Shown piece by piece: positions 1 to 64,000 of a stretch of DNA of 64,000 nt. The stretch's first letter is position 1. Every line of letters starts with the position of its first letter. A program made the position numbers and the translations under genes. The notes under the pieces were generated by a model. The model was not told the DNA's origin and searched no databases. It saw only the letters and a program-made list of their open reading frames with translations. The DNA comes from Desulfobulbaceae bacterium (GTDB lineage Bacteria > Desulfobacterota > Desulfobulbia > Desulfobulbales > SURF-16): the NCBI GenBank assembly GCA_024637145.1, contig JAGXFQ010000037.1, positions 44,506 through 108,505 on the forward strand, given 5' to 3'.

Positions 1-10
1 GGAGCCTTTT

Positions 11-832
11 ATGGGTTTGCTGACCATTGATGAAGATCGCTGCCAGAAAGACGGCCTTTGTGCCCTGGTCTGTCCCTTTCGGCTTATTGCCCTGGAGGTG
101 GGGAAGACCTTTCCCCGGGCCGTACCCGGGGCCAAGGAGCGCTGCATTAGGTGCGGCCATTGCCAGGCCGTCTGCCCCCATGGCGCCCTGGCCCTGCCGG
201 ATATGGAGCAGGAGTGGCCGCCTTTTGAGGCCGGCCGTCTGCCCGATCTGGCCCAACTCACCCAGCTGGTCCGCGGCCGCCGCTCCATCAGGGTCTATCG
301 CCAAAAAAGCGTTGACCGGGAGCTCCTGGGGCGTTGTATCGAGCTGGCCCATTTCGCCCCCACGGCGCGCAACAGCCAGCAGATCAGCTGGCTGGTCATT
401 GATGACAAGGAGGAGCTGAGGCGCCTCACGGAACATGCCTTTGACTGGATGCGTTCTTTGCTGGCCAGCGACGACCCCCTGGCAGGACATTACGGGGTCC
501 AGGGGCTGATTCGGGCCTGGGAAAAGGGTTATGACGGCATCCTGCGTCATGCCCCGGGCCTGGTGGTGATGCATGGTCCTCAGGATTATCGGCTGGCCCA
601 GATGGACAGTACCATTTTATTGACCACCTTTGAGCTTATTGCCTTTGCCCAGGGCATCGGGACCTGCTGGGCCGGCTTTTTTCAGATGGCCGCCGGCAAC
701 TGGCTTGCCCTGCAGGAGGCCCTGCAGCTCCCAGAGGGCCATGGGCTCACCGCTGCCATGATGGTGGGCTATCCTCGCTTTTCGTTTCAGCGTCTGCCGC
801 CGCGCCAACAGACCCGGCTGAGCTGGCGTTGA
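11..832 (+). CDS. Nitroreductase-family protein with N-terminal 2x[4Fe-4S] ferredoxin domain
   Basis: CxxDGLCALVCP / CIRCGHCQAVCP motifs followed by RRSIRVY...APTARNSQ nitroreductase motif. Confidence 0.85.
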   Translation: MGLLTIDEDRCQKDGLCALVCPFRLIALEVGKTFPRAVPGAKERCIRCGHCQAVCPHGALALPDMEQEWPPFEAGRLPDLAQLTQLVRGRRSIRVYRQKSVDRELLGRCIELAHFAPTARNSQQISWLVIDDKEELRRLTEHAFDWMRSLLASDDPLAGHYGVQGLIRAWEKGYDGILRHAPGLVVMHGPQDYRLAQMDSTILLTTFELIAFAQGIGTCWAGFFQMAAGNWLALQEALQLPEGHGLTAAMMVGYPRFSFQRLPPRQQTRLSWR

Positions 833-843
833 TGGGGGCAGAC

Positions 844-889
844 GTCACCGTAAGGTAACTTCAGGGAGGTTGTGTTACCTTGCGGTGAC
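844..889. repeat. 16-bp inverted repeat GTCACCGTAAGGTAAC / GTTACCTTGCGGTGAC with 14-nt spacer
   Basis: Arms read directly; one mismatch (G-T) in 16; no T-tract follows. Confidence 0.7.
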
Positions 890-914
890 ACTAACGGCGG
901 CCAGTCAGCCCTCA

Positions 915-940
915 GGCGGCTGCTTCCAGCCGCCTTTTTT
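915..940 (+). terminator. Rho-independent terminator downstream of nitroreductase gene
   Basis: GGCGGCTG-CTTC-CAGCCGCC-TTTTTT. Confidence 0.9.
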
Positions 941-1167
941 CCCCGGGGCCGCACTCCTTTTGTCCTCTTCTTCCACCTCTTTTGCCGTGCCTCTTGCGCC
1001 TGGCATGGCCCTTGCTACTTTCTTCCTGGGTTTTGCCAAAAAACCGTGTCAGAAAAAGGGTTTGTCTTTTGGCACCCTTTTTTGCCATCCTGAATATGTC
1101 ACCATGGCCGGGTTATTGTGACCGGGCGTTTGAATTGGAATATGAGGAAACAAACAAGGGAGGCGCT

Positions 1168-1404
1168 ATGAATATTGCCGGAGTTGTCCTGCAAGCCAGG
1201 CCCACGGATCTTGCGACGGTGCAGGCACAGCTTGCGACCATGGCCGGTGTTGAGGTCCACGGCATTCATGAGAATGGCCGCCTGGTGGTAACCGTTGTTG
1301 AGGAGGGCTACCGGGAGACCAGTGACATTGTGCTGCGTCTTCATCAGGTGCCGGGGGTTTTGAATGCCTCTCTCGTCTATCAGCATAGCGAAGATATTGG
1401 CTAA
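1168..1404 (+). CDS. napD: Periplasmic nitrate reductase chaperone NapD
   Basis: [12 protein letters not shown]... NapD-like; immediately upstream of napA; internal ATG of ORF 982..1404. Confidence 0.85.
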
Positions 1405-1414
1405 GGAGAAAATC

Positions 1415-3925
1415 ATGAAGTTATCCAGACGTACATTTATCAAGAGTAATGCCGTGGCTGCCACGGCGCTGGCCGCCGGCATATCCCTGCCTGAGGCGGA
1501 GGCCCTGGCCCAGGAAGGCGATCTCAATATCCGTTGGGACAAGGCCCCCTGTCGTTTCTGCGGCACGGGCTGCTCGGTGCTGGTTGGTACCAAGGAGGGT
1601 CGGGTGGTGGCCACCCAGGGTGACCCTGATGCCCCCGTTAACCGCGGTCTTAACTGCATCAAGGGCTATTTTCTCTCCAAGATCATGTATGGCAAGGATC
1701 GCCTGCAGACCCCTTTGCTCCGCAAGAAAAACGGTAAATATGACAAGGAGGGCGATTTCACGGCGGTGAGCTGGGACGAGGCCCTGGACACCATGGCCGC
1801 CAAATTCAAGGAGGCCCTTAAGAAAAAGGGCCCCAGCTCGGTGGGTATGTTCGGCTCGGGCCAGTGGACGGTCTTTGAGGGCTATGCCGCCTCCAAGCTG
1901 ATGAAGGCGGGTCTGCGCACCAATAATCTTGATCCCAATGCCCGCCACTGCATGGCCTCGGCCGTGGCCGGCTTTATGCGGACCTTCGGCTCTGACGAGC
2001 CCATGGGCTGCTATGACGATTTGGAGTATGCCGATGGTTTTGTGCTCTGGGGCGCCAATATGTCGGAGATGCACCCCATTCTCTGGTCCCGGCTCACGGA
2101 TCGGCGTCTCACCGCCCCCCATGTCAAGGTGGCGGTGCTCTCCACCTTTGAGAACAGGAATTTTGAACTGGCTGACCTGGGTATGGTCTTCAAGCCCCAG
2201 ACCGATCTGGTTATCCTCAACTTTATCGCCAACTACATCATTGAAAACAACGCGGTGAATAGCGATTTTGTCGGTAAACATGTGCGTTTTAAAAAGGGGA
2301 ATACGGATATCGGCTACGGCCTCCGGCCCGAGGATGAACGGGAGAGCAAGGCGGTCAATGCCACCAAGGCAGGGGGCAGTGTTGATATCACCTTTGCGGA
2401 GTATAAAAAATTTGTTGCCGACTATACCCTGGACAAGACCCAGGAGATGACCGGCGTGCCCAAGGAGCAGCTGCTGGAACTGGCCGAGATGTACGCCGAT
2501 CCCAAGCGTAAGATCGTCTCCTACTGGACCATGGGTTTCAACCAGCATACCCGCGGCACCTGGGCCAATAACCTCGTCTATAACATCCATCTGTTGACCG
2601 GCAAGATCTCGGAACCCGGCAACGGCCCTTTCTCCCTCACCGGCCAGCCCTCTGCCTGCGGCACGGCCCGGGAGGTGGGCACCTTTGCCCATCGTCTTCC
2701 TGCCGATCTGGTGGTGACGAAGGAGGGCCACCGAGATTTCGCAGAACAGATCTGGCAGTTGCCCAAGGGCACCATCTCCGGCCAGGTGGGGTACCACGCC
2801 GTGCTCCAGAACCGCATGCTCAAGGATGGCAAGCTCAATGCCTACTGGGTCATGTGCAACAACAACGTCCAGGCCGCCGCCAATCTTAATGAGGAGACCC
2901 TGCCCGGCTATCGAAACCCGGAAAATTTCATTGTGGTTTCCGATCCCTATCCCACGGTAACCGCCATGGCTGCTGATCTTATCCTGCCCACGGCCATGTG
3001 GGTGGAAAAGGAGGGGGCCTATGGCAATGCCGAACGCCGCACTCAGTTCTGGCGGCAGCAGGTGGAGGCTCCGGAAGGGGCCAAGAGCGATCTCTGGCAG
3101 ATGGTGGAGTTTGCCAAACGGTTCAAGGTGGAGGAGGTGTGGCCGGCAGAGCTTATTGCCGGCAAGCCCGAATATCGCGGCAAGACACTTTATGATATCC
3201 TCTATGCCAACGGTCAGGTCAATAAATACCCCACGCAGAAGGTGGTGGACGGCGCCGGCAATGAGTATCAAAATAGTGAAATGGCCCATTTCGGCTTCTA
3301 CCTCCAGAAGGGACTCTTTGAGGAGTACCGCCTCTTTGGTCTGCAGGGACCGAAGAAGGGCCATGAACTGGGGGCCTTTGATGATTATCACAAGGCCCGC
3401 GGTCTGCGCTGGCCGATAATCGACGGCAAGGAAACCCTGTGGCGTTACCGGGAGGGCTATGACCCCCATGTGGCCAAGGGCAGCGGCCTGCAGTTTTACG
3501 GCCATAAGGACAACAAGGCCCATATCTTTGCCCTGCCCTATGAGCCGCCGGCCGAGTCCCCGGACCAGGAGTATGATCTCTGGCTCTGTACCGGCCGTGT
3601 TCTGGAGCATTGGCATTCCGGCTCCATGACCCAGCGGGTGCCTGAGCTCTACAGGGCCGTCCCCCATGCCGTGCTCTTCATGCATCCGGAGGACGCCAAA
3701 GAGCGTGGCCTGCGCCGGGGCATGCCGGTGAAGATTGCCTCGCGGCGCGGCGAGGTCACCGCCAGTGTCGAGACCAGGGGCCGCAACAAGATGCCCCGGG
3801 GCATGGTCTTTCTGCCCTGGTTTGATGCCCGGCGTTTGGCGAATAAGCTGATTTTGGACGCCACCTGTCCCATTTCCAAGGAGACGGATTATAAGAAATG
3901 TGCCGTCAGGGTGGAACGGGCTTAG
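1415..3925 (+). CDS. napA: Periplasmic nitrate reductase catalytic subunit NapA (Mo-bisMGD, Tat signal)
   Basis: SRRTFIKS Tat motif, CRFCGTGC 4Fe-4S motif, molybdopterin oxidoreductase domains. Confidence 0.95.
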
Positions 3926-4722
3926 GCCGGGGGCGTGGTGTGGGAAAGAAGAGTAAAGGCATAAAGGAAACCAGCCGTCGCCAGTTTCTGGCGGATGGGA
4001 CCAAGGCCGCCTGCGGTGCGGCCCTGCTGGGCGTTGCTGCCGGTTTCGGGGCCAGGCAGGCCGGGGCCTCGTCCCAGGTCTTTGTCCGGCCTCCGGGGGC
4101 GGGCCTGGAGAGCGAGTTTCTCTCCTCCTGCCTGCGCTGCGGCCAATGCCTCCGGGCCTGTCCCTATGACACCCTGCAGATGGCGGGGCTTTTCAGCCCT
4201 GTGGCCACCGGTACCCCCTTTTTTCAACCCCGGCAGGTGCCCTGCGAGATGTGTGAGGATCTGCCCTGTGTCCGGGCCTGTCCCAGCGGGGCCCTGGACC
4301 CTGAGCTCACGGATGTCACCCAGGCCCGCATGGGCCTGGCCGTGCTCATTGATCAGGAGACCTGCCTTAACTATCTGGGCCTGCGTTGCGGTGTCTGTTA
4401 CCGTTCCTGCCCCCAGATTGACAAGGCCTTGACCCTGGAGGCCCAGCATAACCAGAGGAGCGGCAAACATACCCTTTTTCTGCCCAAGGTCCATTCCGAG
4501 CATTGTACGGGCTGTGGCAAGTGCGAAAGATCCTGTGTCTTGGAGACATCGGCCATCAAGGTGCTGCCCCTGGACCTGGCCAAGGGTGCCCTGGGCCACC
4601 ATTATCGTCTGGGCTGGGAGGAGAAGGCCAGAAAGGGGAGAAGCCTCATCCCGGAAGCCCTGGATCTGCCCGACCGTCTGCCGGAATTTACGCCCCCCTT
4701 CGGGCCGGAGGGTACACCATGA
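3898..4722 (+). CDS. napG: Ferredoxin-type protein NapG (possible GTG start at 3940)
   Basis: SRRQFLADG Tat-like signal, four Cys clusters, position between napA and napH. Confidence 0.88.
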
Positions 4723-5534
4723 AATGGCTCATCCTGCGGCGAAGCAGTCAGCTCATGGTCCTGGGTTTTTTTCTCCTGGGGCCCTTGGCCGGCATCTGGC
4801 TGATATCCGGGAGTCTTTCTGCTTCCCTGACCCTGGATCTCCTGCCGCTTACCGATCCCCTGGTCTTTCTGCAGACCCTTTTCAGCGGCCATAAACCGGC
4901 GGCCCCGGCCTTGATAGGGGTCCTTGTGGTTATTATTTTCTACGGGCTGGTGGGGGGGCGGGTCTTTTGTTCCTGGGTCTGCCCCGTCAATATCATTGCC
5001 GATTCCACGGCCTGGCTGCGTGACAGGATCGGCATCAGAGGGGTTCTTTTTTTTTCAAACAGCAGTCGCTACTGGTTGCTGGCCATGGTGGGCGGCCTGG
5101 CCCTGGTTTTTCAGTCAGCCCTCTGGGAGATGATCAATCCGGTAACCATTTTCCCCAGGGCCATTATTTTTGGGCTCTCCAGCGCCCTAGTGGTGGCTGC
5201 CGCCCTCTTTTTTTTCGATCTGCTGCTGGGTAAGAGGGGCTGGTGCCAGATCTGCCCCACCGGGGCCTTTTACAGCCTGCTTGGCTATCTGAGCCCGCTC
5301 AAGGTGATTGCCGGCAACAGAGAAAGATGTGATCAGTGTCAGGCCTGTTACCGGGTCTGCCCTGAACCCCAGGTCCTTCATGAACCCTTGCGGGTGGAGG
5401 GCTCCTCCCCGGTGATTCGTTCCGGGCAATGTACCAATTGTGGGCGCTGCATCGATGTCTGTCCCCAGTCGGTATTTAAATTTGGCAACAGATTCTCACC
5501 AGAGAATAAAGGCAAGGCAATAAAGAACGCCTGA
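4719..5534 (+). CDS. napH: Quinol dehydrogenase ferredoxin subunit NapH
   Basis: Membrane helices, CxxxCP repeats (SWVCPVN, QICPTGA), two 4Fe-4S motifs; ATGA overlap with napG. Confidence 0.9.
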
Positions 5535-5581
5535 TAAGGATGCGTCGGCTGCTGCTGACCGAAGGAAGAGGAGTTGATAAA

Positions 5582-6025
5582 ATGAAGAAACATACAGCGA
5601 AAGGAGTGGTAAGCCTGCTGGCGCTGGCTGCCATGGCCTTGCCTGTCCAGGCCGAGGAACTGAAATCTCTGAGGGGCAACCGTGATCTTGACGCCGGCTC
5701 TGAACCGCCGGAAATTAACCGGCTGATAGCTGATGACCGGCCCATTCCCCGTAATTATGTGCAACAGCCTCCCCTCATTCCCCATAAGACAGAGGGCTAC
5801 CGCATTGATCGCAACTATAATAAATGTCTGAGCTGCCATAGCTGGGCCAATTATAAGCAGGCCCGGGCCACCAAGATTCCGCCCACCCATTTTGTTGGCA
5901 GGGAGGGCAAGGAGCTGGCCAACGTCTCTGCCGCCAGATATTTCTGTACCCAGTGCCATGTACCCCAGACAGATACCCGGCCCCTTGTGGAAAACGAGTT
6001 TGAGCCCGTTAAGGCCTTGAAATAA
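5582..6025 (+). CDS. napB: Diheme cytochrome c NapB
   Basis: CLSCH and CTQCH heme motifs, signal peptide, nap cluster. Confidence 0.9.
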   Translation: MKKHTAKGVVSLLALAAMALPVQAEELKSLRGNRDLDAGSEPPEINRLIADDRPIPRNYVQQPPLIPHKTEGYRIDRNYNKCLSCHSWANYKQARATKIPPTHFVGREGKELANVSAARYFCTQCHVPQTDTRPLVENEFEPVKALK

Positions 6026-6062
6026 GATATTAAGACGAAGAGTTTAAGTCGGGAGTTGTCAC

Positions 6063-6632
6063 ATGGTCGCAGCAACTAATAAAAAATATTTCAGGTGGGG
6101 GGTTTTTCTCTTTGGCGGGGTGGCAGGCATGCTCTTACTTGCCCTCTTTCTGGGCGAACTCCATTATTCGGCCACTGAGAAATTCTGCATCTCCTGTCAT
6201 GAGATGGAGGCCAACGTCTATATGGAGTACAAGGAGACCGCCCATTATATAAATAAGTCCGGTGTGCGGGCCACCTGCACTGATTGCCATCTCTCGCAGA
6301 ATTTAATAGAGAAGGTGGGACGCAAGGTCAAGGCCGCCCGGGAAGTATTTCACCATTTCAAGGGCACCATCAATACCCGGGAGAAATTTCTCGACAAAAG
6401 GCTGGTGTTGGCGGAAAGTGTGTGGGCCGAGATGAGGGCCAATGATTCACGGGAGTGTCGCACCTGTCATTCGGCCGCCAATATGGATTATACCAAACAG
6501 TCACGACGGGCCATGGAGCAACATATCAGGGGCGATGATGAAAAGAAAACCTGCATTGAGTGCCATAAGGGCATTGCGCACCGGCTCCCGAATATGCAGA
6601 CCATTGATCCCTCGGCGGTGCTTGGGAACTGA
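6063..6632 (+). CDS. napC: Tetraheme cytochrome c NapC/NirT family
   Basis: CISCH, CTDCH, CRTCH, CIECH; N-terminal TM helix. Confidence 0.9.
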   Translation: MVAATNKKYFRWGVFLFGGVAGMLLLALFLGELHYSATEKFCISCHEMEANVYMEYKETAHYINKSGVRATCTDCHLSQNLIEKVGRKVKAAREVFHHFKGTINTREKFLDKRLVLAESVWAEMRANDSRECRTCHSAANMDYTKQSRRAMEQHIRGDDEKKTCIECHKGIAHRLPNMQTIDPSAVLGN

Positions 6633-6658
6633 TAACGGCGTTGTCTCTGCCACCCCCC

Positions 6659-6704
6659 AAATACCCCTCCCCTCTGGCATCAGAGGCGAGGGGTATTTTT
6701 TTTT
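6659..6704 (+). terminator. Terminator of nap operon
   Basis: AAATACCCCTCcCCTCTGgcatCAGAGGcGAGGGGTATTT followed by T-run. Confidence 0.9.
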
Positions 6705-6998
6705 GGAAACGGTCTCTTTGCAAGCCGCCGGGATCAACCATAGCGCTTCATTACAATCTTTCTTTGCCAGGGCTTTTCCCGGAAGAGGATTTTGCCAAAA
6801 AAGCGACCGCAGCCATAGACCATTGGCAGGGGCCAAAAGGCAGAGAGGCCTTTCCTGGCCGGCTCATATCTGGTATGCCTCTCCATCTGCCAGGGCATGG
6901 CCGGGCCTTTTTCTGGCAATAACCTGATAATGAAGGAGAAAATCCGGCGCTGTTTTGCTGCTTTGGCGCTCAACAAAGAAAATGGAGATGAAGGAGGG

Positions 6999-7442
6999 AT
7001 GATGTTTGCACATGATACCACCCAGGCGGACCTGGCTGCTTTTATTGCCGGCTGGCAGCAAGATGACCTCGGCACCAGAGACGCCTTTATTCATCTGGGC
7101 GAGCTGCTTTTAAAAAAGGAACATTCCCTGGTTTCCTTTCAGGCCCGTCCGGGCATAACTTATTCCCTGCGGGGCCATATCGCTGCGGCTCAGCAGGAGG
7201 AAGGGCCTCTCTACGCCATGATTGATGTCATTGATGACGATCCCGGCCAGCGTTGGCTCTCAATCTGTTTCTATGGGGAGAGGATATCCGACCCGGAGGA
7301 GCGGGGCGATTTTGTGCCCGGCGGTCTGCTGGGCCAGGATGCGCTCTGTTTCGACTATGATGGCCACGATGAGGAGCTTCTGGGCTATATTACCCGGCGC
7401 ATTGCTGAGGCGTACCACGCCACGCAGGACCTGGTCATCTGA
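6999..7442 (+). CDS. Hypothetical protein
   Basis: ORF with AAGGAGGG ribosome-binding site before ATG at 6999. Confidence 0.6.
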   Translation: MMFAHDTTQADLAAFIAGWQQDDLGTRDAFIHLGELLLKKEHSLVSFQARPGITYSLRGHIAAAQQEEGPLYAMIDVIDDDPGQRWLSICFYGERISDPEERGDFVPGGLLGQDALCFDYDGHDEELLGYITRRIAEAYHATQDLVI

Positions 7443-7746
7443 AGCAAAGAGGGGGTATGTCAGCCAGATGCTAGGCCGCCTTCTCGCCAGCCTCCATGAC
7501 CGCGACAGGTACATGGTTGACAGCACGGTGACCCCCGAGATAGCTTTGTAAAAGGCGTGGGGGTCAGATGAGGGTGTGCCGGGCAGGGAGAAGAGAGGAG
7601 TCGTCATTCTCCAAGAAGGGGAAACAATAATTGGCTGATCAGGAAGATACATGCCGGACGTCTGAAAAGTCCGTGGCGGCGCGGCAACTGTCTTTGCTCA
7701 GGGGCAGCAATGTCCTTTTGCGTGCCGCTGTTATCCAAGGAGATAG

Positions 7747-9063
7747 GTGATGAACAAGATCTGTAAAGCCATGGGCGTAGCCTTGCTGGCTCTGGTGACC
7801 CTGCCGGTGTCCGGATCTGCCGGCGAAGGAGAGAGTGCATCCCTTCGTGGTCAGATAAAGGCCCTGAATGCGAAGGTGGCGGAGCTGGAGGCGATGGAGG
7901 AGCGCCTTGCTGAACTGGAAAGCATGATAAGCGGTGAACTGGAGCAGCAGCCGGTCATCCGGGCGGAAGTCGACCAGGAGGGCGAGGATTATTTCGATAT
8001 CGGCGGGGCCTTGCGCTTCAATTATATGTACAAGGATTGGGATAGCAAGACCCAAGACAGAGGCGGGGATTTTGATATCGATACCTTCCGCTTCAATGTG
8101 GATGGTTCTTTCAAGGACGTGCTGATCTCCGCCGAATATCGCTTTTACGGGGACGACGGCAGTAACTACAATTTCCTCCACCATGGCTGGATCGGCTATG
8201 ACTTCAGCGAGAGCGTGCAGGCCCAGCTTGGCGTGACCCAGGTGCCCTTTGGCATCCTCCCCTACGCCTCCCACAATTTTTTCTTTCAGCTCCCCTATTA
8301 TGTGGGTCTGGAGGATGATTATGACGCCGGCCTCAAGCTTGTCTATGACCGGGCGCCCTGGAATCTCCAGCTCGCCTTTTTTAAGAGTTCCGAGTATGGG
8401 GCGGCCAACAGCGAGCGCTACTCATATGACGTGGTCCATGCCGAGTATGACGGCGACGAGTATCGTAATGAGGAGAGCAACCAGCTCAATGTCCGGCTGG
8501 CCTACGCCCTTGACCATGGCCAAGGGCGCGGCAGCACGGAACTGGGTTTTTCCGGTGAGGTGGGCCAGCTCTACAACAGCACCACAGAGAAGAACGGCAG
8601 CCGGGTGGCCGGGGCGGTGCATCTCAACACCACCCTTGATCGCTGGAATCTGATGGTGGAGGCCCTCCGCTATCAATATAATCAGGACAATCCCGCCGGC
8701 CTTGATGACGGTCTTGTGGTCATGGGCGCCTATGACGCCCCCTATAAGGTGGCAAGGGCCGGCAATATCTACATGGCCGGGCTCAGTTACAGCCTGCCGG
8801 TCCATTGGGGGCCCATTACCGACCTCACCTTTTATGATGATTATTCCTTCCTGGACAAGGATGAAAACGACTACCAGGATTCCCAGCAGAATGTGCTGGG
8901 CGTGGCCATAACCGCGGGGCCGGTCTATACCTATATTGATTTTGCCATGGGCAAAAATCATCCCTGGCTCGGTCCGGGTTGGACCGACTCCCTGGCCGGA
9001 GGCGATGGCGCGGATGATGCGTGGCACAGCCGCTTTAACATCAATTTCGGTTACTATTTTTAG
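7747..9063 (+). CDS. OprP/OprO-like porin with N-terminal coiled coil
   Basis: Signal peptide, ALNAKVAELEAMEERLAELES coiled coil, aromatic/Gly beta-barrel pattern ending FNINFGYYF. Confidence 0.8.
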   Translation: MMNKICKAMGVALLALVTLPVSGSAGEGESASLRGQIKALNAKVAELEAMEERLAELESMISGELEQQPVIRAEVDQEGEDYFDIGGALRFNYMYKDWDSKTQDRGGDFDIDTFRFNVDGSFKDVLISAEYRFYGDDGSNYNFLHHGWIGYDFSESVQAQLGVTQVPFGILPYASHNFFFQLPYYVGLEDDYDAGLKLVYDRAPWNLQLAFFKSSEYGAANSERYSYDVVHAEYDGDEYRNEESNQLNVRLAYALDHGQGRGSTELGFSGEVGQLYNSTTEKNGSRVAGAVHLNTTLDRWNLMVEALRYQYNQDNPAGLDDGLVVMGAYDAPYKVARAGNIYMAGLSYSLPVHWGPITDLTFYDDYSFLDKDENDYQDSQQNVLGVAITAGPVYTYIDFAMGKNHPWLGPGWTDSLAGGDGADDAWHSRFNINFGYYF

Positions 9064-9146
9064 GCCCTTTCTTGAGAAGGGCTCCAAAACCCTCTTTGGC
9101 CATGACACCTGGTGGCTGGGCAGCAGCAGACCCAAAAGAAGAGGCT

Positions 9147-9197
9147 GGGCCATAAAAAACCCTGCGGCAGATCCTGCCGCAGGGTTTTTTATGGCCC
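9147..9197. terminator. Bidirectional terminator between convergent porin and htpG genes
   Basis: Perfect 24-bp inverted repeat GGGCCATAAAAAACCCTGCGGCAG / CTGCCGCAGGGTTTTTTATGGCCC with 3-nt loop. Confidence 0.95.
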
Positions 9198-9215
9198 GTA
9201 ATGAGGGGGGCGCCT

Positions 9216-11081
9216 TTATTTCAGGGCCCGCTCCAGGATCTTGTAGTTGCGCTCTACCATGGAGCGGGGTTCGCTGAGCAGACCGGCCTGGATCAGGGCG
9301 TTGTCGTAGATCTGTTCAACAACGTTTTTGGCAAACTCCTCATCCTTGACCCGCATTTCAGCCAGCCCCTTGATCAGGGAGTGGCTGGTGTTGATCTCCA
9401 GGGTCTTGGAGCTGATCTGGTGCTCCTGGTTGGTGGCCTTGAGGATCCTCTCCATGGAGCTGGTGAAGATACTGTCCGGATTGACGATGATGGCCGGGCT
9501 GCCCACCAGCCGTTTGGAGGCCACCACCTCCTTGACCTGGTCGCCCAAGGTCTCCTTCATCCACTTGAGCAGGCTGGTGGCCACCGTGGATTCCAGCTCT
9601 TCCGGTTTTTCAGCCGCCTCTGCCTTCTCCTCTTCGGCGTCTTTGGGCAGGTCAATATCGGCCCGGTCCGCGGATACCAGCTTTTTGGAGTCAAACTCCC
9701 CCAGATGACTGAAGACAAAATCATCAATGGGCTCCATGGTGTAGATCACCTCAATATCATTCTTTTTAAAGGCCTCCAGGTAGGGTCCCGCCTCAATGGC
9801 TTCCCGGCTGGGACCGTTGACGTAATAGATCTCTTTCTGCTCTTCCTTCATCCTTGCCACATAGTCGCTGAGGGCGATCTGCTGACCTGGTTCTGATTTG
9901 GAGGATTCAAAGCGCAGAAGTCTGGCCAGGGCCTCTCTGTGCATGAAATCGCTGGTGGCGCCCTCTTTGAGGAAGATGCCAAAGGTCTTCCAGATCTTTT
10001 CGTAGGTCGCGGGTTCTTTTTCAGCCAGCTCGGTCAGGTGTTTCAGAAAGCGGCTGGTGATGATCTTGTTGAGCTTGACCACCAGGGCACTGTCCTGCAG
10101 GGCCTGGCGCGAGATGTTCAGGGGCAGGTCTTCGCTGTCCACCACGCCTTTGACAAAGCGCAGCCATTCGGGCAGGATAGCTGCGCTATCTTGTTCAATA
10201 AGGATTTTCTGGCAGTAGAGGCTGACCCCCGGATCCATGCGACCAAAGCCCAGAGTCTCCAGGTTTTCCTGGGGTACGAAGAGCAGGGCCTTGATGGCCA
10301 GAGGGGCATCAGCGGCAAAGTGCAGGGTGGTTACGGGTTCGTCCATGGCATTGGCGATGAACTTGTAAAACTCATTATACTCTGCCGCTTTGATATCCTG
10401 CTTGGATTTGGCCCACAGGGCCTGGACCGTATTGACGGTTTCACCGGCCACCTTGATGGGAAAGGGCACAAAGTTGGAGTATTGTTTGATGATGCGCTTT
10501 ATCATCTGCTCAGAGGCATAATCGTAGCTCTCCTCGTTGAGGTCGATGATGATCTTGGTGCCGCGATGGAGTCCGGGGCAGGATGTTAAGGTGTAGCTGC
10601 CGGCTCCCTCGGAGGCCCATTCGCAGCCTTCGGCATCGACACGGTAGGAACGGGACTGGACCCGGACCTTGTTGGCCACCATAAAGGCGGCATAAAAGCC
10701 GACCCCGAACTGACCGATGAGGCTGACATCCTTTTTGGCGGCCTCGGCCAGGCCGGAGAAGAAATTTTTGGAGCCGGAATGGGCAATGGTGCCCAGGTTC
10801 TGTTCTAATTCCGCCCGGGTCATGCCGATGCCTGAATCCGTAATGGTCAGGGTATGTTCTTTGTCATCAAAGCTGATGGCGATGGCCAGGGGGGCATCCT
10901 GGTCAAAGACCTCGTCTTCCATAAGCTGCTGGTGCCGGAATTTTTCCAGGGCATCGGCGGCATTGGAGATCAGCTCCCTGAGAAAAATATCCCGTTCGGT
11001 ATAGAGGGAGTGGATAACAATATCTAGCAGCTGTTTGACTTCAGCCTGGAACTCTTTGGTTTCACTTTTTACATCTGTCAT
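9216..11081 (-). CDS. htpG: Molecular chaperone HtpG (Hsp90)
   Basis: LYTERDIFLRELISNAADALEKFR, DSGIGMTRAEL, GQFGVGFYAAFMV motifs. Confidence 0.96.
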   Translation of the reverse strand: MTDVKSETKEFQAEVKQLLDIVIHSLYTERDIFLRELISNAADALEKFRHQQLMEDEVFDQDAPLAIAISFDDKEHTLTITDSGIGMTRAELEQNLGTIAHSGSKNFFSGLAEAAKKDVSLIGQFGVGFYAAFMVANKVRVQSRSYRVDAEGCEWASEGAGSYTLTSCPGLHRGTKIIIDLNEESYDYASEQMIKRIIKQYSNFVPFPIKVAGETVNTVQALWAKSKQDIKAAEYNEFYKFIANAMDEPVTTLHFAADAPLAIKALLFVPQENLETLGFGRMDPGVSLYCQKILIEQDSAAILPEWLRFVKGVVDSEDLPLNISRQALQDSALVVKLNKIITSRFLKHLTELAEKEPATYEKIWKTFGIFLKEGATSDFMHREALARLLRFESSKSEPGQQIALSDYVARMKEEQKEIYYVNGPSREAIEAGPYLEAFKKNDIEVIYTMEPIDDFVFSHLGEFDSKKLVSADRADIDLPKDAEEEKAEAAEKPEELESTVATSLLKWMKETLGDQVKEVVASKRLVGSPAIIVNPDSIFTSSMERILKATNQEHQISSKTLEINTSHSLIKGLAEMRVKDEEFAKNVVEQIYDNALIQAGLLSEPRSMVERNYKILERALK

Positions 11082-11194
11082 GATACGACCCTTGCCTTGT
11101 CTGGTGTTTGTAATAAGAGGGGGTTGACCGGTAAAACGAAATAAAATTTAAGCATCAATTTCTGGGTGTCAAGCCGCAATGGTGAGAGATATTA

Positions 11195-11223
11195 TTGACA
11201 TTTAACCAGATTCCTCAGATACT
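11195..11223 (+). promoter_or_regulatory. Candidate sigma70 promoter for receiver-domain gene
   Basis: TTGACA - 17 nt - GATACT. Confidence 0.4.
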
Positions 11224-11269
11224 TTGAACTGGTGAAACCAGTGCAGGTCACAGGAAATGGTAGGAGGAA

Positions 11270-11674
11270 TTGAAATCCATGACAGAGCCGGCCCCCCTAA
11301 AGCGTATCCTGATTATGGATGATGAGGCAACTATTCGCACTCTTCTGGAGCAATCGCTGCATTTAATGGGCTTTGAGGTCTTTTCTGTGGCCTGCGGGGA
11401 AGAGGCGGTTGCCGCCTATGGGCAGGCGGCTCAGGAAAATGCCCCCTTTGATGCCGTTATTATGGACCTGACGGTCCAGGGTGGTATGGGGGGGGAGGAG
11501 GCGGCCGCCCTCATCGGCAAAGCGTATCCCGGGGCGGTTATTATCGTTACCAGTGGCGATGCCAGTGCCCCTGCCATGGAATATTGTGAAGATTTCGGTT
11601 TCAAAGGCCATATCTGCAAACCTTTTAATCTTCAGGAACTCGCTTCCTATATTCATTCTCTTCTGGGCGCCTGA
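11270..11674 (+). CDS. Stand-alone response regulator receiver-domain protein
   Basis: ILIMDDEATIR, DAVIMDLTVQGGMGG, IVTSGDAS, KPF motif. Confidence 0.88.
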   Translation: MKSMTEPAPLKRILIMDDEATIRTLLEQSLHLMGFEVFSVACGEEAVAAYGQAAQENAPFDAVIMDLTVQGGMGGEEAAALIGKAYPGAVIIVTSGDASAPAMEYCEDFGFKGHICKPFNLQELASYIHSLLGA

Positions 11675-11867
11675 CTCTTTGGCGCGCATTCTTTCTCGCC
11701 TGCTTGCCGGGCTTTTGCATTGACATGTGGATATAACCACTGGTATGTTTTCTCCTTTTTTGTTTGGTGAATTGAGAGCATCTCTGATGGCCGGTTGAGC
11801 CGCTTCTGGCGCCCTTCTTGCCTTGTCAGGGTTATATTTTTTGTACCTGTCCCTATGGAGAATTTTG

Positions 11868-13175
11868 ATGAGTATTCGTGAAGATGCGCTGCGCGGCACC
11901 GTGACCCCACTTTTTGAGACCTGTGCCCGGCACGAAGGGGTTGCCCTTGAGGTGCTCATGGCCGGTGTTGCCGCAGGTACCATTGCCATTCCCAAGAATA
12001 TCAACCATGATTTTGCCAAAATCATGGCAGTGGGTAAGGGCCTTTCCACCAAGGTCAATGCCAATATCGGTGCCTCCCGTGATATGCCTGAGGCCAAACA
12101 GGAACTGGAAAAACTGTGCGTCTGCCTGCGGGCCGGGGCAGACACGGTGATGGACCTCAGTATGGGGGAAAATATCAATGCGGTGCGCCGCGGCATCCTC
12201 AAGGAATGCCCCATTCCCCTGGGCACGGTGCCGGTCTACCAAACGGTGGCCGATGTGGTGGAAAAGAAGAAAAAGGCCATTGGTGAGGTGACCGTGGCGG
12301 AGATGCTGGCCACCATTGAGGAGCAGGCGCGGGATGGCGTTGATTTCATGACCATCCATTGCGGTCTGACCCGTGATGCCCTGGCCAAGGTTAAGGGCCA
12401 TGAGCGTCTGATGGGGGTGGTCAGTCGCGGTGGTTCCTTTACCATTGAGTGGATGAGCCATAACCGGAAGGAAAATCCCTTTTATGAGCATTACGACGAA
12501 ATCCTGGCCATCTTGAAAGAATATGAGGTGACCATGAGCCTGGGTGACGGTCTGCGTCCCGGCTGTCTGGTGGATGCCACGGATCGGGGCCAGGTCCAGG
12601 AACTGATCCATCTTGGCGAACTCACCCAGCGGGCCTGGGAGGCCGGTGTCCAGGTCATTGTTGAGGGCCCGGGTCATATGCCCCTGGATCAGATCACCGC
12701 CAATGTGCTTCTGCAGAAACGTCTTTGCCATGGCGCCCCCTTTTATGTCCTGGGACCCTTGGTGACCGATATCGCCCCTGGTTATGATCATATCACCGGT
12801 GCCATCGGCGGCGCTTTGGCTGCCTCGGCCGGTGCTGACTTCCTCTGCTATGTCACTCCGGCTGAACACCTGAAGCTGCCCAGTGCCGAGGACGTGCGGG
12901 AGGGTGTTATGGCCTCGCGGATTGCCGCCCATGCCGCCGATATCGTCAAGGGTGTGCCTGGGGCCATTGACAAGGATATCGCCATGGCTAAATGCCGTAA
13001 CAATCTGGACTGGAAGGGGCAGATCGAGCTTTCTGTCGACCCGGAGAAGGCTAGGAGCTACCGGGAAATGGGCAACTCCTATAGGGGTGATGCCTGTGCC
13101 ATGTGTGGCGATTATTGTGCCATCAAGGTCTATAAAAAGGCAACCAAGCCTGGCCGCTGCCCCACGGAAAAATAG
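11868..13175 (+). CDS. thiC: ThiC-family radical SAM phosphomethylpyrimidine synthase (or BzaF-type paralog)
   Basis: VNANIGAS, MDLSMG, CAMCGDYCAIK C-terminal Cys motif. Confidence 0.88.
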   Translation: MSIREDALRGTVTPLFETCARHEGVALEVLMAGVAAGTIAIPKNINHDFAKIMAVGKGLSTKVNANIGASRDMPEAKQELEKLCVCLRAGADTVMDLSMGENINAVRRGILKECPIPLGTVPVYQTVADVVEKKKKAIGEVTVAEMLATIEEQARDGVDFMTIHCGLTRDALAKVKGHERLMGVVSRGGSFTIEWMSHNRKENPFYEHYDEILAILKEYEVTMSLGDGLRPGCLVDATDRGQVQELIHLGELTQRAWEAGVQVIVEGPGHMPLDQITANVLLQKRLCHGAPFYVLGPLVTDIAPGYDHITGAIGGALAASAGADFLCYVTPAEHLKLPSAEDVREGVMASRIAAHAADIVKGVPGAIDKDIAMAKCRNNLDWKGQIELSVDPEKARSYREMGNSYRGDACAMCGDYCAIKVYKKATKPGRCPTEK

Positions 13176-13216
13176 AGGGAGATCTCCTTCCCATGGGTTT
13201 TCCTTAAGGAGTTTAG

Positions 13217-13549
13217 ATGGATAATATCCTTGCCGCGCTTTCTGAGTTTTGGGTGAACACCAATATCCCGGAGCAATTGAAGAATGTCGATGTCCGGGGT
13301 GCCTTCACCAACCCCTGGGTGCTGGTTCCCCTCATTGCCCAGGTGAGCTGGTGGTTCTATAAACAAAATATCAACGCCATTATTTTTCTCGCCCTGGGTA
13401 TCGGGGTCTGGATCTTTACCGGCAGCCCCTATGCCCATGGGCTGGTGGTTAACGGTGAACTTCAGTTGGGCAAGGTGCTGCCGGTGGCCGGCGTTGGCCT
13501 GGGGGTCATCATGGTGGTTATTTACCTGCTCTTTATGCGTGGTGATTAA
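13217..13549 (+). CDS. Small integral membrane protein of unknown function
   Basis: Three hydrophobic segments; ATGG overlap region with next ORF. Confidence 0.55.
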   Translation: MDNILAALSEFWVNTNIPEQLKNVDVRGAFTNPWVLVPLIAQVSWWFYKQNINAIIFLALGIGVWIFTGSPYAHGLVVNGELQLGKVLPVAGVGLGVIMVVIYLLFMRGD

Positions 13550-14208
13550 TGGCCGGCTCCCGCCTCCAGGATCTCTACCAGACGCTCTCTGATCATTTCG
13601 GGCCCCAGCGCTGGTGGCCCGGTGACACCACCCTGGAGATCCTGGTGGGCGCGGTGTTGACCCAGAATACCAACTGGCGCAATGTCAGCCTGGCCCTTGC
13701 TCATCTCAAGCAGGAGCAGCCCCTTTCCCTGGACGGCCTCCTGGCCTTGCCTGTGGCGCAGCTGGCGGCCCTGATCCGGCCGGCCGGCTATTATAATATC
13801 AAGGCCCAGCGCCTTAAAAATCTTCTCACCCTGCTGGCCGAGGAGATTGCCGTCAGCGGCAGCCTGGAGGAATTCTTCAGCCAGGATATCTTTTTCTTGC
13901 GGTCCAAATTACTCTCCGTCAAGGGCATCGGTCCGGAAACGGCCGATTCCATCCTCCTCTATGCCGCCCGCAAGCCCATCTTTGTGGTGGACGCCTATAC
14001 CTATCGTTTCCTGAGCAGACACGGCCTGGTGGCCGAGGAAAGCAGTTATGAGGAGATGCAGGAGCTGTTCATGAGTGTTCTGCCCCCAGAGGCGGATCTC
14101 TATAACGAGTATCATGCCCTGCTGGTCTGTCTGGGCAAGGAGTTTTGCAAGAAGAACAACCCCCGCTGTCAGGAGTGCCCCCTGCAGGGCGATCTGCCCG
14201 GAGCCTAG
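13549..14208 (+). CDS. Endonuclease III-like HhH-GPD DNA glycosylase
   Basis: LVGAVLTQNTNWRNV, LLSVKGIGPETADSILLYA HhH, C-terminal CxxxxxxCxxCPL 4Fe-4S. Confidence 0.88.
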   Translation: MAGSRLQDLYQTLSDHFGPQRWWPGDTTLEILVGAVLTQNTNWRNVSLALAHLKQEQPLSLDGLLALPVAQLAALIRPAGYYNIKAQRLKNLLTLLAEEIAVSGSLEEFFSQDIFFLRSKLLSVKGIGPETADSILLYAARKPIFVVDAYTYRFLSRHGLVAEESSYEEMQELFMSVLPPEADLYNEYHALLVCLGKEFCKKNNPRCQECPLQGDLPGA

Positions 14209-14369
14209 GAGGCTGTCGGGCTTGACCGATCGTAGCGAGGGAAAGCCGGTTTGAGTCAGATTTTTCGATCTTTCGCGGAGAATAGTGGATCTATTTAACG
14301 AGAAAGAGCGGGGAATATGGCCAAATCCAGTTTTTTCGCAGTAGATCAGCGTTAAGTCCGACAGGCTCC
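14208..14369. mobile_element. MITE-like element flanked by TA dinucleotides
   Basis: Terminal repeats GGAGGCTGTCGGGCTTGAC / (rc) GGAGCCTGTCGGACTTAAC (16/19); TA at 14206-14207 and 14370-14371. Confidence 0.7.
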
Positions 14370-15466
14370 TAAATGTCCAGAAAGGTGGTGTCCTTATTTA
14401 AGAGACGGCAGCCCCCTTCTTCCACCACCACCATATTCTCCAGTCGCACACCCCCCCAGCCCTCTATATAGATGCCGGGCTCCACGGTGACCACCATGCC
14501 GGCCTGCAGCTTCTTGGTGGCGCGTGGGCTGAGACCCGGGGCCTCATGCACGGCCAGACCCACGCCGTGGCCCAGGCCGTGGCCGAATTTGTCGCCATAT
14601 CCTCCCTCTCTGATTACCTCCCGTGCCGCCCTGTCCACCTGCCTGCCGGTAACCCCGGCCTGGAGTGCTGCCATGCCGGCCAGTTGGGCCCGACGCACCA
14701 GGCGGATGATCTCCTTGGTCTGGTGATCAGGGCTACCCAGCACCACGGTGCGGGTCATGTCAGAGCAATAGCCATCCAGGATAAGGCCCATATCAATAAC
14801 CACGGGTTCCCCTTCTTTAAGGGGCCGGGAGGTGGGCACCGCATGGGGCCGGGCCCCGTTGGGGCCGGCCGCCACAATGGTCTCAAAGCTGGGGCGGTCC
14901 GCTCCCTGGCGGCGCATGCGGTTTTCAATCTGCAGGGCCACTTCGATTTCGGTCATGCCCGGTCGCAGCTGGCGGTAGGTTTCTTGAAAGATCTCTTCGT
15001 TTAAGAGCACGGCCTGGGCGATCTTCTCCAGTTCTGCCCTGCTCTTGCAGAGGCGCATCTTTTCCACCAGGTCCGTTACCGGGACAAGGGTGACGCCTTG
15101 GGCCCGTGCCATCTCCTGCAGCTTTGCCGCAGTGGCGTGCAGGGTGTAATGGCTCTCAAAGGCGCACCTTTTTATCTGGAGGCGGTTAAAGAGTTTCTTG
15201 AGAAGGTCCACCACGCCGTGGCGGTGGACCATGATTTCGAAATCAGGGGCATCCTGGCCAGCTACAAGTTCAAAGCGGGAATCGGTGAGCAGCAGGGGTT
15301 GGCCCTTCCTGGGGATGAGAAGCAGTCCGGCCGACTCTTCAATGCCGTGATCCAAGGGGGTGAAACCGCTTAAAAATCGGCGGTTATGGGGCTGGCTGAT
15401 CAAGATGGCGTCAAGAAGCCGGCGGCGCAGCTTTGATTTGAGCTGGGCCAGAAGAGAAGGGGTCAT
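14369..15466 (-). CDS. Xaa-Pro aminopeptidase / M24 family metallopeptidase
   Basis: VIDMGLILDGYCSDMTRTVVLG, FGHGLGHGVGLAVHEAP, MVVTVEPGIYIEGWGGVRLE. Confidence 0.9.
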   Translation of the reverse strand: MTPSLLAQLKSKLRRRLLDAILISQPHNRRFLSGFTPLDHGIEESAGLLLIPRKGQPLLLTDSRFELVAGQDAPDFEIMVHRHGVVDLLKKLFNRLQIKRCAFESHYTLHATAAKLQEMARAQGVTLVPVTDLVEKMRLCKSRAELEKIAQAVLLNEEIFQETYRQLRPGMTEIEVALQIENRMRRQGADRPSFETIVAAGPNGARPHAVPTSRPLKEGEPVVIDMGLILDGYCSDMTRTVVLGSPDHQTKEIIRLVRRAQLAGMAALQAGVTGRQVDRAAREVIREGGYGDKFGHGLGHGVGLAVHEAPGLSPRATKKLQAGMVVTVEPGIYIEGWGGVRLENMVVVEEGGCRLLNKDTTFLDI

Positions 15467-15690
15467 GATTTCAGGTCAAGGAAGAAGTGGACCTCCTGGT
15501 CGGCCAGGAGGGTCTGCAGTTCCATGAGGATGGTTAGGGGCTGGCCCTGAGAGGCCAGATCGCCTTGATAGGTCCGGCTCTCGGCGCTCTGCTCCACCAG
15601 GGTCAGTTCCGCACCCCAACGGGCCAGCTTCTCTTCCAGGTCCGGCCAGGAAGAGGCGGCAGCTTCTCGTTGCAGGGTCAACAGGGCCAT
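15463..15690 (-). CDS. Hypothetical protein
   Basis: ORF coupled to neighbours on the minus strand (end overlaps M24 start). Confidence 0.5.
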   Translation of the reverse strand: MALLTLQREAAASSWPDLEEKLARWGAELTLVEQSAESRTYQGDLASQGQPLTILMELQTLLADQEVHFFLDLKS

Positions 15691-16280
15691 CAGCTGGTGA
15701 GGAGTTCCTGAATATAGCTCTTTTGCTGATCCAGGGCGTTGCCGTACTGTTCGTTAAGTTGCACCATAATCTTCTGCCATTCCTCGGCAAATTTGGGATG
15801 CTGGGAAGGTTCCAGCTTGACCTGGCCGCCGGTTTTTTGAGCCATGGATTGCTCAAGCATCTCTATCTGCTGGGCGAATTGCTTTTCCAGCTGGCCGCGG
15901 AGATCTGTTTTATGCTGGAGATAATGATCCAGGAGCTTTTTCATTTCCACCAGAACGGCCTGCATTTGCGGATCCTGGCCCAGTTGCAGCATGCCCTGCA
16001 TGGCCTTGTCGGCCCCGGCCCGGTCCTCCTCTTCCCTGGGGAGGGTGATATTGCGCAGCAGAGCGGTGAGAGCACCCTGCACCAGCAGGGCCTTCTCCGC
16101 CGGCGGTTTGGTGAGTAAGGCCGCCAGATCCACTTCTTCGCCCCGTAAATATTGAGCAGCAAGGCGCATGCCCTCCCGACTCTTTTCTTCTTTGCTCAGG
16201 CTCTCTGTGCCCTCGGTCTCCGCCTCAAGGCGGGCGGCCCGTTCAAGAACCATTTCCATTGTGGATCGTATCTGTGCCAT
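15690..16280 (-). CDS. Hypothetical protein, helical/Gln-rich
   Basis: ORF in minus-strand operon context. Confidence 0.55.
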   Translation of the reverse strand: MAQIRSTMEMVLERAARLEAETEGTESLSKEEKSREGMRLAAQYLRGEEVDLAALLTKPPAEKALLVQGALTALLRNITLPREEEDRAGADKAMQGMLQLGQDPQMQAVLVEMKKLLDHYLQHKTDLRGQLEKQFAQQIEMLEQSMAQKTGGQVKLEPSQHPKFAEEWQKIMVQLNEQYGNALDQQKSYIQELLTS

Positions 16281-16286
16281 GTTCTT

Positions 16287-18377
16287 TTACCTGGGAAAGG
16301 CAGCCATGATGCCGCCGTCAATGGGGAGGGTGGCGCCGGTGGTGGGGGTTTGGTTGCTGGCAAAAAAGACCACGCCATTACCCACATGATCGGCCAAGAC
16401 CTCGGTTTTTAATAAGTTGCGCTGCCGATAATACTCTTTCAGCCCCTGGGGATCAAGGTTTCGTGACTTCATGCGCTCCGGTCCCACCACATCCCAGAGT
16501 CCTGAGGAGACCGGGCCGTCATCAAAGATGGCATCGGCATTGATCATGTTGACTCGCACTCCCAGCTCCGCCAGTTCCAGGGCGGCTATCTTGCCGATCT
16601 GGTGGGCCCCGGCCTTGGAGGCGGAATAGGCCCCGAAGGAGGCCCCGGGCGCAAAGACGTTTTTTGAACTGTTGATAATAACATTGCCGCCCGTGTCTTG
16701 TCGCCGAAAAAGAGGGATGGCCGCCTTGATCACCTCAAAGACACCGCAGAGGTTGACGTCAAGGACCTTGTGAAAGGTTGCCGAATCAAGATTTTCCAGA
16801 GCGGCCACATGGGCAATACCGGCATTGGGGACCAGGATATCCAGGCCGCCGGCCTCAAGCAGAAGGGTGCTGTAGCCCCGGCGCACGGAGTCGGGATCCG
16901 CGACATCCATAATAAGGGGGCGGACCATGGTGCCATACCGGCTGGCCAGGGTAGTATGGACGATCTGCAGTCGCTTCTCATCAATATCAGAGAGAAAGAC
17001 CCGGGCCCCGGCCTCAAGAAGTTTGCGGCTGATGCCCAGGGCAATGGCGCCGCCGCCGCCGGTGACCAGGGCAATTTTTCCTTCCAGGGCCAAGGGGTTC
17101 TTCCGGCCCAGCTTGCTCTGCTCCAGAGCCCAATATTCCATGGCAAAAACTGCGGCCGGCTCAAGCTCTTGAAAGCGGCCCAGGCTGGCGCCGGCCATTT
17201 TCGCCTTCAGGGTGTGTTCGCTGATATCCGCACAGATCCCGGCCTCTTTGGGGGTCTTGCCCGCAGTGATCAGCCCCAGCCCCTGCACCACCATGACCCG
17301 GGGCAGGGGATCGAGCTGGATCCGCGCTTCCCCCAGGGCGGCAACGTGTTTGCTGAAATAGGCCTCGTAGGCGGCAACATAGGCGGCGATCTCTGCCGTG
17401 ATGTGGGCGGCCATCTCTGCCGCTCCCTGGCAATTGCTGAAATCAAGGAAAAGGGGATAGTTCTTGGTGCGGATTACATGGTCAGGGGTAAGGACGCCTC
17501 CCCCGTAAAGTTGGTGGCAATCAGGCCTGTTGATGGCGCTGAGGATCTCTTTGCTGCTGCGGAGATGGAGGTGGAAGCAGCGCTGAAAGCCGCTGGTCTC
17601 CGTGAAGCTGAGGGCTCCCCGCAGAAGAGGCAGGATGGTGTCGGTGTCCGGCCGTTGCACCTCTATGGCCGGCGGCAGAGGCTTCTCCTTGATTTTGGCG
17701 GCAATGAAATTCTCCGCCCGGCTCACATAGTGGATCATGCGTTCGTAAGCGGTGCGGGCATCGTCGGCAAAGGTGAAGATGCCGTGGTGGCGCAGGATAA
17801 GGCATTCCATCTCTGGTTGCGACTCATAGAGAGCAATCACCGCCTTGGCCAGGGGAAAGCCGGGCATGATAAAGGGCAGGATGCCCACCTTGTCACCCAG
17901 GGCGGCCTGCAGCAGTTCTTCGGCATGGGGCTGGTTGGTGAGGGTGACGATGGCATCGGCATGGGTGTGGTCGATAAAGGTGTGGGGCAGAAAGGCGTGG
18001 ACCAGGGTTTCGATGGAGGGATTGGGGGCGGTGGCATCCACCAGGTTGGTGCGGAACTGATTGACCATCTCCTCATCGCTCAGGGCGGCCAAGGCCCTGA
18101 GCCTGCAGAGGGGCGCCAGTCGCAGGCCCGGCAGGCCGGCTGGTTCCATGTCGCCCAAGTCCCAGCCGCTGCCCTTGACAAAGATAAGCCGCTCTTCTTC
18201 GCCGAAGATATTGGTCATTATGGCCTTGGCCGAAGTGTTGCCGCCGCCGTGGAGAACCAGGTCTTCCTCCTGGCCCAAGAGTCGGGAGGTGTAGACCCGC
18301 AGCCCCATTTCAGGAGGAAATTGGGGATAGCGTTCAATATATTCCAGGGCCTCTTGGCTATTATAGCTGTTTTTCAT
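16287..18377 (-). CDS. Bifunctional class II aldolase / short-chain dehydrogenase
   Basis: N-term VLHGGGNTSAK, HTHADAI aldolase II; C-term ALVTGGGGAIALG, YSASKAGAHQ SDR. Confidence 0.9.
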   Translation of the reverse strand: MKNSYNSQEALEYIERYPQFPPEMGLRVYTSRLLGQEEDLVLHGGGNTSAKAIMTNIFGEEERLIFVKGSGWDLGDMEPAGLPGLRLAPLCRLRALAALSDEEMVNQFRTNLVDATAPNPSIETLVHAFLPHTFIDHTHADAIVTLTNQPHAEELLQAALGDKVGILPFIMPGFPLAKAVIALYESQPEMECLILRHHGIFTFADDARTAYERMIHYVSRAENFIAAKIKEKPLPPAIEVQRPDTDTILPLLRGALSFTETSGFQRCFHLHLRSSKEILSAINRPDCHQLYGGGVLTPDHVIRTKNYPLFLDFSNCQGAAEMAAHITAEIAAYVAAYEAYFSKHVAALGEARIQLDPLPRVMVVQGLGLITAGKTPKEAGICADISEHTLKAKMAGASLGRFQELEPAAVFAMEYWALEQSKLGRKNPLALEGKIALVTGGGGAIALGISRKLLEAGARVFLSDIDEKRLQIVHTTLASRYGTMVRPLIMDVADPDSVRRGYSTLLLEAGGLDILVPNAGIAHVAALENLDSATFHKVLDVNLCGVFEVIKAAIPLFRRQDTGGNVIINSSKNVFAPGASFGAYSASKAGAHQIGKIAALELAELGVRVNMINADAIFDDGPVSSGLWDVVGPERMKSRNLDPQGLKEYYRQRNLLKTEVLADHVGNGVVFFASNQTPTTGATLPIDGGIMAAFPR

Positions 18378-18410
18378 GTTGGGGGGCCGAACTCGGCGGA
18401 GGGGAAAGGG

Positions 18411-19349
18411 TTAAATAAGGCTATACATATAGATACCATAGGCCGCCAGCAGAAAAAAGCCGGCAAGCCGGGAGACCTGGTGTTTGGTGATGATGGAAAT
18501 CAGCAATATCAATGAAAAACCAATCATCACAGGGAGATCTCTCTTAAGGAGGTCCGCCGGGATGGCAAAGGGATAGATAAGGGCTGTGCCGCCTAGAACC
18601 ATGAGCAGGTTGAAGAGGTTGGAGCCGATGATGTTGCCCACCAGGAGGTCGGTATGGTGGCGGCGGATGGCTGAAATGCAGGAGGCAAGCTCAGGCAGAG
18701 AGGTGCCCACGGCGGCCATGGTCAGGCCGATGATGAGGTCGGAAATACCGAAATAAAGGGCCACATCCACGGCGCCGCGGATGAAGAGATCAGAACCCAG
18801 GGCCAGGGTGACAAGGCCCAGGCTGCACAGCAGGATAATTAAAAAATAGGAGGCCTTTTCCTCCGCCAGGGGTTCTGCCTTGCTGGCCGGATGGCGATAG
18901 ACAAAGCAGGTGTACCAGATGAGGAGCGCGATAAAGAGAAGGCCGGTTATGCGATTGAACGAGCCGAACCAGGCGATGGCGGCAAAGAGGCAGCTGGCCC
19001 CCAGCATGGCCCATAACTCCAGGCGCAGCCGGGTATAATGAACGAAAAGAGGGCGGAGCAGGGCCGAGAGAGCCAGAATGAGGCCGATATTGGCAATATT
19101 TGAGCCCACGACATTGCCCAGCATGATATCGGGATGGCCCTTGCTGTTAGCCGTCAGGCTGACAAAGAATTCCGGCATGGAGGTGCCAAAGGCCACCACG
19201 GTGAGGCCGATGAGCAGCGGCTTCATGTCCATCCTGGCCGCCAGTCTGATGGCACCCGAGACCAGCATCTCGCCGCCGGCAATGAGCAGCCCCAGGCCAC
19301 CGGCCAGGGCGATAAGGGAAAGGGTGAGGGTGGTGTAGGTTGTTGCCAT
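18411..19349 (-). CDS. Calcium/sodium antiporter (CaCA family)
   Basis: Two repeats VVAFGTSMPEFFVS / MAAVGTSLPELASCISA, GNVVGSNIANIG / GNIIGSNLFNLL. Confidence 0.9.
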   Translation of the reverse strand: MATTYTTLTLSLIALAGGLGLLIAGGEMLVSGAIRLAARMDMKPLLIGLTVVAFGTSMPEFFVSLTANSKGHPDIMLGNVVGSNIANIGLILALSALLRPLFVHYTRLRLELWAMLGASCLFAAIAWFGSFNRITGLLFIALLIWYTCFVYRHPASKAEPLAEEKASYFLIILLCSLGLVTLALGSDLFIRGAVDVALYFGISDLIIGLTMAAVGTSLPELASCISAIRRHHTDLLVGNIIGSNLFNLLMVLGGTALIYPFAIPADLLKRDLPVMIGFSLILLISIITKHQVSRLAGFFLLAAYGIYMYSLI

Positions 19350-19367
19350 GGGTCTGCTGCTACTCCC

Positions 19368-20087
19368 TTATCGAGGGAAATTTGTGGGGTGAAAGGGCAG
19401 GGCGGCAGCAGCAAGTTTTTTGAGTTCTTTTTTTATCTGCCCGGTGGGGACCAGCGGCGGCATCAGGGTGAGACTTTTTTCCAGGGGCTGGGGGGGGCGG
19501 ATGCGCATCTTTTCAGCCATGGACTCGTTAAAGCCGCTGGTGATGGCCCCTTCAAGCTTGCCCCCCACCCCGGGGCCGGCGTTCATGCCGCGCAAAAAGC
19601 CCATAATGGAGCTGATATCATTTTTCCGGTAAAAAAGATCTATCTCCTCCGCCAGGAGGGCGTGGCTCTTGGCGAGCAGGGCATAGTGTTGCCGGAAGTC
19701 GTCAACATGGGCCACCAGGTCATCATAGCAGGCCAGGAGCATCTTGCTGAAACGACCGCTGCGGGTAAGGCCCCGAACCTTTACCTCTTTAAAGAGTCTG
19801 GCCTGAATAGTGGGTGATTCCCGGACATACATGTCCAGGAAAAAATCATGTTCCAGGCCTGATAACGAGATGAATTCCCAGATAAGATCCGGATCGTAGA
19901 GGAGAATGTAGATCCGGGTCAGGTCCATGGCCACCTTTTGCTCAATGAACAAAAAAGAGCCAATACCTTCATTGAGGGCCCTGCTGTCCTCCTCGATAAG
20001 TTTCCGGAAGCTGAAATAGCGCTCGGCAAGCTCTCGCTTGATCTCCAAGTTTAAAAAATCAGTAATATCACTGTCCATAAGATTCAT
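19368..20087 (-). CDS. Hypothetical protein
   Basis: Long ORF; no recognised motif. Confidence 0.6.
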   Translation of the reverse strand: MNLMDSDITDFLNLEIKRELAERYFSFRKLIEEDSRALNEGIGSFLFIEQKVAMDLTRIYILLYDPDLIWEFISLSGLEHDFFLDMYVRESPTIQARLFKEVKVRGLTRSGRFSKMLLACYDDLVAHVDDFRQHYALLAKSHALLAEEIDLFYRKNDISSIMGFLRGMNAGPGVGGKLEGAITSGFNESMAEKMRIRPPQPLEKSLTLMPPLVPTGQIKKELKKLAAAALPFHPTNFPR

Positions 20088-20325
20088 CCTGAGGCTGAGG
20101 TAGGGGTCAACTATACTCAGGGCCCAGAGCCGGGGGCAATGTTTTTTAGAATAATGACAATGATTTCGGACTATTTATTCCAGGCCGGATAGCTGATCAT
20201 CTTAACCTGCTGATCTTGCGTGATGGTTGTTCTCTGGCGGCCCGGCAAAGGTCCTTCCCCGCCCCGCTTTTTTATGCTATCTTGACCCCCTGTTTTTTTG
20301 TTTTTTTTAAGGAGCCTGCACCCAC

Positions 20326-22077
20326 ATGACCATGATCCACGACAATGTAGCGCAACTGGTTAAGGATACAGCTGATATTGTTGAGGTGATCAGCGACCAT
20401 GTCCCCCTCCAAAAAAGAGGAGGCCGCTATCTGGGCCTCTGCCCTTTTCATTCGGAAAAAACCCCCTCCTTTTCGGTAAATCAGGAACGAGGATTTTTTC
20501 ACTGTTTTGGCTGCAAGGAAAGCGGTGACGTGATTTCTTTTGTGATGAAGTACCATTCTCTTCCCTTTCTTGAGGCGGTAAAGGAATTGGGGCAGCGCTA
20601 TGGTATTGCCATGGAGGAGAGGGAGCTGAGTCCGGCGGAAAAGGCCCGGGTGGAAAAGCGGCGCCAGCTTTTTGCCGTCAATGAGATGGCCACTGCCCTC
20701 TACCATGATTTTCTGGTCAACAATCCGGCCGCCGAGCCGGCCCGCCGCTATCTGGAGGCGCGGCGCATTCCTGCCGCCATTATCAATTCCTTTCAACTGG
20801 GTTATGCCCCGGACAGCTGGGATTTTCTGGTAAAACACCTGACAGCCAAAAATATCGATCCGGCAACCGCTGTTGAGGCCGGCCTGCTGGTGGCCAAGGA
20901 GCGCCAGCGCTTTTATGACCGTTTCCGGAAGCGCATTCTCTGCCCCGTTTTTTCCATGGCCGGTGAGGTTACCGGCTTTAGCGGCCGGATTCTCGGCGAA
21001 GGACAACCCAAATATTTAAATACCCCGGAAACCCCTGTTTTTGACAAGGGCAAAACTCTTTTTGGCCTCTACCAGACCAAAAAGGCCCTGCAGGAAAGCA
21101 AGCGCTGCGTCCTGGTTGAGGGTAATTTCGATCTGCTCACCATGGTGGCGGCGGGGGTCGACAATGCGGCGGCCCCTTTGGGCACTGCCTTGACCCTGCA
21201 GCATATCCGGCTCCTGAAAAAATATGTGCCTGAAGTGGTGTTGCTTTTTGATGGTGACCAGGCGGGAATGAAGGCTGCCCTGCGCAGCGTCCCTTTTTTC
21301 CTCACCGAACAGTTGGTGGGCAAGGTGGCCATTTTGCCGGAGGGCCATGACCCGGATACCTTCTTGCGGGATGAGGGCAAGGTGGCCCTTGAGGACCTGC
21401 TGGCTCGGGCCTATAGCCTCCCTGATTTCATTTTTGGCCGCTTTGTTGAGGAGTATGGGCTGGGCATCGAGGGCAAAGGGAAAATTATCCGGCAATTGCA
21501 GCCCCTTATTACGGCTATTGGCAATGATCAGCTCCAGCGCTCCGTTTTTATTGCCCATTTCAGCGAGAAGCTCGGGCTTGATCCCAAGGAGGTTGCCGGT
21601 CATTTTCGCTCCAACTGCCAAGAAGAAACGGTTCAGCCTGTGGCCCGGGCCGTGAGTCCGCTCACCAGCGGTCACCGCCGTTTTCTGGAGTTTCTCCTGG
21701 TCTATCCGGAGTATCTGCCCCAATTTATCGAAGCCGGGGTTGATGATTTTTTTGCCGGTAATGCGGCCCAGGAGATTATTGAGCTGATGAAGCGGTTTGC
21801 TGCCGACAATTTCCAGCCGGAAATGTTGCTGGCCCAACTGGAGGGGCCCCTGAAGCATGTTATTGCCGAAATGCTGGTTGCTGTGCCCTCGTGCCTGCCG
21901 GAAAAGGCAGAGCAGACCGGTCGGGAAATGGTGGAGTGGCTGGCAAGGTTTACCCTGCTGAAAAAGAAGGAGAGGTTGATTGCCGAGATTCAGCAGGTTC
22001 AGCATGAAAATAATCCGATACGTCTCATGGAACTCATTGAAATGAAAAAAAAATTGGACGAAGTATTGATAACTTAA
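20326..22077 (+). CDS. dnaG: DNA primase
   Basis: Zinc finger CPFHSEKTPSFSV...FHCFGCKESGDVISFVM; TOPRIM EGNFD/LFDGDQAG. Confidence 0.96.
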   Translation: MTMIHDNVAQLVKDTADIVEVISDHVPLQKRGGRYLGLCPFHSEKTPSFSVNQERGFFHCFGCKESGDVISFVMKYHSLPFLEAVKELGQRYGIAMEERELSPAEKARVEKRRQLFAVNEMATALYHDFLVNNPAAEPARRYLEARRIPAAIINSFQLGYAPDSWDFLVKHLTAKNIDPATAVEAGLLVAKERQRFYDRFRKRILCPVFSMAGEVTGFSGRILGEGQPKYLNTPETPVFDKGKTLFGLYQTKKALQESKRCVLVEGNFDLLTMVAAGVDNAAAPLGTALTLQHIRLLKKYVPEVVLLFDGDQAGMKAALRSVPFFLTEQLVGKVAILPEGHDPDTFLRDEGKVALEDLLARAYSLPDFIFGRFVEEYGLGIEGKGKIIRQLQPLITAIGNDQLQRSVFIAHFSEKLGLDPKEVAGHFRSNCQEETVQPVARAVSPLTSGHRRFLEFLLVYPEYLPQFIEAGVDDFFAGNAAQEIIELMKRFAADNFQPEMLLAQLEGPLKHVIAEMLVAVPSCLPEKAEQTGREMVEWLARFTLLKKKERLIAEIQQVQHENNPIRLMELIEMKKKLDEVLIT

Positions 22078-22216
22078 TATGCTATTTGCTACTGGTCTGC
22101 AAAGAGGGTTGCCCGAAGAGATGTTTACTACCTATGATCATCAATTGTTGGGGCCGTTCCCGCCTCTTTTGCCCCTCACAGAGGCCGCTCGGTAATCCCC
22201 CAGCAGAGAAGGGAAA

Positions 22217-23821
<1,605 letters not shown>

Positions 23822-23984
23822 CCCCGGGCGACCCGCGCTCCCCGCGAGCGCGGGGCCAGCTGTCCCCGACTCTCCCAAGGCGGCCTGGCGAGGCCTTGCT
23901 TGAGAATGGCTCCCGCCCTCTTTTTTGCGGTGTTGTTGTGCCCCTCTCACCCCTTTGCCGCCCCTTCTTTAGCGTGAGTTTACC

Positions 23985-25097
23985 ATGACCCCACTCCGTG
24001 ACTGGCTCAGTCTTACCCTGATTCCAGGTTTGGGAAATGTTCTCATGGCCCGGCTGCTTGCCGTTTATGAAGAGCCGGCGGCGGTGCTGGAGGCCTCTGC
24101 CCGCGATCTCTGCCAGGTTCCCGGCATCGGCAAAAAGCTGGTTCAGGCCATTGATGCCCCTGCCCTGAGGCGCGCTGCTGATCTTGAACTGCAGAAGGCG
24201 GAGCAGGAGCAGGTCACCATTCTTACCTTTAATGATCCCCGCTATCCGGAGCTGCTCCGGCATATATACAGTCCGCCGCTTCTGCTCTATGTGCAGGGTG
24301 ATGTCGAGCTTCTGTCAACCACCTGTGTGGCCATGGTGGGTTCTCGGGCCGCCACGGTTTACGGCAAAAGGATAGCTACCCATATGGCCCAACGTCTGGC
24401 TGCTAGTCATGTCACGGTGGTGAGCGGGGTTGCTCTCGGCATTGATGCGGCTGCCCATGCCGGCGCCCTGGCCGGCGGTAAGACCATCGGGGTTTTAGGT
24501 TGTGGTCTTGATGTGGTTTATCCCAGACAGCACCGGCAGCTTTATCAGGAGATTGCCGCCCAGGGGGCCCTGGTTTCCGAATATCCCTTTGGCACCATAC
24601 CTGAGGCCTATCGCTTTCCGTCCCGCAACCGCATTATCAGCGGGGTCTCCCTGGGGGTGGTGGTGGTGGAGGCTGCCCACAAGTCAGGTTCTTTGATTAC
24701 GGCGCGCTTGGCCCTGGAGCAGGGGCGTGATGTCTTTGCCATTCCCGGCCGCATCGATTCCCTGAAAAGCTGTGGGGTACATCGACTTTTGCAGGAAGGA
24801 GCCACCCTGGTGCAGAGCGTAGATGATATTTTGCAGGAGCTTGGTCTGCGCGCTGGTCTGGAGCCGAGAGAAGGCCAGACCGAGAAAAAAAGATTAGGAA
24901 CAGCCTTGACTCCGGAGGAGGAAAGGCTGTATGGATGGCTAGACGTATACCCGCAAAACATAGACGAATTGATCCAGAACTCGCACATGGCCCCGGACAA
25001 AGTGGCGGAACTTCTTCTGCTCCTTGAACTCAAAGGCCTTATTGAGTCGCTCTCCGGCAATCAGTATCAGAAAGTTTCTGCCGCCCACATCATCTAA
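23985..25097 (+). CDS. dprA: DNA-processing protein DprA
   Basis: VGSRAATVYGKRIA, SGVALGIDAAAHAGAL, SEYPFGT, RNRIISG. Confidence 0.95.
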   Translation: MTPLRDWLSLTLIPGLGNVLMARLLAVYEEPAAVLEASARDLCQVPGIGKKLVQAIDAPALRRAADLELQKAEQEQVTILTFNDPRYPELLRHIYSPPLLLYVQGDVELLSTTCVAMVGSRAATVYGKRIATHMAQRLAASHVTVVSGVALGIDAAAHAGALAGGKTIGVLGCGLDVVYPRQHRQLYQEIAAQGALVSEYPFGTIPEAYRFPSRNRIISGVSLGVVVVEAAHKSGSLITARLALEQGRDVFAIPGRIDSLKSCGVHRLLQEGATLVQSVDDILQELGLRAGLEPREGQTEKKRLGTALTPEEERLYGWLDVYPQNIDELIQNSHMAPDKVAELLLLLELKGLIESLSGNQYQKVSAAHII

Positions 25098-25112
25098 CCC
25101 CGGCTGTTATAT

Positions 25113-27419
25113 ATGTCCAAATCATTGATCATTGTCGAATCCCCTGCCAAGGCGCGTACCCTGCAGCGTTATCTGGGCAATGCCTTTGATGTCAAGGCCT
25201 CGGTGGGCCATATCCGCGATTTGCCCGTCAAGACCCTGGGGGTGGATATTGATAATGATTTCCAGCCCGAGTATGTGACAATCCGGGGCAAGAGTAAGGT
25301 GATCAGCGACCTGCAAAGTGCCGCCAAGAATGTGGATGAGATATATCTGGCACCTGATCCTGACCGCGAAGGAGAGGCCATTGCCTGGCATATTGCCCAG
25401 TGCCTGCAGAACAGCAAAAAACCCATTCATCGGGTCTTGTTTCATGAATTGACCAAGAAGGCCATTCTCAAGGCCCTTGAGCAGGCCTCAGAGATTGATC
25501 AGCATAAATTTGAGGCCCAGCAGGCCCGCCGTATTTTGGATCGGTTGGTGGGCTATCAGATCTCGCCGCTGCTCTGGGATAAGGTGAGGCGCGGGCTCAG
25601 CGCCGGCCGCGTCCAGTCCGTGGCCGTGCGCATGGTCTGTGAACGGGAAGACGCCATCAGGGCCTTTGAGGCGGTGGAGTATTGGTCTGTGGCCGCCACC
25701 CTGCAGAAGGATGCCCCCCCTCCCTTTGTTGCTCAGCTTGATTGCATCGGCAAAACAAAGGTGGATAAAGACGCTGGCCGCATCAAGGACGAAAAGCAGG
25801 CCGGCGCAATTGTTGCGGATCTTAAAGGGGCTGATTTTGTGGTCAGCAAGGTCACCCGTAAGGAGAAGAGGCGTTTTGCCAGCCCCCCCTTTATCACCAG
25901 TTCCATGCAGATGGACGCCAACCGGAAGCTGCGTTTTTCAGCCAAAAAGACCATGACCCTGGCCCAGCGTCTCTATGAGGGAATCGAGGTGGGCGCTGAT
26001 GGCCCCACCGGTCTTATTACCTATATGCGTACTGATTCCACCAGGATCAATGATGAGGCCCTGGCTCAGGTGCGTGATCATATCAGTGCAGAGATAGGCC
26101 CTGATTTTTTGCCGGCCAAGGCCAATACCTATAAGACGAGCAAGTCGGCCCAGGATGCCCATGAGGCGATCAGGCCTACGGATGTCAGCCTGACTCCTGA
26201 CAAGGTGGCGCCCTATCTTGAAAAAGATATGCTCAAGCTCTACACCCTTGTCTGGAAGCGGTTTGTGGCCAGTCAGATGACTCCGGCCGTCTTTGACCAG
26301 ACCACCATTTTGATTGAGGCCAAACAGTATCAGTTCAAAACCACCGGCTCCATCATGCGCTTTCTCGGTTTTCTCTCCCTCTATGCCGAGGCGGTTGACG
26401 AGGGCGGCAGCGCCGCCACTTCCTATGGCGGCGATGATGTCATCTTACCCTCCGTGGAAGAGGGCGAGCTCTTGCAGCTCAAAGACCTGGAGCATAAACA
26501 GCATTTCACCCAGCCGCCGCCCCGCTATACAGAGGCCACCCTGGTGAAGGCCCTGGAGGACAACGGCGTGGGTCGGCCTTCCACCTATGCCGCCATCTTG
26601 TCCACCATCCAGGATAAGGAATATGTTGCCTTGGAGGCCCGGAAATTCATGCCCACGGAGCTGGGGGCTTTGGTCAATGATCTCCTGGTGGCGCATTTCC
26701 CGGCCATCATGGATGTTGAATTCACCGCTTCCATGGAAGAGCAGCTTGATAAGGTGGAGGAGGGCTCAGTGGAATGGCGGAAAATCCTGCGCGATTTTTA
26801 TGGCCCTTTTCAGCAAACCCTGGAAGCGGCCAAGCTGGAGATGAAGTCGATCAAACGCAGCGCCACCCCCACAGATATCAAATGTGATCAGTGTGGCGGC
26901 ACCATGGTTATTAAATGGGGTCGCCTGGGCGAATTTCTGGCCTGTGAAAAGTATCCCGACTGCAAAAATACCTGCGATTTCACCAAGGATCAGGATGGCA
27001 CCATTATTCCCAAGCCGAAGGAAGAGCTGGCGGAGACCGGGGTGATTTGTGATAAATGCGGCCAGCCCATGGTCTACAAGCATGGCCGTTTTGGCCGTTT
27101 TATGGCCTGTTCAGCCTATCCGAAATGTAAAAACATCAAAGCAGAGGGCACTGGGGTTAAATGCCCTGAAGAAGGGTGCCCGGGAGAGATCATCAAGAAG
27201 GTCTCCAAGCGGGGCAAGGTTTTTTACAGCTGTGATCAATACCCGAAATGCACCTTTGCCCTGTGGGACAAACCCGTGGCCGAGATGTGCCCTGATTGCG
27301 GTTCCCCCTACCTGCTGGAGAAAAATACCAAAAAGGAAGGCAAGCATCTGCGCTGCCCGGATAAAAAATGCGGTTTTCGGAGGGATCTGGAAGAAGAAGA
27401 GGGCGAGGGCGAAAAGTAA
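25113..27419 (+). CDS. topA: DNA topoisomerase I
   Basis: LIIVESPAKARTLQRYLG, PDPDREGEAIAWH, YMRTDSTRI, C-terminal zinc ribbons. Confidence 0.97.
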   Translation: MSKSLIIVESPAKARTLQRYLGNAFDVKASVGHIRDLPVKTLGVDIDNDFQPEYVTIRGKSKVISDLQSAAKNVDEIYLAPDPDREGEAIAWHIAQCLQNSKKPIHRVLFHELTKKAILKALEQASEIDQHKFEAQQARRILDRLVGYQISPLLWDKVRRGLSAGRVQSVAVRMVCEREDAIRAFEAVEYWSVAATLQKDAPPPFVAQLDCIGKTKVDKDAGRIKDEKQAGAIVADLKGADFVVSKVTRKEKRRFASPPFITSSMQMDANRKLRFSAKKTMTLAQRLYEGIEVGADGPTGLITYMRTDSTRINDEALAQVRDHISAEIGPDFLPAKANTYKTSKSAQDAHEAIRPTDVSLTPDKVAPYLEKDMLKLYTLVWKRFVASQMTPAVFDQTTILIEAKQYQFKTTGSIMRFLGFLSLYAEAVDEGGSAATSYGGDDVILPSVEEGELLQLKDLEHKQHFTQPPPRYTEATLVKALEDNGVGRPSTYAAILSTIQDKEYVALEARKFMPTELGALVNDLLVAHFPAIMDVEFTASMEEQLDKVEEGSVEWRKILRDFYGPFQQTLEAAKLEMKSIKRSATPTDIKCDQCGGTMVIKWGRLGEFLACEKYPDCKNTCDFTKDQDGTIIPKPKEELAETGVICDKCGQPMVYKHGRFGRFMACSAYPKCKNIKAEGTGVKCPEEGCPGEIIKKVSKRGKVFYSCDQYPKCTFALWDKPVAEMCPDCGSPYLLEKNTKKEGKHLRCPDKKCGFRRDLEEEEGEGEK

Positions 27420-27452
27420 AAGCCCCCTTTTTCAAGGAGAGCTCAGGCACGG

Positions 27453-27493
27453 AAAGCCTGCTGGCACATGCTATGTGGCAGCAGGCTTTTTTT
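27453..27493. terminator. Terminator between topA and pyrC (convergent)
   Basis: AAAGCCTGCTGGCACAT-gct-ATGTGGCAGCAGGCTTT + T-run. Confidence 0.88.
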
Positions 27494-28794
27494 TATGCCG
27501 GGTCGAGGTCGCTGTAAGTTATCCGGCCGGCCAGGATGGTGGTCACCGCCTTGCCCTGCAGGGACCAGTTGAGGAAGGGAGAGTTCTTGCTTTTAGAAAC
27601 CACAGCCTTTTCTTCATAGGTGAAGACGCGGTGGGGATCGATAAGGGTGATATCGGCGCTGGCCCCCGGGCTGAGGGAGCCGCCTTCCACCCCCAGGATG
27701 CGGCAGGGATTGACGGACATCAGCTCAATCATTCTGGTGGCGGTAATGATTTCGTCACGCACCAGGGCCAGGGCCAGGGGAACAGAGGTCTCCAGGCCGA
27801 TAATGCCGTTGGCCGCCAGATCAAATTCCACTTCTTTTTCCTGCCTGGCATGGGGGGCATGATCAGTGGCAATGACATCTATGGTGCCGTCCTGCAGGCC
27901 TTCCTGGATGGCCAGCCGGTCATCTTTGCTGCGCAAAGGCGGATTCATCTTGGCGGCGGTGTTGTAGTCGCCCACAGCCTCTTCGGTGAGGGTGAAGTAG
28001 TGAGGGGCAGTTTCAGCGGTGACCGGACAGCCCTTCCCTTTTGCCCGGCGGATGAGATCCACGGATTCACGGGTGGAGATATGGGCAATATGAATGGGGC
28101 GCTTGACATATTCGGCCAGGGCCAGATCGCGATAAATCATGATTTCCTCGGCAATAGAGGGGATGCCGCGGAGGCCGAGACGGGTGGCAAGGGCCCCTTC
28201 ATTCATCACCCCGTTGCCGCTTAAGGCCATCTCTTCTGAGTGGGAGATGAGCAGCAGATCGTAATGGGCGCTGTACTCCAAGGCCCGGCGCATGAGTTGG
28301 CTGTTTTCCACGGGCCGCCCATCATCGGACAGGGCCACAGCGCCGGCTTTTTTCAGTTCGCCAAACTCGGCAAGACACGTCCCGTCAGAGTGGTGGCTGA
28401 TGGAGGCCACCGGGTAGACCTTGGCAAAACCGGCTTCTTTTGCCTTGGCCAGGATGAAGGAGGTAACCGTCTCATTGTCATTTGCCGGCGAGGTGTTGGG
28501 CATACAGGCCACTGCTGTAAAGCCGCCAGCCGCCGCCGCCTTGGTGCCGCTCGCCACGGTTTCTTTGTATTCCTGGCCGGGTTCCCGGAGATGGACGTGC
28601 ATGTCAACCAGACCGGGGACGATCCATTTGCCTTTGGCATCTATAACCTGGCACTTCTCCTCTGGAATGCTGGCAAGATCCCCCAGGTAGACGCCCTTTA
28701 TCCGGCCCTCTTCGATGAGAAGATGGCCCGGGCTGTCAATATTGTTTACCGGGTCGATAAGCCGGCCATTTTTGAGCAAGAGTGGTTGTGCCAT
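27493..28794 (-). CDS. pyrC: Dihydroorotase
   Basis: DMHVHLREPGQEYKET, ATDHAPH. Confidence 0.95.
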   Translation of the reverse strand: MAQPLLLKNGRLIDPVNNIDSPGHLLIEEGRIKGVYLGDLASIPEEKCQVIDAKGKWIVPGLVDMHVHLREPGQEYKETVASGTKAAAAGGFTAVACMPNTSPANDNETVTSFILAKAKEAGFAKVYPVASISHHSDGTCLAEFGELKKAGAVALSDDGRPVENSQLMRRALEYSAHYDLLLISHSEEMALSGNGVMNEGALATRLGLRGIPSIAEEIMIYRDLALAEYVKRPIHIAHISTRESVDLIRRAKGKGCPVTAETAPHYFTLTEEAVGDYNTAAKMNPPLRSKDDRLAIQEGLQDGTIDVIATDHAPHARQEKEVEFDLAANGIIGLETSVPLALALVRDEIITATRMIELMSVNPCRILGVEGGSLSPGASADITLIDPHRVFTYEEKAVVSKSKNSPFLNWSLQGKAVTTILAGRITYSDLDPA

Positions 28795-29733
28795 TTATCC
28801 TTCACCTCCTCCCATAATTGCATAGAGCAGGGCCATGCGGATGGCCACCCCATTGGTCACCTGCTCGAGGATAACGGAGTGGGCACCGTCCGCCAGATCA
28901 GAATCGAGCTCAACCCCACGGTTCATGGGGCCGGGATGCATGATAATGGCATCAGGTTTGGCCAGGGCCAGAAGACGTTTGTTGATGCCGAAAAAAGTGG
29001 CGTATTCACGCAGGGAGGGGATGAGAGGGTCTTTTTGGCGCTCGGTCTGGATGCGCAGCGCCATAATCACGTCAGCCCCGGTCACGGCCTCGTCCACCGA
29101 GGCACAGATCGTGGCGCCCAGTTGCTCAATGCCCATGGGTAATAAGGTGGCGGGCCCGCTTACCGAGACGAAGGCCCCCATTTTGCTGAAGCCGATGATG
29201 TTTGAATGGGCCACCCTGCTATGGGCTATATCGCCGATAATGGCTATCTTCAGGCCGGCCAGCCGTCCTTTTTTCTCAAGAACCGTCATCATGTCCAAAA
29301 GGCCCTGACTCGGGTGTTCGTGGGTGCCGTCACCGGCATTAATGATGGAGGCGTTGGTGTGTTGGGCCAACAGGCCCGGGGCGCCGGAATGGGCATGGCG
29401 GATAATGATAATGTCCGGATTCATGGCCGCCAGATTGCGCGCCGTGTCAATGAGGGTCTCACCCTTTTTCAGGCTGCTGGTGGAGGCGGAAACATTAAAG
29501 GTGTCCGCGCTCATTCTCTTGGCGGCAACCTCAAACGACAGGCGGGTCCTGGTGCTTGGCTCAAAGAAGAGATTGATAACGGTGCGGCCCCGCAGGGCGG
29601 GAACCTTTTTGATTTGGCGGGTGGAAATTTCTTTGAACGAGGCCGCGGAACGCAACAGGAAGTCAATATCATCCGGGCTGAATTGCTCAAGGCCCAGGAT
29701 ATGTTTATGGCTGAATTTATGAGCAACTTCCAT
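28795..29733 (-). CDS. pyrB: Aspartate carbamoyltransferase catalytic subunit
   Basis: [37 protein letters not shown]. Confidence 0.96.
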
Positions 29734-29824
29734 GCGTAACGAATTTTTCTCTATTGAAGATAAGGATTAAGATTCAAAAATTGCAGGTGCTCTACTATAA
29801 CAAGAAAATCAAGGTCAAGAGCAT

Positions 29825-30457
29825 TTAATGCAGGGTGTCAGCCAGCCTGTTCCAGCGGATGGACTGCAGTCGTTGCAGGGATAAGGGGGGATGCCGTAAA
29901 TCCCAAGACCAATAAATGATAAAAGCCTTGCCGCGGATGGCCTTGTGGTTGACAAAGCCCCAAAAGCGGCTGTCATGACTATTGTCACGATTGTCACCCA
30001 TGACAAAAACAGCATCAGCAGGCACGGTAATGGGGCCGTAATTGTCCCGGGGCGATTGCGCGGCTGGAATAATTGTGTTGTCAAGATGAATGGCCTGCGG
30101 AACCTTAAAGAGTTCGCCATTCACAAAAACCTCTTTCTCTCTGATCTCAAGGCGATCGCCGGCAATACCAATGATACGTTTAATATAGTCGACATCCTCT
30201 TTTATCGGATATTTAAAGACAATGATGTCGCCACGTTCCGGCTCGGAAAAGGAGATGAGGGCGGTGTCGGTGAAGGGGTTTTTGAGGGCGTAGGAAAATT
30301 TTGAAACCAGAATATGGTCACCGATCTGCAAGGTGGGGAGCATGGAGCCGGAAGGAATTTTAAAGGCCTGGACAACAAAGGTACGAATGAAAAGAGCCAG
30401 AAGCAAGGCAATAAGAATGGCTTCCACATATTCTCGGATAACGGATTTCTTTTTCAT
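29825..30457 (-). CDS. lepB: Signal peptidase I
   Basis: IPSGSMLPTL, YIKRIIGIAGD, VMGDNRDNSHDSRFWG. Confidence 0.95.
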   Translation of the reverse strand: MKKKSVIREYVEAILIALLLALFIRTFVVQAFKIPSGSMLPTLQIGDHILVSKFSYALKNPFTDTALISFSEPERGDIIVFKYPIKEDVDYIKRIIGIAGDRLEIREKEVFVNGELFKVPQAIHLDNTIIPAAQSPRDNYGPITVPADAVFVMGDNRDNSHDSRFWGFVNHKAIRGKAFIIYWSWDLRHPPLSLQRLQSIRWNRLADTLH

Positions 30458-30792
30458 TGGGACACGTTGGGGGACAAGGGGGAGAAAGGACCACTTTTTT
30501 AATTGCTCTTTTCATACTCCAAAACAGAGGTGATGACAAGGACTAGAACCGAGGAGTAAGTCATTATGAATACAGTGGAAAAATGTTTTGTGGCCGAAAA
30601 TCCGGTTGCCAAAGCAGATCGGTCATAATTTAAGGAGAATGGCGGGCCGAAAGTGGGGTTAGGGTAACATAGAGTAGGCGGACAGTCCCCTATCCACTAT
30701 ATGCCATTTTCGGGGGCAGAAGGGCAAGGGGGAAAAGAAAAAATAATATTATATTAATTAGTTGCGATCCATGGGCGCCCCTAACAAGAGGA

Positions 30793-30815
30793 GCCACCAC
30801 CTGAGGGGTGGTGGC
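30793..30815. repeat. Perfect 9-bp hairpin GCCACCACC-TGAGG-GGTGGTGGC in intergenic region
   Basis: Direct sequence; no T-tract. Confidence 0.6.
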
Positions 30816-30926
30816 AGGTGTGGTGCCACTAAATATTGTTCGTTACGTTTTCGTGGACCCTCTCCTTTATGGTGGAACATCTCGTTATTTCGAGGAATTT
30901 CCATTTTTAAAGGGTATGAGGGCTTC

Positions 30927-30954
30927 TTGACATTGAAAAGGAATTATGTGTAAT
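30927..30954 (+). promoter_or_regulatory. Candidate sigma70 promoter upstream of pilM
   Basis: TTGACA - 16 nt - TGTAAT. Confidence 0.45.
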
Positions 30955-31051
30955 TGAATTTGAGTACGTATTATTTATTGCCTAAAAAAATAAGAGATTG
31001 TTCTGCAAATAAATGTTCCCGCCTTTTACGAATTACAGGATCTGATGACAC

Positions 31052-32107
31052 ATGCTCCCTTTTCTTTTAAAGCAAAAATTAACGGTAGGCCTTGATATCG
31101 GTTCTCACTCCGTAAAGGTATGTGAGTTTGCAGAGGCCGGGAAAAAGCGGAAACTGATTTCTCTGGGAACAGCTCAGCTGCCGGTGGGTGCTGTTGAAGA
31201 CGGTGAGCTGAGAGATCCTGAGGCGGTTGGCGAAGTCATAAAGTTGCTTATCCAAAATCTCGGCATCAAAAGCAAAAAGGTGGCCATTTCCATCTCCGGC
31301 TACTCCGTTATCATGAAGAAGATCAATCTTGCCGTGATGACTGAAGAAGAGCTGCAGCACCACATCCAGGCAGAAGCGGAACAGTATATCCCCTTTGATA
31401 TCGACGAGGTCTATATCGACTTCCAGGATCTGAAGACCAACCGGGAAGATGATGAACGCACGGATGTCATGCTGGTTGCTGCCAAAAAAGAGGTGGTCAA
31501 TAAATATATGAAGATGCTTGCCGGCATCGGTCTTCAGGTTGTTGTGGTGGATGTGGATGCCTTTGCCCTGGAAAATTCCTATGAATTAAGCATGGGCCAG
31601 GAAGGGAATGTGATCCTGGTGGATATCGGTTCATCGAAAATGAACATAAATATTATTTCCGGGGGGGCGTCTGTTTTTGCCCGGGACGTCTTTCTGGGGA
31701 GCCGGCAGCTCACCGAGCAGATTCAGGTCAAAATGGATGTGAGTTTTGAAGAGGCGGAAGATCTGAAAATTTCTGCCCAAGACCCTGGAGGCGAGCTTTC
31801 TCTGTTGGCAGAAACCTTTGCCGCCGCCTGTGCGCAGTGGATTCTGGAGATTAAAAAGGCCATTGATTTTTACAATTCCAATTATCCTGAACACCCCCTG
31901 GATAAAATGGTTTTAAGTGGGGGCGGCGCCCATATTCGCGGCATTGACCACTATTTTGCCAATGAGTCACTCCTTGATGTTGAGCTTTTCAACCCCTTTG
32001 CTGCAGCCGAGGTTGACGCCAAAAAAATTGATCCAGAATATCTCACCTATATTGCCCCGGAAATGGCGATCTCTTCGGGGCTGGCCTCCAGAAAGGTTCC
32101 TTTTTAA
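31052..32107 (+). CDS. pilM: Type IV pilus assembly protein PilM
   Basis: LTVGLDIGSHSVKVCEF, actin-like ATPase; pilMNOP order. Confidence 0.93.
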   Translation: MLPFLLKQKLTVGLDIGSHSVKVCEFAEAGKKRKLISLGTAQLPVGAVEDGELRDPEAVGEVIKLLIQNLGIKSKKVAISISGYSVIMKKINLAVMTEEELQHHIQAEAEQYIPFDIDEVYIDFQDLKTNREDDERTDVMLVAAKKEVVNKYMKMLAGIGLQVVVVDVDAFALENSYELSMGQEGNVILVDIGSSKMNINIISGGASVFARDVFLGSRQLTEQIQVKMDVSFEEAEDLKISAQDPGGELSLLAETFAAACAQWILEIKKAIDFYNSNYPEHPLDKMVLSGGGAHIRGIDHYFANESLLDVELFNPFAAAEVDAKKIDPEYLTYIAPEMAISSGLASRKVPF

Positions 32108-32177
32108 AAAAGATCTCCTTGTTTGCTGTAAAAAGCAGGTATCCACCCAGAATGAATTTTACAGATAAAAAAGCCCT

Positions 32178-32771
32178 ATGATTCTGATAAATCTTTTGCC
32201 GGTAAGGCATCTTAAAAAGAGAGCAAGAGCTCGGAGCGAAGCAATGGTCTTTGTTGCGGTTTTTGTCCTGCTCTGCGCCCTTCTTGGTGGATGGGTGGTG
32301 AAGCTCAATATGGATGTCAAGCAAATGCGGGCAGAAGTTGCCAGGCTCCAGCAAAAGAAGAATTCCTATGATGCAACGTTAAGAGAGATCAAGCAGATTG
32401 AGACCCAGAAAACAAAGCTTTTTGGCAAAATTGAAGCCATTAAGGAACTCAAAGCCAAATCGCAGGTTTCGGTGCATGTCCTGGATGAAATTGCCAGAGC
32501 CACACCGCCCAACAGTGTCTGGTTAACCAGTCTCACCCAAAGGGGGCAAAGCTTAACCCTCTCAGGAACGGCCTTGGACAATAATACCGTGGCTAGCTAC
32601 ATGAACAAGATCTCTGCTTCCAAATATATTCAGAGCACCACCCTGGGCACATCGAGCCAGAAGGTGGTGGCCAACAGAAACCTGCAAAGTTTTACCCTGA
32701 CCATGGTGGTAACGCCTCCTGTAGAAGATGAGAAAGAAACGGCTCAAAAAGGGGGGGGGAATGAAAAGTAA
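32178..32771 (+). CDS. pilN: Type IV pilus assembly protein PilN
   Basis: MILINLLPVRHLKKRARARSE N-terminus, single TM, gene order. Confidence 0.92.
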   Translation: MILINLLPVRHLKKRARARSEAMVFVAVFVLLCALLGGWVVKLNMDVKQMRAEVARLQQKKNSYDATLREIKQIETQKTKLFGKIEAIKELKAKSQVSVHVLDEIARATPPNSVWLTSLTQRGQSLTLSGTALDNNTVASYMNKISASKYIQSTTLGTSSQKVVANRNLQSFTLTMVVTPPVEDEKETAQKGGGNEK

Positions 32772-33369
32772 AGATATCCAGGGGAAGATAGATACTTTCC
32801 TCGATACCAAGGTGGCGGGTCTTGATCAGAATATCAAGATGGCTGTCATGGCAGCCATTATCATAGTCCCCCTGCTGGGTTTTTATTTCCTGGCATACCA
32901 GCCGCATCATAAGGAAATGACGAAGCTTGCGGGGCAAAAGGTTACTCTTGAGCAATCGATTCGCAAGGTAGAGGCCGTTGTTGCTCATATTGACAAGCAT
33001 CGGGCCGAGATGGCCGAGGCGCAGTTCATGTTTCAAATGGCCTCCAATCTGCTTCCCGAGAAACAGGAAATACCTGCCCTGTTGACCACGATCTCTGACC
33101 TGGGCAGTAATTCCGGCCTTGATATTTTATCATTCAAACCAGGGGCAGAGAGACCAAAAGAATTTTACGCAGAAATACCCGTTTCCATAGCGCTGCAGGG
33201 TCCATATCACAATATTGGTGTTTTTCTCGACCGGGTGAGCAAGATGTCGCGCATTGTTTCCGTCTCTTCCATGGCCATTTCAAGCCCCAAGGAGGCGGAG
33301 GGAGAGATGTTTTTAAAGGCAAACCTTGAACTGGAAACATATAGATTCGTTGAAAAACAGCCAGAATAA
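32761..33369 (+). CDS. pilO: Type IV pilus assembly protein PilO
   Basis: Single TM, PilO-like coiled coil, gene order. Confidence 0.9.
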   Translation: MKSKDIQGKIDTFLDTKVAGLDQNIKMAVMAAIIIVPLLGFYFLAYQPHHKEMTKLAGQKVTLEQSIRKVEAVVAHIDKHRAEMAEAQFMFQMASNLLPEKQEIPALLTTISDLGSNSGLDILSFKPGAERPKEFYAEIPVSIALQGPYHNIGVFLDRVSKMSRIVSVSSMAISSPKEAEGEMFLKANLELETYRFVEKQPE

Positions 33370-33429
33370 TTGAGATACGTCAGGGTGCTTCCAGAAGATA
33401 AAAGGGGTTTTTCTGAGAATAAAACAGTT

Positions 33430-33999
33430 ATGAATATTTTAACAAAAAATAAGAGGCGTTCTGGTCAGGGTATCTTGATTGCCTGTCTCGCGGGGAGTCT
33501 GCTCTTCTGTGCCTGGGTGCCTGGCTTTGCGCAAATATCCCAGCAAGCGAGCCCGGAAGAAGAAGGGCCTGAAATCAGTGAAGAGGCCTACTCTGAAAAT
33601 GTCAGGGAATTGAGGCATTTTTTTGAGGGACGGGCCTCAGATTTTGTTTATCGGAGGGAAGGGAGGTCTGATCCCTTTATGCCCTTCATCAAAGACAAGG
33701 TGGTCAAAGAAGTTGATGAGGAAGTGGGTGATTATGGCGTGCTCACCGGGATGCAAAAGTTTGAACCCGGCCAGTTGAGTGTGGTGGCCATTGTCCAGAA
33801 AAAACAAGGGCCCATTGCCATGGTCCAGGATTCCACCGGCAAAGGGTATTTTCTTTCTCCAGGTGAAAAGCTGGGAAGAAACGGGGTTGTTGAGGAAATA
33901 ACAGACAATATGATTCTTGTGAAACAACAGTATAAAATGACTTCCGGAGCACTTCGCCATCGAGTGGTGAAAATGCTTCTGAAGCGTGAGGGAGAATAG
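33430..33999 (+). CDS. pilP: Type IV pilus lipoprotein/assembly protein PilP
   Basis: GRSDPFMPFIKD, GYFLSPGEKLGRNGVVEEITDNMILVKQ. Confidence 0.85.
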   Translation: MNILTKNKRRSGQGILIACLAGSLLFCAWVPGFAQISQQASPEEEGPEISEEAYSENVRELRHFFEGRASDFVYRREGRSDPFMPFIKDKVVKEVDEEVGDYGVLTGMQKFEPGQLSVVAIVQKKQGPIAMVQDSTGKGYFLSPGEKLGRNGVVEEITDNMILVKQQYKMTSGALRHRVVKMLLKREGE

Positions 34000-34003
34000 G
34001 AGT

Positions 34004-35875
34004 ATGACCCCCAACATCCGGATTAAAGGCCTTTTCCTGGCGGTTTCTTTCATGGTGAGCTGTTTTCTTGCCGTCTCCCCTGTCTCCGCAAATATTGGCG
34101 AGTATCAAGTTGCCGATATCTCCTGGGCTGACGAGGAAGGAGCGCTTTCTGTACGTATCACCGGGACTTCCGAGCCGATCTACACCATGTATGAGCTTTT
34201 TGCTCCGCGCCGCATCGTCCTTGATATGGCAGGTGGTGATATTGGCCCTGCCCTCCTTTTTCCTCTCCAGGTTTCCACATCTCCTGTCAACAGGATTACC
34301 GGCAAGGTGATTGAGGGGCAGAATTCAGCGGTGGCCAGAATAGAAATTCTTCTGGATGAGGAATTTTCCTACGCCGTTGTCAAGGAGGGCAACGATCTGG
34401 TTGTTCGTTTTGCCAAGAGCAGCGAGGTTGCCGATATGCCCGCGCCCATGGCGGATAATCAGGTGACCATCACCGACATTCAGATTGATGCGGCCAGTGC
34501 GGAAAAAGCAACCGTCTTGATTTATGGCTCAGGCCCCATTGGCAAATTTGTGGCGGCAGAGGAGGCCAAAAATGAAACCCATTCTGCCCGGCTGCTCATT
34601 GATATGCCTGATGTGAAAATGGCTGACAGGATCATCCCTGTGGCCCTGGATTCACCTGTCGCCCTTGTCCAGGCGAAACAGGGCAGTAAAGGGGGCAGAA
34701 TTATCCTCGACTCGGCAGATAATGAGTTGTTCACCTATGATATTCAGGTGAATGGTAACTACATGGAGCTCACCATCGCTGCCCCCGAGATGGGCAGTGA
34801 GGATGACGACCAGATGGTGGCCATGCTCACCGGTCAGGGGGCGGAGGGTAGCGGCAGCCTGGCTGCAGAGAGCTCCTTTATGGCCATGTCCGAAGAGGTG
34901 TCCGCTGATTTTTCAGCCATGGAATACTCGGCAGCAAGAGGTGGCAACAGCGGCCAGGCAGGGGATGGTGCCCTCAATTTCAGCGGCTATGACGAGCAAA
35001 AGATCTCCGTGGATTTCTACAAAATAGATCTGCACAATGTTTTTCGGTTGATTGGTGAAATAAGTAATAAAAATATCGTGGTTGACCAGGGGGTCTCAGG
35101 ATCTCTAACCTTGTCCATGAACGATGTGCCCTGGGATTTTCTGCTGGACGTGGTTCTTAATTTAAAAGGTCTGGTCAAAGAAGAACGGTTCAATACCATT
35201 GTTATTTCACCCAAGAGCGAAAAGTTTTCCTGGCCGGAAACAGCGACCACAGAGCTGGATGTTTCTGTGGAGCCTATCACCGTGACCAAACGGCTGCAGA
35301 CCTCCAGGGAAAAAGTGGATGCCAAGAAGTTGATCCATGAGGCAACCGCTGCAGAGAACAAGGGGCAGGATAATGAGGCCTTGGCTCTTTACGAAGAGGC
35401 CTTCCAGCTCTGGCCTGAAAATGGTGACCTGGCCAGGCGTATTGCCATCGTTGCCATGGTGAAACTGGGTCAGCATGCCAAGGCGGCCCATTATGCCAAG
35501 ATAGCGGTGCAGAAAAATCCCCAGGATTATAAGGCCGCCCTTATCGCCGCAATGAACCTCGCCAACATGGAAAAAGTGCAGGAGGCCAAGGCCTATTTTG
35601 ATCTGGCGGTGAGCGGCGATAAACCAGCCAAGCATGCCTTGGCAAGTTATGCCGCCTTTAGTGAGCAAAACGCCAGCTATGATGCAGCTCTGACCATACT
35701 TGATCAATATGCCACTCTATACGGCAACTCCCTGGAAACCATGGTGAGCCGGGCCCGCATTTATGATCAGATGGGTGATGTCCTGCGGGCCGATGAGGAA
35801 TATAAGGCCATTTTGCTTTCCGGGTTTACACTGCCCGAAGATTTAAAATCATATATAACCAGCCGGGTTCAATAA
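34004..35875 (+). CDS. PilQ N-terminal-like protein: AMIN domain + secretin N-terminal (STN-like) domain + TPR, no secretin barrel
   Basis: AMIN-like N-term; KISVDFYKIDLHNVFRLIGEISNKNIVVDQGVSGSLTLSMNDVPWDFLLDVVL; TPR repeats to C-term. Confidence 0.8.
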   Translation: MTPNIRIKGLFLAVSFMVSCFLAVSPVSANIGEYQVADISWADEEGALSVRITGTSEPIYTMYELFAPRRIVLDMAGGDIGPALLFPLQVSTSPVNRITGKVIEGQNSAVARIEILLDEEFSYAVVKEGNDLVVRFAKSSEVADMPAPMADNQVTITDIQIDAASAEKATVLIYGSGPIGKFVAAEEAKNETHSARLLIDMPDVKMADRIIPVALDSPVALVQAKQGSKGGRIILDSADNELFTYDIQVNGNYMELTIAAPEMGSEDDDQMVAMLTGQGAEGSGSLAAESSFMAMSEEVSADFSAMEYSAARGGNSGQAGDGALNFSGYDEQKISVDFYKIDLHNVFRLIGEISNKNIVVDQGVSGSLTLSMNDVPWDFLLDVVLNLKGLVKEERFNTIVISPKSEKFSWPETATTELDVSVEPITVTKRLQTSREKVDAKKLIHEATAAENKGQDNEALALYEEAFQLWPENGDLARRIAIVAMVKLGQHAKAAHYAKIAVQKNPQDYKAALIAAMNLANMEKVQEAKAYFDLAVSGDKPAKHALASYAAFSEQNASYDAALTILDQYATLYGNSLETMVSRARIYDQMGDVLRADEEYKAILLSGFTLPEDLKSYITSRVQ

Positions 35876-35915
35876 CGATAACCTGACAGGAAAAGTTCAA
35901 ACCGAGTGAAAGGCT

Positions 35916-37613
35916 ATGACAAGAAAAATCATGAGAAGACTTTATCTGCAGGCAGGATTACTCCTGCTCGTGCTGGCGCTGGTGGCATCCTGTTCCTCTT
36001 CCTCCTATGATCAGAGAGAAGAGTCCCGGAGCTTTATAGAGCAGCAGACGGCCGGGTCAGTATCCGCTGAAACCAAGGTGCTGGATGAGGTGGTGCTGGA
36101 TCAGGCCACGGAACTGCCCGCCAGGTTCCAAAAACCCACCTTTCTCTTGTCTGAGTCCGGCACCTTTGCCGATCAGGAAGAATTCTCCGTGCCGGTGGGC
36201 GCGGACATCTCCTCTAATCGCGGCCCGGTCACCCTGCGTGACATTCTGAAAAGATTGGCCGTCTTAAAGCGGATGAATGTGAGCTGGGCAGAGGATGTCG
36301 ACCAGATGGCCCTGGTGGATGTTGATATCCGGGCGGAGGATGATTTTTATCTTGCCATAGACAATATCCTGCGCCAGCTGGATTATTTTTATGAGATTAA
36401 GGGCAACTCCATTATTGTCAAGTATCGTGACAGCAAGACCTTTCATATTGCCATGCCCTTTCTGAATCCCTCGTTCAGCGTCGGCGTGGGCGGTGATGTG
36501 CTTGGCGCCCAGGATGTGAAGCATAAGATGAAGGGACGTATTGAGCTGGAAAACGAGGCCTCCGGCGAAGGGAGTTTTGATGTCTGGGGCAATATTGAGA
36601 TAAATCTGAAAGAGATCCTGAAGATCTATGCCGAAACCGAGGCGGTTGATACGGTTGTGGCCACGGTTGACCAGGAGGTGTTGGCGGGGGAACCTGCTGC
36701 TAAAACGGAGAAACAAACCAGGAAACGCAGCCAGGGAGAGCTTGGCTACTATATGATTGACCGACCGGTGGGTCTGGTCACGGTCTCGGCGCCCCGTTCT
36801 CTCTTAACGAGTATTGAGAGTTATTTCGATAACCTGAAAAAGGTTCTCTACCGGCAGATTTCCATTGAGGCCAAGATCGTCGAGGTGACCTTGAAGGGAG
36901 ACAGCAGGACGGGCATTGACTGGTCCAACCTGCTGGGCGGCAGTATTGAAGCGAGCCTGAGTGCCCACGTTGATTTCCAGCAGTTGAATCCATTCTATTT
37001 TAATCCCTTTCAGGATCCCACCGATCATACCCTGCAGGCCTATCCTTTTACCCTCAGCACCAAAAGCTTTGCCTTTATTCTTGATGCCATGGAGGATCAG
37101 GGCCATGTGGAGGTGTTGGCCAACCCCCGCATCAGCGTCATGAACGGCCAGCCTGCCCTTATCAGTGTCGGCAATGATCACCGCTATATCGAATCGGTGG
37201 AATCGGCGGTTAATGATGGCGTCGTCACCCTGAGCGCCACCACCAGTTCGGTGGTCTCTGGTCTCGGCATGGCGGTGGTGGCAACAATTCTAAATAATAA
37301 CGAGGTCATTCTCAACCTGACCCCGGTGACCTCTGAACTCATGGAGGAAATTCAGTACGAAGAGATCGGCAATCTTGGTGGCAAGGTCGGTCTGCCCAAG
37401 GTCTCCATCCGTGAGATGAGTTCCACGGTGCGGGTGAAGAGCGGGGAGATGCTGGTGGTAGGCGGTCTTATTGATTCCAATAAGGAATATTCGGAAAACA
37501 AGGTTTCCGGCCTCGGGGATATTCCGGGGATCTCTAAGCTCTTCAAGCGTTCCGGCGATCAGCTGGTCAAGAAGGAGATGGTTATTCTGCTAAGGCCGGT
37601 TATTCTCAACTAG
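35916..37613 (+). CDS. Secretin lipoprotein, MshL/PilQ type
   Basis: Lipobox LVASCSSS; VEVLANPRISVMNGQPALISVG; VSIREMSSTVRVKSGEMLVVGGLI; FKRSGDQLVKKEMVILLRPVI. Confidence 0.9.
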   Translation: MTRKIMRRLYLQAGLLLLVLALVASCSSSSYDQREESRSFIEQQTAGSVSAETKVLDEVVLDQATELPARFQKPTFLLSESGTFADQEEFSVPVGADISSNRGPVTLRDILKRLAVLKRMNVSWAEDVDQMALVDVDIRAEDDFYLAIDNILRQLDYFYEIKGNSIIVKYRDSKTFHIAMPFLNPSFSVGVGGDVLGAQDVKHKMKGRIELENEASGEGSFDVWGNIEINLKEILKIYAETEAVDTVVATVDQEVLAGEPAAKTEKQTRKRSQGELGYYMIDRPVGLVTVSAPRSLLTSIESYFDNLKKVLYRQISIEAKIVEVTLKGDSRTGIDWSNLLGGSIEASLSAHVDFQQLNPFYFNPFQDPTDHTLQAYPFTLSTKSFAFILDAMEDQGHVEVLANPRISVMNGQPALISVGNDHRYIESVESAVNDGVVTLSATTSSVVSGLGMAVVATILNNNEVILNLTPVTSELMEEIQYEEIGNLGGKVGLPKVSIREMSSTVRVKSGEMLVVGGLIDSNKEYSENKVSGLGDIPGISKLFKRSGDQLVKKEMVILLRPVILN

Positions 37614-37636
37614 ACAGAGTTCTTTTCTCTTACAGA

Positions 37637-37682
37637 ACAAAAAAAGCCCGGATCAGGTTTACCTGATCCGGGCTTTTTTTGT
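37637..37682. terminator. Bidirectional terminator between secretin and secB genes
   Basis: Perfect 22-bp arms ACAAAAAAAGCCCGGATCAGGT / ACCTGATCCGGGCTTTTTTTGT, 2-nt loop. Confidence 0.95.
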
Positions 37683-37706
37683 CTGTAACCAGCGTCTGGA
37701 TAAAGA

Positions 37707-38189
37707 CTAATTATCTGTTACATTCTCCGCCTTCTTTTTTTTGGCGTTTTCGAAGAGGGCCAGGAAGTTCATGGGCTCGATGAGGAAGGGGATAAAGCCG
37801 CCGTCAATGGAGACCTGGCTGATAATCTGGCGGGTGAAGGGCAGGAGCATGGTGGGGCAATCCACCCCCAGCACCATCTGGAGATGTTGCTCTGGGATAT
37901 TTTTGAGCAAAAACACAGCGGCATGCTCAAGCTCGACGATAAAGAGGGTCTGGCCCTCTTTTTTGTCGTTGGAGACGGTGGCGGTGATGCTCAAGCTCAC
38001 CTCCCAGTGATCGTTTTCCAGTTCCTTGTTTTTGACCGCCAGATTCACCGCAACCTTGGGCTCCGGCTGTTGGCCCAGAAAAATTTCCGGGGCATTGGGG
38101 TTTTCAAAGGAGAGATCTTTGATATACATTTTCTGGAGTCGAAAGAGAGGGGCCTCGGCATTGTCAGGAGCGGCGTTTTTTTCAGTCAT
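37707..38189 (-). CDS. secB: Protein-export chaperone SecB
   Basis: LQKMYIKDLSFENPNAPEIF, CPTMLLPFTRQIISQ...GGFIPFLIEPMNFLALF. Confidence 0.93.
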   Translation of the reverse strand: MTEKNAAPDNAEAPLFRLQKMYIKDLSFENPNAPEIFLGQQPEPKVAVNLAVKNKELENDHWEVSLSITATVSNDKKEGQTLFIVELEHAAVFLLKNIPEQHLQMVLGVDCPTMLLPFTRQIISQVSIDGGFIPFLIEPMNFLALFENAKKKKAENVTDN

Positions 38190-38298
38190 GGGGAATCCTT
38201 GGCAGTGATGTAAGAAGAGGCCTCCGTAAACGACCTTTCTGGATTGATTGTTGGAGGTATTATAGCCAGAAAGCCTTTTTGTTTCAAAGGGAAATAGC

Positions 38299-41136
38299 TT
38301 ATTGGGGCCTGGTGAGAATCCTTTTTAGATAATGGCCGGTAAAAGAGGCCTTCTCCTCGGCGACCTTCTCCGGCGTGCCCTGGGCAATGATGGTGCCGCC
38401 GCCCTCTCCCCCTTCCGGGCCAATATCAATAATATGGTCGGCGGTCTTGATGACGTCGAGATTGTGTTCAATGATGACCACGCTGTTGCCGCTTGCCACC
38501 AGGCGATTGAGGACACCCAGGAGATGCTGGATATCGGCAGGGTGGAGACCGGTGGTGGGTTCGTCCAGGATGTAGAGGGTGCGGCCTGTGGCCCGTTTGC
38601 GCAGTTCGCGGGCCAGTTTGATCCGCTGGGCCTCGCCGCCGGAAAGGGTGACTGAGGATTGGCCCAGGGAGATATAGGGCAGACCAACGTCGGCCACCGT
38701 GGCCAGTCGGTTTTTAATGGGCGGCACATGCTTGAAGAAATCCAGGGCTTCTTCTACGGTCATGGCTAGAATCTCGGCGATATTTTTGTCCTTGTACCTG
38801 ATTTCCAGGGTCTCACGGTTGTAGCGGCTGCCGTGGCAGGTATCACAGGTGACGTAGATGTCGGGCAAAAAATGCATGGCAATCTTGATGACGCCCTCTC
38901 CTTCACACGCCTCGCAGCGCCCCCCCTTGATGTTAAAGCTGAACCGCCCTGGTTTATAGCCCCTGGTCCGGGCCTCGGGCAGTCGGCAGAAAAGTTCTCT
39001 GATCGGGGTCAGGATGCCGGTATAGGTGGCCGGATTGGAGCGGGGGGTGCGGCCGATGGCACTCTGGTCAATATCGATAACCGCGTCAATATGCTCCATG
39101 CCGGCCAGGGAGGCATAGGCGCTGCTCCTCCTGCCTTTGTGCTGCAAATGGTTGAGCACCCCTTTGTAGAGGGCTTCCACCACCAGGGAGCTTTTGCCGG
39201 AGCCGGAGACCCCGGTGACGCAGGTCATCAGGCCCAGGGGAAATTTGGCGGTGATGGCCTGCAGATTATTGGCGCAGGCCCCCTTGACAATGAGCCACCC
39301 TTTTTTAGCGCTGGGCCGGCGGCGCCGGGCCGGGATGGCGATTTCCAGACGGCCGGAAAGGTAGCCGCCGGTGACAGAGCTCTGGTGGTTGACCAGACCC
39401 TCCACCGGGCCGTTATAGATTACGTGGCCGCCATGGACCCCGGCCCCGGGACCGATATCAAGGACATGGTCAGCGGCCAGGATGGTGTCGGTATCATGTT
39501 CAACTACAATGACGGTATTGCCCAGGTCGCGCAGGGTGGTCAGGGTCTTGATCAGGCGGTCATTGTCGCGCTGGTGCAGGCCGATGCTCGGTTCATCCAG
39601 GATATAGAGAACCCCCACCAGCCGGGAGCCGATCTGGGAGGCCAGGCGTATACGCTGGGCCTCGCCGCCGGAGAGGGTGCCGGCGGTGCGGGCCAGTGTG
39701 AGATAGCCCAGGCCCACATCGCGCAGGAACCGGACCCGCTCCATGATTTCCTTGATAACCCGTTCGGCAATAAGGTGCTCCTGGCTGCTGAAGTGCAGCT
39801 CTTGCAGGGTCTGATGGAGACGGTCGATGGGCAGGGTGGTGATCTCGGCAATGGTCAGGCCATCAATTTTTACGGCCAGGGCCTCGGGTTTGAGGCGGGA
39901 GCCCTGACAGCGGGGACAGGGCTGCTCGTTCATATATTGGCCCAACTCATCGCGCATGGCAGAAGAGGTGGTTTCATGGAAGCGGCGGCCCAGATTGGGG
40001 ATGAGCCCTTCAAAGGGGGACTCTGAGGTCATGGAGCGTCTGTAGCGCACATAGTGGAAAAAAACGGGCTCTGGCCCGGTGCCGAAGAGGATGACGTCCT
40101 GGGCCTTTGGGGGCAGCTTTTTGAAGGGGGTGTCCAGACTGAAGCCGTAATGAGCGGCCAGGGCGGCCAGAAGCTGGCTGGAGTAGCTGTGGGCCTGGCG
40201 CCGCCCCCAGGGGGCCAGGGCCCCCTGATTGATGGTCAGGGAGGGATCTGGAACCACCAGGTCTGGGTCAAGAAAATGTTTGATGCCCAGGCCGCCGCAT
40301 TCCGGGCAGGCCCCTTTGGGATTGTTAAAAGAAAAGAGCTGGGGCGACAGCTCCTGCAGGCTGGTGCCGCACTGGATGCAGGCCGCCCGTTCACTGAGGA
40401 GTCTTTCTTCGCCGCTGGCCGGGAAATGGACGAGCAAAAAACCCTGGGCCAGGTGCACGGCAGTGCTCACCGAGTCTGCCAGCCGGCGCCGGGAAGAGTC
40501 CTTGATCACCAGGCGGTCCACCACGACCTCAATGGTATGGCGCTTGGTCTTGGCCAGGGTGATGGGGCTGTCCAGGGAGAGGATTTCGCCGTCCACCCGC
40601 ACCCGGACATAGCCCTCCTTGCGCAGGCGGGCAAAGAGTTCGACATACTCTCCTTTGCGGTTGTCAATGAGGGGGGCGAGGATAAGGATCTTGGTCCCCT
40701 CGCTCAGGGCCATGAGGCCGCTCACCATCTTCTCCAGGGACTGGGGTGCAATGGGCTGGCCGCAATCCGGACAATGCTGATGGCCCACCCGGGCAAAGAG
40801 CAGACGGAAATGGTCATAGATCTCCGTGATGGTGCCCACGGTGGAGCGGGGATTCTTGCTGGTGGTGCGCTGTTCTATGGAAACGGCCGGGCTCAGCCCT
40901 TCCAGGGAATCCACCTCCGGTTTGTCCATCTGGCCCAGAAACTGGCGGGCATAGGTGGAGAGGGATTCCACGTAGCGGCGCTGGCCCTCGGCATAGAGGG
41001 TGTCAAAGGCCAGTGATGATTTGCCGGAACCGCTCAGACCGGTAAAGACCACCAGCTTGTTGCGGGGCAGGTCCACATCGATATTTTTCAGATTATGCAT
41101 CCGGGCGCCCCGGATGCGGATGGTATCAGGTTCCAT
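38299..41136 (-). CDS. uvrA: Excinuclease ABC subunit A
   Basis: [31 protein letters not shown], Zn fingers, [15 protein letters not shown]. Confidence 0.98.
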
Positions 41137-41234
41137 GGTCTCTTTATAACTCAGCAGTGAGGAGGCGGTACTCTGTTATCAGCAGAGGTTCATGCAGGTG
41201 CAGCGCCCCTGCCTCCTCTATTTTTAAATCCTTT

Positions 41235-42557
41235 CTACGTCTTCACAAGACGGGCCACAAAAAAACCATCCAGGCCGTCTGTGGGCAGGGTCCGCAGAAA
41301 GCCCTGCTTGCTGACCAGCTCCTGGGCCGGTCCGCAAAACCGGGGCGGCAGAATGGCAAAGGCGGGATGGGTCTGGAGAAAGGCCGCAATCACCCCCTCG
41401 TTTTCAATGGTGGAGAGGGAGCAGGTGCAGTAGACCAGCACCCCCCCCGCGTCCACCAAAGGGGCGGCGGCAAGGAGGATTTCCAGTTGGGTTGCGGCCA
41501 GCCGGGCCAGCTCCTGTTCGCGGCGATTCCAGCGGATGTCGGGCTGGCGGCCGATAACGCCAAGGCCGGAGCAGGGCGCATCCACCAGCACACCCCTGAA
41601 GCGCTCACCATGCTCCCGGGCGAAATCCTGCAGGGTGGTGGTATGCAAGGAGATGGGACGGCAACGGCAGCGCTCCAGATTAGCCCTTAACAGGCTGAGG
41701 CGGCCGGCATGGGGGTCAACAGCGGTGAGGGAGGCAGCGGCGGGCAGGATCTGGTCCAGCAGGATACTCTTGCCCCCCAGACCGGCACAGGCGTCCAGGT
41801 AGGCGCCACTGGGTAAACCCTCAAAAAAAGGGGCAAGGAGCTGGGCTGCCTCGTCCTGGACATGAAAGCCGCCCTCCTGGTAGCCAGGCAGGGAATCGAT
41901 CCGGCCGTGGAAGTCGTGTATGACAACGGCCTGATCACCATATCTGCCGGCCTGGCCGCTTATGCCCCTCGCCTTGAGCTGGTCAAGAAAAGCAGCCCGG
42001 CTCTGCCGGTGGGGGTTTATGCGCAGGCTCAGGGGCGGCAGGCTGTTATTGGCCAGGCAGAGGGCGCGGGTTGGTTCCACCCCGAACTGATCCTCCCAGA
42101 GGGCCACAAGCCAGCCCGGATGGTTGAGCTTTTTTTCCGGCGCCAGGGTGGCCAGGCAATGGCGGACCCCCTCCATGTCCCGGACCATGGCCCGTAAGAC
42201 GCCATTGACGAAGCCCTTCAGCCATTTGGGCTGGCGGCCCAGGCCCTGGACGGTCTCATTGACCACGGCCGAGGGGGGGATGCGGTCCATAAAGAGCAGT
42301 TGGGCCAGGCCGCAGCGCAGGGCCTGTAAAACCACGGGCCTGAGCTTGGGGAGTGCGGTCTTGGAATAATTTAGCAGGACGGCGTCCAGTTCCTGGCGGT
42401 GGCGCAGGACCCCGTAGACCAGGGCCATGGCCAGCTGCCGGTCCCGGTCGTCAGGCAGGGGGTGTTGGTCGTGAAGGGCGGCAAGAACCTGGTCAACAGG
42501 CTCCCTGGACTGCTCCTGGACCACCAGGCAGTGGATGGCTAAGGCGCGGCTGTTCAT
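41235..42557 (-). CDS. rsmB: 16S rRNA m5C967 methyltransferase RsmB
   Basis: NusB-like N-term; DAPCSGLGVIGRQPDIRWNR; VYCTCSLSTIENEGV. Confidence 0.92.
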   Translation of the reverse strand: MNSRALAIHCLVVQEQSREPVDQVLAALHDQHPLPDDRDRQLAMALVYGVLRHRQELDAVLLNYSKTALPKLRPVVLQALRCGLAQLLFMDRIPPSAVVNETVQGLGRQPKWLKGFVNGVLRAMVRDMEGVRHCLATLAPEKKLNHPGWLVALWEDQFGVEPTRALCLANNSLPPLSLRINPHRQSRAAFLDQLKARGISGQAGRYGDQAVVIHDFHGRIDSLPGYQEGGFHVQDEAAQLLAPFFEGLPSGAYLDACAGLGGKSILLDQILPAAASLTAVDPHAGRLSLLRANLERCRCRPISLHTTTLQDFAREHGERFRGVLVDAPCSGLGVIGRQPDIRWNRREQELARLAATQLEILLAAAPLVDAGGVLVYCTCSLSTIENEGVIAAFLQTHPAFAILPPRFCGPAQELVSKQGFLRTLPTDGLDGFFVARLVKT

Positions 42558-43291
42558 GAGAGAAGTCCTATGGCACTGCAGAAACGGCCGGTCTGCCGGC
42601 GGCGGCGAAAGGAAAACCAGTCGCGGTTGCAGCGGCTGCAGATGCCGGCTGTCTCGATATGGTCAGGGTGAATGCCGCTTTCCCGGAGCTGCATGGCGCT
42701 GATGGCCGGAAAATCAAAATGGTTGGCCGCCACTTCAAAGCGGTGAAAGATTGGCGGCAGCTCTTTTTTATAATGGATGAACTCGGCGCAGCAGGGGCCC
42801 AGGGCCGGGCTGATGGCTGCCCTGATCTGGGCGGGATCAGAGTGGAAGGTCTCCATCAGACGCTGGAGGGTGACGGCGATGATATTTGCCACACTGCCTT
42901 TCCAACCGCAATGGATGTTGGCAATCACCTTTTTGCAGGGGTCATGCAGTAAAACAGCCTGACAGTCGGCCTGCTGGATGAGCAGGGCCACCCCAGGCCG
43001 ATCGCTGATCAGGGCGTCGTAGCCCTCAAGCTCCTGGTCGGTCTCGGTGGCGCCCACCACCGCCACTGCCGTGCCATGCACCTGCCTGGCGGAGATGAGG
43101 GTCTGACAGCCCAGGGCCTTTTTCACCAGGGCGCGGTTACGGCGGACATGGGCCGGGGCATCACCCACCTGGAAACTGATATTGAGGGAATCATAGGGCA
43201 GGGGGCTGATGCCGCCATGGCGGTTAAAACAGCCATGTACCAGGTGCGGCTCACCGGCAAAGAGGGCAAAGGTATGGGCGCAAAGAGGCAT
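42554..43291 (-). CDS. pgeF: Peptidoglycan editing factor PgeF / laccase-domain (YfiH) protein
   Basis: SARQVHGTAV, QADCQAVLLHDP, NIHCGWKGSVANI, SPALGPCC. Confidence 0.9.
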   Translation of the reverse strand: MPLCAHTFALFAGEPHLVHGCFNRHGGISPLPYDSLNISFQVGDAPAHVRRNRALVKKALGCQTLISARQVHGTAVAVVGATETDQELEGYDALISDRPGVALLIQQADCQAVLLHDPCKKVIANIHCGWKGSVANIIAVTLQRLMETFHSDPAQIRAAISPALGPCCAEFIHYKKELPPIFHRFEVAANHFDFPAISAMQLRESGIHPDHIETAGICSRCNRDWFSFRRRRQTGRFCSAIGLLS

Positions 43292-43297
43292 GGCGGC

Positions 43298-43918
43298 TCA
43301 GGCGCCCAACATGCCGAAAATAAGGCGCTGAATAAAATTGATTAATTTGCCGAAGACGCCGGTAAAGACCAGGATCATGATCAGGATGAAACCGGCCCCA
43401 TCCAGGCGGGCCATGTACTGGGCATATCTGGGGGGGAGAAGGCCCATCAGCACCTTGCTGCCGTCTAAGGGCGGGATGGGGATCAAGTTGAAGATGGCCA
43501 AAATGAAATTAATCCAGCAGCTCAGATAAAACATGGCCATCAGGGGCTCGGCCACAAAGACCGGGATGGCCGGGCCCAGGGAGACCAGGACGATCAAGAC
43601 CAGGAGACTGGCCAGCATGGTGGCCAGATTGGCCAGGGGGCCGGCCAGCGAGACCAGCATCATGTCCCGGTGGGGATTTCTGAAGTTGCGCGGATCAACA
43701 GGTACCGGCTTGGCCCAGCCGAAATGGATGAGAAAGATGGCCAGGGTGCCCAGGGGGTCAAGATGTTTTAAGGGGTTCATGGTGAGCCTGCCCTGCAGGC
43801 GGGCGGTCTGATCGCCGCAGCGCGAGGCCACATACCCATGGGAAAATTCATGGATGGTGAGGGCAAAGAGAAAAACAGGAACCTGGATAATGAGATCCTG
43901 GAAATTGATGTCAAACAT
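43298..43918 (-). CDS. Site-2 protease family (M50) membrane metalloprotease
   Basis: TIHEFSHGYVA, NLIPIPPLDGSKVL. Confidence 0.92.
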   Translation of the reverse strand: MFDINFQDLIIQVPVFLFALTIHEFSHGYVASRCGDQTARLQGRLTMNPLKHLDPLGTLAIFLIHFGWAKPVPVDPRNFRNPHRDMMLVSLAGPLANLATMLASLLVLIVLVSLGPAIPVFVAEPLMAMFYLSCWINFILAIFNLIPIPPLDGSKVLMGLLPPRYAQYMARLDGAGFILIMILVFTGVFGKLINFIQRLIFGMLGA

Positions 43919-43956
43919 AATTTTATTTCAGGGCTAAAGGGTTAAAGGGGACAAAT

Positions 43957-46593
43957 CTACCTGCTCTGGGCAGGAAGGGGAAACTCTTTTTTCAGGAGAG
44001 CGATTTCCTCGGCGCGGCTGGTGCAGACGCCGTCCAGGGTGGCCAGGAGCAGCCGGTGCAGCATGGCCTGAAAGCGGGGACCCGGCAGGTAGCCCAGAGC
44101 AATGAGGTCATCACCCTGCAGATGGCTGCGGCCATGACACAGCTTGGTGACATAAGAAGAGATGGCCATGCGCCCTTTTTTGTTCCGGCAACTTGCCATG
44201 GCAAAGAGAAGACCTTCATGGCGCATCTCCTTGAGGGTCTCGTAGATCTGGCTGGGCTGCAGAGGGTCTGTCTTGTTCAAAAAGGTCACCGCCCGTTTGG
44301 CTGCCACCCGCTGGGTGAGGATGATCTGGCTGTAACGGCTGGGAATCTCGAGTCTTTTGCACATCTCAGCCACATCCTGGGTTTTCAGGCAGGCGGTGAG
44401 GCCCAGGAAATAGACAATCCACAGCTCCGGGCTGGTGTCGAGGTAGAGCCTTTGATACCAGGCCACGGCATGCTCGCTTTCCCGGAGGATTTTTTTAACC
44501 CGGGTGGTCATCTTCAGGCCGGGATGGAGAAAAGGCAGGAGCCTGAAGTCATCGAGGCGGTGGAGGGCGGGCAGGGGCTCTTTTTCAGCCAGGATCAGGC
44601 GCAGTTCCTGGAAAAAGCGCCGGCCCATGGTGGCGCCGAAAAGAGCCAGTCGCACCGAGTTCTTGATCTGTTTTTCCGTGTGCTTGCCCAGCTTGAAACC
44701 CATCCGCTGTTCAAAGCGGATGGCCCGGAAAATCCGGGAGGGGTCCTCTACAAAGCTCAGATTGTGGAGGATGCGGATCATCCGGTCCTTGAGGTCATTC
44801 TGGGAGTTGAAAAAATCAACCAGCAGGCCGAACCGGTCCGGATTGAGATGGATGGCCATGGCATTTATGGTGAAATCGCGCCGGTAGAGATCAAGCTTGA
44901 TGGAACTCGACTCCACAGTGGGCATGGCGGCCGGATATTCGTAATATTCGAGACGGGCGGTGGCAATATCGATCTTCATACCGTCCGGCAGCAGCACCAC
45001 CGCGGTATTAAATTTTTCATGGGTGCAGATCGTGCCCTGGAGATGGGCGGCAAGCTTTTTGGCAAAATCAATGCCGTCACCTTCAATCACGATATCCAGG
45101 TCCAGGTTCTCCTGGCCCAGCAGGAGGTCGCGGACAAAGCCCCCCACCACATAGGCCGTGGCCCGGAAGTTGTGGGCCACTTCGCCGATGGTCTGCAGAA
45201 GCTGATACACCTCGCGGTTCAGGTTGTGGCGCAGCTGGTTGGCCAGGTTGCGATGCCGTTCCACAGAGGGCAGATTCTGGCTGCTTTTGAGGTCCGGCAG
45301 AAAGGCGGGGTCGCCGGCCAGCAGGCTGAAGAGATCGGTGCGGGTGATAATGCCCACCAGTTCCCCTTTTTCCACCACCGGGATGGTACGCTGACGGTTG
45401 CTGATGATCAGGCGCTGGATCTCCAGGAGGTTGGCCTCCGGGCCCACCACCTCAAATTCGGAGGTCATATAGCTCGCCACCGGCTCTGCGCCAAGATCGT
45501 GGTAAATGGCCTTGGCCGCCTCTCTCCTGCTCAACAGCCCGAGTATCTCTCCCTTTTTCACCACCGGGAGTACCGTGATATTGTAGCGGACAAGGGTTTT
45601 GTTGGCCTCAATGATGGAGAGGGTCGGCTCCACGGCAATAACCGGCGAGCTCATCAATTCGCCGGCCATGGAGGGCGGCCGCACCGTGCTGTGCAGGATC
45701 CCCAGCAGCTTTTCCTCCACCTGGATGAGGGAATGGTCCTTGAGGGAGGCGGCCGCGGCAGAGGCATGGCCGCCGCCGCCAAAGGCCATGGTGATCCGCC
45801 CCACATTGACTTCAGGTAGGCGGCTACGCCCGATAATATAGACCCGGTCATCCATGGCGGCCAGGGCAAAGAGAGCGGGCAGGTTTTCCATGGTCATGAA
45901 GCGCCGGACCAGCAGGGCAAACTCATCGTGATAGGCGGGGAGGATGATGCGGGCCACGGTGATGGGGATCGTATTGATGGTATAGGTGGTGGCGGATTTG
46001 ATCAGCTTATGGAGCAGGATCACCTCGTCGCTGCTCAATTCCTGGTTGATATAGTGGCTCACCGTGTCAATATCGGCACCTTGCTCCAGCAGCCAGGCCA
46101 TGGCAAGGAGATCAGCCGGGGTGGTGGAGGTAAAAATGAAATTGCCGGTATCCTCGTAAATGGCCATGGCCAGAAGAGTGGCCTCCTGCCTGGTGATGCT
46201 GATCTCCTGCTCCCGGAAGAGCTGGACAAAGAGGGTGGCGGTGGAGCCCACCTGGCGAACCTCCTCTTTGCTGCCCCGCATGGTGTCCGGGCCATCAGGA
46301 TGGTGGTCAAAGAGGTGGAGGGTGACAGCCGGGTTTTCCAGACAGCGCTGAAAAGGGCCGATGCGGGAGGCCTGGCGGGTGTCCACCACAATGAGCCGGT
46401 CAATGGCCTCAATATCAATGGAGCGCAGGCGGCTGAATTCAAAGGTGAGGCCTGATTCGTTGAGAAAGCGGCGGAGATTACGTTCCTGGGAGCCGGGAAA
46501 AACCAGCTTGGCGTTCGGATAGAGCTTACGGGCCGCCAGCATGGAGGCCATGCAGTCAAAGTCGGCGTTGAGATGGGAGGTGATGACGTCCAT
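43957..46593 (-). CDS. DHH phosphoesterase + tandem CBS + tRNA nucleotidyltransferase/poly(A) polymerase
   Basis: N-term VITSHLNADFDCMAS (DHH), GGGGHASAAAAS (DHHA1), two CBS, VVGGFVRDLLLGQENLDLDIVIEGDGIDFA (NTase), RRDFTINAMA. Confidence 0.93.
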   Translation of the reverse strand: MDVITSHLNADFDCMASMLAARKLYPNAKLVFPGSQERNLRRFLNESGLTFEFSRLRSIDIEAIDRLIVVDTRQASRIGPFQRCLENPAVTLHLFDHHPDGPDTMRGSKEEVRQVGSTATLFVQLFREQEISITRQEATLLAMAIYEDTGNFIFTSTTPADLLAMAWLLEQGADIDTVSHYINQELSSDEVILLHKLIKSATTYTINTIPITVARIILPAYHDEFALLVRRFMTMENLPALFALAAMDDRVYIIGRSRLPEVNVGRITMAFGGGGHASAAAASLKDHSLIQVEEKLLGILHSTVRPPSMAGELMSSPVIAVEPTLSIIEANKTLVRYNITVLPVVKKGEILGLLSRREAAKAIYHDLGAEPVASYMTSEFEVVGPEANLLEIQRLIISNRQRTIPVVEKGELVGIITRTDLFSLLAGDPAFLPDLKSSQNLPSVERHRNLANQLRHNLNREVYQLLQTIGEVAHNFRATAYVVGGFVRDLLLGQENLDLDIVIEGDGIDFAKKLAAHLQGTICTHEKFNTAVVLLPDGMKIDIATARLEYYEYPAAMPTVESSSIKLDLYRRDFTINAMAIHLNPDRFGLLVDFFNSQNDLKDRMIRILHNLSFVEDPSRIFRAIRFEQRMGFKLGKHTEKQIKNSVRLALFGATMGRRFFQELRLILAEKEPLPALHRLDDFRLLPFLHPGLKMTTRVKKILRESEHAVAWYQRLYLDTSPELWIVYFLGLTACLKTQDVAEMCKRLEIPSRYSQIILTQRVAAKRAVTFLNKTDPLQPSQIYETLKEMRHEGLLFAMASCRNKKGRMAISSYVTKLCHGRSHLQGDDLIALGYLPGPRFQAMLHRLLLATLDGVCTSRAEEIALLKKEFPLPAQSR

Positions 46594-46618
46594 AAGGGGC
46601 TAGAGAAGTTAGAGAAAC

Positions 46619-46693
46619 TAAAGGAGGTAGAGAAGAGATAGAGAAGGTCGGGAACGGGTTTCTTTACATTCTTTAACTTCTCTACCTCCTTTA
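46619..46693. repeat. Purine/pyrimidine inverted-repeat array (locus A)
   Basis: Perfect 17-bp arms TAAAGGAGGTAGAGAAG / CTTCTCTACCTCCTTTA within R-rich then Y-rich tracts. Confidence 0.75.
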
Positions 46694-46745
46694 CCTTCTC
46701 TAATTAAGAATAGCATATTCCCCCCTCCGGGCATCCCTTTCTTTT

Positions 46746-47708
46746 TCAGCCGCGGGGGTGAAATTTCTGGTGAATGGCCTTGAGGCGGTCGCTCTCTACA
46801 TGGGTATAGATCTGGGTGGTGGCAATATCGGCATGGCCCAGCATCATTTGCACGGCCCGTAAATCCGCATCGTGGGCCAGGAGATGGCTGGCAAAGGAAT
46901 GGCGCAGGACATGGGGGGATATCTTTTTGCTGATGCCGGCGGTCCGAGCCCGTTCCTTGATGATCTGCCAGAAGCGGCCCCGGGTCATGCCCGTGCCCCG
47001 GCCGGTGACAAAGACCAGGGGGCTGGTCCGCTTCTTGATAAGGAGGGGCCGGCACATTTTGAGATAGGCGCCGAGGGTCTCCCTGGCCTCTTTGCCAAAG
47101 GGGACGAGGCGCTCCTTGTCGCCCTTGCCCAGCACCCGCAGAAAGCCGGCCTGCATATTCAGGGCGGCCAGGGGCAGAAAGACAAGCTCGGAGACGCGGA
47201 GACCCGTGGCATAGAGGAGTTGGAGCATGGCCTGGTCCCGCTGGCCCACCAGGGATGGGGGGGGATTCTGCAAGAGCTGGTCCACCTCGGTGACGGAGAG
47301 GACCTGGGGCAGGGAACGGCCTAATTTGGGAGAATCAAGATGGCTGGTGGGATCGGTGGTAATGATCTTTTCGCTGACCAGAAAACGAAAAAAGGCGCGA
47401 AAGCAGGAAAGCTTACGACTGAGGGAACGGCTGCTGACCCGGGCATTGTGGAGCGTAACGAAAAAGGCCCGCAGATGCTGGGGGGCGACGTCGGGGAGTA
47501 CCACTTTGCCTTTGTGGAGAAAGGCAAAAAGAACCTGCAGGTCGGCATGGTAGGCCGCCAGAGTATTGTGGGCCAGGCGCCGTTCCGCAGCCAGATAATG
47601 GAGAAAGATATCCCCACAGGCAATCATCTCGGCGGGCAGCTGGGCCGGCCTCTTTCTTAAGGGGCCGCGGCTGGGCGGAGATGGTTTCTGAGGCGGGTCA
47701 ATGGTCAT
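46746..47708 (-). CDS. Tyrosine recombinase XerC/XerD family
   Basis: LLYATGLRVSELVFL, HVLRHSFASHLL, LGHADIATTQIYTHV. Confidence 0.93.
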   Translation of the reverse strand: MTIDPPQKPSPPSRGPLRKRPAQLPAEMIACGDIFLHYLAAERRLAHNTLAAYHADLQVLFAFLHKGKVVLPDVAPQHLRAFFVTLHNARVSSRSLSRKLSCFRAFFRFLVSEKIITTDPTSHLDSPKLGRSLPQVLSVTEVDQLLQNPPPSLVGQRDQAMLQLLYATGLRVSELVFLPLAALNMQAGFLRVLGKGDKERLVPFGKEARETLGAYLKMCRPLLIKKRTSPLVFVTGRGTGMTRGRFWQIIKERARTAGISKKISPHVLRHSFASHLLAHDADLRAVQMMLGHADIATTQIYTHVESDRLKAIHQKFHPRG

Positions 47709-47783
47709 CCAGAGTCCGGGAAGGAGCGATCCCTCTGGCCGTCCAGCTCCCGGTCTCTCCTTTCAGAAAGGCAGGAAGAGAAA

Positions 47784-47975
47784 CTAGTCACGGGGCGAGC
47801 GGGCAACCTTGCGCAGTTTGCGCTTGGCCTCGGCCTGCTTGCGGCGCCGTGCTACGCTTGGTTTCTCATAGGCCTCGCGGCGTTTGAGTTCTTTTTTCAT
47901 GCCGTCAAGCTGCAGCTTTTTCTTCAGTTGGCGAATGGCGTATTCGATATCGCCACGTACTTCAACTTCAATCAT
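47784..47975 (-). CDS. rpsU: 30S ribosomal protein S21
   Basis: MIEVEVRGDIEYAIRQLKKKLQLDGMKKELKRREAYEKPSVARRRKQAEAKRK. Confidence 0.95.
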   Translation of the reverse strand: MIEVEVRGDIEYAIRQLKKKLQLDGMKKELKRREAYEKPSVARRRKQAEAKRKLRKVARSPRD

Positions 47976-48139
47976 GATAACTCCGTATAGAGACGTTGGC
48001 ACCGCGCATCTAAGGCAGTGCAGATATATATCTGACCTGGTCGGTTCATTTCAGGATGCATAAAAGCAAAAACAAACAGACTCTATAAAGGATCAGGCGC
48101 GGCCTTGTCAATGGATTTCCTGGCCGCAGCCACAATTTT

Positions 48140-49477
48140 TCAACCCTTGGGCCTGATCAGATGGATCACAATATCCACCAGCTCGGCTGCCTCCGGGCCT
48201 TTGACAATCACCTCATCGGCGCCGGCGGCCAGGGCCTCCTTCTTGGCCTGGGCCAGGTGGTCACTGGTGAAGACGATGAGTTTGATGGGATAGGTCAAGA
48301 TCTTGCGCACCTTCTTGACCACCTCCAGGCCGGAGAGTTCCGGCAGCATAAAGTCGATGATGGCGGCATCAGGCTTCTCTTCCAGGATGAGTTCCAGCCC
48401 CTTGCGGCTGTCGGTGGCGGTGAGCGGAACAAAACCGGCCTTTTGAAAGAGACGGGCATAGAGATTGGCGATCACTGGATTGTCATCGATAATAACAATC
48501 TTCTTGGCGATCGCCTCGACTGCCTCCTCTTTCTGTTCCCCCACCTCCAGGATGAGAATCTTGTCACCCGCTGCCAGAATGGTGGCTGGATTCGGGTGGA
48601 TGAAATCGGCGCCCTGGCGTCGGAGGCCGATGATCTGCCGGTCCATCTTGGCGGCCAGATCAGCGATGGTCTGCTCTGCCATGCTGGAGCCTTCCTTGAT
48701 TTCCACCCATTGCGGCTTGATGGTGATCAGTTGGCCGATGACTTCCGGCAGATGGCCGGTGGCGCAGAGGATGCTCTCGGCAATATGCTTGCCGGCAGTG
48801 GCATGGGGCGAGACCACGCTGTCGGCCCCGGCCTTGATGATTTTCTGTTCAGCTGAAGATTCGGCGGAGCGGGTAATGATGCGCAAAATCGGGTTTAACT
48901 CCCGGGCCGTCAGGGTGGTGAAAAGGTTGAGGGGGTCGGAGTGGAGCAGGGCGAGAAGACCGTTGGCCCGTTTAATCCCGGCCTGGAGCAGGTTTTCGTC
49001 GGCGCTGGCATCACCTTCAATATAGGTGAGTCCCTCCTCCTTGATTTTTTCACAGGTGGCCGCCGAAGACTCAATGATAACAAAGGGGATATGGTGTTCA
49101 GAAAAATATTGGCCTGCCGCCTGACCCACCCGGCCATAGCCGCAGATAATATAATGGTTGTGGAGTTTGTTGATACGTGCCTGCATTTTTTTTCTCTCCG
49201 TCTTTTTGCTCCATATCTGTTCCAGGAGGGATTCGGCGATACCGCGACTTGCATAGGCCAGACCAGCCAGGCCGAAAAAAATCAGAAAAACGGTAAAGAG
49301 GCGGCCCGGCCCTGAAAGGGGCTTAACCTCGGCAAAACCAACCGTGGTGATGGTGATCACCGTCATGTAGAGGGCATCAAGAACACTATACTGTTCCAGG
49401 AGCATATAGCCTGATATGCCAAAGGTAAAGACGGCCAGGCAGAAGAGAAGGGCTATGGCCAGGCGTTTTGACTTCAT
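48140..49477 (-). CDS. Two-TM potassium channel fused to TrkA-N/TrkA-C and C-terminal receiver (REC) domain
   Basis: ITITTVGFAEVKPLS filter; HYIICGYGRVGQ RCK/TrkA-N; KIVIIDDNPVIANLYARLFQ...AAIIDFMLPELSG...VFTSDH receiver. Confidence 0.9.
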   Translation of the reverse strand: MKSKRLAIALLFCLAVFTFGISGYMLLEQYSVLDALYMTVITITTVGFAEVKPLSGPGRLFTVFLIFFGLAGLAYASRGIAESLLEQIWSKKTERKKMQARINKLHNHYIICGYGRVGQAAGQYFSEHHIPFVIIESSAATCEKIKEEGLTYIEGDASADENLLQAGIKRANGLLALLHSDPLNLFTTLTARELNPILRIITRSAESSAEQKIIKAGADSVVSPHATAGKHIAESILCATGHLPEVIGQLITIKPQWVEIKEGSSMAEQTIADLAAKMDRQIIGLRRQGADFIHPNPATILAAGDKILILEVGEQKEEAVEAIAKKIVIIDDNPVIANLYARLFQKAGFVPLTATDSRKGLELILEEKPDAAIIDFMLPELSGLEVVKKVRKILTYPIKLIVFTSDHLAQAKKEALAAGADEVIVKGPEAAELVDIVIHLIRPKG

Positions 49478-49678
49478 AGGTTTTTCTGCTCCTTGGTAAG
49501 GAGAGGGGTCAACAACCCTCCTGCCCTGAGTCTAGGCTATAAAGCAGCTGTAATGCAAAAAAAAGAGGTAACCAGTTACGGTTCCGTGGTTTCGACCCTA
49601 TCCGCATTCGGATTGCGACCTGAATAGTTACAAAAAAGAGAGCATTTCTTGCCCTGGGGGCGCTTTTCAGGCGGCGCT

Positions 49679-51055
49679 TTAAAAGATCTTGCCCGGATTA
49701 ATGATATTTTGAGGATCAAAGAGCTTCTTGAGCTGGCGCTGGATATCCAGGCTAGTTGCCGAGAGTTCCAGGTCCAGAAAGGGCGCCTTGGTAAGACCGA
49801 CGCCATGTTCGCCAGAGAGGGAGCCCTTGAGCCGTATCACCTCCTGGAACAGGGCCTTCTGGGCCTCTCTGCCCCGGCGGACCTCCTCCTGGTCTGCCTT
49901 GTCCAGCATGATGTTGACATGGATATTGCCGTCGCCGGCATGGCCGAAGGTGAAAATGGGCAGGCGGCAGCGGTGGCCAAGCTCCTCGGCGCAGGCCACC
50001 AGGGCCGCAATAGCGCTGCGGGGCACCACCACATCCTCGCTGATCTTGTGGGGTCTCAAGGTAAAGGCGGCCGGCGACACGCAGCGGCGGGCCTGCCAGA
50101 GGGCGGCCACCTCTTCAGGGCTCTGGGCCTGCTGGCGGTGGAGAATCTCCGGGCGGCTGTCCAGAAAATCGTTGAGCCGGGCGGATTGTAGCGCCACGGA
50201 GTCGGGGTCGCCATCGAGTTCCACCAGGAGCATGGCCCGGGTAGCCGCCGGCAGGGGAAAGGGGAGTTTGTCCGCCACCAGATTCAGGGCCGTGTTGTCC
50301 AGATATTCCAGGGTGGAGGGGGTCTGTTCTTTGAGCAGGGTAGCCACCAGGGCCACGGCCTGGTGCATGTCGGTGAAGAGAAGCAGCAGGGTCTTGCTGG
50401 CCGTGGGGCGGGCGATCAGCCGCAGGATGATCTTGGTGATAATGGCCAGGGTGCCCTCGGAACCGATAAAGAGCCGGGTGAGGTCGTACCCCACCACGCC
50501 TTTGCGGGTGCGCACCCCGGTTTCAAGGATGCGGCCGTCCGCCAGCACCACTTCAAGACCGAGGACATAATCGCGGGTAACGCCATACTTGACGGCGCTG
50601 GGGCCGCCGGCGCCTTCCGCCACATTGCCGCCCAGGGTGCAGAATTTGAGGCTGGCCGGGTCAGGGGGGTAGAAGAGGCCAAGGGGGGCCAGGGCAGCGC
50701 CCAGGTTGCCGGTGATCACCCCTGGTTCCACAACCGCCAGCTGGTTGGCCTCATCTATCTCCAGGATGCGATTCATCCGGGCCAGGGCCAGAACCAGGCC
50801 GCCAGCCACCGGCAGGGAGCCGCCGCTCATGCCGCTGCCGGCGCCGCGCGGCACCACGGCAAAGCCGCTGGCGCTGGCCAGGGCCATGATCCGGCTTATC
50901 TGTTTTGTGGTATCTGGAAAGGCCACGGCCTCGGGAACATACTCCTGGCCGGTGCCATCATAGGAATAGCATTGTCTCTCCTCCAGGGCCGTCTCCAGCC
51001 GCTCCGCGCCGACAATATCTTTCAGGGCTTCTATTATATGGCTATCCATTGACAA
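49679..51055 (-). CDS. FAD-linked oxidase, glycolate/lactate oxidase GlcD type
   Basis: VPRGAGSGMSGGSLPVAGG, GGNVAEGAGGPSAVKYGVTRDYVLGLEVVLADG, FGHAGDGNIHVN, GEHGVGLTK. Confidence 0.9.
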   Translation of the reverse strand: MSMDSHIIEALKDIVGAERLETALEERQCYSYDGTGQEYVPEAVAFPDTTKQISRIMALASASGFAVVPRGAGSGMSGGSLPVAGGLVLALARMNRILEIDEANQLAVVEPGVITGNLGAALAPLGLFYPPDPASLKFCTLGGNVAEGAGGPSAVKYGVTRDYVLGLEVVLADGRILETGVRTRKGVVGYDLTRLFIGSEGTLAIITKIILRLIARPTASKTLLLLFTDMHQAVALVATLLKEQTPSTLEYLDNTALNLVADKLPFPLPAATRAMLLVELDGDPDSVALQSARLNDFLDSRPEILHRQQAQSPEEVAALWQARRCVSPAAFTLRPHKISEDVVVPRSAIAALVACAEELGHRCRLPIFTFGHAGDGNIHVNIMLDKADQEEVRRGREAQKALFQEVIRLKGSLSGEHGVGLTKAPFLDLELSATSLDIQRQLKKLFDPQNIINPGKIF

Positions 51056-51079
51056 GGGTGCTCCTCAGTTGCTAATTGT

Positions 51080-51257
51080 GATGGACTCGTAAAAAGTCCA
51101 TCGTACCACTTGAGATGGCTAAGCAGATAGCGCAGACTTCGAAAACTTTGATATACAAGAAGTGGTGGTGTCGAGGGCACGGAAGCGTACTGCGGTACGC
51201 TGAGTACCCGAGATCCCGCCACGACGCAGGAGATCGGAGTTTTTTGCGACGCCATCA
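51080..51257. mobile_element. MITE-like palindromic element with flanking duplication AATTGT(G)
   Basis: Ends GATGGACTCGTAAAAA / (rc) GATGGCGTCGCAAAAA (13/16); AATTGTG at 51074-51080 and 51258-51264; internal palindrome AGCGTACtgcgGTACGCT. Confidence 0.65.
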
Positions 51258-51396
51258 ATTGTGGGAAGTCTTGTCTGCTGATTACCATGAAGGAGACAAA
51301 GTACGAAGATTTTGTTGCACTCCGTGAGCGGCGCTGAAAGAGGGGACCCTTTCTCGCCGGCCCCATGGCAATCATCCCGTCACCAAGGAGATCATT

Positions 51397-52332
51397 ATGG
51401 CAGGAAAAATAAGGCTGGCCCTCATTGCCGGCGGCAAGTCGGGGGAGAGAGAGGTCTCCCTGGCCGGGGCCCGCGGCGTGCTCGCCGCCCTGGACACCAA
51501 TAAATACCAGGTGCGTCAGTATGATCCGGCCACGGACCTGGCCCGGCTGGTGGCCGATGCCGACAGCCTGGATGTCGCCTTCATCCTGCTCCATGGCCCC
51601 CTGGGTGAGGATGGCTCCATGCAGGGCACCCTGGATCTCCTGGGCATTCCCTATCAGGGTGCCGGGGTCTTGGGGAGCGCCCTGGCCATGGATAAGGATC
51701 TGGCCAAGAAGTTGTATCAGCAGGCGGGCCTGAAGGTGGCCGCTTGGCAGATGGCCACCCCGGCGGATATCGCTGATCCCGCCCTTCTGGCCGCCCGCTT
51801 GCACCTGCCGGTGGTGGTGAAGCCCATCCGCCAAGGCTCCAGCCTGGGCATGTCTCTTGCCCATGACGAGCAGGAGCTCGCCGTGGCCCTGGCCCTGGCC
51901 TTTAAGTATGATGACCAGGTGATGGTGGAGGAGTTTATCCAGGGCCGGGAGATCACCTGCGGCGTGCTGGGGAATAAGGAGCTGCGCGCCCTGCCCCTGG
52001 TGGAGATTATTCCCGGCGCGGAGTACCCCTTCTTTGATTACCAGGCCAAGTATCAGCCCGGGGCCAGCAAAGAGATATGTCCGGCCGAGTTTGATGCCGA
52101 GACCACCCGCCAGGCCCAGGAGTATGGCATCAGGGCCCACCAGGCCCTCAAACTGAAAGGCTATAGCCGTACGGATATGATTGTGGTGGAGAGCGGCGAC
52201 ATCTATGTCATTGAGACCAACACCATCCCCGGCATGACCCAGACCAGCCTGCTGCCCCAGGCCGCCAAGGCCTTTGGCCTTGATTTCGGGCAGCTTGTCG
52301 ATCGCCTTATCGAGCTGGCCCTGGAGGAGTGA
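51397..52332 (+). CDS. ddl: D-alanine--D-alanine ligase
   Basis: GGKSGEREVSLAGARGV, HGPLGEDGSMQGTLDLLGIPYQGAGVLGSALAMDK, EINT-type VIETNTIPGMTQTSLLPQAA. Confidence 0.96.
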   Translation: MAGKIRLALIAGGKSGEREVSLAGARGVLAALDTNKYQVRQYDPATDLARLVADADSLDVAFILLHGPLGEDGSMQGTLDLLGIPYQGAGVLGSALAMDKDLAKKLYQQAGLKVAAWQMATPADIADPALLAARLHLPVVVKPIRQGSSLGMSLAHDEQELAVALALAFKYDDQVMVEEFIQGREITCGVLGNKELRALPLVEIIPGAEYPFFDYQAKYQPGASKEICPAEFDAETTRQAQEYGIRAHQALKLKGYSRTDMIVVESGDIYVIETNTIPGMTQTSLLPQAAKAFGLDFGQLVDRLIELALEE

Positions 52333-52336
52333 TGAG

Positions 52337-52384
52337 CTAAAAAAACCTCCTGCCTTCAAATAAGAAGGCAGGAGGTTTTTTTAG
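52337..52384. terminator. Terminator downstream of ddl
   Basis: Perfect 21-bp arms CTAAAAAAACCTCCTGCCTTC / GAAGGCAGGAGGTTTTTTTAG. Confidence 0.95.
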
Positions 52385-52420
52385 GCGCTCTGTCTGCCGC
52401 GGGGCCCTAACAGCCCTGGT

Positions 52421-52460
52421 CTTCGACAGGCTCAGAGACCGCTCCCTGGGCCTGTCGAAG
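52421..52460. repeat. CTTCGACAGGC...GCCTGTCGAAG inverted repeat
   Basis: Perfect 11-bp arms between two terminators. Confidence 0.8.
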
Positions 52461-52506
52461 GGCCCGACTCCCTGCTCGTACAGGGCGGAATGGAGGACTG
52501 CATTAT

Positions 52507-52556
52507 ATAAAAAAAGAGGGATTCCAGAGCATCATCTGGAATCCCTCTTTTTTTAT
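52507..52556. terminator. Terminator downstream of serS
   Basis: Perfect 22-bp arms ATAAAAAAAGAGGGATTCCAGA / TCTGGAATCCCTCTTTTTTTAT. Confidence 0.95.
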
Positions 52557-52581
52557 GCCTTATGGCGTCTGCCGCGGGGCC

Positions 52582-53853
52582 CTAGAAGCGGTCCTCAAAA
52601 TAGGGGGCCAGTACCTCGGGCAGCTTGATGGTGCCGTCCTCTTGCTGGTAGTTTTCGTAGATGGCGGCCAAGGTGCGACCTACGGCCAAGCCGGAACCGT
52701 TCAAGGTGTGGACAAAGGCGGATTTTTTCTCGCCCTCCGGCCGGTAGCGGATGCCGCCGCGCCGGGCCTGGAACTCGCCGAAATTGCTGCAGGAAGAGAT
52801 CTCCCGGTATTTTTTCTGGGCCGGCATCCACACCTCGATATCATAGGTCTTGTGGGCGGAAAAGCCTAAATCGCCGGAGCAGAGGAGCACCACCCGGTAG
52901 GGCAGACCCAGGAGCTGCAGCACCTCTTCGGCATCTGCCAGCAGGGCCTCAAGCTCGGCGTCCGACTCCTCGGGCCGGGTGAATTTCACCAGTTCCACCT
53001 TGTTGAACTGGTGCTGGCGGATCAGCCCCTTGGTGTCGCGGCCGTAGGAGCCGGCCTCGGAGCGGAAACAGGGGGTGTAGGCGCAGAATTTCACGGGCAG
53101 CTCGGCGGGGCTTAGGGTCTCATCGCGGAAGATGTTGGTCACCGGCACCTCAGCGGTGGGGATGAGCCACAGGTCGCGGTCAGAGACCGCTGTCTTGAAG
53201 AGATCATCGGCAAATTTGGGGAGCTGGCCGGTAGCGGTCATGGATTCCGTGTTCACCAGAAAGGGCGGCAGCACCTCGGTGTAGCCGTGGCGCTGGGTGT
53301 GGAGATCCAGCATGAAGGTGATCAGCGTCCTTTCCAGGCGGGAGGCAAAGCCCTTGAGCAGGGCAAAGCGGGCCCCGGAGAGCTTGGCCGCCCTTTTGAA
53401 ATCCAGGGTGTCATTTTCTTCCCCCAGGACCTGATGGGCTTTGGGGGCAAAGGAAAAGTTCCTGGGTTCACCCCAGACCCGGAGCTCGACATTGGCGCTG
53501 TCGTCATGACCAAAGGGCACGGATTCATGGGGAATGTTGGGGATGGACATGACGATCTCCTGCAGCTCCTCTTCAACCGCAAGCAGCAGCCCCTCAATCT
53601 CCTTGATCCGCTCGTTCACCCGGCGCATCTCGGCCATCAGCTCTTCCGCATCTTCCCCGGCCTTCTTACGCTTGGCAACCTCCTGGGACACGGTCTTGCG
53701 CAGGTTGCGCAGCCCCTCCACCTCGGCCAGAGAGTCACGCCGTTTCTGGTCAATGGCGCTGAAGTCACCAATGCGGGAATTCTCAATGCCCCGGAATTTG
53801 AGCTTTTCTGTGACAAAATCTATATTTTCACGGATAAAACGGAGTTCGAGCAT
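52582..53853 (-). CDS. serS: Serine--tRNA ligase
   Basis: MLELRFIRENIDFV, PTAEVPVTNIFRDE, PCFRSEAGSYGRDTKGLIRQHQFNKVELV. Confidence 0.97.
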   Translation of the reverse strand: MLELRFIRENIDFVTEKLKFRGIENSRIGDFSAIDQKRRDSLAEVEGLRNLRKTVSQEVAKRKKAGEDAEELMAEMRRVNERIKEIEGLLLAVEEELQEIVMSIPNIPHESVPFGHDDSANVELRVWGEPRNFSFAPKAHQVLGEENDTLDFKRAAKLSGARFALLKGFASRLERTLITFMLDLHTQRHGYTEVLPPFLVNTESMTATGQLPKFADDLFKTAVSDRDLWLIPTAEVPVTNIFRDETLSPAELPVKFCAYTPCFRSEAGSYGRDTKGLIRQHQFNKVELVKFTRPEESDAELEALLADAEEVLQLLGLPYRVVLLCSGDLGFSAHKTYDIEVWMPAQKKYREISSCSNFGEFQARRGGIRYRPEGEKKSAFVHTLNGSGLAVGRTLAAIYENYQQEDGTIKLPEVLAPYFEDRF

Positions 53854-53875
53854 AATGAGGTCCTTTCAGGGGAGT

Positions 53876-53931
53876 TAAAGAATGGAGAGAATGTAAAGAA
53901 CGAGAGTAGAGGGAGAGTTTACCATTCTTTA
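53876..53931. repeat. Purine/pyrimidine inverted-repeat array (locus B)
   Basis: 10-bp arms TAAAGAATGG / CCATTCTTTA inside purine-rich then pyrimidine-rich tract. Confidence 0.5.
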
Positions 53932-53975
53932 TCTCCTATAACTTCTCTGCATTCTGTGCTTCTTTATTTGCAAAA

Positions 53976-55151
53976 TTACCACTCTGTCAAGTGAATCGTC
54001 ACCAGCTCACCCTTTTTGAGGCGGCGCCGATGGGCCGGCACCAGGATGATGCAGCTGGCTGCTTCGTGGCGCCCGGCCGGCCGCACCTGACAGCGGCCGT
54101 TGGCCAGGGTGAGGATGCCGCCCTTGAGGTTGAGCAGCCCCTTTTGCTTGATGGCCAGCTCTTCGCTGAGCTCGGCCCGCAGACTTTTGGGGCCTGGTTT
54201 GGTGCGGCCCTGGAGGGCGAGGAGCGCCGGGTGCACCAGTTCGTGGAAGAGAAGCCGCACCGCCGGTGGCGGCCCGGGCAGGCCGAAGAAGAGGGTGTTG
54301 TTTCTGGTGCCGAACAGGGTGGCCTTGCCGGGCCGCAGCCTGAGGACGCGATAATGAATGGTGACGCCGATCTTGTCAAAGGCCTGGCTCACCAGGTCAT
54401 ATTTGCCCGGACCCATGCCGCCGGTGGTGATGACCAGATCCGCCTTGTTGCTCAGCTCTTCCAGACTGCTGGTGATGGCGGCAATATCGTCTTTGACGGT
54501 GGCGGCGCCGCTTGTCAGGCCGCCGCTCTGGCTGATAAGGCCGGCCAGGAGGAAGCGATTGCCGGAGATCACCTGGCCGCTTAAGGGGTTGGCATCCACC
54601 AGCTCGCTGCCCGTGCAGATGATGGCGGCCCTGGGCCGGGCATGGACGCGGATCGATTGGGCCCCGGCAGTGGCCGCCAGGTGCATATGACCCGGGGTGA
54701 TCACCTCGCCGGCGGTGACAATGACATGGCCCTTTTTGACATCCGTACCCACGCTGCGGATGTGCGAACGGTGGGGGCACTGGATTTCGCTCAGCACCCC
54801 TTTTGACTCCCGGCACTCCTCAAAGGGGATCACCTGGTTGCAGCCGTCAGGGACCCGGCCGCCGGTCATGATGCGGATGGCGGTGTGGGGGCTGACCAGA
54901 TGCTCCCGGGTGGATCCCGCTGCTATCTCGGAGATGATGGGGAGGGGCCGGCCTTCCGCACACTCCTCCCGGCGCAGGGCAAAACCGTCCATGGCCGACT
55001 GGCGGAAATGGGGAATGGCCAGGGGGGCGGTCAGGGAGCGGGCGCAGATGCGGCCGCAGGCCGCCAGCAGGGGTATCTCCTCCTGGGCAAGGGCAGGGCT
55101 GTGGCTGACGATAAGTCGGCGGGCCTGGTCTAGGTCGAGCTGGTTGTTCAT
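53976..55151 (-). CDS. moeA: Molybdopterin molybdenumtransferase MoeA
   Basis: FRQSAMDGFALR, IMTGGRVPDGCNQVIPFEE, TTGGMGPGKYDLV. Confidence 0.93.
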   Translation of the reverse strand: MNNQLDLDQARRLIVSHSPALAQEEIPLLAACGRICARSLTAPLAIPHFRQSAMDGFALRREECAEGRPLPIISEIAAGSTREHLVSPHTAIRIMTGGRVPDGCNQVIPFEECRESKGVLSEIQCPHRSHIRSVGTDVKKGHVIVTAGEVITPGHMHLAATAGAQSIRVHARPRAAIICTGSELVDANPLSGQVISGNRFLLAGLISQSGGLTSGAATVKDDIAAITSSLEELSNKADLVITTGGMGPGKYDLVSQAFDKIGVTIHYRVLRLRPGKATLFGTRNNTLFFGLPGPPPAVRLLFHELVHPALLALQGRTKPGPKSLRAELSEELAIKQKGLLNLKGGILTLANGRCQVRPAGRHEAASCIILVPAHRRRLKKGELVTIHLTEW

Positions 55152-55242
55152 GATGGTTTCGCCATATCCTTGGTGACGGCAGAAGCAGGGGCCGGGTCTG
55201 CTCTGACAGCCCCTTGCCAAAGCGCTGCCCTTGCGCTTTTTG

Positions 55243-55839
55243 TCAACGGCCTGCTAAAAGCTTGACGGCCTCAAGATCCGGCAGCCGGTTTATATTTTCA
55301 AAGCTGATCAGCCCCGGATCAGCCCGGCGCAGCACCTGTTCCGGTATTCTTTTGGTCCGCAGCTGTTCAAAAAGGCGGTGCAGCTGGCAACGCCCCTCCC
55401 GGAGGTTCTGTGCAACCAGGGGCAGGCAGCTCTTTCCATAGAGGGCGCAGAGCGGTTCCAGCCCTCGGCTCAGTTCCGGTACCACCGCGTCCCACCCCTC
55501 TTCTGCCTCGGCGCAGAGCAGCCGGATCAGATCTTCCTGGACCAGAGGCATGTCGCAGCCCAGCACAAAGAGCTGCGGCGCGGCCACCTGTTTGAGGGCG
55601 GCATGGATGCCGGCCAGGGGTCCTGCCCCGGGGAAGATGTCGCCGGTCATGGGCCAGCCCAGGAAGTCGTAGGTCTCGGGGCTGTTGGTCACCAGCAGGA
55701 TCTCGCTAAACAGGGAGGCGAGCAGGTCGCCGGCATGGCTGATCAGGGCCTTGTCCTGAAAGAGCGCCAGGGCCTTGTTGCTGCCAAAGCGGCTGCTCTT
55801 GCCGCCGGCCAGGATGATGCCGGCGGTATCAGCAATCAT
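55243..55839 (-). CDS. mobA: Molybdenum cofactor guanylyltransferase MobA
   Basis: GIILAGGKSSRFGSNKAL, GPLAGIHAAL, VLGCDMPLV. Confidence 0.93.
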   Translation of the reverse strand: MIADTAGIILAGGKSSRFGSNKALALFQDKALISHAGDLLASLFSEILLVTNSPETYDFLGWPMTGDIFPGAGPLAGIHAALKQVAAPQLFVLGCDMPLVQEDLIRLLCAEAEEGWDAVVPELSRGLEPLCALYGKSCLPLVAQNLREGRCQLHRLFEQLRTKRIPEQVLRRADPGLISFENINRLPDLEAVKLLAGR

Positions 55840-56482
55840 GCTGACAGATGGTCAGGGTGAGGTGGCGCAGATCCTCCTGGGGCCGCAGGGCGGCCAGGGT
55901 GGTCAGGACCACATTCTCCAGATATCTGGCTTCAGAGGCGTCCAGGGCGATCTCGCCGTTTGCCCCCTCCAAGGAGGAGGTCACGCACCTTTTCTTCATA
56001 TAGGTGGCGATGAGAAAATCAGCCAGCGGGCTGATGTCGTCCAGGCCGAAGCAGGGCAGGTCCGTGGCAATCCGGGCATCGCTGACAAAGGCGGCCCAGG
56101 TTGCGTTGCGGCCGGCCAGGGGTTCGCCGCCGATGGCCCGGCGGAAGACCTCCACCTTGGGATACCCTTCCCATTTATAGCCCTCGGTACAGACCAGGTC
56201 CATGTCGTGGAAATAGCGGGCCACCAGTTCCGGGATGGGGATGTCATACTCCACATCCCGGGTCATGCCGATGCCGGCCGGGGAGGAGAGGATAACGGTG
56301 TGGGCCCCGGCCTGTTTGTGGCGCCAGGTGTCCTTGCCCTTTTTGTCGAACTCAAAATCATGGACATGATGCTTGATGACGCCCACCCGCAGCCCCCGGC
56401 GGCTCAGTTCTGCCAGCAGCTTTTCCAGCAGGGTGGTTTTGCCATGGTTGGGGCGGGCTATAAAGGAAATGACTGGGGGCAT
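55829..56482 (-). CDS. mobB: Molybdopterin-guanine dinucleotide biosynthesis protein MobB
   Basis: HGKTTLLEKLLAELSRRGLRVGVIKHHVHDFEFDKKGKDTWRHKQAGA. Confidence 0.92.
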   Translation of the reverse strand: MPPVISFIARPNHGKTTLLEKLLAELSRRGLRVGVIKHHVHDFEFDKKGKDTWRHKQAGAHTVILSSPAGIGMTRDVEYDIPIPELVARYFHDMDLVCTEGYKWEGYPKVEVFRRAIGGEPLAGRNATWAAFVSDARIATDLPCFGLDDISPLADFLIATYMKKRCVTSSLEGANGEIALDASEARYLENVVLTTLAALRPQEDLRHLTLTICQHDC

Positions 56483-56484
56483 TT

Positions 56485-56690
56485 TTTTGAGAAGGTAAAG
56501 TAAAGAAAGAAGTTAAAGAAATAAAGAAGGTAAAGGAGGTAAAGAAAAAAAGAAGCCAGGGGGGGTAGGGGGGTAGAGAAGAGAGAAAGCAGCGATGGTG
56601 CCCGTGGGTCTCCATTCTCTACCTTCTGTAACTCCTCTACCTTCTTTATTTCTGCCTTTAGCTCCTCTACCTTCTTTACTTCTGCTTTTT
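56485..56690. repeat. Purine/pyrimidine inverted-repeat array (locus C)
   Basis: 16-bp perfect arms AGAAATAAAGAAGGTA (56517-56532) / TACCTTCTTTATTTCT (56638-56653) in degenerate (R)GTAAAGAAG repeats. Confidence 0.7.
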
Positions 56691-57031
56691 TATCCTGGCG
56701 GCCAGCTGAGGCTGCGGCCGCCCAGGATGTGCATGTGGATATGGAAAACGGTCTGGCCGGCGCCGGCCCCGTTATTAAAGACCACCCGGAAGGCGTCTCC
56801 CACTTCCTCCTGTTTGGCGATATCCGCACCGACCCGCATCATTTTGCCGATGATCTTCTCGTCCTCTTCAGTAAGGGCGGCCGGACCACTTATATGTTTC
56901 TTGGGGATGACCAGGAAATGGACGGGGGCCTGGGGGCTGATGTCCCGGAAGGCATAGACGTCATCATCCTCATAGAGCCGGTCAGAGGGGATGTCACCCT
57001 TAATAATTTTGCAAAAGAGGCAATCGGCCAT
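56690..57031 (-). CDS. HIT family (histidine triad) protein
   Basis: CLFCKIIKGDIPS, HFLVIPKKHIS, VFHIHMHILGGR. Confidence 0.95.
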   Translation of the reverse strand: MADCLFCKIIKGDIPSDRLYEDDDVYAFRDISPQAPVHFLVIPKKHISGPAALTEEDEKIIGKMMRVGADIAKQEEVGDAFRVVFNNGAGAGQTVFHIHMHILGGRSLSWPPG

Positions 57032-57261
57032 GGCAAACCTCGCAGTGGTGAAGGGGAAAGGGGCTTTGGTTTACAGGAAAGGCCGCCGGCGATGCCTGCA
57101 GAGCAAAAATGTACAGAAGCCGGGCGAGAATGTCAATTTTTATAGACAGGGCCGCTGCCTCTCTTGAGGGGCCCTCTGGAAATCGTCAGCACTGCCCACC
57201 GCTTTCTTGACATCCAAAAAAGGATGTGGTTGGCTTTGCCGCCACAGGGGAGGAACCTGCC

Positions 57262-58581
57262 ATGCCCACTCATTACGATATTTTTATTAAGAATTGCCGG
57301 ATATTACAGCCTGCCGGCCAGGGCCATCAGCTGGTGAGCGGCTCCATCGGCATCCGCCACGGCCGTCTGACGGCCATAGGCGCTGCAGGGCTCGGTCCCG
57401 GCGCCACAGCGGATCGCCTCATTGAAGGTGACGGCCTTGTTGCCATGCCCGGCCTGGTCAACTGCCATGTCCACGGGGCCATGACCCTCTTCCGGGGCCT
57501 GGCCGATGACCTGCCCCTTATGACCTGGCTGGAGGAGCACATCTTTCCGGCCGAGGCCCGCTTTGTCTCTGCCGAGATGGTCTATTGGTGCACCAAGCTG
57601 GCCGCAGCCGAGATGCTGCTTTCCGGCACCACCACCGCCGCGGACGGCTATTTTTATATGGAGGCCGCGGCCCGCGCCTACCGGGAAAGCGGCATGCGGG
57701 CCATTCTGGGCCAGGCCGTGGTGGATTTTCCAGTGCCCGGGGTGGCTGATCCGGGCCAGAACATCAAGGCGGTCACCGCCTTTATTGATGGCTTCCCCCC
57801 TTCGTCGCTGCTGCAGCCCGCTGTTTTTGCCCATTCGCCCTACACCTGCAGTGCGGAAACCCTGGTGCGGGCCCGGGCCGTGGCCCGGGAAAAAGAGGTG
57901 CCCTTTTTCATCCATCTGGCGGAAACCAGGGGGGAAGAGCTGCTCATCGGGGCCGGAGACCTGAGTCCGGTGGCCTATCTCGACTCCCTGGCCCTTCTTG
58001 ATCCGGGGGTCATTGCCGTGCACTGTGTCTGGCTCTCTGAGGCGGATATGGATATCCTGGCCCGCCGCGGCTGCCGGGTGGTCACCTGTCCTGAATCAAA
58101 CATGAAGCTGGGCTCCGGCGTGGCGCCGGTGCCGGCCATGCTGGCGCGCCATATCCCGGTGGGCCTGGGCACGGACAGCTGTGCCTCCAATAATGATCTT
58201 GATCTCTTCGGCGAGATGGACAGCTGCGCCAAGCTGGCCAAGGTCCATAATATGCAGCCCGAGCTGTTGCCCGCCCAGGAGGTGCTCACCATGGCCACCA
58301 GCATGGGCGCCGCCTGTCTCGGGCTGGCCGATATCGGCACCCTGGCCGTGGGCATGAAGGCCGATCTTATCCTGGTTGATTGCCGGAGCCCCCGGCTTAC
58401 CCCGCTGTTCAGCCCTGATCTCCTGGTCTATGGGGCCAGGGGCGGCGATGTCGATACCGTCATTGTCGACGGCAGGCTGGTTGTGTCCCAAGGAGAAGTG
58501 CTGACCATGGATGTGCAAGAGATTATGGCCCGGGTGCGCGCTCTGGCCGGGCAGGTTGCCGAGGCTGATCATGGAAAATAA
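57262..58581 (+). CDS. Amidohydrolase, 5-methylthioadenosine/S-adenosylhomocysteine deaminase family
   Basis: VNCHVHGAMTLFRGLADDLPLMTWLEEHIFPAE, HLAETRGE, GLGTDSCASNNDLDLF. Confidence 0.9.
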   Translation: MPTHYDIFIKNCRILQPAGQGHQLVSGSIGIRHGRLTAIGAAGLGPGATADRLIEGDGLVAMPGLVNCHVHGAMTLFRGLADDLPLMTWLEEHIFPAEARFVSAEMVYWCTKLAAAEMLLSGTTTAADGYFYMEAAARAYRESGMRAILGQAVVDFPVPGVADPGQNIKAVTAFIDGFPPSSLLQPAVFAHSPYTCSAETLVRARAVAREKEVPFFIHLAETRGEELLIGAGDLSPVAYLDSLALLDPGVIAVHCVWLSEADMDILARRGCRVVTCPESNMKLGSGVAPVPAMLARHIPVGLGTDSCASNNDLDLFGEMDSCAKLAKVHNMQPELLPAQEVLTMATSMGAACLGLADIGTLAVGMKADLILVDCRSPRLTPLFSPDLLVYGARGGDVDTVIVDGRLVVSQGEVLTMDVQEIMARVRALAGQVAEADHGK

Positions 58582-59263
58582 TATCCCGGTGTCGCCCTGG
58601 GCCATCCACCGCCGCCTCTATGACTGGATGCTCCACTGGGCCCAAACCCCCTATGGCGTGCCCGCCCTGGTGCTGCTGGCCTTTGCTGAAAGCAGCTTTT
58701 TCCCCATCCCGCCGGATGTCCTTCTTGTCGCCCTGGTGTTGGGTACACCCCGGCGCTGGCGTTATCTGGCCCTGGTCTGTACGGCGGGTTCGGTGGTGGG
58801 GGGGCTGGCCGGTTACGGCATAGGGGTGTTCGCCTGGGAAACCGCGGGGCGCTGGATTGTCGAGAATATCGCCCACACGAGGCTGGTGCCGGTGGAGGGG
58901 CGGCTGGATATCGCCCTGCCCGCCTATCTGGTGGACACCTTTGGCGAGGCCCTGGGCGGCAGCTACCTCTTTCAGGTCTATGACCGCTGGAACGCCTGGA
59001 TTGTCTTTGTCTTCGGGCTCACCCCCCTGCCCTACAAGCTGACCACCATTACGGCCGGGGTTGCCAGGGTCAATATCCCGGTCTTCATGGCGGCGTCGCT
59101 GGCGGCCCGGGCCGCCCGCTTCTTCCTGGTGGCCTGGATTATCCACCGCTGGGGGCCGCCGGCCAGGGTCTTTATCGACCGCTACTTCAACCTGCTCTGT
59201 ATTGCCTTTACGGTGCTGCTCATCGGCGGCTTTGTGCTCCTGGCTCTGCTCTCCGGGGAATAG
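58571..59263 (+). CDS. YqaA/DedA-like membrane protein
   Basis: FAESSFFPIPPDVLLVALVLG, GLTPLPYKLTTITAGVARVNIPVFMAAS. Confidence 0.85.
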   Translation: MENNIPVSPWAIHRRLYDWMLHWAQTPYGVPALVLLAFAESSFFPIPPDVLLVALVLGTPRRWRYLALVCTAGSVVGGLAGYGIGVFAWETAGRWIVENIAHTRLVPVEGRLDIALPAYLVDTFGEALGGSYLFQVYDRWNAWIVFVFGLTPLPYKLTTITAGVARVNIPVFMAASLAARAARFFLVAWIIHRWGPPARVFIDRYFNLLCIAFTVLLIGGFVLLALLSGE

Positions 59264-59329
59264 GGTGCTGTCCGGGGTTCTTTAAAAAGAGGGGACACAG
59301 GGAAAAGGCAGGGCTGCCCGGGAGGCGGC

Positions 59330-59971
59330 TTATTCCTGCCAGCCGTGTTGGCCGATGAGGCTGACAAAACGGACCTGCTCGATGACCCGGCGGCTTATCT
59401 GGCCATCCTCTTTGGTGAGCACCACCAGTTCCTGGAGGGTGCGGTCGCCAATGGGGATCACCAGGCGGCCCGGGTCGGCAAGCTGATCAATCAGGGGTTG
59501 GGGGATCTCCGGGCCTGCTGCCGTGACGATGATGGCGGCAAAGGGGCCGTATTGGGGCCAGCCCACTGTGCCGTCATCCGTGGTGCAGAGGGCGTTGAAG
59601 ACCTGCAGCTGGTCCAGGGTCTGCCTGGCCCGGATGTGCAGTTCCTTGAGGCGTTCAATGGAAAAAACGCGATCGGCCAGCCGGGCCAGCACCGAGGTCT
59701 GGTAGCCGCAGCCGGTGCCGATCTCAAGGACGCTTTCCTCGCCTCTCAGTTCCAGGGCCTGGGTCATGAGGGCGACAATATAGGGCTGCGAGATGGTCTG
59801 GCCCAGGCCGATGGGCATGGAAAAATCCCCATAGGCCTGGTTGCGCAAGGCATCCTGGACAAAGAGATGGCGGGGCACGGCAGCCATGGCAGCCAGCACG
59901 CGCTCGTCGCTAATCCCTCTGGGCAGCAGCTGCTCACGGATCATCCGCATCCGCGCGGAGTCGAAATTCAT
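59330..59971 (-). CDS. pcm: Protein-L-isoaspartate O-methyltransferase
   Basis: MIREQLLPRGISDERVLAAMAAVPRHLFV, VLEIGTGCGYQTSVLARLADRVFSIER. Confidence 0.94.
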   Translation of the reverse strand: MNFDSARMRMIREQLLPRGISDERVLAAMAAVPRHLFVQDALRNQAYGDFSMPIGLGQTISQPYIVALMTQALELRGEESVLEIGTGCGYQTSVLARLADRVFSIERLKELHIRARQTLDQLQVFNALCTTDDGTVGWPQYGPFAAIIVTAAGPEIPQPLIDQLADPGRLVIPIGDRTLQELVVLTKEDGQISRRVIEQVRFVSLIGQHGWQE

Positions 59972-59975
59972 GGTC

Positions 59976-60356
59976 TTAATGGACGGCGGGTTCTGGAGCA
60001 GGGAGGGCCTCTTCATATTGCTTTTCCGTGGCCGCCCGGTACTGGCAGTCGGTGACCATGTCACCGCTGAAGGTGATATAGACCAGGTCGTAGGTGGCGC
60101 TGCCGAAGGCCCAGTTGAGCACCGGCGTCTTCTTGAGCAGGCTTTTATGCTCTTCCACAAAAATCCACACCTCACCGGCCTCTGTGGCGGTTGTCACGTG
60201 TGGCGTGCCCATATAGGCAAGCACATCTTTTTTTGTGGTGCCCTGGCTGATTAGACAGGCATCGGAGTTGAGATGGCGGATGGGCTCTTTGCTGCAGCCA
60301 CCCACAAAGAGCAGAAGGGCCAGACAGCAGAGAAGGGATCTGAGGGTGTATTGCAT
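59976..60356 (-). CDS. Small lipoprotein (SmpA/BamE-like fold possible)
   Basis: Lipobox LLLFVGGCSKEP; KKDVLAYMGTPHVTTATEAGEVWIF pattern. Confidence 0.6.
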   Translation of the reverse strand: MQYTLRSLLCCLALLLFVGGCSKEPIRHLNSDACLISQGTTKKDVLAYMGTPHVTTATEAGEVWIFVEEHKSLLKKTPVLNWAFGSATYDLVYITFSGDMVTDCQYRAATEKQYEEALPAPEPAVH

Positions 60357-60762
60357 GGCAAGATTATAAGGGCTGAAAAGGGTTAAGGAATCATGAAGCG
60401 CTTTTGTCCGGACCACGCTCGATTTTGACAGGGCCAGAGTAGCCGGAAGTAGGGAAATTTGCAAGCATGCAAACGGCTGAGGGGGAAGCGTCGCGGTCCG
60501 CGCTTTTTTGGGGAGAAAAGGCCAAAAAAAAGAGAAAGGCCGGGGGCAACATGCAGAAATCCTTGACCATATGGGGAAAGGTGGAATAGGTTAGGGGAAA
60601 AGATGAAGTAACTCGTTAGAAATCCAGGGGAATTTGCAGGTCAGTTGTCTGGAGGGGAGCACTACATATTGTGGGTGCCCTCTTTTTGAAAAAGGTGGTG
60701 GCTTTCGTGGCCACCCCGGCTAGGCAAGCGATCCGGCCGGGTAGAGAGAAGGTAAGAGAATC

Positions 60763-61476
60763 ATGCGTTGCCCAAAATGTAGTTATATCTCATTTGATAA
60801 AGTGACCTCCTGTGTGAACTGTGCCGCTGATGTAACGGAAATTGCCCACGCCTTAAACGGCACGGCCTTCAAGTCCCTGGGCACTTTTTACCTCGGCACC
60901 CTCATCCCTGATTATGCCCCCGCATTCGGCAGCGATCAGGTGGCTGAAGATTACTCTTTTGAGAGCGGTGCGGATGATCTTGATATCAGCATGGAGGCCA
61001 TGGATGATTTCGGTGATGTCCCTGATCTGCCCGGTGACTTCAGTGACAGAGATTTCTCTGTTGCCGGCTCCGGCCTTGCCGATTTTGAAGAGGAAGAGAT
61101 CTCCCTGGCAGGCCATGAGGTGCCTGATATGGACCTCTCCGCCTTTGAGACTGAGACCTCAGAGATGGATGATGAGGACAAGACGGTTATATACGCTAAT
61201 TCTGATGATGAGGATAAGACGGTTATATACGCCGATTCTGATGATGTTCCGGAATTCGACCTTGGCGGCATGGAATTTGAGGAGGATGTCGATCTTGAGT
61301 TTGCGCCGGAGGGCGGTGCCACCCTTGATCTTTCTGATATCGACCTGAGCCTGGGCGAGGATGAGCTGGAAATGGCCGGGGAGGAAGAGGTCGATCTTGG
61401 CGACCTGGAGATGGAGACCCAGGAGAAGAAAGAAAAAAAAGAAGACAAGGCTGAGCTTCCCGACCTGGAGATCTGA
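60763..61476 (+). CDS. Acidic protein with N-terminal zinc ribbon and 12-aa tandem repeat
   Basis: MRCPKCSYISFDKVTSCVNCAADV; (DDEDKTVIYA[N/D]S)x2. Confidence 0.7.
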   Translation: MRCPKCSYISFDKVTSCVNCAADVTEIAHALNGTAFKSLGTFYLGTLIPDYAPAFGSDQVAEDYSFESGADDLDISMEAMDDFGDVPDLPGDFSDRDFSVAGSGLADFEEEEISLAGHEVPDMDLSAFETETSEMDDEDKTVIYANSDDEDKTVIYADSDDVPEFDLGGMEFEEDVDLEFAPEGGATLDLSDIDLSLGEDELEMAGEEEVDLGDLEMETQEKKEKKEDKAELPDLEI

Positions 61477-61565
61477 GAAATTCTCTTTTCACCACCTGAT
61501 CCAGAGCGCGAAACATGCTCTTCAAGAAGGCCCCTGAGCACCCCTTTTCAGCCCCAAAATTGTCC

Positions 61566-61595
61566 TTGACAAGGGCGAGGGCTTTGGCGTATTGT
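61566..61595 (+). promoter_or_regulatory. Candidate promoter for tRNA-Phe
   Basis: TTGACA - 18 nt - TATTGT, ~14 nt before the tRNA. Confidence 0.5.
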
Positions 61596-61608
61596 AGGCG
61601 CTCTTTTC

Positions 61609-61684
<76 letters not shown>

Positions 61685-61691
61685 AGACATT

Positions 61692-61730
61692 AAAGGGTTT
61701 GTGGCTTTTTGGCTGCAAACCCTTTTTTTT
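61692..61730 (+). terminator. Terminator after tRNA-Phe
   Basis: AAAGGGTTTG...CAAACCCTTT + TTTTT. Confidence 0.85.
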
Positions 61731-62057
61731 GTCTCTGGTCGTCCTATGGTCGTTGTGCCAAAAAAACATCTAATACGCTTGAACCTCTTTCCTTCGCTGG
61801 CCGGCGCTTTTTTGGGCGCTTCCCGCCCCTCCTTCCTGCCAATAATTCCTGAAAAATCGTTGACATAAGAACGCTTCTGGGTCATCTTCCTAACCAAATA
61901 AAATATCTTCGAACAGTTCGAAAAGGTGCCATGTTCAGGTTGTCCTCCTCTGCCAAGGCAGGAGGCAAGGGGGGCTTATTGCCATCATGGCTCTTCAGTT
62001 ATTGCAATAAGGGGAAAATCTGCCCACCTATAGGGGTGATATGACGGACAAGATTCC

Positions 62058-62075
62058 ACTTATTGCACTGTTATG
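62058..62075 (+). other. Candidate integron-type recombination half-site (L'-R'-like) ACTTATTGCACTGTTATG
   Basis: 14/18 match to the reverse complement of the half-site at 63287-63304; ends in TGTTATG. Confidence 0.4.
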
Positions 62076-62156
62076 TGCAAAAAAAATATTTAACTAACCA
62101 CAGAAGCCTCCTATCCTTTAAATTGTACAGAAAAACAATCTAATCAGAGAAACTAG

Positions 62157-63281
62157 ATGAATGAGATAGATAAAAGCCAAACTATAAAAATAGAAAATGA
62201 GAATGATGCATGGGAAATATTTGAAAAAGCATTAGAAGGAGAATTTGATGACCAATCAGATATTGAATTAACATTTTCAAATTGGCCACAAATAGATATT
62301 AAATTAAAAGGCGTAAAGCATAAGGCCTCGCTTACAGCAAAAAACATGGAGGGACTCGTTGAACTTCAAACGACTCTTTTCCGAACCTATGCGCTAACTG
62401 TACACAATAAATTAAACGCAAAGAATTTAACAAACGACGAAAAAGAAAAACTAACCATTATATTCCAAGTATCAGAAGGATCATCAGATGTTTGGGCTGA
62501 ATTAATCAAAGTATTATCTATACTAGCAAAAGATATGACAAAAAAACTAGAACCAAAACATTATGTTATAACTGTACTTGGTATTAGTCTCATTTGGGGC
62601 AGCACAGCAACACTAAGCACCTATCTTCAACACCAAAAAGATCTATTTGTCGCAGAACAACAAACAGTACAAAAAAAGAATGAAATTGATGAAAGAATTT
62701 TTGCCTCTGAACAAGAATTTAGAAAAATGGAAATTCTTACAAATGCATTTCAGTACAACCCACAACTAGAGCAAATTAGAGAAAGTGTTGATGCTATGAA
62801 TGCTAATTTGCTTCAAAAATTCTCTGATGCTGATGAAATTTCAGTTCAAGGAACAAAGAAAATAAAAAGCAAAACAATACAGCAAATATTCAAAAAGAAA
62901 AGAGTTGGAGCAGTGGAAGATAGGTTAGATGGTCTATTTAGAATAATTAAAGTAGACAGCTCAACACCAGACCACTTCAATGTTACAGTAAGAAATATAA
63001 GTGATGGAACAATAGTAAAAATCACAATACAGGATTCATACGTTATAGATAAAAAGAAAAAACAATGTCTTCAAGATGCTGAGTGGAGTAAAGTACCTGT
63101 CCTGTTACGGATGAACATAAAAAGACTCAGAGGCGTTATTGTTAACGCATCTATACTAAATGTTGAAGAGGCACCAGACTCTATCATTGACCTTATTAAC
63201 CAAGGAAAAACAGATATAAAAGTAACGTGGTCTGATAATAAAGGTTTTCAATACATTACAAAAAACAAGAACCATGGCTAA
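62157..63281 (+). CDS. Orphan protein with one predicted TM segment, candidate cassette-borne gene
   Basis: 374-aa ORF in AT-rich DNA; TM segment HYVITVLGISLIWGSTATLSTYL. Confidence 0.75.
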   Translation: MNEIDKSQTIKIENENDAWEIFEKALEGEFDDQSDIELTFSNWPQIDIKLKGVKHKASLTAKNMEGLVELQTTLFRTYALTVHNKLNAKNLTNDEKEKLTIIFQVSEGSSDVWAELIKVLSILAKDMTKKLEPKHYVITVLGISLIWGSTATLSTYLQHQKDLFVAEQQTVQKKNEIDERIFASEQEFRKMEILTNAFQYNPQLEQIRESVDAMNANLLQKFSDADEISVQGTKKIKSKTIQQIFKKKRVGAVEDRLDGLFRIIKVDSSTPDHFNVTVRNISDGTIVKITIQDSYVIDKKKKQCLQDAEWSKVPVLLRMNIKRLRGVIVNASILNVEEAPDSIIDLINQGKTDIKVTWSDNKGFQYITKNKNHG

Positions 63282-63286
63282 TATCA

Positions 63287-63304
63287 CATAACAATTCACT
63301 AAGC
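63287..63304 (+). other. Candidate attC R''-L'' half CATAACAATTCACTAAGC
   Basis: 6 bp after the stop codon of 62157..63281; resembles the attC start (TAACAATTC...). Confidence 0.4.
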
Positions 63305-63491
63305 ACGACGCGCGAGCACGCCAGTTTTAACGGCTTCGACCAACTCATTGATAGCAACAAAAACACGTTACCTGAGCAGCTCAGTTAACCTTATCAGCCC
63401 GTTGAAAAACTCCCATTTTCACTACAAAACAATTGAGTCACCAGCCTGATCGGTTAAAATGCCAAAAAAGCTCACCAACCAAGGGGTTCCA

Positions 63492-64000
63492 ATGGCTATC
63501 GGAAAACGCAACAAACCAAAACAGCAAACGCTCTGGGTGGCGACCAGTGATCTGGCGCCCCGAAGCGGTCACCCTTTTTACACCAGGCTCAACAGCCTTT
63601 TGGATGAAGATACCTTTGATGCATGGCTGGAGCAAGAGTGCGCGCTTTATTTCGCCGCTTGTGGCCGGCCATCGATTCCGCCGGGGGTGTACTTCCGGAT
63701 GCTCTTTATCGGCTACCTGGAGGGCTTCCAGTCCGAGCGCAACATCGCCTGGCATTGTGCCGATCGCATGTCACTACGGGATTTTCTGGGTTATCAACTC
63801 CACGAACGAACCCCCGATCATTCAAGCTTTACGATCTGGCGGCAGCGTCTGCCGCTTGGTCTTTACCGCACGGTTTTCCAGCGGATATTGGGCCTGGTGC
63901 ATCGCCATGGACTGATAGATGCCTATGCCGCCGGGGTGGATTCTTCCACCATTGAGGCCAATGCCTCCCTGCGTCGCCTGGCCCGGAAGGATAGCGGCGC
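63492..64000 (+). CDS. IS1182-like (DDE) transposase, truncated by window end
   Basis: Open frame from ATG 63492 to window end: MAIGKRNKPKQQTLWVATSDL...FRMLFIGYLEGFQSERNIAWHCADRMSLRDFLGY...GVDSSTIEANASLRRLA. Confidence 0.85.
   Translation, partial: MAIGKRNKPKQQTLWVATSDLAPRSGHPFYTRLNSLLDEDTFDAWLEQECALYFAACGRPSIPPGVYFRMLFIGYLEGFQSERNIAWHCADRMSLRDFLGYQLHERTPDHSSFTIWRQRLPLGLYRTVFQRILGLVHRHGLIDAYAAGVDSSTIEANASLRRLARKDSG

Follow-up and report, generated by a model that had tools for sequence, protein, structure and literature searches.

The AT-rich island near the end of the 64,000-nucleotide stretch of Desulfobulbaceae DNA analysed here (the window) is best explained as an integron gene cassette that was inserted at an orphan attI site, served by an integrase from elsewhere, and later interrupted by an insertion sequence (probability roughly 0.85). 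An integron integrase would have recombined the attC of the cassette, which carries a phage-type accessory gene, with an attI that has no integrase gene (intI) of its own, at the G|TT junction between positions 62070 and 62071; an IS1182-like element would later have inserted in the 3' part of attC, probably freezing the cassette in place. The attI itself appears to be one of several stand-alone copies, part of which at least would be the remains of extra platforms after the loss of intI, and which may still accept and exchange cassettes via an integrase encoded elsewhere in the cell. As far as sequences can tell, this reading is carried by the identity of the attI, the start of the cassette, an R'' that matches this start, a homologue with a complete attC, the repeated occurrence of stand-alone attI sites and the precise replacement of cassettes in relatives. 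A sequence-only reading of the locus had proposed a single, CALIN-like cassette without an integrase alongside; the single cassette without adjacent integrase stands, the likeness to a CALIN fails for want of an attC cluster, and the attI at the left edge had been missed.

The cassette and its boundaries

The island is a 1.2-kb unit with a GC content of 31-34%, against 50-65% in its flanks, and, as had been noted from the sequence, it is filled by a single ORF for a protein of 374 aa (62157-63281, forward strand, assigned to phrog_6191 by PHROG profile). It begins 386 bp past a tRNA-Phe gene (61609-61684). No sigma-70-like promoter match was found in 61690-62170, in keeping with the single, usually promoterless ORF of a gene cassette. 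The inverse boundary motifs TGTTATG and CATAACA reported earlier do match exactly, and a hand count returned the same 14/18 over the longer half-sites; the exact match is in fact longer than first noted, with GTTATGTG (62070-62077) and CACATAAC (63285-63292) being complementary at 8/8 positions. The cassette starts with G|TTATGTG at 62071, so that its 5' edge is the same G|TT junction as at attI sites next to intI, and its R'' is complementary to its own first bases. We thus delimit an AT-rich single-ORF unit from the start TTATGTG past the terminal R'' CACATAAC (62071-63394, forward strand), which is a cassette with a broken attC.

Two further observations concern the remainder of the window. 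A near-identical direct repeat of 36 bases (61168-61240) lies inside a 237-aa ORF (60763-61476) and encodes an acid-rich DDEDKTVIYA... motif. Positions 46773-46961 show weak similarity to the C-terminal part of IntI (46% over 63 aa), probably reflecting a XerC/D-type recombinase.

The left edge is an attI site

Over ~70 bp the left edge is 84-90% identical to attI sites that lie beside a complete intI in several relatives (G001:C66, G096:C7, G042:C2, G007:C10 and others; E about 1e-17 to 6e-19), among them 'Desulfobulbaceae bacterium BM506' (PKTX01, our G001) and Desulfocapsa sp. N3_15 (G042). In an alignment this attI immediately precedes intI in G001, G096, G042, G007, G015 (twice), G018, G019 and G038. 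All intI-adjacent copies are located between intI and the first cassette and end in (C/A)TG|TT, after which the cassette follows; it is this position and this ending that identify the element as attI. The full unit measures about 165-185 bp and comprises two copies of TTTTCCATnTTT...TTTAATATnnnAATAAGTGGAAA, the first of which overlaps the start codon of intI. The window copy (61999-62072, forward strand, delimited by its identity to the attI of relatives, with strand exchange at G|TT, between 62070 and 62071) has the sequence of these intI-to-first-cassette sites; core and right part are preserved, the left arm has partly degenerated, and the copy scores 75.6 bits with a profile (R1) whose training set includes the window copy itself.

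The left edge can therefore be regarded as a putative attI, whose recombination with attC by IntI we infer from the replacement of cassettes at orthologous stand-alone sites (see below). It had previously been read as an R' core; the edge is an attI rather than just such a core or a remnant of attC, which makes the locus an attI-plus-cassette unit and part of a genome-wide set of stand-alone attI sites. No trace of the intI that a complete integron would possess was found within 1.6 kb of the window attI. Five relatives with the tRNA-Phe have unrelated DNA after the tRNA, and no base-exact empty site of the window locus was recovered among them.

A half attC and an IS1182-like element at the right edge

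R'' starts at 63286, 5 bp past the stop codon of the ORF, and ACATAAC-AATTC-ACTAAGCACGACG (63286-63310, forward strand) fits the R''-spacer-L'' plan of attC sites, judged by its complementarity to the cassette start and by its half-attC score. Half-sites scoring as well as this one occur at 1.3e-5 per position in control DNA, and the chance expectation for such a half-site in the 12 bases after a stop is 1.6e-4; an exact 8-base complement would occur in those 12 bases with a chance of about 2e-4 at equal base composition, and of more in AT-rich DNA. The score of the window half-site is lower than that of every training site. The sequence-only reading had named the lack of an attC hit as a ground for rejecting it, and this applies in part: of a complete attC (R''-L''-L'-R'), the R''-L'' half after the ORF was the only part detected in the window, since an IS1182-like element begins at 63395. 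The bottom strand of 63281-63400 folds no better than shuffled sequences (z -0.69), as expected if the right half of attC is missing, and the left flank is likewise without significant structure. An Rfam scan returned matches to the tRNA only (a second, sub-threshold match falls on this tRNA as well) and none of attC type.

The IS1182-like element (63395-64000, forward strand; Pfam PF05598 and PF01609) consists of the DUF772 N-terminal part of a DDE transposase and is cut by the contig end. Its start was set by comparison with other copies of the IS, and a left end at this position supports the earlier suggestion that attC is interrupted at the adjacent IS. The window ends where its contig (C9) ends. 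Another contig (C31) opens with an exact 135-bp overlap with the end of the window and supplies the missing part of the transposase as well as the right end of the IS; TTAT borders the IS at either outer side, and other copies are also found at TTAN. C31 is likely the continuation of the window past the IS, as one of several possible paths given the contig break. Beyond the IS it reads CAGC|GTTGAGT, which fits GTTRRRY, and no recognisable L'-R' half with an arm complementary to L'' was found in this candidate continuation. The right half of attC would have been lost through the IS; in a predicted complete attC it would be close to CGTGCTTAGT-n5-GTT.

Other attI copies and intI fragments in the source genome

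The source genome harbours five stand-alone attI copies, on contigs C9 (the window), C39, C25, C12 and C8, two of which are incomplete. A repeated block of about 165 bp (61832-61996, forward strand) precedes the attI in the window, and copies of it, 88-90% identical, are found at C8:132433-132593 and C39:27366-27479; the 281-bp left flank of the cassette also recurs elsewhere in this genome. Between C9 and C39, similarity breaks off precisely at G|TT. Since the window attI shares the block with two other copies and has no trace of intI within 1.6 kb, it was probably copied.

The cargo of these sites differs. C39, where the attI lacks its left arm, carries the ABC-3C components CTD9 and MC5 together with a LmuB-like ATPase, and no attC was found at the end of this island; the ABC-three-component / Lamassu-like (LmuB) operon (L015 7482-10720) begins exactly at G|TTCGGTTG. 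The attI of C25 (L017 6712-6786; L003 842-1464) is followed by two small ORFs whose products resemble a toxin of the RelE/HigB type and a helix-turn-helix antitoxin, a pairing made by appearance. On C12, about 91 codons of intI remain beside the attI, followed by a cassette that starts with TTAGGC and whose attC begins with GCCTAAC. On C8 a repeat at the contig end cuts off the attI behind its left half.

In this genome intI itself occurs only as fragments, on C3, C22, C13 and C12, a status that is based on profile searches of an incomplete MAG (86%), from whose assembly an intact intI could be missing. The fragment on C3 (L042 1-4321) belongs to a degraded integron in which intI is partial (profile positions 101-315), an ATPase-like gene is preceded by an attC-like site, and the attI side has been invaded by an IS91-like element that encodes a tyrosine recombinase of its own.

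Stand-alone attI sites across the order

R1, which was built from 20 attI sites, matches in 101 of the 263 genomes of the order. For 39 genomes that were also searched for intI, an intact or partial intI (E <= 1e-28) lies within 1.5 kb of 22 of the 98 attI matches listed, and 76 have none; these counts include weakest attI matches that are unproven, and fragmentation can part an attI from its intI; a few of the stand-alone matches are near contig edges. At least one stand-alone match occurs in 36 of the 39 genomes among the matches listed. The pattern recurs in genomes that are closed or nearly so, which argues against fragmentation as its general cause: G058, for example, has six attI sites, of which one adjoins an intact intI and another a remnant of intI. 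A closer search found no trace of intI in the 1.6 kb upstream of most of the stand-alone sites examined.

These sites are often followed by the hallmarks of cassettes. Downstream of attI, attC-like hairpins reach a density of 1.02 per 10 kb on the strand where they are expected, against 0.32 on the opposite one and 0.12 in control DNA. At 17 of 39 attI loci a half-attC follows with an R'' exactly complementary to the start of the locus's own cassette; when starts were permuted between loci, the mean was 1.9 self-matching R'' and the maximum 8 in 2000 permutations. Because the variable bases of R'' were excluded from the score by which half-sites were found, this test is independent of the training set. 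The pairing of TGTTATG with CATAACA, whose absence from relatives would have spoken against a cassette, thus has its counterpart in these 17 loci.

Some peculiarities of individual sites deserve mention. Directly after the G of the attI cut site a GC-rich hairpin (ATAAGTGGACCGCTCCGCGCTCCAC or similar) occurs at G001:C25 (L095 4255), G001:C50 (L093 about 6200) and G148:3.54M (L152), and once also after an attC; it is possibly a small element that uses the G|TT junction. Stand-alone attI sites of the genus g53 (L148, L150, L155, L156) share 470-610 bp of upstream sequence with internal repeats and unlike intI, which may be the vehicle that spread them. The same attI core was also encountered in MAGs labelled Syntrophales/Syntrophaceae, Nitrospirota/Manganitrophaceae and Gammaproteobacteria (L161, L164, L165, L169, L172, L179, L180, L182), suggesting either a platform that moves between phyla or binning errors.

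Cassette exchange at orthologous sites

Two sets of orthologous stand-alone sites in sister species document a change of cassettes. The sites of G147 (0.82 Mb) and G152 (3.5 kb) share 97% identity over the 1.6 kb that lead up to the attI end CTG|TTA, and identity resumes (98%) at G|TTATGT; the cassettes in between differ, that of G147 being 525 bp long and that of G152 1203 bp. G152 yielded no integron integrase at E 1e-28 and neither site has one nearby; that of G147 is encoded 400 kb from its stand-alone attI. Similarly, sites in four species (G042:C67, G071:C33, G242:C112 and G240:C27) have a flank of about 1.6 kb in common, 90-97% identical and including a 36-codon remnant of the start of intI, and continue with four different sequences from G|TT on. 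All four genomes have an integrase elsewhere. The remnant indicates that a stand-alone site can arise when an extra platform loses its intI, and the four different first cassettes after it that the site stayed in use after this loss. On the simplest interpretation the integrase acted in trans at these sites, the alternative being an earlier integrase on an element since lost. Stand-alone sites thus probably remained cassette ports after the loss of intI, served in trans.

The 374-aa protein

A profile match over residues 5-340 (E 1.4e-76) places the protein in phrog_6191, a family of phage proteins with no known function; there was no Pfam or PADLOC assignment. One hydrophobic stretch was read by eye near residues 136-156, the middle region is helical, and the predicted structure has an unusable mean pLDDT of 35. 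The family is rare in the order (3/263 genomes), and no close homologues were found in genome contigs. Its closest homologue, 69% identical, lies in a cassette of G025 with a complete attC of 122 bp after it, in which L'' has an extrahelical base; homologues confined to conserved chromosomal loci, the outcome that would have counted against a cassette, were not what the comparison returned. The homologue in G001 (37%) adjoins the repressor of a Mu-like prophage at the prophage end, and further ones are known from Moraxella phage Mcat17, a Vibrio plasmid and a phage-like Syntrophotalea plasmid, in the last case next to a repressor-like gene. The repressor-adjacent position together with the single hydrophobic stretch leads us to suggest, at somewhat less than an even chance, superinfection exclusion or another lysogeny or defence function; the product would then be a lysogeny-module or defence-like membrane protein.

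Alternative explanations

The most serious rival is an ordinary platform from which intI was deleted, leaving attI and cassette as a dead relic that has received nothing since. Remnants of intI do lie beside some stand-alone attI sites (34 codons in G001:C46, about 91 in G000:C12, the 36 codons of the four-species site, and further ones in G058:3.044M, G235:C19 and G241:C20), and the copies in the source genome are all fragments. However, cassettes changed after the loss of intI at orthologous stand-alone sites, and the window site, devoid of any intI trace within 1.6 kb and sharing its upstream block with two other copies, was probably copied, so that we consider a dead relic possible but doubtful.

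The remaining alternatives dispense with a functional attI or with integrons altogether. A left repeat of the general palindromic, intergenic kind (REP/MITE-like) that came to lie near intI and cassettes by chance would agree with its dispersed occurrence and with a core that is an imperfect inverted repeat matching the profile on both strands, but is very unlikely given that every intI-adjacent copy falls precisely into the space from intI to the first cassette, with G|TT as the junction, that stand-alone copies are often followed by self-consistent cassettes, and that exchanges have their endpoints at G|TT. Off-target insertion into a chance chromosomal site without involvement of attI has precedents in attG insertions (as cited in PMC12901181 and PMC12444791); the resemblance of the target to real attI sites over ~70 bp leaves it only a slim chance. 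Finally, phage or IS activity next to a tRNA might have created an AT-rich island whose motifs are fortuitous, for which one could invoke the phage association of the gene family and the proximity of tRNA-Phe, the 3' side of which differs among relatives; no duplication of the tRNA 3' end was noticed, and an attI on the left, a half-attC on the right and a homologue in a cassette with a full attC make an origin unrelated to integrons hardly credible. A cassette at an orphan attI, later interrupted by an IS, is the reading we retain.

Relation to known systems and implications

Among described arrangements, a CALIN is similar in that the cassette sits in the chromosome without an adjacent integrase gene and is in principle mobilisable in trans by IntI (PMC12444791, PMC8618304). 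A CALIN, however, is a cluster of attC sites, two or more in PMC12444791, whereas the window has half of one attC plus an attI, and the stand-alone attI sites occur here, unlike in CALIN, in many copies per genome. Origins listed for CALIN in reviews are off-target insertion, loss of intI and rearrangement (PMC8618304). With the complete chromosomal integron (intI-attI-array) the window shares the attI family, the G|TT junction and the cassette in first place, but its site is without intI, and only fragments of intI occur elsewhere in the assembly. Xanthomonas platforms with inactivated intI likewise combine decay of intI with a platform left behind (PMC12444791); there intI, where kept, is always at the ancestral locus ilvD, while here several attI sites exist per genome and cassette exchange continued at sites devoid of intI. 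Insertion at attG (Loot et al. 2024, as cited in PMC12901181) also places a cassette outside the platform through an integrase in trans, yet attG sites, as presented there, are neither attI nor attC, and the target here is an attI. In the literature searched we found no description of genomes with several attI sites that lack intI, are kept vertically and go on exchanging cassettes, which is not proof of novelty; standard integron annotation may overlook such attI sites, which are absent from common detection tools.

At even odds, in our estimate, the integron in this order (including Desulfobulbaceae and Desulfocapsa) is a distributed one, in which a single integrase would serve several vertically inherited attI ports that exchange cassettes at fixed loci, with several 'first positions' in each genome. 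The customary picture of an integron has a single platform, a single attI and a single first cassette that is expressed. The cargo of the source genome is accessory and partly defensive in look, comprising an ABC-3C/Lamassu-like system, two genes reminiscent of a toxin-antitoxin module, and the phage-type membrane protein. Many stand-alone attI sites would give the cell several separate points of cassette entry and expression, would explain part of the cassettes that are found without an integrase, and would provide natural exchange experiments at fixed loci.
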